Below, one piece after another: positions 1 through 37,944 of a stretch of DNA of 37,944 bases. The translations under genes and the position numbers were made by a program. The stretch lies in contig DATKMQ010000116.1 in assembly GCA_035541755.1 (NCBI GenBank), forward strand, positions 1 through 37,944. Reading direction: 5' to 3'. This DNA is from Syntrophorhabdaceae bacterium (GTDB lineage: Bacteria; Desulfobacterota; Syntrophorhabdia; Syntrophorhabdales; Syntrophorhabdaceae). A model generated the notes under the pieces. It made no database searches. It was given only the letters and a program-made list of their open reading frames with translations, and was not told the origin of the DNA. Each line of letters starts with the position of its first letter. The stretch's first letter is position 1.

Positions 1-344
1 TATTATGGCTCCAAGAGGCAGGGGACAGACTGAAAATAAGGGTTCGGCGACCCAGGAAGTACTAAGTCCCCCTGCCTTTCTTGGGGCACATCTTACCTGC
101 TTACATGACAGTTATACAGGAATTAATGGTAGGAGGAAGAACTGGTGTGCGCTTCGGATATGCAGAGAGGGGGAATTTCTCTCCCTCCTGCATCACCACG
201 TCGGCCTGTATAGTTTTTGTATAGTTCACATATAGAAAAGAAAGGAAAAGAAGAGATAGCCCACCTTTTATTAACTCGGCTGAAGGGCAATAAAAAGAAC
301 AGAATAGAAAAGAATGGCAAACGCGGGCTATCCCTTTTAAATAA
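1..344. other. Gene-free end of a neighbouring integrated element
   Basis: I see no convincing gene here; the short ORFs lack family resemblance and good ribosome sites. The stretch holds an imperfect inverted repeat (11-84) and a weaker one: GATAGCCC at 256-263 and GGGCTATC at 325-332. It ends exactly where the 3' half of a tRNA-Arg gene begins. Elements that insert into tRNA 3' ends leave the intact tRNA at one end and a 3' copy at the other, so this is probably the distal end of an element extending to the left. That assignment is inference. Confidence 0.5.
11..84. repeat. Imperfect long inverted repeat with nested hairpin
   Basis: The arm at 11-26 (CCAAGAGGCAGGGGAC) pairs with 66-84, whose reverse complement is the same word with three extra bases. 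Inside lies a second small stem, GGGT at 40-43 with ACCC at 50-53. The GGGGAC-type arm around a short stem resembles REP/transposon-end palindromes, but no transposase is visible in the window. It could equally be a terminator-like structure of the element to the left. Confidence 0.55.
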
Positions 345-386
345 CTTCTAATCCGTAGGTTCTGAGTTCGATTCTCGGCGGGCGCG
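345..386 (+). other. 3' half of tRNA-Arg(TCT): attachment-site remnant
   Basis: Reading rightwards there is an anticodon loop CTTCTAA (345-351, anticodon TCT), a 3' anticodon stem TCCGT, a variable segment, a T arm CTGAG-TTCGATT-CTCGG (362-378, fully pairing with one G-T) and a 3' acceptor strand CGGGCGC (379-385) plus discriminator G. The upstream bases cannot supply the partners: no ACGGA before the loop, no D arm, no GCGCCCG. This is therefore not a functional tRNA but the duplicated 3' part expected at the far att site of an element integrated in an Arg tRNA gene. The intact gene should lie to the left, outside the window. Confidence 0.75.
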
Positions 387-465
387 CTCTTTATTATCAA
401 TGGTTTGCGAGTATCGAAGACTTTCTCTTATCCCCTCAATTGTATAATTCTCTGAAGACCAATAG

Positions 466-870
466 TTATGCGTCGCGCTGGGATTCATTTTCGATCATTG
501 CCGCTATTTTGACCAGATCGGGACGTTCTTTCAGCTTTTCCCTTGCCCTCATAAGATAATCCTCGATACTATTTCCTTCGTCAATGGCACTTAAACCAAT
601 TTCCGCGTGTGGATCGTTCGCAAAAGCTAATGCTATCAGCAGCGCTATCGTACTGTCGTTTTCGAGATGAAGAATGGATGATAGCTCCTTTGAAAACATA
701 CGGATTATAGAAGCATGGGTTTTGTCAATGCGGCCTGTAGATAACCCGCGTTCCCACCAGAGGCGTGGAACCCGCATGGATAGATAGCGAAGAATACATT
801 GCGCCTGTTCCATCCGGTTATCCCCGCAATCACACAGGCTCAAAATAAGGTTTTCATACCAGAGACTCAT
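466..870 (-). CDS. Hypothetical protein downstream of nuclease-fold gene
   Basis: This 134-residue protein is not recognised. It is mostly helical in appearance, with a Cys/Trp-containing N-terminal third (CDCGD near residue 13, LWWERG near 37) and a charged C-terminal half ending in a helix rich in Glu and Lys. There is no signal peptide or membrane segment. It starts 55 bases after the stop of the gene at 926-1666 on the same strand, so the two are probably co-transcribed and may act together. The ribosome site is weak, so the start is the longest plausible ATG. It lies just inside the tRNA-Arg remnant, a position where accessory genes accumulate. Confidence 0.6.
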   Translation of the reverse strand: MSLWYENLILSLCDCGDNRMEQAQCILRYLSMRVPRLWWERGLSTGRIDKTHASIIRMFSKELSSILHLENDSTIALLIALAFANDPHAEIGLSAIDEGNSIEDYLMRAREKLKERPDLVKIAAMIENESQRDA

Positions 871-925
871 GGCTCATTAGAACGTTGGTGGAGCTTCAAT
901 ATGCGCTGGGATATGGCTTAAGTTG

Positions 926-1666
926 CTAGGCAATCTTATTGAACGCATAGCATCTTTCCTTGAACTCAACGAGAGGTGAATAGCTGCCGTGGGGGCCAAG
1001 TCTCTCAAGCCAGGATTCGTATGATATCACGGAACATACGCACTGACCTGCCCGTCGAAGGACTTCCTCTTTAAGGGCATATACTGGACTCTGTCTTTCA
1101 TATAAGTCGAAACGATTCGCGATCTGCGCAAGCATTACTTTCATGTCAACCTGTTTTCTCATCTCATGCTCCTCTATCTTTTTCTCCGGTGCAGCCACAA
1201 TAAAGAAAATTCTGTGCCTTGTAGAGAGGGTATTGAAAGCTATGCACGCCAGGTTACGGCTGGCCTGATTGTAAACTGGCACATGCTTTGTGCCCGGACT
1301 CAACCTACTTCCCATCTTCGCCTCTATGACACCGAAAATGCCTTCAGAACCCGTGATAGAGATATCCCCACGAACAGAAGAATCAACTGTAAAATCACCG
1401 AGAGCCATGTCGGTATGCGTGTAACCTTCCGCGAGTCTGTCCGTTCTTGTCCTCGGCAAGAATGGTGAAGACAAAAGACCCTCGGAATACCAGTTTTGAA
1501 TCCTGCTGAAATCAATATCCTGAAAATGTATCCCGGCATCGATGGAAACTGCAACAAGAAGGCGAGTCATCCAGCCTTCACTATAGAGGATGGTTGGGCT
1601 GATGTTAGTGGTCGAGTCGTGACATCTACCGAGAATACTGGCTACTGTTTCTATCATAGTATCCAT
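926..1666 (-). CDS. Probable PD-(D/E)XK nuclease-fold protein
   Basis: This 246-residue protein shows the core pattern of restriction-endonuclease-like folds: Glu30 in an N-terminal helix (LYSEGWMTRLL), Asp101 in GDISI, then Glu115-x-Lys117 in GVIEAKMGS, followed by Gln134 in the helix YNQASRN. These match motifs I to IV of PD-(D/E)XK enzymes, which use Asp, Glu and Lys to bind metal and cut DNA. It has no methylase, helicase or specificity domain and no signal peptide. A second ATG three codons in is an alternative start; neither has a strong ribosome site. The partner at 466-870 follows. A role in defence or DNA repair is possible but only inferred; it could also be a non-catalytic family member. 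Confidence 0.7.
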   Translation of the reverse strand: MDTMIETVASILGRCHDSTTNISPTILYSEGWMTRLLVAVSIDAGIHFQDIDFSRIQNWYSEGLLSSPFLPRTRTDRLAEGYTHTDMALGDFTVDSSVRGDISITGSEGIFGVIEAKMGSRLSPGTKHVPVYNQASRNLACIAFNTLSTRHRIFFIVAAPEKKIEEHEMRKQVDMKVMLAQIANRFDLYERQSPVYALKEEVLRRAGQCVCSVISYESWLERLGPHGSYSPLVEFKERCYAFNKIA

Positions 1667-1770
1667 GAAAATAGACGATCGAAATAGTGTCGTCCATAAA
1701 TATTGTTCATGCTATTGTTGCCAAAAGAACATATCGCTTGGCCCACTCTTCGTTACAGACTGCGGTCATT

Positions 1771-4533
1771 CTACCGCTTCAGTAACTCCTTCAGGGCTTC
1801 CATGGCCTGACCGTATTCAGCCCAGTTGCCTCTTTTCAGCGCATCCTGGGCCGCGTTAAACCTCTTGCGCACCTGATTCAAAAGGTCTTCCGAGGCCTTG
1901 GTGGGGGTCGGGGTTTGCACCGGACCCTTTACCTCCGTGGTTGCGGAAGCGGCGGGAGCACCGCTGAAGACGGCTTTTATAGCTTCGTCAAGGGTGGGCT
2001 GCATGGCCACCTTGCTGCCGTAAGCGACAATCACCCGAACGAGTTGAGGGATATTCACATCTTCGGCAATGAGATAGACAGGCTCCACGTAAAGGAATGA
2101 GCTCTCGATAGGAATGACGAGGAGATTGCCACGTATCACGTGTGAGCCCTTTTGATCCCAAAGAGAGAGTTGTTGAGAAATGGTGGGTTCCTGGTCAATC
2201 ATGGCCTCAATCTGCATGGGGCCATAGATAAGGCGGTCTTTTGAAAGACGATAGACCACGAGCCTCCCGTAATCGGGAAAATCGCAGTTGGCGGCCATCC
2301 AGGCGATCATATTCTCCCTCTTGTGGGGCGTCATGGGGAGCATGAGCTGGAACGTAAGTTTTTGTTCCTCAGGCAATCTGATAATAGCGTAATAGGGCTC
2401 CATTTCTTCCGACTGGCCTGCATACTTCTGATTGGGCATGGCCCACAGGTCTTCCTTATTGTAAAAGACTCTCGGATCGGTCATATGGTACGTGGTGAGT
2501 CTCTCCGCCTGGATACGGAATAAACCCTCGGGGTACCGCAGATGTGCCTTGAGGTCGGCAGAAAGCTCGCTTAAGGGTTTGAACAAACCGGGAAAAGCCC
2601 CCTTATAGGCACGAAGCACGGGATCGTCAGGATCGCTCACATAGAAATAGACCGATCCATTGTAGGCATCCACGGTTATCTTCACCGAATTGCGAATATA
2701 GTTGAAGCCCTCCTTGTAGGGATCGGACGAGGGATAACCCATGGACGTGGTGTAACCATCAATGATCCAGAAAAGCCTGCCTTCACTCACCACCATATAG
2801 GGGTCCCGATCAAAGGTGATGAATGGCGCAATGCGACTCACCCGCTCAGCTACCCTCCGATAGAGCTGTATCCTGCTCTTTGGCTGGATTGAGTTCGATA
2901 TGAGAATATTACCATCATAGAGATGCCAGGCAAAAAGGAGCTTCTTCCAGAAGCTGTTGAGCGGAATGCCGCCACTCCCCTCATACTGGGTGTAGACATT
3001 CTTATCACCTTTCGGATAGTCAAATTCTTCAACACCGGTCCTTACTATCCGATATCCCGGCATACTCTCGCCGTAGTAAATTGCCGGCTGGGTTATCTTG
3101 AGCAGGGATGATTCGGGAGGCAGGTCTTTCACCACCATGCGGGGAAGCCCTCCTTCACCGATCTCCGACACGGTGTTCATGGCCAACCCGTAACCATGGG
3201 TGAATTCAAGGTACTGATTAACCCATGTCTGGGCCTGTTGGAGCACCTGCGTACTCAGTTCTCTAGGGGAAACCATTACCTGACGGTATCCCTCGCCGGG
3301 GAATAAGTAGCGATCAACATCAACCGCGTAGAAGCGGTAGTAGAGACGCATCTCCTGCGTCTGCCGAAATGCCTGAAGCAGGGGCCGGTGGTCCCAAAGG
3401 CGGATGTTCTTCAAGATATCCTGATTGCGGGAAAGAGAGGCCAGAGTGAGGTCGCTTCCTGCCGAGAAAACCTTCTCCTCCACCCGGTCCAATTGATATG
3501 CCTTGCGCGTAAAGGCGATGTTTTTTTCGAGAAAGGGTTTTTCCAGGGAAAGCTCATTTGGCTGTACCACGAAAGACTGAAAGAAGGACGGAATTATCCC
3601 GAGAGCAAGGATCATCACCACGAGATACCCGCCGATTCCGGCTAAAACAATGCCTACACGGTTGCGTTTCAGGAAAGCCAGAACGGCAAGAACAAGGGTC
3701 GCTGCCATCATCACCCAGAGTCCGATACGGACTACATGATAATTGGTATATCCCATGCCGAAGACCACACCGCGTTTCTCGTAAAAAAGCTGGAAAATAT
3801 CAAGGTAGTAGCCTGATCCCCAGGCAATTAGGAAGAGGACTAAGAGGATCGCAAGATGAGTATTTGCGCGGGTATTCTGGAAGCGGGCTGTGGGAAACGC
3901 GATCTGACCGGTGGCCATATAACCGAGAAAGGTAGCCGGTAATGCAAGGAAGGCAAGTACCGCGAAGCCGTCGCGGAGATTCCCGTAAAAGGGGAGGCGA
4001 AACATGTAAAAGCCGAGGTCCTTGCCGAAAAACGGATCCACCTGACCGAAGGAGCCACCCCAATAGAACCGCAGAAAAGTGTCCCAACCCGATGAGAAGG
4101 CAAGGCCAAAGAGAAGGGCAGGCACGAGGGAAACGAGAGCGATAAGGGCCTTTGTTATCCATGGATTTGTCTGCATTTCATAGAGTTCAGGGATACTGGC
4201 TATTCTTATGGGTGTTCCCTTGTGGTAATAGGCGCCCGCGGCAATTCTCAGATTGATCCAGAGGTAAAGAAAAACCGTCACAAATGTAATGAAGAACAGA
4301 CCCACTTTGAGCGAGAAGAGACGGAGAAATACGTCCGTGTAACCCACCTCTTTCATCCAGAGCCAGTCAACAAGCCAGTCCGAAGACCTCGCCGCGGCGA
4401 TGAGGAGCACGAAAAGGAGTACCAGAAACCCGACGAATTTCATCCGCCTCGATTTACCTACTCTTGTTCCACCCTGGTTGTCGTGGCCATTTCCTTTATC
4501 CTGAAAGATTAGTGGTCCATTCACGCGTATCAC
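1771..4533 (-). CDS. UPF0182 family large membrane protein
   Basis: The 920-residue product matches the UPF0182/COG1615 family in length and layout. About seven transmembrane segments occupy roughly the first 340 residues, including the WLWMKEVGYTDVF stretch after the first helix and GSFGQVDPFFGKDLGFYMFRLPFY between later helices. A long non-membrane part follows, with a Pro/Thr-rich linker and a helical C-terminal tail ending in KELLKR. The biochemical role of the family is unknown. The chosen start is a GTG preceded by AAGGAG only three bases upstream; a GTG three codons later, or the ATG at 4443 just before the first helix, are alternatives. It lies about 265 bases downstream of the MFS gene in the same direction. 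Confidence 0.9.
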   Translation of the reverse strand: MIRVNGPLIFQDKGNGHDNQGGTRVGKSRRMKFVGFLVLLFVLLIAAARSSDWLVDWLWMKEVGYTDVFLRLFSLKVGLFFITFVTVFLYLWINLRIAAGAYYHKGTPIRIASIPELYEMQTNPWITKALIALVSLVPALLFGLAFSSGWDTFLRFYWGGSFGQVDPFFGKDLGFYMFRLPFYGNLRDGFAVLAFLALPATFLGYMATGQIAFPTARFQNTRANTHLAILLVLFLIAWGSGYYLDIFQLFYEKRGVVFGMGYTNYHVVRIGLWVMMAATLVLAVLAFLKRNRVGIVLAGIGGYLVVMILALGIIPSFFQSFVVQPNELSLEKPFLEKNIAFTRKAYQLDRVEEKVFSAGSDLTLASLSRNQDILKNIRLWDHRPLLQAFRQTQEMRLYYRFYAVDVDRYLFPGEGYRQVMVSPRELSTQVLQQAQTWVNQYLEFTHGYGLAMNTVSEIGEGGLPRMVVKDLPPESSLLKITQPAIYYGESMPGYRIVRTGVEEFDYPKGDKNVYTQYEGSGGIPLNSFWKKLLFAWHLYDGNILISNSIQPKSRIQLYRRVAERVSRIAPFITFDRDPYMVVSEGRLFWIIDGYTTSMGYPSSDPYKEGFNYIRNSVKITVDAYNGSVYFYVSDPDDPVLRAYKGAFPGLFKPLSELSADLKAHLRYPEGLFRIQAERLTTYHMTDPRVFYNKEDLWAMPNQKYAGQSEEMEPYYAIIRLPEEQKLTFQLMLPMTPHKRENMIAWMAANCDFPDYGRLVVYRLSKDRLIYGPMQIEAMIDQEPTISQQLSLWDQKGSHVIRGNLLVIPIESSFLYVEPVYLIAEDVNIPQLVRVIVAYGSKVAMQPTLDEAIKAVFSGAPAASATTEVKGPVQTPTPTKASEDLLNQVRKRFNAAQDALKRGNWAEYGQAMEALKELLKR

Positions 4534-4750
4534 CTACTCCTTTCTTTCGACTCTGTTTCTTTCACATCGTATATAGCTATGACCGACTTTTCGGGGTTCC
4601 CAACAATACTAATCTTTTCGTCGGGGATTTGCAAACAAAAGCGGTTTTCCTGGTAGCGCTCGTTGTTCGCATTCCACAAAATCTGCGTTCACGTCGGCGG
4701 TCTATCGTTTTTCTGCAATCGACAACCTGCGTTCCTTACGAAAAAATGCA

Positions 4751-4773
4751 GATTTCAAATGGCATTCGATTGT
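4751..4773 (+). repeat. Copy 1 of a 22-23 bp direct repeat flanking the MFS gene
   Basis: GATTTC, four bases, then GGCATTCGATTGT. The same two blocks separated by three bases occur at 6551-6572 on the other side of the MFS gene. The thirteen-base core is identical in both. Confidence 0.55.
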
Positions 4774-4798
4774 CGTGATGCAATCTTATAAATAGTCC

Positions 4799-6100
4799 TC
4801 ACTTCGGCTCCACAGGTTTCTCTCTGATGATACCCATTTTTACGTAAACAGATCTCGCCGATTGCTGAATGAGGGGAAGTTTTTTCAGGAAAAAGAGAGA
4901 ACCGATGATGCAGATAGTTCCCCCTATGATAACAGTGTGAGGAGCGCCTATCTTGCTTGCAAGGCTGCCTGCCATGACGGCTCCGAAGGGGGCCGCGCCC
5001 CCGAATGCCATTGTATAAAAACCCATGACACGCCCCCGTTTATCTTCATCGGTGATTGTCTGTAAAATGGTGTTCGTTGAAGCCATCTGGATGATCATAC
5101 CGAAACCAGTGAAGAGGAGGATAAAAAGGGAGAATGGAAGGTAGCGGGAAAAAGAGAAAACGACAAGTCCCGCGCCAAAAATACTTGAAGCAATGAAGAT
5201 AAGCTTTTCCAGACCGAGTACAGATTTACGGGGTGCGAGATACAATGCGCCCACGAGAGCGCCGACACCCGAAGCACCCATGAGAAAGCCCAACGTATGG
5301 GGTCCTCCATGAAGGATGTCTTTAGCAAAAATGGGCATGAGGACTACGTACGGCATTCCCACTAAACTTGTAAGGGCTAAAAGAAAAAGGGCATATCGAA
5401 TGGGTGGGAAACCGAGCACGTATCGATACCCTTCTTTAAACCCATGAAAGAGCGAAGCAGATCTTTTTTCGTCGTTACGCCTTGGTATCTTCATGGCGAG
5501 CAGCGTGCCGATAATGGCCAGGAAACTCACGGCGTTTAGAAGAAAGCAAGGTCCTTCGCCTATGGCGGCCACCACGAGGCCGGCAATTGAGGGACCCACG
5601 AGCCGTGCACTGTTGAACATAAAAGAATTTAGCGCAATAGCGTTCCCCAGGTCTTCTTTGTTTTCTACTATCTCGATGACAAAAGACTGACGGGCCGGCA
5701 TGTCGAAGGCGTTAATTGAGCCAAGGAAAAGACTTAAGATGACCAGATGCCAGACATGAACATGACCGCTCAAGGTAAGAAATGCCAGAAGGGATGCCTG
5801 TATTGTAGCGAGTATCTGGGTAATGATGAGCAGGTTACGGCGATGCATTCGATCGATAAAGACTCCTGCAAAAGAGGTAAGGAAGAACATGGGCGCCATA
5901 CCGGTAAATCCTATGAGGCCTAAGTAAAAAGCGGAATTCGTCAAACGGTACACAAGCCAGCTCATGGCTATCTGCTGCATCCATGTTCCGATGAGAGAAA
6001 CACCCTGGCCTCCGAAATAAAGCCGGTAGTTCCTGTAACGAAAGGCCCTTCCCATGAATCCGAGGGCTGATTGTTTGTCTGGCGATGATGCTGTGTTCAT
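4799..6100 (-). CDS. MFS transporter, EntS-like (MFS_3) exporter family
   Basis: This 433-residue protein is a 12-helix major facilitator permease of the inner membrane. It opens with FRYRNYRLYFGGQGVSLIGTWMQQIAMSWLVYRLT, characteristic of the enterobactin-exporter-like MFS_3 group, and has the loop 2-3 motif DRMHRRN, the SINAFDMPARQSF segment of this group, and a second-half motif around DKRGRVMGFY. Members export siderophores, drugs or other small hydrophobic molecules; the substrate here is unknown. The ATG is preceded by AAGGA about eleven bases upstream, and a TATAAA box lies about 40 bases upstream. The gene is flanked by two copies of a 22-23 bp repeat, which may mark acquisition as a unit. 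Confidence 0.9.
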   Translation of the reverse strand: MNTASSPDKQSALGFMGRAFRYRNYRLYFGGQGVSLIGTWMQQIAMSWLVYRLTNSAFYLGLIGFTGMAPMFFLTSFAGVFIDRMHRRNLLIITQILATIQASLLAFLTLSGHVHVWHLVILSLFLGSINAFDMPARQSFVIEIVENKEDLGNAIALNSFMFNSARLVGPSIAGLVVAAIGEGPCFLLNAVSFLAIIGTLLAMKIPRRNDEKRSASLFHGFKEGYRYVLGFPPIRYALFLLALTSLVGMPYVVLMPIFAKDILHGGPHTLGFLMGASGVGALVGALYLAPRKSVLGLEKLIFIASSIFGAGLVVFSFSRYLPFSLFILLFTGFGMIIQMASTNTILQTITDEDKRGRVMGFYTMAFGGAAPFGAVMAGSLASKIGAPHTVIIGGTICIIGSLFFLKKLPLIQQSARSVYVKMGIIREKPVEPK

Positions 6101-6110
6101 AGTTTCTCAT

Positions 6111-6784
6111 TTCCTTTGTCTAACGCGATTTATACTGTAGTGTAATATGGACTGAAGTTCGTTGCAACCATACCGGAGGAGGACTCCGATCAAACGCCGT
6201 CTTCTCCGGCTCTGAAAGTAAGGAAGACCTGCCCCCTGCGATTCTCTGAAACCATAGGCATATGTCGGACCCCCGATCCCTAACTAAAACCAACAGGAGT
6301 AGTCTTTGAGGGTAAGCAAGATTTGGCTGGTGCGTTGATATCTCTCGAGACGAGATATGAATAACACTTTCACCTACAAGTCTTGAATTGGACGCATCGT
6401 GAAAAACTGCGCATTATGGATTGAAATGCAGATGAGGCAGAACTAAGTTGGGGTGGCGCGAAAGGGCCACGATCTGTTTCAGTGACTCGTTCGGACTGTG
6501 AATCTCTTCGCAAGTCTAACGAGGGAGAAAACCTATGAAACCGATGTGAAGATTTCGACGGCATTCGATTGTGGGATCGATGATTTCTCTCCTCATATTA
6601 AACATTTGCCTTTTCATTGAAAATGTCAGAGAATAGAGTCGAGACAAATATAACGGAGAATGTCAAAGTCCCGCTTTCATCAGTTTTCCATATAGAGTCC
6701 AAGAAGGCAGGTCATCGTGAAAGATAGACGCACAGACTGTCCGGGTTCACACATAGCTGCTTATCATTCCGGAAAACTCTCGTA
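6111..6784. other. Long intergenic region without credible gene
   Basis: No ORF here has family resemblance or a good ribosome site. It holds a hairpin (ATATCTC at 6338-6344 with GAGATAT at 6352-6358), the second copy of the MFS-flanking repeat (6551-6572), and a TTTTC/GAAAA inverted repeat near 6609-6640 in a region that could carry the promoter of the following SNase-like gene. The length and lack of structure suggest a decayed gene or deletion scar, but no reading frame can be reconstructed. Confidence 0.5.
6551..6572 (+). repeat. Copy 2 of the direct repeat flanking the MFS gene
   Basis: GATTTC, three bases, then GGCATTCGATTGT, matching 4751-4773 except for the short spacer. Same orientation, about 1.8 kb apart. 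Confidence 0.55.
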
Positions 6785-7411
6785 ATGTGTTCCATGAAAA
6801 AAATCCTTGCTGTTTTTATATTCTTTTTCACTCTGCTCTTTTTGTCAAGTGGCCTTGTTGCGAAAGAGTATCTCGTGAAGAAGGTTATTGACGGTGATAC
6901 GATCCAGCTCGACACAGGGGAAACCGTCAAATATATCGGTGTCGAAGCACCGCAGATAAACCTGAAAGAAGGATCTGCGTTTTTCGCCAAAGAGGCAAAA
7001 AAATATAACAACCAACTGGTTTTCATGAAGAAAGTAAGGCTTGAGTTTGATAAAGAACAGAAAGATACAGAAGGAAGGATCCTTGCGTATGTTTTTGTGA
7101 AGAAGACTTTCGTCAATGGAGAACTCGTGAAACTTGGCTACGCAAAAGCCCATATCGTCCCCCCGAATGAAAAATATAAAAACATGCTCCTCGATTACGA
7201 GAAAAAGGCCATGCAGACCGATAAGGGCCTCTGGCAGGAGAACAAGAAGGGTACTGAGGCGTTCTATGTCGGAAATAAAAGGATCTATGTCTTTTATCAG
7301 CCATCATGTAAATCTGTTCCTAAAATTCCCGAGAAGAATAGAATTATTTTCCGGAATAGAAGTGATGCAATCAAAATCGGATATGTACCGGATAAGGTAT
7401 GTAAACCATGA
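6785..7411 (+). CDS. SNase-like (thermonuclease family) secreted protein with altered active site
   Basis: This 208-residue protein has an N-terminal signal peptide (MKKILAVFIFFFTLLFLSSG) followed by a staphylococcal-nuclease domain: VIDGDTIQL near residue 34, VKYIGVEAPQ near 48 and GRILAYVFV near 100. A C-terminal segment (YVGNKRIYVFYQPSC...NRIIF...GYVPDKVCKP) matches the small Ada-type metal-binding tail seen on many thermonucleases. By alignment with staphylococcal nuclease, the catalytic Arg35 is Lys, Asp40 is Glu and Glu43 is Gln, while Asp21 and Arg87 positions are kept. The tail also lacks the first Cys of its usual PC-x-VC pair. Activity is therefore doubtful or altered. An in-frame ATG at 6794 is the alternative start; neither has a strong ribosome site. 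Confidence 0.85.
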   Translation: MCSMKKILAVFIFFFTLLFLSSGLVAKEYLVKKVIDGDTIQLDTGETVKYIGVEAPQINLKEGSAFFAKEAKKYNNQLVFMKKVRLEFDKEQKDTEGRILAYVFVKKTFVNGELVKLGYAKAHIVPPNEKYKNMLLDYEKKAMQTDKGLWQENKKGTEAFYVGNKRIYVFYQPSCKSVPKIPEKNRIIFRNRSDAIKIGYVPDKVCKP

Positions 7412-7516
7412 GCGAAGAATATATTAAATATTCGGGGGGTGTGCATTTGTCGTCAAGATTAGGAAATGAGTTTGGTTTATAATAGCGTTGCAAAAATAAA
7501 ATGATTTGCGTGATTA

Positions 7517-7810
7517 TTGCATACTTTACTCGATATAAAAAACCTGCTGAGAAATCGCAATGATGCTGCCGACGGGCCTCGAAAGGGGCCGACTTCCGGC
7601 ATCCTGATCGACGGTCTCTTTTTAGCCGCCGCCCTTACCGCCCTCCTCCTGTATGCCGGTACCCCGGTTTTCGGGACCATGGCGGTCACCTTCGTTGCCA
7701 TCGTCCTCGAGGCCCTTCCATTCATGATGATCGGCAGCGCGGCACCGCATCTTTGCGACCCCACCCTTATCAAAACTGTTGACTTCCTCTTATGGGAACC
7801 GCTGGGTTAG
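7517..7810 (+). pseudogene. N-terminal fragment of a PF03773-type permease
   Basis: The 97-codon frame contains a hydrophobic segment followed by VTFVAIVLEALPFMMIGS, which resembles the first conserved block of the predicted permease family PF03773 (ArsP-like, normally 300 or more residues with about eight helices). After this block the frame continues about 25 residues with no resemblance and stops. It begins with TTG and no ribosome site. It is best read as the remnant of a deleted permease gene whose remainder was lost where the M16 peptidase gene now begins. The family call rests on one short motif. Confidence 0.45.
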
Positions 7811-7934
7811 TTCGTTGACCATGACCTCATACCACGCTGATCAACTGACACAAAAGTTGACAATACGTGATCCCGGGCTTTATGCTTCACCTGTGCCAAT
7901 ATTCTACCACCGTGGACGTCTCAGGAGGCAGAAA

Positions 7935-10670
7935 GTGAAAGGAAAACCATCCCATGGCGGGAAGCCATACAAGTTATGCGGCAGAAGCAAAGCGCGGTGG
8001 AAAACCGCATTCATGACGGGACTTACCGTTCTGCTCCTTTTAGCCCTGGTAATACCGGCTTACGCCAAAACTCCGGATTCTAACCCCGGTATAGTCCGGG
8101 CCGTCCTCAACAACGGTTTGAAGGTCGTCATCGTACGCAATGCGCTGGCGCCCGTCGTGACTACTATGGTGAACTATATGGCGGGTTCCGTAGAGGCGCC
8201 CGAGGGATTCCCCGGAACAGCCCACGCGCAGGAACATATGATGTTCAGGGGAAGTCCCGGACTCTCCGCCGATCAGCTCGCCGCCATAACCGCAGCCATG
8301 GGAGGTGAATTCAACGCGGACACCCAGCAGACCGTCACGCAGTATTTCTTGACGGTCCCCTCCGCCGACCTGGATGTGGCGCTGCGCATAGAGGCGATCA
8401 GGATGAATGGGGTCCTTGACAGCCAGAAGTTGTGGAGCGAAGAGAGGGGAGCGATTGAGCAGGAGGTGACGAGGGACTACTCGAGTCCGGAATTCATCTT
8501 CTACACAAAACTGCTCGCCGAGATGTTCAAAGGCACGCCTTATGAGGAAAGCCCACTTGGAACAGTTGACTCATTTAACAAGACGACCGGTGCAATGCTC
8601 AAGAAGTTCTGGGAAACCTGGTATGCACCAAACAACGCGATCCTCATTGTCGTCGGGGATGTCGATCCGCAAAAAACTCTTGTCCAGGTGAAGCGCCGCT
8701 TTGAACGTATTCTTCCAAAAAAGCTTCCCCCAAAGCCTGTGTTTCATTTTAAGCCGGTCGTGCCTCAAGCGATCCGACTCACAACAGACGAAGCATATGG
8801 ACTTATCGTCATCGCTTTCCGTTTCCCGGGGTACAATAGCCCCGATTATCCCGCTTGTCGCATTATCGCGGACGCCCTGAGCAACGAGCGGAGCGCCCTC
8901 TCCGATCTCGTACCGCAGGGTAAGGCCCTTTTTACGGGATTCAGCCTCGATACAATGCCTGATGGGGGTCTCGGTTACGCCATCGCAGCTTTTCCGAGAG
9001 GGGCTGATGAGGACAGTCTGACGAAGGAGATGCAACACATACTCGCGGATACCATGAAAGATGGCCTTCCCGACGATCTGATTGAAGCGGCCAAACGGAC
9101 AAGACACGTGAAGGCGGAGCTGGCCAAGAATTCGATCCAGGGGCTCGCCCAAAGCTGGTCCAATGCGCTCGCCCTCCAAGGAAGGCAGTCGCCTGAGGAA
9201 GTGCTCCACGACATCGAGAAGGTATCTCCGGAAGAAGTCAGCCGCGCGGCAAGTAAGTACCTCGACATGGAACATTCGATCGTCACAATCCTCACCCCTG
9301 AATCTTCCGGCCAGATCTCTTCTGCCAAAACGCATGGTCCTGGTGTTGAATCCTTCGTCCCAACCCACGTGAAGCCTGTTAAGCTGCCACTATGGGCGCA
9401 GAAAGCTCTCAGACGCCTGGAAATCCCCAAGTCCACAGTAAACCCGGTGGCTAGGACACTACCGAACGGCCTCAAGCTCATCGTTCTGCCGGAATCGGTG
9501 AGCGATACGGTCAGCGTCTACGGTAGCGTCAGGAACAACCCGGGTATGGAGACCCCGGGAGAGAAGGAGGGTGTGGACGAGGTGCTGGATGAACTCTTCT
9601 CCTACGGGACGACTACCCTTGACCGTGTTGCTTTTCAAAAGGCCCTCGATGATATCGGAGCGCAGGAATCGGCAGGAGCCGATTTCGGTCTCAAGGTACT
9701 GGCTCAACAGTTCGAGCGTGGTGTAGAGCTCCTTGCCGACAACGAGCTTCATCCCCGTTTACCGGAAGAGGCCTTCGGGACCGTGAAAACCCAGGTTTCA
9801 GCCACCGTTGCAGGCCGCCTCGAAAGCCCGGATTATCTGACAAAAAAAGCCTTGGTGGAGGCGCTTTTCCCCAAGGGAGATCCTTCTTTGAGGGAAGCCA
9901 CCCCAAAGAGCGTCTCGACCCTCTCGCTCGATGATGTGAAGCAATATTACGGGAGAGTCTTTAGGCCCGACGTGACCACGATCGTCGTGATAGGCAGGGT
10001 GAGACCCGATACGGCCCGCTCGGTCATCGAGAAATATTTCGGTTCATGGAAGGCAACAGGGCAAGCCCCGGACACATATCCGCCCCCTGTACCTGACAAC
10101 AAGCCTTCGACTACCGATGTGCCAGACAAGAGCCGAATTCAGGCCCAAGTGACTCTGGCGCAAACGCTTAGCCTCACACGATCAAACCCTGACTACTACG
10201 CCCTTGAGCTGGGAAATCATGTGCTCGGCGGAGGATTCTATGCCACCAGGTTCTTCCGGGATCTGAGAGAAGAGACGGGTCTCGTCTATACGGTCGTATC
10301 GCAGTTTGACGTGGGAGTGAAGCGGACAGTATATCGCGTCCTCTACGGTTGCGATCCCGGCAATGCCGCAAAGGCCCGGGCGATAGTGGTCCGTGACCTG
10401 AAACAGATGCAGGCAGAAGCCGTGGGAAGTGTTGAACTCGATCGGGCCAAGGCGCTATTACTCCGAGAGATTCCGCTATCACAATCGAGCGTTGACCGGG
10501 TTGCCAAAAAACTTCTCGATCTATCTAACCATTTACAGCCCCTCGACGAACCGATCCTCGCCGCCAAGAAGTACGTCGCCCTCTCTGCGGAGGAGGTCAA
10601 AGCGGCCTATGTCAAATGGCTGAGGCCTGACGATCTGGTCGAGATAGTGGAAGGGCCGCCGGGAAGGTAA
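7935..10670 (+). CDS. M16 family zinc metallopeptidase, secreted, two tandem M16 domains
   Basis: From the GTG at 7935 the product is 911 residues. This start is preferred over the upstream frame because AGGAGG lies six bases before it and a signal peptide follows directly (hydrophobic TGLTVLLLLALVIPAYA, cleavage near residue 44). The first M16 domain carries the inverted zinc motif HAQEH at about residues 97-101 and the downstream Glu in EERGAIEQEV. The second domain lacks HXXEH but keeps the FFRDLREETGLVYTV element typical of the non-catalytic half. Such pitrilysin-like enzymes work in the periplasm and degrade peptides or process exported proteins; no substrate can be named. It follows a permease remnant and stands alone. 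Confidence 0.93.
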   Translation: MKGKPSHGGKPYKLCGRSKARWKTAFMTGLTVLLLLALVIPAYAKTPDSNPGIVRAVLNNGLKVVIVRNALAPVVTTMVNYMAGSVEAPEGFPGTAHAQEHMMFRGSPGLSADQLAAITAAMGGEFNADTQQTVTQYFLTVPSADLDVALRIEAIRMNGVLDSQKLWSEERGAIEQEVTRDYSSPEFIFYTKLLAEMFKGTPYEESPLGTVDSFNKTTGAMLKKFWETWYAPNNAILIVVGDVDPQKTLVQVKRRFERILPKKLPPKPVFHFKPVVPQAIRLTTDEAYGLIVIAFRFPGYNSPDYPACRIIADALSNERSALSDLVPQGKALFTGFSLDTMPDGGLGYAIAAFPRGADEDSLTKEMQHILADTMKDGLPDDLIEAAKRTRHVKAELAKNSIQGLAQSWSNALALQGRQSPEEVLHDIEKVSPEEVSRAASKYLDMEHSIVTILTPESSGQISSAKTHGPGVESFVPTHVKPVKLPLWAQKALRRLEIPKSTVNPVARTLPNGLKLIVLPESVSDTVSVYGSVRNNPGMETPGEKEGVDEVLDELFSYGTTTLDRVAFQKALDDIGAQESAGADFGLKVLAQQFERGVELLADNELHPRLPEEAFGTVKTQVSATVAGRLESPDYLTKKALVEALFPKGDPSLREATPKSVSTLSLDDVKQYYGRVFRPDVTTIVVIGRVRPDTARSVIEKYFGSWKATGQAPDTYPPPVPDNKPSTTDVPDKSRIQAQVTLAQTLSLTRSNPDYYALELGNHVLGGGFYATRFFRDLREETGLVYTVVSQFDVGVKRTVYRVLYGCDPGNAAKARAIVVRDLKQMQAEAVGSVELDRAKALLLREIPLSQSSVDRVAKKLLDLSNHLQPLDEPILAAKKYVALSAEEVKAAYVKWLRPDDLVEIVEGPPGR

Positions 10671-11009
10671 TAATTCATGCTCGCAATGTGTGCCTTGTGC
10701 TTTGACGGATAACAGAGCGAATTTCTTCGTGCAGTGAGCGTACTTTTGTAGTTCATTTCGCAAGGCGGGATTACCATTTGAAAGGTGATATACCGGACAA
10801 ACCCTTCAAAATCACCATTTCAGTCAACATTCATTACCAGTTGAAATCTTTATAGTTTGAAAAGGCTTGCTCGACAACGATTACAGTCAACAATACTCTA
10901 CGCCCTCAAAGCGCAGAATCTCTATAATCCGATTATTTTCGTGATAAACGAAAACGCCAGGGCGGAAAGGGATTACGCCTCGCTTCCCCGGTAAGTTAAA
11001 GAAGACGAA
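10671..11009. other. Intergenic region with inverted repeats
   Basis: No gene seen. It contains a bulged inverted repeat (10779-10789 with 10811-10822, around GGTGAT/ATCACC) and a hairpin TTTTCGT-gataa-ACGAAAA (10936-10954). Neither is followed by a T tract on either strand, so a Rho-independent terminator for the M16 gene or the small minus-strand gene is not evident. Confidence 0.5.
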
Positions 11010-11198
11010 TCAGAGAGAGACTCGCGTGCGGCTTTGTTTTTCCCGCATGCAGAGGAACAGGAAAAGTCCGATAAAGACAAGGATCGACCCGGCTGCCAAG
11101 ACTATAACGCTTCGCGCCAGGAATATAGCCACGAAACCACCTAAAGCTATAACCAAATTGACGCCGTACAATATTTTCTTGAGTTTGTCCATCCCCAT
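11010..11198 (-). CDS. Small two-helix membrane protein
   Basis: A 62-residue protein with a short charged N-terminus (MDKLKKILYG), two hydrophobic segments (about residues 12-28 and 31-49) and a basic tail (REKQSRTR). GGAGG lies just upstream of the first ATG (11198), and a second ATG two codons later fits the spacing at least as well. An upstream divergent promoter region with a 10-bp dyad supports expression. No family is recognised; it may be an inner-membrane accessory protein. Confidence 0.6.
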   Translation of the reverse strand: MGMDKLKKILYGVNLVIALGGFVAIFLARSVIVLAAGSILVFIGLFLFLCMREKQSRTRVSL

Positions 11199-11228
11199 GC
11201 ACCCTCCAACACGCTCGCGCGTTCCTTT

Positions 11229-11280
11229 ATACTATAGCACATTTTGGCATTTTGCAAACAAAATGTGCGCGTCATACAAT
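11229..11280. promoter_or_regulatory. Divergent promoter pair sharing one -35, with 10-bp dyad operator
   Basis: On the plus strand TTGCAA (11252-11257), 17 bases, TACAAT (11275-11280). On the minus strand the same palindromic hexamer can serve as -35 for TAGTAT (11229-11234 reversed, 17-base spacer) upstream of the small membrane protein gene. GCACATTTTG (11237-11246) and CAAAATGTGC (11259-11268) form a perfect 10-bp dyad spanning the shared -35. The two promoters should exclude each other, and a dimeric regulator could block both. Confidence 0.5.
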
Positions 11281-11286
11281 CATCCG

Positions 11287-11437
11287 AAAGGAGGTCACAC
11301 GCGGCGGCTGCGCCATGGCATAATGGTCTAAGACTGAGGACACGCGGCGAATTTAGGACTTAAAGTATAGCTCCTCCCCCGCATGCCCGTGAGTAGAGAC
11401 GACGCCGAGGCTTTTTGAACCTTCGGCGTCGTTTATT
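11287..11437 (+). ncRNA. Candidate structured small RNA (~150 nt)
   Basis: A plus-strand transcript from the promoter above would end at a hairpin with a modest T tract near 11437 and would contain no gene. It could close on itself through TCAC/GTGA (11295-11298 with 11389-11392) and GCGG/CCGC (11301-11304 with 11379-11382). It holds a 10-base direct repeat ACACGCGGCG (11297-11306, about 11339-11348) and three AGGA words of the type bound by CsrA. No Rfam family is recognised. The evidence is promoter plus terminator plus pairing only. Confidence 0.35.
11399..11437 (+). terminator. Putative terminator hairpin
   Basis: ACGACGCCGAGG (11399-11410) pairs with CCTTCGGCGTCGT (11420-11432), with loop containing TTTTTGAA, then TTATT. 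The T tract is short. The stem also lies about 60 bases beyond the stop of the FmdB-like gene on the minus strand, where there is no T tract, so it most likely serves plus-strand transcripts. Confidence 0.45.
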
Positions 11438-11495
11438 CCGGACAGGCTATCCGAAGTATCGTACATGTACAGGGGGAATGATCATTGTTGCCCCC

Positions 11496-11723
11496 TCAGT
11501 TTCCGCAACAGGTACCGGGTGTACCGCAGGAATTGGGAGAGCCGCAGCAGCCGCCGGGTGCTCCTGTGAACTGGGGCGAAGAACTCGTTGTATTATGAGC
11601 GGACATGAGTTTTGTCAGCTCTGTGCCCGCGCAGGATTTACACTGCAAGGTTTCGTTATCGGCGAAGACAATGAACTCATTGACTGCGCCGCATTGTTCA
11701 CATTTATATTCATAGATAGGCAT
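11496..11723 (-). CDS. FmdB-family zinc-ribbon protein
   Basis: A 75-residue protein beginning MPIYEYKCEQCGAVNEFI with a second pair CKSC near residue 28, the standard FmdB regulatory-protein zinc ribbon (two CxxC knuckles). The C-terminal third is a low-complexity Gly/Ser/Cys tail with two CCG pairs, common in this family and possibly able to bind more metal. The family's role is poorly defined; it was named from an amidase/formamidase regulatory locus. It is the last gene of a minus-strand run DUF134, NifX-like, FmdB with about 30 bases to the gene before it. Confidence 0.88.
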   Translation of the reverse strand: MPIYEYKCEQCGAVNEFIVFADNETLQCKSCAGTELTKLMSAHNTTSSSPQFTGAPGGCCGSPNSCGTPGTCCGN

Positions 11724-11753
11724 ATTTCCTCCAAAATAGTTTCTTGATACGTT

Positions 11754-12131
11754 TCAATGATGTGCGCATCCGCCCGCGTGGCCCCCGCAGGTATGATTGA
11801 TCGTGAGTTCAGGAAGGGCGTTGTCCTCGAGGAGCTCCAGATTTCCCTTCACGGTCTGTTCCAGGGCCCGGTAGACCTTAATGCCTTTGGCATTGAGCCC
11901 CATAAGAGCGCCTGCACCTATACCGCCTACTACAACCGCGTCAACCTGGTTGCCGCCTAACGCCATGATGGGATTACAGGCCCCGTGCTCGTGAATCATG
12001 TTAGCATTCGACACAGTCCCTACATTCTTTTGATCCGTGTCAATGACCACAAATGTCGGCGCTGTTCCGAAATGACCATATACCGCGCTTTCAATTCCTT
12101 TGTCCTGCTCTACTGGAAAACATACTTTCAT
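11754..12131 (-). CDS. NifX/NifB-type (dinitrogenase Fe-Mo cofactor biosynthesis) domain protein
   Basis: A 125-residue stand-alone protein of the PF02579 family. It starts MKVCFPVEQDKGIESAVYGHFGTAPTF and has the conserved VDAVVVGGIGAGALMGLNAKGIKVYRA core, with a metal-like Cys/His tail CGGHAGGCAHH. Proteins of this family bind iron-molybdenum cofactor precursors in nitrogen fixers, but stand-alone copies are widespread in anaerobes without nitrogenase and probably handle metal-sulfur clusters. Its start overlaps the stop of the DUF134 gene by four bases (ATGA), so the two are translationally coupled. The same pairing is common in anaerobes. Confidence 0.92.
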   Translation of the reverse strand: MKVCFPVEQDKGIESAVYGHFGTAPTFVVIDTDQKNVGTVSNANMIHEHGACNPIMALGGNQVDAVVVGGIGAGALMGLNAKGIKVYRALEQTVKGNLELLEDNALPELTINHTCGGHAGGCAHH

Positions 12132-12433
12132 GTACTACCTCCGTTTTTTATATCTGGTTTTTGTCCTATCTTCACGGCTTTGCCGTTAATCAGTGCGTCG
12201 GCCACCTTGCGCCTGGCCCCCTCGAGTATCCTGCCGAAAGTGGGCCGGGAGATCTTCATCTGTTCAGCCGCATGTTCATGGTAAAGCTGCTCGTAATCGG
12301 CGAGACAGATCGCCTGAAGCTCATCAAGCGTGAGCTCAACCTCCTCAAGGTCCACAAGCGGAATGCCTCTCGGCTTAAAGTAGGAAGCACAGGGTTGGCA
12401 ATTGACACATCTGCATTTCTTTGGTCGCGACAT
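12128..12433 (-). CDS. DUF134 (UPF0251) DNA-binding protein
   Basis: A 101-residue protein. The N-terminus MSRPKKCRCVNCQPCASYFKP is the Cys-rich motif of DUF134, and residues from about 35 (LTLDELQAICLADYEQLYHEHAAEQMKISRPTFGRILEGARRKVADAL) form a sigma-70 region-4-like helix-turn-helix. The family is predicted to regulate transcription and usually sits next to NifX-like metal-cluster genes, as here. A consensus promoter with a near-perfect palindrome between its hexamers lies directly upstream, which fits autoregulation. The ATG is only seven bases from the -10 box, so the mRNA may be almost leaderless. Confidence 0.92.
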   Translation of the reverse strand: MSRPKKCRCVNCQPCASYFKPRGIPLVDLEEVELTLDELQAICLADYEQLYHEHAAEQMKISRPTFGRILEGARRKVADALINGKAVKIGQKPDIKNGGST

Positions 12434-12439
12434 GGGTAT

Positions 12440-12468
12440 ATTATAAGCATATGCTCATAATAAGTCAA
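12440..12468 (-). promoter_or_regulatory. Consensus sigma-70 promoter with palindromic operator (DUF134 operon)
   Basis: On the minus strand TTGACT (12463-12468), a 17-base spacer, and TATAAT (12440-12445). The 22 bases 12440-12461 form a palindrome with one mismatched pair, centred on GCATATGC and covering the -10 box and most of the spacer. A dimer bound there would block RNA polymerase. DUF134 is the obvious candidate ligand, by proximity. Confidence 0.75.
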
Positions 12469-12538
12469 GAGTGAATATAGAGGCGTTGGAAACTGGGGGC
12501 GATCCATGCAATAATGAAGAAACGTGGAGGCAACGCAT

Positions 12539-12889
12539 ATGATTGAAGGATGGATGGACGAAATAAAGAGAGATTGTGATCCGGGGCTTCTTGGGATGAT
12601 CTTCGCCCATAACGGTGTAGTGCGGGCCACCACAAAGGACGGAAGGCCGGTCAAAGGCATGAAGCTCTCTTACGACAGGACGAAACTTGCAGAGGTGATC
12701 GGGAGACTAAAAAAATCCTCAGGCATTGTCGATATTAAGGCGTGGATCAATGAGGGCGAGCTAAAGATCGGGGATGATATTATGAAGCTCTGCGTGGCGG
12801 GCACATTCAGGACTGATGTGCTGCCCGTTTTTCAGGAGTTATTGACAACCGTAAAGAGCGAGATCGTGCGGGAAGAGGAGGTCTTTTGA
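12539..12889 (+). CDS. MoaE-like protein (divergent molybdopterin synthase large-subunit family)
   Basis: From the ATG at 12539 (GGAGG eight bases upstream) the product is 116 residues. GMIFAHNGVVRATTKDGRPVKGMKL and GELKIGDDIMKLCVAGTFR correspond to the conserved blocks of MoaE, the large subunit of molybdopterin synthase, which moves sulfur from MoaD to precursor Z. The HRxG block reads WINEG, and the usual C-terminal PxWKKE element with its catalytic lysine is replaced by EIVREEEVF, so canonical synthase activity is doubtful. It is divergently placed from the DUF134/NifX operon, again suggesting metal-cofactor metabolism. A hairpin terminator lies downstream at 13025, though a promoter-like sequence intervenes. 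Confidence 0.75.
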   Translation: MIEGWMDEIKRDCDPGLLGMIFAHNGVVRATTKDGRPVKGMKLSYDRTKLAEVIGRLKKSSGIVDIKAWINEGELKIGDDIMKLCVAGTFRTDVLPVFQELLTTVKSEIVREEEVF

Positions 12890-12958
12890 CCTCGTTGATT
12901 CCGGGATGTACAGATCTGGCAATATTTTGATAGGGGGACATGGTTCACCGGGAATAAT

Positions 12959-12987
12959 TTGCTTGTATTGGCAGCAACTTTTATAAT
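12959..12987 (+). promoter_or_regulatory. Sigma-70-like promoter upstream of a short terminated transcript
   Basis: TTGCTT (12959-12964), 17 bases, TATAAT (12982-12987). Transcription would begin near 12994 and meet the hairpin at 13025-13058, giving an RNA of about 65 bases. Confidence 0.55.
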
Positions 12988-12993
12988 ACCATT

Positions 12994-13058
12994 ATCAGGT
13001 AAACACATTGATGTGTCGCTGACGACGGCGTCTCGGAAAACGAGCGCCGTTTTTGTTT
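12994..13058 (+). ncRNA. Candidate ~65-nt RNA or attenuated leader before the activator gene
   Basis: The predicted transcript contains a small hairpin ACACA-ttga-TGTGT and then a strong terminator hairpin. It encodes no peptide I can support. It could be an independent small RNA, or the leader of the downstream GAF-AAA activator gene (start 13167) if the terminator is bypassed. Confidence 0.35.
13025..13058 (+). terminator. Rho-independent terminator
   Basis: ACGGCG (13025-13030) pairs with CGCCGT (13045-13050) and CTCG (13032-13035) with CGAG (13041-13044), one U bulged, followed by TTTTTGTTT. It can end transcripts of the MoaE-like gene and of the promoter at 12959. Confidence 0.8.
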
Positions 13059-13166
13059 AAAGATTGGCTTAAGATCCAGGCGCCCGGATGGGACGATGAG
13101 CCATTGCGTATAGCGACGGCTCCCGGATATGATATATTTTGTTGTAAAGGAAATATGTGAAACCAA

Positions 13167-14711
13167 ATGGCCGATACTAAAACATCGCGTGAGATAGCCG
13201 AACTTTCTCTTCTTTTTGAGATCAGTACAAGACTCGGCGAGAGCCTTGATCTCAAGACAGTGCTCAAGCCGATTCTCCAGATGACGGCGAAACACATGAA
13301 AATCCCCCGCGGCACGCTCACGATTCTCAACAGACAGAGGGGCGAGATTGTGATCGAAGAGGCATACGGCCTTCGACCGGAAGAACAGGCCAAGGGCACC
13401 TACCGCATCGGTGAAGGCATTACCGGAAGGGTGATCGATACGGGACAGCACGCGATCATCCCCAGGATATCCGAGGAACCGCTATTTCTTGATAAGACCG
13501 GCTCACGAAAACATCTCAACAAACGCGACATCGCTTTTATCTGCGTGCCCGTAAAGTCGGGCAGCGAGGTGATCGGCGCCCTTTCCGCAGACCGGTCGTC
13601 CAGCGAAAAAATAGCTCTCGAGGAAGATGCGAGACTTTTAACGATCATTGCGTCGAGCATCTCCCAGGCGGTGCGCCTAAGACAACGTGCGCAGGAGGAA
13701 ACCAAGCAAATCAGAGAAGAGAACCAGCGACTCCATGACCAGCTCAAAGACAGATACCGGCCAAAATCGATCGTGGGCAACTCAAAAGTCATGCGAAGCG
13801 TCTATGAGCTCATCGAACAGGTGAGCAAGACAAACGCGACAGTTCTCATCCTCGGTGAAAGCGGGGTGGGCAAGGAGCGGGTTGCTCACGCCATTCACTA
13901 TAGCTCCAACCGCTCGGAAAAGCCGTTCGTGGCGGTGAATTGCGCGGCGCTGCCGGAATCCCTCATAGAAAGTGAGCTCTTCGGTCATGAGAAAGGGGCT
14001 TTCACCGGGGCCACAGCGGCCCGCAAAGGCAGGTTCGAGACGGCGGACAAAGGAACAATCTTTCTCGACGAAATAGGCGATCTACCGCTTTCCGTACAGA
14101 CGAAGCTGCTCCGGGTTCTTCAGGAGAAAGCCTTCGAGCGTGTGGGCGGCGATGCGACCGTAAAGGCCGATGTGCGGGTCATCACGGCAACGAATAGGGA
14201 CCTCGAAACGCTCATGAGAGAGGGAAGATTCAGGGAAGATCTCTATTACCGGCTCAACGTGTTCCCTATCCTCGTGCCCCCTTTGAGGGAGAGGGTCACA
14301 GATATTACACTTCTCGCCGATCATTTCATCGAAAAGTACGGCAGGGAGCATGCAAAACGGATACTGAGCATATCCACGGCAGCCACAAATATGCTCATGA
14401 ATTATCATTGGCCGGGTAACGTCAGGGAACTGGAGAACTGCATTGAACGGGCGATCATCCTCTCGACCGACGGGATCATTCACAGCTATCACCTTCCACC
14501 GAGCCTGCAGACTGCGGGCGAGAGCGCGGCTCATGAAACAGGTCCCACCTTCAAAGACGCGATGGCTAATATAGAGCGTGAACTCATCGTAGAAGAGCTC
14601 AAGCGGTGTCGCGGAAATATGGCCAAAGCTGCCCGGGCGTTAGGCATCACCGAACGTATGATGGGCATAAGAGTCGCCAAACATAATATAGAACCTTCAC
14701 AATTCAAGTAA
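13167..14711 (+). CDS. NifA-type sigma-54-dependent activator (GAF-AAA-Fis)
   Basis: A 514-residue enhancer-binding protein. A GAF sensor domain spans about residues 10-170 ([16 protein letters not shown] at its start), a helical linker follows, then the AAA+ domain from about 200 to 430 with Walker A GESGVGKE, the sigma-54 contact loop GAFTGA, and Walker [13 protein letters not shown] Fis-type helix-turn-helix lies near residues 475-510 ([17 protein letters not shown]). The architecture and close sequence character are those of NifA/FhlA relatives; the Cys-rich linker of oxygen-sensitive NifA is absent. It should open RNA polymerase-sigma54 promoters in response to a GAF ligand. Downstream lies a strong -24/-12 promoter, its likely target. 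The SD (AAGGA) is rather far from the ATG, but no other in-frame start exists. Confidence 0.93.
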
Positions 14712-14766
14712 CCTCGCCCCAAGTACTACCAAAATGTATCATTTCATCCCTTCAATAGGCCTATTT

Positions 14767-14782
14767 GCTACATTTATGTAGC
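14767..14782. promoter_or_regulatory. Putative upstream activator sequence
   Basis: GCTACA-ttta-TGTAGC is a perfect 6-bp dyad, followed by a further CTACA half-site near 14797. It sits about 136 bases upstream of the -24 element, a usual distance for sigma-54 enhancers. It does not match the NifA consensus TGT-N10-ACA exactly, so the link to the adjacent activator is inferred. Confidence 0.5.
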
Positions 14783-14917
14783 TTGTATCAGCCTATCTAC
14801 ACTCGTTTAACCTCCTGGAAACGAGGCCGACAATAAATCAATATGTCATATAATATATTGAAATATTTCACGTTATGTTCCGTGGCGGGAACGCCCTAAT
14901 GATGTATCCGATCTGTC

Positions 14918-14933
14918 TGGCACGGCCATTGCA
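14918..14933 (+). promoter_or_regulatory. Sigma-54 (-24/-12) promoter
   Basis: TGGCACG-N4-TTGCA matches the sigma-54 consensus at every position, with the invariant GG at 14919-14920 and GC at 14931-14932. Transcription should start near 14944 and read into the outer-membrane protein, permease-PII and PII genes. Confidence 0.88.
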
Positions 14934-14958
14934 ATTTCTGAAGTCTAAGGAGCGAGAC

Positions 14959-15009
14959 ACAGGCGTCTTGGAAACCTGGATTGGTTCTAAGACGCCTGTT
15001 CTATTTTTT
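14959..15009 (+). terminator. Leader terminator / attenuator
   Basis: ACAGGCGTCTT (14959-14969) pairs with AAGACGCCTGT (14989-14999), with extra pairing of GAA/TTC and CC/GG inside, then TCTATTTTTT. It lies about 15-65 bases after the predicted sigma-54 start and 100 bases before the first gene. It would release an RNA of about 66 bases unless bypassed, so it is an attenuator or the end of a sigma-54-controlled small RNA. Confidence 0.7.
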
Positions 15010-15107
15010 CCGGAGCCAACAGAAAGCGGAGAAGGAAAAAAAGCTCCCGGTTGCAAGAAGGCAGTACTCACCATGAGAACAGGTGAGAAAACTTTGGGAG
15101 GTGTGGC

Positions 15108-16025
15108 ATGAAGAAGTTCGGATTGGTTATTGTGGCATGTATGGTTCTTTCAGGTTTTGCCGCTGTGCGCTCTGTCCATGCAGATGAGATCAAGGTTGGC
15201 GGAGTTTCCCCGCAGGCGGGCTCTCTGGACGCCGTGACTCAGGCAGACAAGGCCAAGGAACCCGAGACTCCCAAGGTAACGGGCAGCGGATCAATCGGTT
15301 TCTATAACCAGTACATATTCCGTGGATACGAGATCGGTAAGAGCGGGCTTGTGATTGAGCCATCGCTCACTGAGTCCTATAAAGGTTTTACCGCTACGTT
15401 CTGGGGCAATGTGGATAGCAATGAGCGCAACACGACGTCAGCGGTGTTCGGAAACGAAGGAAGAAAGGGCTGGGATGAGACGGACTTTAGCTTAAGCTAC
15501 ACCTATACGATAAGCAAATTATCTTTGACCGGCGGGTATACGTACTATGCCCTCAAGTACGCCGAAGAGACCGAAGAGCTCTGGCTGACGCTCGCGCTCG
15601 ATGTACTGACCAAGCCGACCCTCTCGGTGTATCAGGATATTCAGTCTTACAAAGGGACGTACTTTAACCTGGCTTTTGCCCATTCTTTCACCCTGCCGAA
15701 GGATATTACCCTCGATCTTGGTGCCTCCTTCGGGTACGAGATAGGAGAAAGCAATTACTGGAAGACCTATCAAACAGCTACGGGCGATTATACGGGGAGC
15801 AAATACCGTGGTTTTCATGACGGCATGGTAAAAGCCGGCCTTACGATCCCGGTGACCAAGGCATTCACCATTCAACCTCTGGTCCAGTACTGGTTTCCGC
15901 TTTCGTCGAATGCAAACAAGACATTTGGAACAGATCCGGCTACAGGCTTAAAGATTGCCTATAATCCCAACGGATATGTTCCGGATAATTTGATCTACGG
16001 AGTGGGCTTTACTTACAGCTTCTGA
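15108..16025 (+). CDS. Outer-membrane beta-barrel protein, TorF/Gcw_chp-like putative porin
   Basis: A 305-residue exported protein with a signal peptide (MKKFGLVIVACMVLSGFAAVRSVHA) and then alternating amphipathic strands ending in aromatic Phe (YGVGFTYSF), the usual outer-membrane barrel signature. The first strand GSGSIGFYNQYIFRGYEIGKSGLVIEPSLT matches the start of the Gcw_chp/TorF putative porin family, whose members often neighbour ammonium transporter and PII genes. GGAGG precedes the ATG. It is the first gene after the sigma-54 promoter and presumably passes the permease's substrate across the outer membrane; the substrate is unknown. Confidence 0.85.
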   Translation: MKKFGLVIVACMVLSGFAAVRSVHADEIKVGGVSPQAGSLDAVTQADKAKEPETPKVTGSGSIGFYNQYIFRGYEIGKSGLVIEPSLTESYKGFTATFWGNVDSNERNTTSAVFGNEGRKGWDETDFSLSYTYTISKLSLTGGYTYYALKYAEETEELWLTLALDVLTKPTLSVYQDIQSYKGTYFNLAFAHSFTLPKDITLDLGASFGYEIGESNYWKTYQTATGDYTGSKYRGFHDGMVKAGLTIPVTKAFTIQPLVQYWFPLSSNANKTFGTDPATGLKIAYNPNGYVPDNLIYGVGFTYSF

Positions 16026-16178
16026 CATTTGTGGTCATCGCGTTGAGGCGATGGCTAAAACTCCTGCCCGGTCAGGTCGGCTACCTCAACCTCACCGGCC
16101 CCGCTTGCGGCGGTAAAAGCCTGATCGGTCAGGTCAAAAAAACACGAGACGTATGGCAGGTATAGTAGGAGGTTTGCG

Positions 16179-16268
16179 ATGAAAAAGAATTTGAGTGTGA
16201 ACAGTTTCGGTTCGGTATGGCTACAAATATTATGTGCAAGAGCGCAAGAGGAGGTGTGCTATGGCTGA
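16179..16268 (+). CDS. Possible 29-codon leader peptide overlapping the permease start
   Basis: AGGAGG lies six bases before an ATG that opens a 29-codon frame starting MKKNLSVNSF and containing a Trp-Leu-Gln stretch. Its TGA (16266-16268) overlaps the first codons of the permease gene (ATG at 16261), and the permease's own GGAGG lies inside it. This arrangement is typical of translational coupling. No homologue is known to me, and an accidental ORF cannot be excluded, but the ribosome site is stronger than chance would usually give. Confidence 0.45.
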   Translation: MKKNLSVNSFGSVWLQILCARAQEEVCYG

Positions 16269-18129
16269 TACGGAAGGAAGAGAAGGTACGGTAGTGGCAA
16301 AATTGGGTCTTATCGGGGCAAGCATGAATGCCATGGCGCTTATCGCCCCGGGGGCATTTCTGTGGATTACCTATCAATTGCAGGCTGCAGCAACGACGCC
16401 GAGCGGGGCCTCTGCGGCAAGTGATATCTGGATGGGCATCGTTCTCGCGCTTTTCGTGGCGTTTCTCACGGCCCTCTCATATGCGCAGCTCGCGAAGATC
16501 TATCCTGAGGCGGGTTTTGCCTCCTGTGCGTATTTTGCAGAGAAGGCGTGGCTCGATGCGAAGGCTGAAAAAAGAAGCGGGCCCAAATCGATTGCCCGTA
16601 TTTCCAAGCTGGCTACAGGCTGGTCGGCCCATCTTTTTTACTGGGCCTATTCAGGGGTCATGGCCGCCATGATGGCCACATTGATTGCCTATATCTACAA
16701 TCAATTCACGGGTGCTGATCTGTCAATTACGAATCAGGCCATCATCTGCGTGGTCTTTACCATCATTACCGCCTATATCGCGTACAGGGGGGTGACCGGA
16801 TCAACCGTGACCTCCATTGGGATCAACATAATCCAATGGGCGACGCTCATCGTGTTCAGCGGCCTGGCCATCTGGTACCGTGTTGCTAACCCGCAACACG
16901 TGGTTCAATGGGCATTTTCCGGCGGTATCGACATTGTGAGGCCGCACGGACTCACAGGAATCGTGGTTCAATCGACTATTGCAATATTGATCCTTGTGGG
17001 ATTCGAGAGCTGCACGGCCCTATCCGCTGAGACAAAGAACCCCGGCAGGGTCATCCCTAAAGCGATCATCATCTCTCTTCTCGTGCAAGGGGTCTTTGCT
17101 TACCTCATCCAATACTTTGCGGCAAATTATATGGTAAGCGACAAGCTCGTAAACGTGACGAACAAAGTCACCACCGTGGGGCTCGCTGCGGCCTCTGCAT
17201 CGAGCGCGCCTGTTGGTGACCTGGTGAAACTATTGGGCGACAGTATCGTGCCGGGAATAGGGTTCGGGCTCATGATTACCATGGCCGTCACGGTGGCAAT
17301 AGCCATTATCGGTACGACCCTAAGTGCCATGAATACGGCGATGAGGATCACAGCCGGCATGGCGGATGACCGGGAGTTACCATCCGGTTTAAGCTTTATC
17401 CACCCTTCTTTCAGAACGCCACATATGGCACTCGTGGCGCTGACCATTGCCGTTTCAGTGATCGGCGTGATCGGGGTTCAAAGCGTGGTGGGTTTGACAG
17501 GCATTGCGCTCGCCTCGAACCTCGGGACCTTCATCTTATACGGGCTCACCTGCGTCTGGACCATCATAGCCTTCAAGGGAAGGACTGATTTCAGCGCCCT
17601 CAAACATGCGGTTATTCCGGTGTTGGGCGTTATCGTGAATGCACTCATGGTGGTGGCGATCCTCTATCTCTATACCACAGGCAACGCCGATGCAAAGGCA
17701 GAGGCCAAGATATGTTTTATGCTCGCCGGCGGCTGGGCTGTCATCGCTATCATCTATGTGGCCATGACCACGGTGCGCAAAACATACCGTTTCAAAATGG
17801 TGTCCGGCATGATCAGACCCGAGCAACTCAATATCGTTGTCGATGCCTTGAAGGAAGAGGACTACATCATGGGTATGACCGTGACCAAAGTGAAAGGCTT
17901 CGGCAGGCAAAAAGGCAGTACCAATGGCGGCTCCGATACCGACCGGATCACCTTTGTGCCCAAGATAAAGGTGGACGTTCTCGTGAGGGAATGGGATGTC
18001 CAGGCCGTGATGGACATTATCGGTGAAGCAGCCCGCACGGGGAACGTGGGCGACGGCAAGATATTTGTTGTTGATGCATCGGAAGCCATGCGTATACGCA
18101 CAGGCGAACGAGGAATTGAGGCTATATAA
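16261..18129 (+). CDS. APC-family amino acid/amine permease fused to a C-terminal PII (GlnB-type) domain
   Basis: The product is 622 residues from the ATG at 16261 (GGAGG six bases upstream). Residues 1 to about 505 form an APC permease: LGLIGASMNAMALIAPGAF at the first helix, the GFESCTALSAETKNPGRVIPKAI loop, and about 12 helices. Residues from about 513 to the end are a complete PII domain: GMIRPEQLNIVVDALKEEDY, GFGRQKG before the T-loop, the ATP-binding B-loop TGNVGDGKIFV, and the C-loop RIRTGERG. The T-loop is rewritten (STNGGSDTDRITFV) and has no tyrosine, so classical uridylylation is impossible. PII normally senses ATP/ADP and 2-oxoglutarate and plugs ammonium channels; here it probably gates an amino-acid or amine importer in cis. 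A soluble PII gene follows after 10 bases. Confidence 0.93.
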   Translation: MADTEGREGTVVAKLGLIGASMNAMALIAPGAFLWITYQLQAAATTPSGASAASDIWMGIVLALFVAFLTALSYAQLAKIYPEAGFASCAYFAEKAWLDAKAEKRSGPKSIARISKLATGWSAHLFYWAYSGVMAAMMATLIAYIYNQFTGADLSITNQAIICVVFTIITAYIAYRGVTGSTVTSIGINIIQWATLIVFSGLAIWYRVANPQHVVQWAFSGGIDIVRPHGLTGIVVQSTIAILILVGFESCTALSAETKNPGRVIPKAIIISLLVQGVFAYLIQYFAANYMVSDKLVNVTNKVTTVGLAAASASSAPVGDLVKLLGDSIVPGIGFGLMITMAVTVAIAIIGTTLSAMNTAMRITAGMADDRELPSGLSFIHPSFRTPHMALVALTIAVSVIGVIGVQSVVGLTGIALASNLGTFILYGLTCVWTIIAFKGRTDFSALKHAVIPVLGVIVNALMVVAILYLYTTGNADAKAEAKICFMLAGGWAVIAIIYVAMTTVRKTYRFKMVSGMIRPEQLNIVVDALKEEDYIMGMTVTKVKGFGRQKGSTNGGSDTDRITFVPKIKVDVLVREWDVQAVMDIIGEAARTGNVGDGKIFVVDASEAMRIRTGERGIEAI

Positions 18130-18139
18130 GGAGGATGTC

Positions 18140-18478
18140 ATGAAAAAAATCGAAGCGATAATTCGTCCTGCAAAGGTAGGAGATGTATACGCTGCCCTGG
18201 AAAAGGTTGGCTGCCCGGGCCTTATGTTCACAGAGATCGAGGGCCAGGGAAAACAAAAGGGCATCGAACAGGAGTTTCGCGGAAAGAAATACAAGACTGC
18301 CTTGCTCACCAAAGCAAAGCTTGAGATTGTGGTCGATGACCCGGATGTTGACAAGATTGTACAGGCTATATGCGACGCCGCTACAACAGGACAGGCAGGA
18401 GACGGGAGGATCTTCATATACGACATTACCGAAACCGTTCGAGTGAGCACCGGACAGAGAGAAAATAGTATCGGATAG
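18140..18478 (+). CDS. PII-family signalling protein without the uridylylation tyrosine
   Basis: A 112-residue PII protein: MKKIEAIIRPAKVGDVYAALEKVG, T-loop entrance GQGKQKG, B-loop TGQAGDGRIFIYD, and C-loop VRVSTGQR. In E. coli GlnB the T-loop reads TELYRGAEY with Tyr51 modified by GlnD; here it reads EQEFRGKKY, so position 51 is Phe and the loop is unusually basic. AAGGAGG precedes the ATG, ten bases after the permease-PII stop, so the genes form one operon. It may form mixed or competing trimers with the fused PII domain, or relay nitrogen status elsewhere. That role is inferred. Confidence 0.93.
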   Translation: MKKIEAIIRPAKVGDVYAALEKVGCPGLMFTEIEGQGKQKGIEQEFRGKKYKTALLTKAKLEIVVDDPDVDKIVQAICDAATTGQAGDGRIFIYDITETVRVSTGQRENSIG

Positions 18479-18492
18479 GCATCCACGAGACT

Positions 18493-18512
18493 GCGGCCGG
18501 GAAACCGGCCGC
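18493..18512. terminator. GC-rich hairpin after the PII gene
   Basis: GCGGCCGG-gaaa-CCGGCCGC is a perfect 8-bp stem with a stable GNRA-type loop, 15 bases beyond the PII stop. There is no T tract, so it may protect the mRNA 3' end or aid Rho-dependent ending rather than be an intrinsic terminator. Confidence 0.5.
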
Positions 18513-18568
18513 GCCGTGTGGACCTGATCTTAAGCAAGGAATACGGCCCCGCTTTACCTGCGAGCATC

Positions 18569-18597
18569 TTGTTCCCGTTTTGTAGTATACTTATACT
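18569..18597 (+). promoter_or_regulatory. Sigma-70-like promoter of the PurF-like gene
   Basis: TTGTTC (18569-18574), 17 bases, TATACT (18592-18597), 66 bases before the start codon. This suggests the PurF-like gene is separate from the sigma-54 operon. Confidence 0.55.
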
Positions 18598-18663
18598 TTC
18601 TAATGTAGCCCATGGGAGATCATATCGGTTTTGATGCATCAGATGTGAGAACACGGAGGCGGA

Positions 18664-19992
18664 ATGAGCGGAATTTTTGGATTCATCGGTAGAGGCAATG
18701 GTTTTGTTGAAGTGAGGGCCGGGCTCGAGAATCTCTCCCACAGAGGACAGGAAAGCTGGGGTATCGTTACCGGTCTCAAGGATGGATCCTTCTCAGAGGT
18801 AAGGCGCCTCGGATCGATCTTTCATTCTTCTCCGCTCAATCGATCCTATTTCGGATCGGTGGCAATCGGTCAGGTTCGCTATCCAACGGCGGGCGAGGCG
18901 ACTGAGAGAAACAGCCAGCCCATCGTCGGAAGTTTTAAGAAGGAAAAAATCGCACTCGTTCATAACGGGCACATTCCCCATTACAGACAGTTGATGGAGG
19001 AGATTGGTGGTCTGTTCCAGACCGAGACGGACACTGAAGTCATCCTGCAGATGATCGCCAGGAGCGAGGGTGCGGATATCATCGAGAAAACGGAGAAGAC
19101 GCTCTCCTTTTTGGGACGGCAGGCAGCGTTCAGTATTATCATGCTTCATAACGGGACTCTTATTGCCGCCAGGGACCCCTTCGGGTTCAGACCCCTTTCT
19201 CTTGCGCGAAGAGGCGAAGACGACGACTACTCCTTTGCTGTCGCTTCTGAGACGTGTGCTTTTCACGGCAGATTTGAATGGCTGGGAGATGTAGAGCCGG
19301 GTCACATGGTCGTCATGGACGGAAAGAGTGTAAACAAGTTTGTTTTTGCCGCGCCCAATCCTCACCCCTGTCTCGTGGAGTGCCTTGATTATGCTTCCCC
19401 TGCGAGCCATGTCTTTTCGAGAAACACTTACGAATTCCGGGAGAAGGTAGGAGCACGGCTCGCACAATCGGAAACGGAAAAAGCCGACATGATTGTCCCG
19501 ATCCCACGGGCTGCCATTCCCGCGGCGCTCGGTTTTCACGAAGTCGCCGGAATCCCTTACAGGCAAGCGGTAAGCACGGTTGGTGAAGTGGGGAGGGTGT
19601 TTATCATCTCAAAGGAAAAAGACAGGTTGGATCAAGCCGAAAAGAAATTTCAGATTAACCCCGACGTGGTAAAAGGCAAGACAATATTTCTCGTTGATTC
19701 GCTGCTCGTCAGGGGATCAACGGCCATGGTATTGATCCCGAAATTGCGGGAAGCAGGGGCACGGCAGATTCATATGCGGCTTACCGCGCCACCTCCACGG
19801 TATCCCTGTCTCATGGGCATGGCAATGGCCAAGCCCGGCGAGCTTCTGGCTACAAACCGGACGGATGAACAGTTAAGGAAGCTCATAGGAGTGGACACCT
19901 TCCGGTATCTGAAGACAGCAGAACTGAGAGAAGTTGTAGGCACGCAGTTCTGTGATGCCTGCTTCACCGGTGAGTACCCCTTCTCGGTGTGA
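18664..19992 (+). CDS. PurF-like amidotransferase/phosphoribosyltransferase paralogue with Ser in place of catalytic Cys
   Basis: This 442-residue protein has the domain order of amidophosphoribosyltransferase: N-terminal glutamine-amidotransferase (LSHRGQESWGIV, the NGHIPHYRQL glutamine-site loop, ETDTEVI, RDPFGFRPL) and C-terminal phosphoribosyltransferase. The first residues are MSGIFGFIG where PurF has MCGI, so the nucleophile Cys is Ser. The PRPP loop reads LVDSLLVRGST instead of VDDSIVRGTT. The likely 4Fe-4S ligands are retained (Cys in the PHPCLVECLDY region, PCLMG, and CDAC near the C-terminus). GGAGG precedes the ATG, so the start is sound. It may be a non-canonical transferase, a regulatory paralogue, or an enzyme using ammonia; true PurF should be elsewhere in the genome. 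It lies next to nitrogen-control genes. Confidence 0.85.
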   Translation: MSGIFGFIGRGNGFVEVRAGLENLSHRGQESWGIVTGLKDGSFSEVRRLGSIFHSSPLNRSYFGSVAIGQVRYPTAGEATERNSQPIVGSFKKEKIALVHNGHIPHYRQLMEEIGGLFQTETDTEVILQMIARSEGADIIEKTEKTLSFLGRQAAFSIIMLHNGTLIAARDPFGFRPLSLARRGEDDDYSFAVASETCAFHGRFEWLGDVEPGHMVVMDGKSVNKFVFAAPNPHPCLVECLDYASPASHVFSRNTYEFREKVGARLAQSETEKADMIVPIPRAAIPAALGFHEVAGIPYRQAVSTVGEVGRVFIISKEKDRLDQAEKKFQINPDVVKGKTIFLVDSLLVRGSTAMVLIPKLREAGARQIHMRLTAPPPRYPCLMGMAMAKPGELLATNRTDEQLRKLIGVDTFRYLKTAELREVVGTQFCDACFTGEYPFSV

Positions 19993-20149
19993 AGTATCGT
20001 CTGCATTAAGAGAGATAGAATATTCCGGATGAGCGCGGCGGTGCATGCAACGTGTAAGCGGCGGATGCGCGGCGATTCGCTTTCGTGATCGATTTTGCAG
20101 TTGTGATAGGACGCCGTTACTGCTATAAGTAACTTAAAGAGGCAGGCAT

Positions 20150-21331
20150 ATGGATAGAGATGCGCGGGAGGTGCTTGAAAAACGCATAGCATCAGGCTAC
20201 TCTCTCCCCACTCTTTCCCCGGTGGCCGTCAAGCTCGTAGAAATAGCCTCCGAAGATACGTGCTCACTTGTCGATCTCATATCACTCATAGAAAAAGACC
20301 CTTCCCTTGCTGTAAGCCTTCTTAAGATGGCCAACAGCGCCTTCTTCATGGCCGGTCAGCCTGTTGCCACCCTTCGTGCGGCAATCATGAGGATCGGATT
20401 TCAGCAGGTCCGTGTTATGGGACTCTCGCTCTCACTTCGGAATACATTTCCCATGGGAAAGGTGGGATCGCTCGATTACGAAAATTTCTGGCGTATCTCG
20501 CTCTATCGTGGGCTCATCGGAAAATCGCTGGCACAGCATTTGCGAGCCTGCAATCCGGAAGAGGCCTTTGTGGCGGGATTGATTCTTGAGATAGGTTTTC
20601 TGATCTTTTACGATCTGTATCTCAAGCACAAGCCAGACGTGATTATTCCTGATTTAGACGGACTGGAGGAACTACTCCGGTGGGAAGAAGAACAATGTGG
20701 AATCAACCACCGCACTGTCGGAGAATTTGCTCTCGCGTACTGGAAGTTTCCCGAACAGATTGTTGCGTGTCAGAAGTATTACGGCGATGAGATCGCAGAC
20801 AATAACGTGGCGCCTCTCGCCAGGGTCTCGGAGCTTGCCAGGGTGTTTTCTCACGCCATGTTTCATAAGCAGACAGACTTTCACGCGCTATTTCTCGCGG
20901 TGCGTAACTCCTTAGGTCTTCCCGATGAAACTATCAACGACATCATTCTCGCCGCTTTTGAGCAGGTTGAGGATATCGCCGAGAGCTTGAAGCTCGAACT
21001 CAATAAAGAAAGAGATCTCCTCGAACTCATGGAAAAGGCGAACCGGTCTTTGGGCCGGCTTTCGGAAAAGATTACCCGGTACCGTGACGAGATGTCGAAA
21101 AGCGGGCTTCCTGCCTTTGATACACTGGAAAGAAAAGAGCACCAACCTTCCGTTGAATATACGCTGCAGGCCGTGGCCCACGAGATCAGAAATCCGCTTG
21201 TGACCGTGGCGGGCTTTGCGCGCAGGCTTTCAAAAGCCCTTGATCCTGCCTCTGAGAGCGCCAGATATGCAGCCATCATCCTCGAAGAAGCGAAAAGACT
21301 GGAGACGATCCTAAGCGACATGGACCGATAG
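20150..21331 (+). CDS. HDOD-domain protein ending in an orphan histidine-phosphoacceptor (HisKA) domain
   Basis: A 393-residue cytoplasmic protein. An HDOD domain spans about residues 15-215 (LPTLSPVAVKLVEIASED, LISLIEKDPSLAVSLLKMANSAFF, AIMRIGFQQVRVMGLSLSLR). Then come a coiled-coil linker around 270-315 and a C-terminal HisKA-type dimerisation helix pair with the H-box AVAHEIRNPLVTVAGFARRL (His near residue 344). The protein stops right after the second helix; the expected ATP-binding HATPase domain is absent, and the next gene is hisS. HDOD proteins act in signalling without hydrolysing nucleotides. The orphan helix could accept phosphate from another kinase, or the gene could be truncated. 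Confidence 0.88.
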   Translation: MDRDAREVLEKRIASGYSLPTLSPVAVKLVEIASEDTCSLVDLISLIEKDPSLAVSLLKMANSAFFMAGQPVATLRAAIMRIGFQQVRVMGLSLSLRNTFPMGKVGSLDYENFWRISLYRGLIGKSLAQHLRACNPEEAFVAGLILEIGFLIFYDLYLKHKPDVIIPDLDGLEELLRWEEEQCGINHRTVGEFALAYWKFPEQIVACQKYYGDEIADNNVAPLARVSELARVFSHAMFHKQTDFHALFLAVRNSLGLPDETINDIILAAFEQVEDIAESLKLELNKERDLLELMEKANRSLGRLSEKITRYRDEMSKSGLPAFDTLERKEHQPSVEYTLQAVAHEIRNPLVTVAGFARRLSKALDPASESARYAAIILEEAKRLETILSDMDR

Positions 21332-21413
21332 TATCGTCACAGAATTCGCTTTAATTCGTAGCACTTTTTGTGTTACTAAATGATAAACGAAATATTTTGT
21401 TTGTGGAGATAAG

Positions 21414-22682
21414 ATGGAGAAAATACAGGCATTGAGGGGCTTCAAAGATATCTTCGGGGAGGAAATCGCACAGTTCAAAAGTATCGAAGGGATAGCCAGG
21501 AAGTATTGCCTTCTGCTCGGCTTTCGGGAAATCGAACTGCCCATCCTTGAGAAGACGGACCTCTTTGTGCGGAGTATCGGCGATGCAACGGATATCGTGG
21601 AAAAAGAGATGTTCACGTTTACGGACCTCGGCGGCGACTCTCTGACGCTTCGGCCTGAGGCCACCGCCGGCATGGTGAGGTCCTATCTTCAGCAGGGCCT
21701 CTATGCAAAAGAGCGGGCCACCAAGCTTTTTACCATAGGCCCCATGTTCAGGCACGAAAGGCCGCAAAAAGGAAGGTTCAGGGAATTCCATCAGATGGAT
21801 GTGGAGGTCTTCGGGGTTGCCGAGCCTCTGATTGACGCGGAACTCATCTGGATAATCTCTCTTATGGTCGGCGAGCTTCACGTAAATGATTACAAAATAG
21901 AGGTCAACAGCGTGGGATGCAGGCAGTGCAGGGAACCCTTCAGGGCTGCGCTCACGGCCTATTTTGAGACGAAGAAAGATGGACTCTGTGAAGATTGTCT
22001 GAGACGCCTTGAAAGAAACCCGCTCAGGATTTTCGATTGCAAGAACAAGGAATGCATAGAAGTGACAGGTGAGTCACCCCTTCTGTTCGATCACCTCTGT
22101 ACGGACTGCAGAGGACACTTCGATACATTTCTTAGCCACATGAGCGACTTCGGCGTTGGCGTGGAGGTTAACAAGAGACTCGTGAGAGGCCTCGATTATT
22201 ACACAAAGACCGTCTTCGAAGTGAGCTCCGAGAAACTTGGCGCCCAGAAGGCCTTTGTTGCAGGCGGCAGATACGATAATCTGGTGGAAGAGATGGGCGG
22301 TCCTCAAACGCCTGGCATCGGTTTTGCGTTCGGTATAGAAAGGCTTGCCATGCTCATCGATTTTCAAACGCAATTTGGGTTGCCCTCGTGTTTTTTTGCT
22401 TATGTGGGCGAAAAAGCGAAGAGTCATTTGATTCCTATTTTGAAGGCGTTTGCCGATCACGGGGTCACACTGCACCATTCCTATGAGATGAAATCGTTGA
22501 AATCACAGATGAGGTATGCGGACAGCATGGGGGCCGGCTACGTGCTCATCTTAGGCGATGAAGAGATAGATAAGGAGATTATCGTCCTGAGGGACATGAA
22601 GAATAAGAACCAGCAGGAAATTCCTCTGAATCCGCAAAAGATCATAGAGGAATTTGGGAAATATTGTGGCCATTTCACGTGA
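21414..22682 (+). CDS. hisS: Histidine--tRNA ligase
   Basis: A 422-residue class II synthetase of normal length that joins histidine to tRNA-His in the cytoplasm. It has RGFKDIFGEE at the start, motif 2 MFRHERPQKGRFREFHQMDVEVFG near residue 104, the histidine-specific LVRGLDYYTKTVFEV near 260, and motif 3 GIGFAFGIERLAML near 300. A Cys-rich insertion (residues about 165-240, including GCRQCREP, CEDCLRRLERNPLRIFDCK and CTDC) matches the HisRS type found in many anaerobes. GGAGAT precedes the ATG. The PfkB kinase gene follows after 25 bases, probably in one transcript. Confidence 0.97.
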   Translation: MEKIQALRGFKDIFGEEIAQFKSIEGIARKYCLLLGFREIELPILEKTDLFVRSIGDATDIVEKEMFTFTDLGGDSLTLRPEATAGMVRSYLQQGLYAKERATKLFTIGPMFRHERPQKGRFREFHQMDVEVFGVAEPLIDAELIWIISLMVGELHVNDYKIEVNSVGCRQCREPFRAALTAYFETKKDGLCEDCLRRLERNPLRIFDCKNKECIEVTGESPLLFDHLCTDCRGHFDTFLSHMSDFGVGVEVNKRLVRGLDYYTKTVFEVSSEKLGAQKAFVAGGRYDNLVEEMGGPQTPGIGFAFGIERLAMLIDFQTQFGLPSCFFAYVGEKAKSHLIPILKAFADHGVTLHHSYEMKSLKSQMRYADSMGAGYVLILGDEEIDKEIIVLRDMKNKNQQEIPLNPQKIIEEFGKYCGHFT

Positions 22683-22707
22683 TATTGAGTAAAATCGAGA
22701 GACCTCC

Positions 22708-23631
22708 ATGCTGTACACGGTGACGCTCAGCCCCTTCCTTGACAGAATCGTTGAAGTCGGTGAACTCGTCTACGACGATGTGAATGAAATTGCCGGCGAG
22801 AGAAGATATGCCGGGGGAAAAGGCATCGACGTCTGCAGGGTTATCAAAGAATTGGGCGGAGAATCGACCGCTCTAGGCCTTGCCGGCGGCTACAATGGCC
22901 TTGAACTTGTCGGGCGGCTCATTGACGAAGCCACGCTGTGTGACTTTACGAGAATACATGATGAGACAAGGGCCCATATCATCATTTTTCAGAAAAAAAA
23001 GAAGATTGAAACCCTCCTCGGTACGCCATGGCCCATCGTGAGCGAGATCGAGGCCGATCGGCTTCTCGGGAAAATCCGGGAAATACCCGCGGGGAGCTTT
23101 GTTGTGCTTAGCGGACCCATACCTCAGGGTGTGAGTGATAGTTTCTACGCAGAGGTCATTGCCACGCTCAAAGAGAAAGACGTGAAGGTGGTTCTCGACG
23201 CGGATATGGAGGCGCTCGTAAGAGGCACCGATGCGGGTCCCTACCTCATAAAACCGAATATCCACGAATTTGGCAGGCTCGTGGGAGAAAATCTGACCGG
23301 GGTGGAGGAGATTATCGAACATGCCCGGCCTTACGCCGATAAGGTCAAATACACGGTTGTTTCTATGGGGGCAAAAGGGGCTGTGGGCATCTCCGATGAA
23401 GGTAATTTTCATGTAGCGCCACCGAAAATACGGGTGCGAAGCTCTTTCGGGGCGGGCGATTCCCTTGTGGCGGGTGTAGTCTTCGGCCTAAGTAGCGGGC
23501 ACTCATTCGAGGACGCGCTGACCCTTGGCGTGGCGGCCGGTACGGCCTCAGCACTTAGCGCCGGGCATGGCCTGTGCACGAGAGATGAAATCGAAGCGAT
23601 AAAAAAAGATGTGGTAATTGAAAAATTTTGA
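22708..23631 (+). CDS. PfkB-family sugar-phosphate kinase (1-phosphofructokinase/hexose kinase type)
   Basis: A 307-residue kinase with the features of the FruK/Pfk-2/LacC branch: MLYTVTLSPFLDRI at the N-terminus, AGGKGIDVCRVIKELGG near residue 34 in the sugar-binding part, GPIPQGV, PNIHEFGRLVG, and the catalytic anion-hole motif RSSFGAGDSLVAGV near residue 249 with the catalytic Asp. It phosphorylates fructose-1-phosphate, fructose-6-phosphate or tagatose-6-phosphate; the exact substrate cannot be read from sequence. There is no neighbouring PTS gene, which argues mildly for a Pfk-2-like role. The ribosome site is weak. Confidence 0.88.
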   Translation: MLYTVTLSPFLDRIVEVGELVYDDVNEIAGERRYAGGKGIDVCRVIKELGGESTALGLAGGYNGLELVGRLIDEATLCDFTRIHDETRAHIIIFQKKKKIETLLGTPWPIVSEIEADRLLGKIREIPAGSFVVLSGPIPQGVSDSFYAEVIATLKEKDVKVVLDADMEALVRGTDAGPYLIKPNIHEFGRLVGENLTGVEEIIEHARPYADKVKYTVVSMGAKGAVGISDEGNFHVAPPKIRVRSSFGAGDSLVAGVVFGLSSGHSFEDALTLGVAAGTASALSAGHGLCTRDEIEAIKKDVVIEKF

Positions 23632-23704
23632 TTTACATATGGTCTTTGATGTTATATATGTATTGAATAAAGTAAAGATTAATCACGAAAGGAGGTGAAA
23701 GTAG

Positions 23705-23935
23705 ATGAAGAAGCTTGTTGCGTTATTATTAGCTATTACATTTCTTGCAGGTTTTTCTTTAATGGGCTGCCAGAAGGAGGCTCCACCGCCACCGCCGGCA
23801 CCGAAGGAAGAAGCAAAACCGGCTGATACACAGCCGCCAGCAGCGCCGGCAAAGGATCAGGCAACGGCACCGGCACCGGACAAAACCGCGCCCGCGCCAG
23901 CCCCGGCACCAGCCCCGGCACCAGCCAAAAAGTAG
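23705..23935 (+). CDS. Small Ala/Pro-rich lipoprotein
   Basis: A 76-residue protein with a lipoprotein signal peptide (MKKLVALLLAITFLAGFSLMGC, Cys22 as the lipid-bearing residue) and a low-complexity tail of Pro, Ala, Lys and Glu ending in repeated Ala-Pro. The tail is coded partly by tandem copies of a 12-base unit near 23892-23928, so length variation would keep the frame. AAGGAGG nine bases before the ATG is very strong, predicting high expression. Function is unknown; such short lipoproteins may tether or space the envelope. A Pal-like lipoprotein gene follows. Confidence 0.8.
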   Translation: MKKLVALLLAITFLAGFSLMGCQKEAPPPPPAPKEEAKPADTQPPAAPAKDQATAPAPDKTAPAPAPAPAPAPAKK

Positions 23936-23946
23936 TTCTGTGTATA

Positions 23947-23980
23947 TAGGGTATATCCCTCTTGAGAGGGATATACCCTA
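23947..23980. repeat. Perfect 15-bp hairpin between lipoprotein genes
   Basis: TAGGGTATATCCCTC-ttga-GAGGGATATACCCTA has no mismatch. There is no T tract on either side, so it is more likely an mRNA stabiliser or processing site setting unequal expression of the two genes than a classical terminator. Confidence 0.75.
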
Positions 23981-24003
23981 ACCAACGAAGGAAGGGGAAA
24001 GAT

Positions 24004-24537
24004 ATGAAAACAAGATCACTCGGTTTTGTAATGCTAGTTGTCCTCGTCGCAATATCAATGAGCGGCTGCGGATGTTTCCAGCAGCAGATGAGAGGCGAAG
24101 CCGCGCCCCCCAAGGCTCCGGAACAGGCTCAAGCTGTCGCCCCCGAAGCAAAGCCTGTTGCTCCAGTTGTAAAGGAAACCCCTTCGGCGACCGCCGTACC
24201 CGGCATAGCACTAAACGATATCAACTTTGATTTCGATAAATATAACATCAGAGAAAAGGACGCAGCTATCCTCAGAGCGGATGCCCCGTGGTTTAAAGCC
24301 AATGCAGGAAAGAGAATGAGAATCGAAGGGCATTGCGATGAGAGAGGAACAGTAGAGTACAACCTTGTCCTCGGTCAAAAGAGGGCGGATTCAACCAAGA
24401 ATTTCCTCGTCAATCTTGGCATTGATGGGAAATACATTGAAACGGTAAGCTATGGGAAAGAAAAGCCTCTGGACCCGGGACATAACGAAGAGGCCTGGGC
24501 AAAGAACAGAAGGGCTCATTTCGTCCCCAACCCGTAA
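24004..24537 (+). CDS. pal: Pal/OmpA-family peptidoglycan-associated lipoprotein
   Basis: From the ATG at 24004 (AGGAAGGGG upstream) the product is 177 residues. It has a lipoprotein signal (VLVAISMSGC), a Pro/Ala-rich linker, and an OmpA-type peptidoglycan-binding domain: LNDINFDFDKYNIREKDAAIL, then RIEGHCDERGTVEYNLVLGQKRADSTKNFLVNLGI with the Asp and Arg that contact diaminopimelate, and NRRAHF at the end. It anchors the outer membrane to the wall. No tolB or tolQRA gene adjoins it, so assignment to the Tol system rests on similarity. A terminator follows the stop. Confidence 0.9.
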   Translation: MKTRSLGFVMLVVLVAISMSGCGCFQQQMRGEAAPPKAPEQAQAVAPEAKPVAPVVKETPSATAVPGIALNDINFDFDKYNIREKDAAILRADAPWFKANAGKRMRIEGHCDERGTVEYNLVLGQKRADSTKNFLVNLGIDGKYIETVSYGKEKPLDPGHNEEAWAKNRRAHFVPNP

Positions 24538-24538
24538 T

Positions 24539-25645
24539 TTGTTGACAGACAAGGAGGGTACACCAGCTACCCTCCCTTTTTTTCTACAAACTTCAGAAGA
24601 CCTTCCGCGTTATATCCCGCTAGACGCAAAGACAAAAAGAGCACTGGATGCGCCCGCTCGCATTCATCCGATGCGGATCCCCCTGCACTATCTCAACCTC
24701 ATGGAGAGGGATAATCCCGGCTGTCCCATACGTAGACAAGCCGTACCGTCGTTTGAGGAACTAAAACGAGGCGGAAGTGAAGACCCGTTGTCCGAAGAGT
24801 CGTACTCGGTGACGCCGGCGCTCATCAGGAGACATCCGAACCGGGCTGTCTTTCTCGTGAGTTCGCGATGCGCCATGTACTGCAGATTCTGTAACAGGAA
24901 GAGAATGGTAGGAGGCGACTGGGACCCGCAAATTTACCGAAGAGATTCTCTCGAGTATATCGAGAAAGACGAAAAGATAGGCGAGATCATCCTCTCCGGC
25001 GGCGATCCTTTTGTGCTGGCCCCCGAGGAATTGGGGCTTATTCTCGCCGCCCTGCGCCGTATGGAAAAGATCAAGATCATCCGTGTGAGCACCAGGCTAC
25101 CGGTTGTGTTTCCTCAGGGGTTCACAAAAGCCCATATCAGAGAGGTAAAGAGGTACGCCCCGCTCTGGATTGTCATTCACATCAATCATCCGAGAGAAGT
25201 GACATCTGAGTTTCTGGAAATTGCGAAAAAACTGCGACAAAGCGGCAACATGCTCGTGAGCCAGACAGTTCTTCTGCGAAACGTCAATGATTGTCCCCAC
25301 GTCCTTCTGAAGCTCTTCAGTATGCTCGTTGCGGCGGGTATCAAGCCTTACTATCTTTTTCAGCTTGATGAGGCGCCGGGTACGTCCCATTTCAAGGTGC
25401 AGATCGCGAGAGGCGTCGAGATCATGAGAACCTTGAGGGGGCAGGCTTCAGGCCTTGCAATGCCCCAATATGCCCTCGATATTCCCAGGGGGCTTGGAAA
25501 AGTCCCTGTGGATCATGTTTATGTAAAAGAACCTGGAGAGAGAAAGGTGCTTGTCGAGAGTGCGATGGGTTCCTGCGGTCTCTATCAGAACGACGGGACA
25601 GAGAGCGCCTGCATGCAGTGCGGAATATGCGCTCGTAACCCATAG
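24539..25645 (+). CDS. KamA-family radical SAM aminomutase (lysine 2,3-aminomutase-like)
   Basis: The conserved part begins LPRYIPLDAKTKRALDAPARIHPMRIPLHYLNLM and continues with the radical-SAM cluster motif CAMYCRFC, the GGDPF element, and the PLP-lysine region YALDIPRGLGKVPV. The C-terminal Cys set (CGLYQ, CMQCGIC) resembles the zinc-binding end of lysine 2,3-aminomutase. The enzyme moves an amino group between carbons 2 and 3 using SAM and PLP; substrate specificity is not certain. The start is unclear. The frame runs upstream into pal without a good ATG, so I give the first TTG after the pal stop; another TTG follows at 24542. The pal terminator lies inside this 5' end. Length is about 368 residues. 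Confidence 0.88.
   Translation: MLTDKEGTPATLPFFLQTSEDLPRYIPLDAKTKRALDAPARIHPMRIPLHYLNLMERDNPGCPIRRQAVPSFEELKRGGSEDPLSEESYSVTPALIRRHPNRAVFLVSSRCAMYCRFCNRKRMVGGDWDPQIYRRDSLEYIEKDEKIGEIILSGGDPFVLAPEELGLILAALRRMEKIKIIRVSTRLPVVFPQGFTKAHIREVKRYAPLWIVIHINHPREVTSEFLEIAKKLRQSGNMLVSQTVLLRNVNDCPHVLLKLFSMLVAAGIKPYYLFQLDEAPGTSHFKVQIARGVEIMRTLRGQASGLAMPQYALDIPRGLGKVPVDHVYVKEPGERKVLVESAMGSCGLYQNDGTESACMQCGICARNP
24551..24583 (+). terminator. Rho-independent terminator after pal
   Basis: GGAGGGTA (24553-24560), a 7-base loop, TACCCTCC (24568-24575), then CTTTTTTTC. The stem is perfect and the T tract long, yet it falls within the apparent 5' end of the KamA-family frame. Confidence 0.85.
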
Positions 25646-25749
25646 ACGGGACATTCATTATCACAAAAATCTGCGCGCGCACGTAAGATGTGACAGAGCC
25701 TCGTGGTCAACTTCCGGCAGAGAGTTACGTTGTACGGCCCTGCGGCCTA

Positions 25750-26328
25750 TCAGTTACCGTCTTGTGGATTTGGTTTGAAAATCGCCGCGATATAGTTCCA
25801 GGCGGAAAAAATGCTGAAAAAGAGCGCGGCGTAAAGGATATAGAGCCCGATCTGGTCGAGAACGGCATCGCTGATAAAGAAATTGTTCCCGGTGTTGAAG
25901 AGCACACAGGCTATGCCAATGATCTGGAGCATAGTTTTGAGCTTGCCGGAAAACGAGGGATAGATGGTTATGCCTTCCATCGCATAAAAGGCCCTGAGAC
26001 CGTTGATAATGAATTCCCTGCAAACGAGGACGATGGTCACCCAGAGGGGCACCAGGTGTTGATAGGTGAGGGTGATGAGGACCGATGAAACGAGGAGTTT
26101 ATCGGCGATAGGGTCGAGATAGAGACCGAACTTGGTGGTCATACTCAATTTTCTCGCCATGAAGCCGTCGAGGCCGTCCGTGATACCCGCAATGATGAAA
26201 AGGAGAAAGGCAAGGAAAAGAAAGCCCTTTTCCATGCATATGATGATGAACGGTATAAACAGAATTCTGACGATGCTCAATCTGTTCGGAAGCGTCCAGA
26301 GAGGCAGTTTTTCATCTTTAGCTTTCAT
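25750..26328 (-). CDS. pgsA: CDP-diacylglycerol--glycerol-3-phosphate 3-phosphatidyltransferase
   Basis: A 192-residue inner-membrane enzyme making phosphatidylglycerophosphate, the precursor of phosphatidylglycerol. It shows the N-terminal WTLPNRLSIVRILFIPFII, the CDP-alcohol phosphotransferase motif DG-x2-AR-x8-G-x3-D-x3-D within DGFMARKLSMTTKFGLYLDPIADK, and about five to six membrane helices. Length is normal. Its start overlaps the end of the lytic transglycosylase gene by 11 bases, so translation is probably coupled. Confidence 0.95.
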   Translation of the reverse strand: MKAKDEKLPLWTLPNRLSIVRILFIPFIIICMEKGFLFLAFLLFIIAGITDGLDGFMARKLSMTTKFGLYLDPIADKLLVSSVLITLTYQHLVPLWVTIVLVCREFIINGLRAFYAMEGITIYPSFSGKLKTMLQIIGIACVLFNTGNNFFISDAVLDQIGLYILYAALFFSIFSAWNYIAAIFKPNPQDGN

Positions 26329-26905
26329 GCGGATTTTTCAATTTGTGATAATAGGTCTTAACCCTCTGTATGTATGATTTCGTTTCTTCGTACGGCGGAA
26401 CGTTCATGTTGTTGTCGATTACCCTTTTCGGACCGGCATTGTAGGCAGCGAGCATCAGCTCCAGGTTGCCTGCGAAGATCTCATCGAGATACCTCAGGTA
26501 CTTCGTGCCTCCCTTGATGTTATCCTCGGGATCGAAGGGATCGTCAACCTGCATGAGCCGCGCCGTGTCAGGCATGAGTTGCATGAGCCCCTGCGCTCCT
26601 TTGTGAGACACCGCCCGGGGATTGAAGTTAGACTCGGCCTTCATCACGGCTTTCACGAGCAGGGGGTCCACGCCGTTCGTTGCGGCATGTTGCGAAATAA
26701 GATCATCATAACTCGTGTTCTCGATACTTTTTGCCACGATCGATTTGATCGCGTCTGAGATAACGACGCGGAATTTCTTGCCCACGGGAATCATATTGGT
26801 AAAATGATAGGTGCCGTTCTCATCCACGTAACCATATACGGCCGTATGCCCGAGACAGGGGTAGAGAAAAAGCATAAAACAGCATAGAAGCATTCTCAGC
26901 ATCAT
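26318..26905 (-). CDS. Soluble lytic murein transglycosylase-like protein (DUF4124-SLT)
   Basis: A 195-residue exported protein with a signal peptide (MLRMLLCCFMLFLYPCLGHTA), a short DUF4124-like segment (VYGYVDENGTYHFTN) and a C-terminal SLT domain. The catalytic Glu is in VKAVMKAESNFNPRAVS, followed by GAQGLMQLMPDTA, NIKGGTKYL and LMLAAYNAGP, all standard for the family. It cuts the MurNAc-GlcNAc bond of peptidoglycan in the periplasm. The gene is divergent from rsmI and coupled to pgsA. The promoter's -10 box lies five bases before the first of two adjacent ATG codons, so the mRNA may be leaderless. Confidence 0.94.
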   Translation of the reverse strand: MMLRMLLCCFMLFLYPCLGHTAVYGYVDENGTYHFTNMIPVGKKFRVVISDAIKSIVAKSIENTSYDDLISQHAATNGVDPLLVKAVMKAESNFNPRAVSHKGAQGLMQLMPDTARLMQVDDPFDPEDNIKGGTKYLRYLDEIFAGNLELMLAAYNAGPKRVIDNNMNVPPYEETKSYIQRVKTYYHKLKNPHES

Positions 26906-26910
26906 GGCTT

Positions 26911-26939
26911 ATTCTCTAAACTTTTTTTGTACTTGTCAA
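26911..26939 (-). promoter_or_regulatory. Sigma-70 promoter of the transglycosylase-pgsA pair
   Basis: Minus-strand TTGACA (26934-26939), 17 bases, GAGAAT (26911-26916). The -35 is perfect. The predicted start point falls on or beside the ATG. Confidence 0.6.
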
Positions 26940-26969
26940 GTGATTTGCGGTGTACTAAGCTTTAGCCGT

Positions 26970-27704
26970 ATGGATTTAAACGGAATTCTTTATGTAGTTG
27001 CCACCCCTATAGGGAATTTGAAGGACATTACTCTTCGGGCTATAGAGGTCTTGGGAGAGGTCGATTTCGTTGTGGCTGAAAGCAGCGCCCGGGCATTGAA
27101 ACTCCTCAATCATCTTGCAATCAGAAAATCGATAGTATCGATCAACAGCTACAATGAGGAACGAAAAGCTAGCCAGATCGCGCAGCGGTTAAGAAAGGGC
27201 GCACGATGCGCCTTGATAACGAGCGCCGGCACGCCCGGCGTGTCAGACCCCGGAAATTATGTTGTCAGGGCCTGCTACGAAGAGGGCGTCGAGGTGAAAG
27301 CGGTGCCTGGCCCCTCGGCGGCCGTGGGAGCGGTTTCCATTTCGGGTCTATTTGCGGATCGATTCTTGTTCTTTGGCTTTATGCCGCAGAAAAAAGGTAA
27401 ACAGAAGAAGATATTGAAAGAACTCGTCGCATTACCGTATCCAATGGTGTTCTACGAATCGCCGAGAAGGATTAAGGGGACGCTTGAGACTATTCGCGAA
27501 GTTTTTGGCAACAGGCAGGCTGTGATCTTCAAAGAGATGACCAAGGTCCACGAGAAGACTGTGAGAGGTAGCATAGATGCCATCCTCGAATCCTTGCCCG
27601 AAGACTGGGTCAAGGGGGAATTTACCATCATCGTTGAGGGAAGTAAGAAAGAAGTGGTTCGGGATAATGGCGGGCTGCCGGATATTGGGCGAGGGATTTG
27701 CTGA
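26970..27704 (+). CDS. rsmI: RsmI-family rRNA 2'-O-methyltransferase (divergent)
   Basis: From the ATG at 26970 the product is 244 residues: MDLNGILYVVATPIGNLKDITLRAIEVL, then AGTPGVSDPGNYVVRAC and VKAVPGPSAAVGAVSISGL, FLFFGFMPQKKGKQKK, FYESPRRI, FKEMTKVHE. These are the blocks of RsmI, which methylates the 2'-OH of C1402 in 16S rRNA using SAM. Three usually fixed spots differ: AEDTR reads AESSA, the SYHEHN-like segment reads NSYNEER, and SDAGTP reads TSAGTP. The protein is also about 30-40 residues shorter than usual at the C-terminus. It may be a diverged RsmI or a paralogue. The extra 22 upstream codons lack family similarity, so the later ATG is preferred. Confidence 0.88.
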   Translation: MDLNGILYVVATPIGNLKDITLRAIEVLGEVDFVVAESSARALKLLNHLAIRKSIVSINSYNEERKASQIAQRLRKGARCALITSAGTPGVSDPGNYVVRACYEEGVEVKAVPGPSAAVGAVSISGLFADRFLFFGFMPQKKGKQKKILKELVALPYPMVFYESPRRIKGTLETIREVFGNRQAVIFKEMTKVHEKTVRGSIDAILESLPEDWVKGEFTIIVEGSKKEVVRDNGGLPDIGRGIC

Positions 27705-27781
27705 TAAGACGCCTCGTGGTTCAGGCGACGCTCAATCCGGTTGCGGCTAACTCAGGGCGTGAGAGGCTCCCATATTATTCT

Positions 27782-27809
27782 TTGCACCCATTTGCCGATA
27801 ATGTATTAT
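27782..27809 (+). promoter_or_regulatory. Sigma-70-like promoter of glgC
   Basis: TTGCAC (27782-27787), 16 bases, TATTAT (27804-27809). The glgC ATG at 27818 is only eight bases after the -10 box. Confidence 0.55.
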
Positions 27810-27817
27810 ATTAGGGC

Positions 27818-29047
27818 ATGAAATCGAGAATCATACATAACGCTATGGCTTTTGTGCTTGCCGGGGGCATCGGCGTCCGGTTGCACCCCCTTACAAAAGA
27901 CAGGGCCAAACCTGCGGTTCCCTTCGGGGGGAAATATCGTGTCATCGATTTCACCCTGAGTAATTGTGTCAATTCGGGCATACGTCAGATCTTTGTTCTT
28001 CCCCAGTACAAGTCACATTCGCTTATAGAGCATACAAGGGATGCGTGGAGCATCCTTAACCCGGAATTGGGTGAGTTCGTCTCGCACCTCTCTCCTGAGA
28101 TGAGGGTCGGAGAGGAGTGGTACAGGGGGACGGCCGATGCGGTATATCAGAATCTGTTCCACCTTGAACAGCTCGACGCCGATTACGTGGTGATCCTCTC
28201 AGGCGATCATATCTACAAGATGGATTACAGTCATTTCATCAGATATCACCGGAGCAAGAAGGCTGATCTCACTATTTCGGCCGTCGAGACGAGCATCGAC
28301 GAGGCCTCGCGGTTTGGCGTTATACAGGCAGAGGCAGACGGGAGGGTAATTGGCTTTGAAGAAAAGCCCCAGAACCCGCATCCTGTGGCCGGTAAGCCTG
28401 AGAGGGCCTTCGTTTCCATGGGCATATATGTGTTCAACAGAAATGTCTTAATCGAAATGTTGAACAAAGACGCGAAAAACGACTCATCTCATGATTTCGG
28501 AAAAGACATTATACCCTCGATGTACCCGGAGCATCGGGTATTCGTATACAGGCACGGTGCGGCAAGTGCGGAAAGAGATGCGAGCTACTGGAGGGATATC
28601 GGCACCATAGATGCGTATTGGAAGGCAAATATGGACCTGGCTTCCGTGAGCCCCGTCTTTAACCTTTATGACAGGAACTGGCCCATCAGGACTTACGAAG
28701 GTCAATATCCGCCGGCCAAGACCGTGTTTGCCGATGAGGAAAGGGGCAGGGCGGGAATGGCACTCGATTCGATCATCTGCAGTGGTGTCATCATAAGCGG
28801 CGGCAAAATAATCCAATCGATACTCTCCCCTGGGGTCCGGGTGAACAGTTACGCCGAGGTGCGTGAGTCCATACTCTTCCATAACGTGGTCATAGGGATG
28901 AGAGCAAAGGTAAGAAAGGCTATCATCGACAAGGGCGTGAGAATTCCCGACGGGATGAAAATAGGGTATGACCCCGAAAAAGACAGGGAAAGATTTTATG
29001 TATCCGAGGAGGGGATAGTGGTCATACCCAAGGGTGAAATTCTTTAG
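27818..29047 (+). CDS. glgC: Glucose-1-phosphate adenylyltransferase
   Basis: A 409-residue enzyme that makes ADP-glucose for glycogen. It carries FVLAGGIGVRLHPLTKDRAKPAVPFGGKYRVIDF with the nucleotide-binding GGxGxRL and activator-site region, NCVNSGI, WYRGTADAVYQN, LSGDHIYKMDY with the metal Asp, GFEEKP, and YWRDIGTIDAYWKANMDL, then a left-handed beta-helix C-terminal domain. Length is normal. The ATG at 27818 lacks a ribosome site; either the mRNA is leaderless or translation starts at the ATG at 27845, just before the conserved FVLAGG. No other glycogen gene is in the window. Confidence 0.95.
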   Translation: MKSRIIHNAMAFVLAGGIGVRLHPLTKDRAKPAVPFGGKYRVIDFTLSNCVNSGIRQIFVLPQYKSHSLIEHTRDAWSILNPELGEFVSHLSPEMRVGEEWYRGTADAVYQNLFHLEQLDADYVVILSGDHIYKMDYSHFIRYHRSKKADLTISAVETSIDEASRFGVIQAEADGRVIGFEEKPQNPHPVAGKPERAFVSMGIYVFNRNVLIEMLNKDAKNDSSHDFGKDIIPSMYPEHRVFVYRHGAASAERDASYWRDIGTIDAYWKANMDLASVSPVFNLYDRNWPIRTYEGQYPPAKTVFADEERGRAGMALDSIICSGVIISGGKIIQSILSPGVRVNSYAEVRESILFHNVVIGMRAKVRKAIIDKGVRIPDGMKIGYDPEKDRERFYVSEEGIVVIPKGEIL

Positions 29048-29152
29048 GTAAGGGCCATCTACCATCTATACGGGTGGTGAGTAAGCCTTAAGTCCGCCGT
29101 GCCTTTAAGCGACGTACGGCTCCGAAGCCTCTTAATTCTTCAAAATACGTTT

Positions 29153-30121
29153 CTATTTTTCCCGTTTGAACATATAATCGGCAAGGGACTGCAGGGCGTC
29201 TTTATATTGAGAGGCAGGGAATTGGGAAAGATGTCTCTTCGCGTCCGCCAGGTATCTCTCCGTGGCCACTGAAGTGTAGCCAATGCCGTCGTATTTTCGG
29301 ATGAGCTTGATGATACGCTCGAAATCCCTCTGCGAGATGGTCTCTCTCTTGAGGATTCCTTCCACTGCCTTTCGTTCTTTTTCTCCGGCTGACTTTAAGG
29401 CCCATATCAGAGGGAGGGTCAGCTTGCCTTCTTTTAAGTCTGTGCCCACGTGTTTGCCCAGGACATCGTCGTATGACGTATAGTCGAGGATGTCGTCCCT
29501 CAATTGAAATGCTATACCGAGCTTATATCCGAAATTCTTCAACGCATCCCTCTGCCCTTTTGTGACATTACCGAGGATCGCCCCTATCTCACATGCGGCG
29601 GAGAAAAGAATTGCAGTCTTATTTCCGATGATTTCGAAATAGTCTTTTTCTGTGGTGTTGATGTCGGCTGTTTTGACGATCTCCAGTATCTCGCCTTCGG
29701 ACAGGGCTGTGGTGGCGTGAGAAATGGTTTTCAGGATCTCGTTGTTTCCCTCACGGGACATGAGCTCAAAGGACTTGGAATAGAGGAAATCTCCAACGAG
29801 CACACTCGGCTCGTTGCCCCAGACCGTATTTACCGTGGAAAAACCCCTCCTGGTCCTCGCGTTGTCTACCACGTCATCATGAAGCAGTGTGGCGGTATGG
29901 ATAAATTCTATGATGGCAGCGAAAGGAATATACTTCTCTCCCCTGTACCCGCACAATTTTGAGCAAAGGATAACGAGGATCGGCCTCACCCGCTTACCAC
30001 CTGACTTCATGATGTAGTTTACGATTTCTTTGATAAATCCGATTCTGGTGGTCATGAGTTTGTCGATGGAAAGCTCCAGTTTCTTTAAATCCCTCTCCAC
30101 AAGTTTGATAAAATCAGCCAT
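29153..30121 (-). CDS. Polyprenyl diphosphate synthase (IspB/HepT-type)
   Basis: A 322-residue trans-prenyltransferase from the ATG at 30121, three bases after the stop of the methyltransferase gene. It has the first Asp-rich motif in LLHDDVVDNARTRRG near residue 80, the second in LRDDILDYTSYDD near 210, and GGKRVRPILV in the N-terminal third. It condenses isopentenyl diphosphate units into a long chain for quinones or related lipids. The chain length cannot be given with certainty, though the small residues before the first motif are typical of long-chain enzymes. It is the last gene of the DUF1015-methyltransferase-synthase run. Confidence 0.93.
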   Translation of the reverse strand: MADFIKLVERDLKKLELSIDKLMTTRIGFIKEIVNYIMKSGGKRVRPILVILCSKLCGYRGEKYIPFAAIIEFIHTATLLHDDVVDNARTRRGFSTVNTVWGNEPSVLVGDFLYSKSFELMSREGNNEILKTISHATTALSEGEILEIVKTADINTTEKDYFEIIGNKTAILFSAACEIGAILGNVTKGQRDALKNFGYKLGIAFQLRDDILDYTSYDDVLGKHVGTDLKEGKLTLPLIWALKSAGEKERKAVEGILKRETISQRDFERIIKLIRKYDGIGYTSVATERYLADAKRHLSQFPASQYKDALQSLADYMFKREK

Positions 30122-30123
30122 GA

Positions 30124-30864
30124 TCAACCTTTTAACGCGTAGTATTTTCTCACTTCTTCGGTGTTTTGACCGTTCTCGTGTACAATAAGCGGTTTTTCCA
30201 CCAAGACGCCCACGCCGCCCTCTTTCACAAACTCGGCAAGGAACAGGTTGGCTTCCGCGTCTTTCTTGGGATACACAAGCCGCAGGCGTTTGAGCGCGAG
30301 CCTCTTCGATTGCGCTTGAGATATGAGCTCAGCCAGTCTTTTTGTCGGGTATATGACATAAAAGCGGCCCTTTGGGTTAAGAAGTGATGACGCTGCAGAC
30401 AAAAGCCCGACAAGATCAAGGTGCGATTCGTAACGGGCCACATATCGAGAGTGCCCCGGACTTGTCCTTCCCGAACCTTTCTTTGTATAAGGCGGATTGG
30501 AAACAACGATGTGAAAGGGTCTGTTCTTCAGTTCGCGGACCTCTTTTCTGATATCCCCTCTCAAGAATTGCACGCGATCGCCCACTTGGTTCAAGGCCTT
30601 GTTCCTTACGGCCAGATCAAAGAGGTCTTGCTGAATTTCCACACCGAGCATGTAGTTCGTATAACCTTTCTTCGCGAGATAGATAGGTATGATACCACAC
30701 CCGGTGCCAATATCCAACAATCTTTCTCGTTTCTTCAGGGTGATAAAGTTGGCGAGAAGAAATGCGTCGACGGAGAAACGATAACCATCTGCCTTTTGAA
30801 TCAGCTTTAACTGCTCATCGCAGAGGATATCGAGCGTTTCCGAATTCCCGACCGCATCACGCAT
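30124..30864 (-). CDS. tRNA1(Val) adenine-N6-methyltransferase-like protein (TrmN6 family)
   Basis: From the ATG at 30864 the product is 246 residues. It shows the COG4123/YfiC pattern: KADGYRFSVDAFLLANFI near the N-terminus, the SAM site LLDIGTGCGIIPIYLAKKG, GVEIQQDLFDLAVRN, and the catalytic VVSNPPYTKKGSGR, an NPPY motif for N6-adenine methylation. E. coli TrmN6 modifies A37 of tRNA-Val; the target here is inferred from similarity. It overlaps the DUF1015 gene end by eight bases and is followed directly by the polyprenyl synthase gene. Confidence 0.9.
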   Translation of the reverse strand: MRDAVGNSETLDILCDEQLKLIQKADGYRFSVDAFLLANFITLKKRERLLDIGTGCGIIPIYLAKKGYTNYMLGVEIQQDLFDLAVRNKALNQVGDRVQFLRGDIRKEVRELKNRPFHIVVSNPPYTKKGSGRTSPGHSRYVARYESHLDLVGLLSAASSLLNPKGRFYVIYPTKRLAELISQAQSKRLALKRLRLVYPKKDAEANLFLAEFVKEGGVGVLVEKPLIVHENGQNTEEVRKYYALKG

Positions 30865-32083
30865 ACTGATAAAAAACAAGACCGGTGAGTATCTTAGGAT
30901 AGAAGAAGGTCGATTTTGGCGGCATGTAGAGGCTGTTGTCCGCTATGTCCTTGACCTCTTCGACACTCGTGGGGGGAAGAAAGAATGCAAGGTCCAGGGC
31001 TCCTTCACGAACAGAATCGACTGTTTCGTAATGGTCCTGGGTGAAGGAAATCTCTTCGTCTTTTATTTTCAAAAGGTCTTTGATTACCCCGGCGTGGATC
31101 GCATTGACTTTCAATCTCTTGAGGGAGCGACGTACGTCCAGGGCTTCGTAAGAAGGTATGGGCTTGTTTTGGGTTACAATGTAGAGGTTGTTGGCATCAT
31201 CTTTGGAATAAAGCACGAAGGAAAGCCTGGAGGACTTCTCAACGGCTGTGAGGGCCTGCTTCACAGAACCCCTGTCTTTGTATGGATGAGGCGCAACATC
31301 AAAGTAGTCCGAGAGGAGGCTGAGCATTTCACCCAGGGGACGCTCTTTTTCGAACTTGACGATCCGGTGATACGGGAGGATTACAATACCCTGTGAGTAC
31401 ATGTTGGTCAGATAAAGGGGCACGTAGGGGACACCGAGCCTGTACGACACATCAAGTCTGTGGTGTCCATCCGCTATGTAAATCTTCTTCTCACCCATCA
31501 TGGCACTAAGCGCCGTAACCGCATCGTTGTCAGTCATTCTGTAGAACCGGTTACGGATCGACTGCTCATCCACGAAGTCGTAGATCTTCTCTTTGAGAGG
31601 ACCGGCGAGGATATTCTCGATCGCAAGATCTTTGTCCTCGTAGAGGCCAAAGATGAGACTCGTATATGTTTTCAACGTGCCGATCAGCTGCTCGCGATCT
31701 GCCTTGGCCTTCTTTCTGGTTTCTTCATGCGTCAGTATGCGTTCTTTATCGAGTTTGTGGAGGGCGATAAAACCCCTTCTGAGAAACGGCTGATTCTCCA
31801 GCTCAAATTCCTGCTCATACACATAGACTGCCTCGCTTGCATCACGCGACAAGACACCTTCTTTCAGCCACTCGTCCATGGTACGCCGGGCGGTCTCATA
31901 CTGGTTCAAGGGAGGGGCGGCCTGAGGCAGCTCGAGGCGTATGGCATTCAGATTGTGCTTTTTATAGTAGGGCTCGACCTGCGAGATCACGTCGTAGGGC
32001 GGACATACCACGGAAGAGACGTCACTGACCTTCTGTTTGTTGTAAAGAATTCCTTTGAACGGTTTTGTCAGGGCGTCCCGCAT
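30857..32083 (-). CDS. DUF1015 family protein
   Basis: A 408-residue cytoplasmic protein of the DUF1015 (COG4198) family, widespread in anaerobes and of unknown function. Family marks include VVCPPYDVIS near residue 26, a central RGFIALHKLD and ERILTHEETRKKAKADREQL, and IYIADGHHRLDVSYRLG near 205, where IADGHHR resembles a nuclease/ParB-like active segment. It is the first gene of a three-gene minus-strand operon with overlapping ends, behind a promoter with a perfect palindrome. It is the last backbone protein gene before tRNA-Phe. Confidence 0.93.
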   Translation of the reverse strand: MRDALTKPFKGILYNKQKVSDVSSVVCPPYDVISQVEPYYKKHNLNAIRLELPQAAPPLNQYETARRTMDEWLKEGVLSRDASEAVYVYEQEFELENQPFLRRGFIALHKLDKERILTHEETRKKAKADREQLIGTLKTYTSLIFGLYEDKDLAIENILAGPLKEKIYDFVDEQSIRNRFYRMTDNDAVTALSAMMGEKKIYIADGHHRLDVSYRLGVPYVPLYLTNMYSQGIVILPYHRIVKFEKERPLGEMLSLLSDYFDVAPHPYKDRGSVKQALTAVEKSSRLSFVLYSKDDANNLYIVTQNKPIPSYEALDVRRSLKRLKVNAIHAGVIKDLLKIKDEEISFTQDHYETVDSVREGALDLAFFLPPTSVEEVKDIADNSLYMPPKSTFFYPKILTGLVFYQYA

Positions 32084-32090
32084 AGAATAT

Positions 32091-32122
32091 ATGTGTTAAC
32101 ACATGGGATTATTATCTGTCAA
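32091..32122 (-). promoter_or_regulatory. Promoter with 14-bp perfect palindrome (DUF1015 operon)
   Basis: Minus-strand TTGACA (32117-32122), 17 bases, TTAACA (32094-32099). The -10 box lies inside the perfect palindrome ATGTGTTAACACAT (32091-32104), a likely operator. The ATG at 32083 is about ten bases after the -10 box. Confidence 0.55.
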
Positions 32123-32201
32123 AGGGTTTGTCTTGTTTGTCTTCGTTGCCATGAAAGTATTGACAGAGGCCAAATGATTATGTTTTAAATAAGCATCAAA
32201 T

Positions 32202-32274
32202 GCCGAGGTAGCTCAGTCGGTAGAGCAGGGGACTGAAAATCCCCGTGTCAGTGGTTCAATTCCGCTCCTCGGCA
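32202..32274 (+). tRNA. tRNA-Phe (GAA)
   Basis: A complete cloverleaf: acceptor GCCGAGG/CCTCGGC with discriminator A (32274), D arm GCTC...GAGC, anticodon stem GGGGA/TCCCC with loop CTGAAAA (anticodon GAA), and T arm AGTGG-TTCAATT-CCGCT. CCA is not encoded. An integrase gene begins 44 bases beyond its 3' end, so its 3' part is very likely the attachment site of the element to the right, which restored the gene on insertion. Confidence 0.97.
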
Positions 32275-32318
32275 TTTCTTCTTTCTTGGATTATCAAGGA
32301 TTTATCGCTTTTCACCGT

Positions 32319-33413
32319 CTATCCCCTATAACCAGAAATAGAAATTATGCCTGAATTAAGACCATTCTGAGCTATTATGTCTTTGTGCTGCTCAAACTGC
32401 ATTGAAAGTCTTTCGCTGGCATCCTTCAGGTTCTCTTCATTGACTATGTTGTAGCGGTCAAATACTGATCTTGTTTTATGTCCTGATATCTTCATTGCTG
32501 TTTTTTCCGGTATGCCGCAATTGACCATATTTCTTACAGCGCTTCTTCTGAGGTCATGGAATAGCTTTAATTCGATTCCTGCATCGTCAAAGGCCTTAAT
32601 CCAGGCCTTACGAAAATCAACTATTCTATGGCCCTTACAGAAGAATACAAAGGGACATTGGGGGTATCCCTGGTCTCTGACTTTCTGCTGATTCAGGATT
32701 GTTTCATACAGTTCACCGGAAAGATAAATTACCCGCTGTTCATCATTCTTTGTCGTTCCCGCATCGAGGGTTATCTTCTTATCGAAGATGTTCACTTGTT
32801 TCCAGGTCAAGGATAAGATTTCTTCTTTCCTCATGCCCGTATGGTATCCCATGACAAGAACGGGTTTCAGATAGTCCGGTAAAGCATCTTTCAGCCTCAA
32901 ATAATCCGTAACCTCAAAAAAGCCTGTCCTTGTGTTCCTTTCTTCGAGCATAGGAATATATGGTATTTGATTGACCTTTCTCGGTGTATGCCTTACCGCA
33001 AGTGTAAACATCCTTTTCAATGCCGAAAGCTCTCTGTTGATGGTAGCATTTTCAGCACCTTCTTCCTGCCTTACAGCGATATAGTTCTTTATCTTGTCTG
33101 TGCTGATATCGTTCGCTCTGTGCCCCTCGAAGTATTTCTTTAGATGGCCTACGCTTCTTTCGGCTCTTATAAGAGACTTTCGTGCATTGATCTGATAGTC
33201 AACGATCAAATCCTTTGCGAGTTCATCAAAGAGGGTTCTTTCAGCTTTCAGACCCACAAACTGCCCCTGCATGATCTGCCCCTCTCTGAGCTTCAAGAGT
33301 CTCTCGGCATCGCTAATCTTCTCTGAATGAACACATTCCCGATAGGGCTTTCCGTTGCGGTAATATTTGATAGTCCATGTCTTGCCGTTGTTCTGCTTAT
33401 AGATCGAACCCAT
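32319..33413 (-). CDS. Tyrosine recombinase (phage-type integrase)
   Basis: A 364-residue integrase. An N-terminal arm-binding part ([26 protein letters not shown]) and a core-binding SAM-like domain (about residues 60-150) precede the catalytic domain. The catalytic residues are Arg in [11 protein letters not shown], His and Arg in [14 protein letters not shown], His in [17 protein letters not shown], and the nucleophile Tyr in the same motif. It points toward tRNA-Phe, whose 3' end it presumably uses as attB. It starts three bases after the stop of the XRE gene, so repressor and integrase share a transcript. Confidence 0.96.
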
Positions 33414-33416
33414 TGT

Positions 33417-33647
33417 TTACACCTCCCTTTTCGTTTTCTTTTTCCGTGTCCCTTTGCCTTTCTTCACCTCCTTGTTCTTACACTCCAATGCATCAAGGGC
33501 AAGATGCAGGAATGATGGTATTTCTTTCCGGTGAACGCTTCTTTCCCATTTGCTCACCGTCATGGGATGAACACCGAGTGCTTCAGCAAGTTGAACCTGT
33601 GTATATCCGTTACGATTGCGCCATTCTATAAGGTCTTGGGGCTTCAT
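33417..33647 (-). CDS. XRE-family helix-turn-helix repressor
   Basis: A 76-residue protein with a lambda-repressor-like HTH: IEWRNRNGYTQVQLAEALGVHPMTVSKWERSVHRKEIPSFLHLALDAL, then a very basic tail (KKGKGTRKKKTKREV). It lacks a dimerisation or cleavage domain. Its own promoter spacer carries a 7-bp inverted repeat, a likely autoregulatory operator. The -10 box is eight bases from the ATG, so the transcript is probably leaderless, as for several phage repressors. The integrase gene follows. Confidence 0.92.
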   Translation of the reverse strand: MKPQDLIEWRNRNGYTQVQLAEALGVHPMTVSKWERSVHRKEIPSFLHLALDALECKNKEVKKGKGTRKKKTKREV

Positions 33648-33655
33648 CTTAATTA

Positions 33656-33684
33656 AGTATAAGATAAGCGATTCGCTTAGTCAA
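33656..33684 (-). promoter_or_regulatory. Repressor-integrase promoter with spacer operator
   Basis: Minus-strand TTGACT (33679-33684), 17 bases, TATACT (33656-33661). The spacer contains TAAGCGA-t-TCGCTTA (33665-33679), a perfect 7-bp dyad of the kind bound by XRE dimers. Confidence 0.8.
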
Positions 33685-33729
33685 GTTTATTTTCATAATA
33701 TTTATTTGCATTGCTCTGTTATAAGAGAA

Positions 33730-33787
33730 TACCTCCGGGTCAATCGTTGGGGGGGATGGAAATGATTGAGTTGCGTTCCCGGAGGTA
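33730..33787. repeat. Nested inverted repeat between repressor and AlpA/Xis-like gene
   Basis: TACCTCCGGG (33730-33739) and CCCGGAGGTA (33778-33787) are perfect complements. Inside, TCAATC (33740-33745) pairs with GATTGA (33764-33769). A run of seven G and a ten-codon ATG frame (33756-33788) lie within. It could be an RNA structure, a protein-binding site or an origin element. Confidence 0.6.
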
Positions 33788-33826
33788 AGAAGAATTATAG
33801 GATACGGCACTGTATTCACTCCTTAC

Positions 33827-33892
33827 ATGATGTGCATCATAATAAGTAATTTTTGTTCTGTGGCCGATAAGTCATATCTGTAGCTAATAAGT
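33827..33892. repeat. Palindrome and ATAAGT repeats near AlpA/Xis-like gene end
   Basis: ATGATG-tg-CATCAT (33827-33840) is a perfect dyad. ATAAGT then occurs three times in the same direction at 33842, 33867 and 33887, the last two within a longer similarity (CTGTGGCCGATAAGT and CTGTAGCTAATAAGT). These may be binding sites for a regulator or excisionase. Confidence 0.4.
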
Positions 33893-34090
33893 AAGAGTTT
33901 GTTTGTTTTGGTTTATCCATTGGTCAAGGTCTCTGACATCGATGAAAATTCTTTTGCCATCTCGGATATGAGGAAGCTTACCGTCCCATAACATTTGCCG
34001 AACAGAGTTCAAAGACCTACCAAGATACATGGCGGTATCCTGTAAGCTGTACAGCCTTTTCTGCGGTCTTTGCTCAGCCTTACGCATCAT
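33884..34090 (-). CDS. AlpA/excisionase-like helix-turn-helix protein
   Basis: A 68-residue MerR-type HTH_17 protein: RLYSLQDTAMYLGRSLNSVRQMLWDGKLPHIRDGKRIFIDVRDLDQWINQN. This winged-helix form is used by excisionases that direct integrase toward excision and by AlpA activators of satellite and P4-like elements; sequence alone does not separate the two. Its start overlaps the stop of the preceding frame by four bases (ATGA), so it is the last gene of the replication-side operon. Two adjacent ATG codons are possible starts. Confidence 0.85.
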   Translation of the reverse strand: MMRKAEQRPQKRLYSLQDTAMYLGRSLNSVRQMLWDGKLPHIRDGKRIFIDVRDLDQWINQNKQTLTY

Positions 34091-34356
34091 ATGCCCGATA
34101 GAATACGGTCAGAACAGGGGATTCTGTATCCAACGCGCCTTTGGAAAGCATTGGTATTGGTGAGTCCGTGAAGGTGTATGCCCGTATTATGCCCGGCCCT
34201 ACATTGTCGAAGGGTCGATCCTGTTTTGACAGCCGATACGATCATCTGAACGTCTTCAGGTTCAAAGACTCGGCCCTTGGGGGGTGCCGGGGGTCTATAT
34301 GGCCATACATGGGCAATGTAAACCGCCCCCGCCGTAACAAGGTTAATTTGGTTCAA
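34087..34356 (-). CDS. Hypothetical element protein
   Basis: An 89-residue frame fitting exactly between its neighbours: it overlaps the end of the TerS-like gene by 14 bases and the start of the AlpA/Xis-like gene by four. No family is recognised; the middle is Pro-rich (WPYRPPAPPKGRVFEPEDV) and the remainder has several Arg, His and Cys. The coupling supports a real gene, but the composition is unremarkable and an accidental ORF is possible. Confidence 0.5.
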   Translation of the reverse strand: MNQINLVTAGAVYIAHVWPYRPPAPPKGRVFEPEDVQMIVSAVKTGSTLRQCRAGHNTGIHLHGLTNTNAFQRRVGYRIPCSDRILSGI

Positions 34357-34930
34357 TCTCTATAACCTCTCGGTCACCATCTTCCTTGTGCCTTTGTCTT
34401 TGTAGCTCCGCAATGGAATTTATGATAATCAACGTGTCACGGTGGCCCTCATCTTCAGGCTTGTAGGAACCATCAAGCTTGAATGTCTGATCCAATGCTT
34501 TCAGACTGACATTAGGGTCTCTGTTGTCGATATGTTGTTTCAATTTCAACACCCGGTAGCTTTTTGTAAGCCCGTGATGATCCATAAGTTCATCAATGGC
34601 CACATTGACGGTAGGACTGCCCATAAGTTGTGAGCCGATCACCTTCGCGCTTCTTCTCGATGTCACCTCATAGCTTTCAAGTGCTGCCTCCGTGTTTGTC
34701 TTTCCCTGTGATTTTGCCATCACGAAAGCTCTTTCCTTCTTGGTAAGATCATACTTATCAAGGACTGATTCCGGTGAGGGTAGTAATCTCTTGAGCCTTT
34801 TACATACTGCCACGGGAGACACGTTGAAGAATGCTGCAATTTCCTTTTGTGACTTCCCCTCCTTGTGCATCGCTAACAACCTGTCATCGTCAATTATCTT
34901 TGCTCGCATAACTCTTAACCTCCGAAGCAT
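34343..34930 (-). CDS. Terminase small subunit-like protein
   Basis: A 195-residue protein with an N-terminal HTH (about residues 12-50, HKEGKSQKEIAAFFNVSPVAVCKRLKRL) and then the TerS-like pattern LTKKERAFVMAKSQGKTNTEAALESYE...SAKVIGSQLMGSPTVNVAIDELMDHHGL. Small terminase subunits recognise the packaging site and hand DNA to the large subunit. In satellites a lone TerS redirects a helper phage's packaging; no large terminase gene is visible here. A purely regulatory HTH role is the alternative. The gene follows a small ORF after two bases. Confidence 0.72.
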   Translation of the reverse strand: MLRRLRVMRAKIIDDDRLLAMHKEGKSQKEIAAFFNVSPVAVCKRLKRLLPSPESVLDKYDLTKKERAFVMAKSQGKTNTEAALESYEVTSRRSAKVIGSQLMGSPTVNVAIDELMDHHGLTKSYRVLKLKQHIDNRDPNVSLKALDQTFKLDGSYKPEDEGHRDTLIIINSIAELQRQRHKEDGDREVIEIEPN

Positions 34931-34932
34931 GG

Positions 34933-35211
34933 TTATTTAACCGTCATGGTTAATCGTTCCTGCAATAATCTTCCTTGGTGAATGGTCTTGTGTTCACCGA
35001 ATGATATTGTGTTTCTCTGTGGTATCTCGGAGAAGAGGCTCTCCGCACATTGCACGTACTCGTGCAAAATCGCTTGTGCGTCATCCTCTGTAAGTCTTCG
35101 GGCGATTCCACGGTCAATCAACGTCTGTTCATCGATGACCTTCACCATCTGTCCCGGTTGTACTATCTTGCTATTCATACGGATAGGTTTGAGGATCTTC
35201 AGAAGGTCCAT
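34933..35211 (-). CDS. Hypothetical element protein
   Basis: A 92-residue protein not recognised with confidence. Residues 12-45 (MNSKIVQPGQMVKVIDEQTLIDRGIARRLTEDDAQ) resemble small phage proteins containing a short beta-barrel followed by a helix that ends in RGIA-type turns. The rest is charged and helical. It overlaps the helicase gene by 13 bases and precedes the TerS-like gene by two bases, so it belongs to the same operon. Confidence 0.65.
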   Translation of the reverse strand: MDLLKILKPIRMNSKIVQPGQMVKVIDEQTLIDRGIARRLTEDDAQAILHEYVQCAESLFSEIPQRNTISFGEHKTIHQGRLLQERLTMTVK

Positions 35212-36812
35212 GGTTCACCTTTCACTTTGGGAATGTCTGTTTCGGTCTCCCGGACAAAGACATCATTCCCTGTCTCTGTCCTTTCTGTCTTAATACCGGC
35301 TGGACAGTCAGACAATGCAGTGTTATCAACGCTGCGCAATGTGGTTTCAGAGGGTTTTGTCTTATCGCTTTTGGACTCTGTCTTACTGTCCTTATCTATA
35401 TGTGGTTGGACAATAGGACAATAAAGAACCGCCCGGCCCCTTCCTTCGGTGCGCTTCGTTTCCCAATATTTTCCGATCCCCTTGTTGAAGAGTCTTATTG
35501 CCTTCCCTTTCGAGCTTATACCAAGTTTTGTTTTGACAAGATCATAGAACCGTGATTGCTTTAGGGGTTCCCTTTCTTCCCTGAGAAGGTCGTATATCTC
35601 TTCGAGTTCCTCAGTGTCCGGGTCGGGTGCTACGACAAAGCCATGTTCCTTCTGAAACTCAAGGAAGATATGAAAAGGTTCATACCGGGTCTTGTGCTTT
35701 GTTCCGAAACGGTAATAGACATTTTCGCTGTCCTCATCGTCCGTTTCTTCGAGGCTGCCTTTTCTCACCTTATGCAAGCTCAAGACGTGGTCGGCAAGGT
35801 CAAGAATAGCGGTACTCCCCTTGTACGTCTGGTCGTTTCCTTTGGGCGTATGATGGAGAAGCAGGATCGTAAAACCCACGTCTCTGAGTTCCTTTAACCG
35901 GGTCATTACGTCTGCCATTTGCCGCGAGTCGTTTTCGTCTTTTGTCTGTGAAGCTCTGAGGGTGTCATAGATGAGAAGGCCCACGGGCAGGGTCTTGTAT
36001 AGTTCCCATTCTCTTGCGTCAATCTTGGGCGGTCTCATTTCATTCGTGTTGTGCCAGTAGAGGACATCGGCAGCCTCTATCTTCTTCACCCTTTCCACAA
36101 GGACAGGGAGAGAGTTTTCGTAATCAACATAGACCACCGGACATTGAAAGGTCTCTAATCCCATGAAGAGTATTCCCTTTGATACCGCATGAGCGAGCGT
36201 CAAGGTAACCCATGTCTTTCCGATACCGCCCCGACCATGAAGAAGGGTAATGCTCTGTTTCGGTATCAGGTTAGCAACAAGCCATTCAACCTTAATGTCC
36301 AGGGCCATGAGGTCGGAACCTTTTTTCAGGACGGCAAGAGGGTCGAAAGACGGCTTGTTACTGTCCAGTGGGTTTTGAATACCCCCCTCTGTAAACCCTT
36401 GATAGTCCTTCGTTGTCTTATTGTCCTTTCTGTCCGGTGTATATATATACGGACTATTGGACAGTATCGTAGACATGAACGGTTTCAGCGAATCTGCCCC
36501 GCTTATCCGTTCCCGCGCATCCCTCCACCTGTGATCTTTACAGGATTCATGAAAGCATTGATAGAATTCCTTTCCCTCTGAGGTAATCCCTATGGCAGAC
36601 TCATTCGATGTATGCGCCGGGTCAAAGACACATTCTTTGAGACAGTATAGGGTCGAGCTTCCATTCTGTTTTACCTTTACAACCTCAACCCCGTAATGCT
36701 TCAGGTATGCTTCAACATCAAAACCATTCTTCCTCTTGGCCCGTGTATCCTGTTCATTTGTGCCTAAAATGCTCTGTGCGCGTTCCAATGCTTCTCGGCT
36801 TATGGTTTCCAT
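35199..36812 (-). CDS. RecA-fold replicative helicase/ATPase with zinc-finger N-terminus
   Basis: A 537-residue protein. The N-terminal part has a possible zinc site (Cys near residues 57 and 61, His near 66, then CFHESC near 90). A RepA/AAA_25 ATPase follows at about 170-370, with Walker A HGRGGIGKT, Walker B VGLLIYDTLRAS and LLLHHTPKG. A winged-helix-like segment (about 420-470) precedes a Ser/Thr/Lys-rich disordered tail. Hexameric helicases of this type unwind DNA for phage and plasmid replication. Its ATG overlaps the stop of the primase gene by one base (TAATG), supporting a primase-helicase pair that copies the element. Confidence 0.9.
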   Translation of the reverse strand: METISREALERAQSILGTNEQDTRAKRKNGFDVEAYLKHYGVEVVKVKQNGSSTLYCLKECVFDPAHTSNESAIGITSEGKEFYQCFHESCKDHRWRDARERISGADSLKPFMSTILSNSPYIYTPDRKDNKTTKDYQGFTEGGIQNPLDSNKPSFDPLAVLKKGSDLMALDIKVEWLVANLIPKQSITLLHGRGGIGKTWVTLTLAHAVSKGILFMGLETFQCPVVYVDYENSLPVLVERVKKIEAADVLYWHNTNEMRPPKIDAREWELYKTLPVGLLIYDTLRASQTKDENDSRQMADVMTRLKELRDVGFTILLLHHTPKGNDQTYKGSTAILDLADHVLSLHKVRKGSLEETDDEDSENVYYRFGTKHKTRYEPFHIFLEFQKEHGFVVAPDPDTEELEEIYDLLREEREPLKQSRFYDLVKTKLGISSKGKAIRLFNKGIGKYWETKRTEGRGRAVLYCPIVQPHIDKDSKTESKSDKTKPSETTLRSVDNTALSDCPAGIKTERTETGNDVFVRETETDIPKVKGEPWTF

Positions 36813-37546
36813 TACTTACCCCCCAGGTCTTCAATATAGGCCATCCTATGGGGTCTGCCGTCCCTGTGTTGATTGGCGGGTAGTTCATCGCCTTTACACG
36901 CCTTCGTTCCGTAGAGCTTCCATATACGCGCCGGATTAAATACGGTAGTGTCAATCTTTACCTTGTCCGTATTGAATCGCTGTGCGAGTCCCTCAAGGGT
37001 ATTCTTTATAAAGTCTTGATTCTCTTTGTTGACTGGCAGGTCTGGCAATCCATAAAGCAAATGCCCGCCGTTACCTGACATGGCTTTGACAGGTTTAGGA
37101 AAGGGAAGATTATCGGCAATCCAGCAAGACACCGTCTCTCTGAGGTCAAGGGCTTCTTTTAGCTCGGTATCGCTTGAGGAAATGCCCGAAGGTCTCACAG
37201 GATCAAGGTCGATAGGAAGCCGGCGATAGGCAAGGACATTATTGTCAGAGGTTGTCAAAATACCCGCCTTCATTCTATTAAAGGCCCTCGCTAACAGCCG
37301 CCGATCAATTACTTGTAACGTGAAATAGATACCATCGTGAGATTGTCCGTCCAGTGTCTTTGCGGCTTCGCAGAAAGCGCCATGGTCATCGAAATAGCCC
37401 GATATCGCGCCTCGGACATTTTCGCCGTTTATGCGGCCCTTAAAATGAGGCACACGGATTTCTACAACCTCGCCAGGGTTGAAGAAGGTATCAAAAATTG
37501 GTTTTTCGAAAAGAGTGCGAGTTTTATCGGATAAAGGATTGTCCAT
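36812..37546 (-). CDS. Archaeo-eukaryotic-type (AEP) primase
   Basis: About 244 residues from the ATG at 37546; several upstream in-frame ATGs (up to 37597) are possible, but this one has GGGGA nearby and reduces overlap with the previous gene. AEP catalytic marks are RRLPIDLDPVRPSG (Asp-x-Asp metal site), SGNGGHLLYGLPDLP (the His), VKIDTTVFNPARIWKLYGT (third Asp and the conserved Asn-Pro-x-Arg and Lys-Leu-Tyr-Gly-Thr). Such prim-pol domains make primers for mobile-element replication. The start of the helicase gene overlaps its stop. Confidence 0.88.
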   Translation of the reverse strand: MDNPLSDKTRTLFEKPIFDTFFNPGEVVEIRVPHFKGRINGENVRGAISGYFDDHGAFCEAAKTLDGQSHDGIYFTLQVIDRRLLARAFNRMKAGILTTSDNNVLAYRRLPIDLDPVRPSGISSSDTELKEALDLRETVSCWIADNLPFPKPVKAMSGNGGHLLYGLPDLPVNKENQDFIKNTLEGLAQRFNTDKVKIDTTVFNPARIWKLYGTKACKGDELPANQHRDGRPHRMAYIEDLGGK

Positions 37547-37805
37547 ACCATTCCCCATTTCCATTTCTTGTTTCCTTCGCGGAGAGCATTTTTCCACGAA
37601 GGGTTTTCACGGTAGTCACAAAGTCGGCCACCGGAACATCAACATTACCATTGAAGAGATTCATCAGCCGATACACCTGATCGTCTGCTTCAAAGGTGAA
37701 GACCACTTTGCCGCTTTTGAGTTCGAGCGCTGGTTCTATACCGTGTAGTGAGAGGAAAGAGGAAAGATAAATATCGAGAAGATTGATTTTCCGTGTCTCT
37801 GCCAT
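37524..37805 (-). CDS. Small DUF5659-like element protein
   Basis: A 93-residue protein: INLLDIYLSSFLSLHGIEPALELKSGKVVFTFEADDQVYRLMNLFNGNVDVPVADFVTTVKTLRGKM. The pattern YLSSFL, a hydrophobic strand ending FTFE, and FNGNVDVPVADF resembles DUF5659, small proteins found before primase genes in phages and islands; function unknown. AAAGGAGGG lies just before the ATG, the strongest ribosome site in the element. It is the first visible gene of the primase-helicase operon; the remaining 139 bases of the window show no gene. Confidence 0.75.
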   Translation of the reverse strand: MAETRKINLLDIYLSSFLSLHGIEPALELKSGKVVFTFEADDQVYRLMNLFNGNVDVPVADFVTTVKTLRGKMLSAKETRNGNGEWYGQSFIR

Positions 37806-37944
37806 TTGCCCTCCTTTGTCGCCGGATCAATGTCCGTGTCCATGTGTGGCATTTTACGGCAAGAAAACGGAATCTATTGTAACTAAAGGCTTGTTATTTT
37901 GACGGGGCTGCGGTGTCGGGGTTACAAAATATTCAGTTGCTTAA

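Follow-up and report, generated by a model that had tools for sequence, protein, structure and literature searches.

PII proteins work as trimers, the tip of their T-loop is the usual interaction element, and Tyr51 of this loop is modified by GlnD. We know of no APC transporter that functions as a trimer. Control by PII has been described for AmtB, SbtA, NrtABCD and UrtABCDE, which provide the precedents for PII proteins gating transporters, and it is apparently restricted to transporters able to function as trimers (PMC10710835). This restriction speaks against built-in PII gating of an APC transporter, and the conserved APC-PII fusion described here, encoded in a window of 37,944 nucleotides (the whole stretch of DNA that was analysed), puts the restriction directly to the test.

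The locus resembles GlnK-AmtB in that a PII is genetically tied to a putative inner-membrane nitrogen transporter, carries the residues for ATP, ADP and 2-oxoglutarate and lies in a sigma-54/nitrogen context, but here the PII is covalently joined, the transporter belongs to the APC rather than the Amt type, and the fused T-loop has neither the Arg47 plug nor Tyr51. An Amt-PII fusion in a genome from the phylum of a record labelled Omnitrophota (locus L096, 5750-7501) likewise combines an N-terminal transporter and a complete C-terminal PII in one chain, but its transporter is an Amt channel instead of an APC permease, and its T-loop tip is intact (QQWRGESY), keeping Arg47 and Tyr51. Amt-PII fusions are already known, and APC-PII adds a different transporter type to the transporter-PII fusions. 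In KimA, a dimeric K+ transporter, a soluble C-terminal domain of regulatory type likewise follows the APC membrane core, whereas the soluble domain of the fusion is a PII; the fused APC part had no match to KimA in a PDB sequence search. By sequence, the solved structures nearest to the permease part are those of GkApcT-type transporters (5oqt and 6f34, E=2e-4), but these are very distant, lack a PII domain and have a helix 5 lysine that aligns with Gln192 of the fusion; a profile of the permease part returned no match in the PDB. SbtA-SbtB is another case of a secondary transporter controlled by a member of the PII superfamily (PMC10710835), but it consists of separate chains, has a trimeric transporter, depends on AMP and belongs to a carbon rather than a nitrogen context.

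No report of an APC-PII protein was found in full-text literature searches, in agreement with the first-pass annotation, which knew of no characterised system of this kind. Since this coverage leaves out most subscription papers and preprints, as well as domain-architecture databases, APC-PII appears, provisionally, to be an undescribed means of coupling nutrient uptake to nitrogen status. As such, it would make the APC superfamily a further target of PII control, and because the fusion fixes sensor and transporter at 1:1, it offers a clean system for studying how the ligand state of a PII is passed on to a membrane protein.

Table 1. Features of the APC-PII locus, in positions of the window
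Feature	Positions	Strand	Basis
NifA-like sigma-54 activator (GAF + AAA + Fis HTH)	13167..14711	+	Pfam; NCBIfam NifA TIGR01817; homologue in G015
Inverted repeat CTACATTTATGTAG, candidate upstream activator site	14768..14781	.	0 mismatches
Sigma-54 (-24/-12) promoter element TGGCACGGCCATTGCA	14918..14933	+	TGGCAC-N5-TTGCA, sole perfect match in the window
Terminator-like hairpin and T-run in leader, candidate attenuator	14955..15002	+	fold z=-5.0; stem conserved
Predicted outer-membrane beta-barrel protein, signal peptide	15108..16025	+	no Pfam match; homologues at the same place
APC permease-PII fusion, 622 aa	16261..18129	+	ORF; Pfam; 16 further full-length copies
APC permease part, residues 1-505	16261..17775	+	AA_permease_2 4.5e-13; hydropathy; GkApcT-type structures
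PII domain, residues 511-622, effector residues intact, C-terminus free	17791..18126	+	P-II 7.6e-21; model; invariant residues
T-loop of fused PII, residues 548-568, without Arg47 and Tyr51	17902..17964	+	alignment
Free PII (PII-A), with Arg47 and Tyr51, Arg103 replaced by Ser	18140..18478	+	P-II 8.4e-27; residue count; alignment
PurF-like glutamine amidotransferase/phosphoribosyltransferase	18664..19992	+	TIGR01134 4.8e-86, under its cut-off

The fusion frame and the two PII proteins

The open reading frame of the fusion spans 16234-18129 on the forward strand; its likeliest start is the ATG at 16261, behind AGAGGAGG (AGGAGG), and its stop codon lies at 18127-18129. In Pfam, AA_permease_2 (residues 51-472, E=4.5e-13) and AA_permease (7.6e-11) both exceed their curated cut-offs, and P-II matches residues 512-616 over positions 2-102 of its 102-position profile (E=7.6e-21). 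No Ammonium_transp domain was found in the fusion, APC families alone accounting for the Pfam matches of the permease part. The motifs GFGRQKG, TGNVGDGKIFV and RIRTGERG occur in the frame, so that the original description of an APC permease and a complete PII in one frame was right in both coordinates and motifs. Hydropathy gives about 12 hydrophobic segments for the permease part; the structure model of the full-length fusion, built from four sequences, was too low in confidence to use (pLDDT 41). The last membrane helix is connected to PII beta-1 by about five residues, and the alignment of 17 full-length fusions contains no insertion or deletion from this helix to beta-1. Among the window copy, a second copy in the same genome (contig C60) and a copy in a genome of the same family (G015), dN/dS is 0.03-0.06 for the permease part and for the PII part, with dS near saturation; purifying selection thus appears to act on the fused PII domains.

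The fused PII domain matches Aquifex PII at 1.8e-25, and a model of it of acceptable confidence (pLDDT 76) retrieved GlnK structures in Foldseek at 2.9e-10, although with a high rmsd. When the 17 fused domains were aligned with 37 free PIIs, the nucleotide and 2-oxoglutarate residues Gln39, Lys58, Gly87-Asp88-Gly89-Lys90, Arg101 and Arg103 proved invariant in all 17. The nucleotide contacts listed for GlnK are those kept in the fused domain, and a free C-terminus is reported to be important for 2-oxoglutarate binding in GlnK (PMC8395244). The Arg47/Tyr51 motif of the T-loop is absent from every fused domain; the tip reads GFGRQKGSTNGGSDTDR-ITFVPK in the window and varies in length and sequence among the fusions. 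Because Arg47 is absent and the tip is variable, plugging in the style of AmtB is disfavoured, and the loss of Arg47 led us to rule out an AmtB-like plug by the fused domain. All fusions share a Trp-Asp-Val triplet at about positions 68-70, which is missing from the aligned free PIIs. In the tree, the fused domains form one clade with 99/99 support, some inner branches and long-branch rows being uncertain, and a single origin is the reading that the sequences support. In the standard PII topology, beta-1 starts on the T-loop side of the barrel, and the T-loops of the fusion should therefore face the membrane.

PII-A, as had been noted at the outset, starts ten bases past the fusion stop; it has its own AAGGAGG site. 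Counted from Met1, its T-loop reads G41-I-E-Q-E-F46-R47-G48-K-K-Y51. The claim of the first-pass annotation that both T-loops lack Tyr51 therefore holds for the fused domain and fails for the free protein, in which a direct residue count finds Tyr51 as well as Arg47. Most free partner PIIs carry both residues, that of genome G443 having Phe51, and Arg103, a nucleotide-contact position, is lost in the free PIIs of the window, C60 and G015. Searches that scored the E. coli control found no GlnD (PF08335) in the genome of the window, which is about 96% complete, or in 14 of the 15 other fusion-carrying genomes; Tyr51 of PII-A may thus matter little in the genome of the window. The sole GlnD-type nucleotidyltransferase matches, G429:C43 and G429:C58, lie inside giant ORFs of 7,845 and 7,071 codons.

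The pairing of fusion and free PII recurs at all 17 full-length fusions, the free gene usually adjoining and sometimes standing after the porin gene or upstream. At 14 loci the free PIIs form one group in the tree (88/94 support). Relatives of PII-A at 64-100% identity occur nearly always in fusion-bearing genomes, while those at 50-64% are also found in genomes without the fusion, which rules out that PII-A is exclusive to fusion genomes. Further PII-like genes accompany some copies: at L083 (7877-8197, reverse strand) and L084 (6318-6710), a free PII-like protein with most of its T-loop deleted is encoded between the fusion and the porin gene, and at L009 (2366-3070) and L012 (3958-4848) the fusion is followed by a second, divergent free PII (T-loop YCRGGKYES) and then by a small UPF0060/EamA-like membrane protein.

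Regulatory setting, neighbourhood and distribution

The sigma-54 activator upstream scores 531.8 bits against the NifA model TIGR01817 (cut-off 528.85) and is 75% identical to its homologue in G015. For the inverted repeat, 0.11 matches at up to 2 mismatches would be expected by chance, and its CTAC-N6-GTAG pattern is also kept in C60 and G015. At the same position relative to the porin gene, the sigma-54 element is perfect in G015 and has one mismatch in C60, and a sigma-54 gene was found in the genome of the window. Sigma-54 control, as proposed in the first-pass annotation, is supported by this conservation; since the element sits upstream of the porin gene, extending it to the fusion assumes co-transcription over a 235-base gap. 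At the distant loci L089 and L090 a perfect element lies directly ahead of the fusion gene, at a distance of 65-69 bases. The leader hairpin, placed downstream of the sigma-54 element and ahead of the barrel gene, recurs at two related loci (z=-3.6 and -4.4). GAF or GAF-ANTAR-type proteins, a class that includes antiterminators, are encoded at G015 and other fusion loci, so leader attenuation at 14955-15002 is possible. Rfam gave no match to a known riboswitch in the leader of the window, and the gap between porin and fusion had structure no stronger than shuffled sequence (z=-0.10).

The barrel protein matched no family in Pfam or NCBIfam; its predicted nature follows from its sequence and from the BBP2 porins that occupy this position elsewhere, and its homologues in C60 (88%) and G015 (58%) are placed alike. 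The window and G015 agree in gene order: the NifA-like activator comes first, then the barrel protein, APC-PII, PII-A and finally the PurF-like gene, which is 80% identical between them. Further genes in G015 encode NadE, a GAF-ANTAR protein, a small sigma-like protein, another free PII and a small membrane protein of the UPF0060/EamA-like type. The Omnitrophota-type loci contain Amt-PII pairs, glutamine synthetase, NadE, CTP synthase and BBP2 porins, some with cation transporters, including a KimA-like K+ transporter (E=8.5e-65 to 6s3k). The fusions thus lie in islands of nitrogen-assimilation genes (Amt, PII, glutamine synthetase, NadE), which supports a role in nitrogen metabolism. At L083, a c-di-AMP riboswitch (5696-5870, reverse strand) precedes the gene for a cation P-type ATPase bearing an N-terminal PTS EIIA domain.

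A P-II search found the second fusion of the window's genome (G000:C60), which is 91% identical to the first and followed by two free PIIs. Identity to the window copy is also 91% in G015, 85% in G043 from the same order, 68% in the record labelled Omnitrophota and 64-65% in the unclassified 'bacterium isolate FK4.bin61'. Of 334 genomes sampled from the Omnitrophota record's phylum, 14 carry the fusion, two of these copies being truncated at contig ends; it is also present in 3 of 46 genomes of the window's order and in 2 of 395 genomes sampled from the window's phylum. The 17 full-length copies span that order, the Omnitrophota record's phylum and the one unclassified bacterium; APC-PII therefore recurs in at least three bacterial groups. 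The first-pass annotation had named the joining of two genes by a sequencing error as a finding that would overturn it; with 16 more full-length copies at 63-91% identity, the fusion is neither chance nor sequencing error. In the permease tree the clade of the window is nested, with modest support, among Omnitrophota-type sequences, and this nesting together with the patchy occurrence suggests that the fusion may have spread by horizontal transfer. The fusion had no match in the viral contigs and plasmids searched, and carriage by either was dropped.

Proposed control in cis and its alternatives

Given the short junction of invariant length, the PII domain with its ligand residues and free C-terminus, the free PII partner and the sigma-54/nitrogen setting, all read from sequence, APC-PII is probably, in our judgement, a nitrogen-regulated inner-membrane transporter whose activity would be controlled in cis by the PII domain at its C-terminus. 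Sensing of ATP and 2-oxoglutarate in cis, as first proposed, remains the most economical reading with the binding residues invariant in 17 fusions; the substrate class, direction of transport, effector binding, gating and sign of control are what we infer. The PII domain would be placed in the cytoplasm. When nitrogen is short, with ATP and 2-oxoglutarate high, it would permit uptake of a small organic nitrogen compound, presumably an amino acid or amine entering through the neighbouring porin, and when nitrogen is plentiful, with ADP and low 2-oxoglutarate, it would restrain the transporter. PII works as a trimer, a state not known for APC transporters, and the partners of the fused domain in such a trimer are therefore probably two further fusion molecules or subunits of the free PII; coupling is more likely to run through the helix-12/beta-1 junction and the base of the T-loop than through an Arg47 plug.

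It is also possible, though we would not favour it, that the fused PII mainly anchors PII-A, the permease acting as a transceptor that captures or releases the free PII according to nitrogen status and signals onward to nitrogen metabolism, a role that could coexist with gating. Mixed trimers of GlnB and GlnK are known in E. coli, the free PII accompanies every full-length fusion, and in G490, G429 and G442 the fused and free PIIs have both diverged while the permease has not, with a partial correlation of 0.73 given the permease (p=0.0008). However, this value falls to -0.16 without that one clade, so the co-divergence is a single event, and general co-evolution of the two PIIs was dropped; the joint divergence in these three genomes is suggestive, but not proof, of an interaction between them. 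Fused and free PII are, moreover, just about 33% identical, and the 50-64% relatives of PII-A in fusion-free genomes speak against this role. Here we speculate, with some diffidence, that APC-PII and PII-A might together build a mixed PII trimer, anchored to the membrane on a transporter that is not itself trimeric, and that this transceptor would read ATP, ADP and 2-oxoglutarate with neither T-loop plug nor uridylylation; if true, this would extend PII control to the APC superfamily.

Control in cis could also concern an exporter or exchanger, serving amino-acid overflow or antiport or a cation movement tied to the balance of K+ and ammonium. APC proteins include exchangers, a different coupling is possible because the helix 5 lysine of GkApcT aligns with Gln192, a KimA-like transporter is close by in Omnitrophota-type loci, and another locus has the cation P-type ATPase behind a c-di-AMP riboswitch. 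Sigma-54 activation and the Amt, porin and glutamine synthetase neighbours nevertheless fit nitrogen scavenging better, and we consider export or exchange unlikely. That the frame is two genes joined by error, or carries a functionless PII remnant, is highly improbable even though the named records are all metagenome assemblies: the 17 full-length copies share one junction and include two from the window's genome, which together with the low dN/dS rules out a sequencing artefact, and the invariant effector residues argue against a vestige.

Unfused cousins of the permease, at 37-39% identity, cluster with Amt, a PP2C phosphatase and a Ser/Thr kinase (L059-L064), and this clustering suggests that phosphorylation control replaces PII in them. 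At L061, a relative of the small UPF0060/EamA-like protein (11484-11801) is encoded between the unfused APC cousin and Amt.
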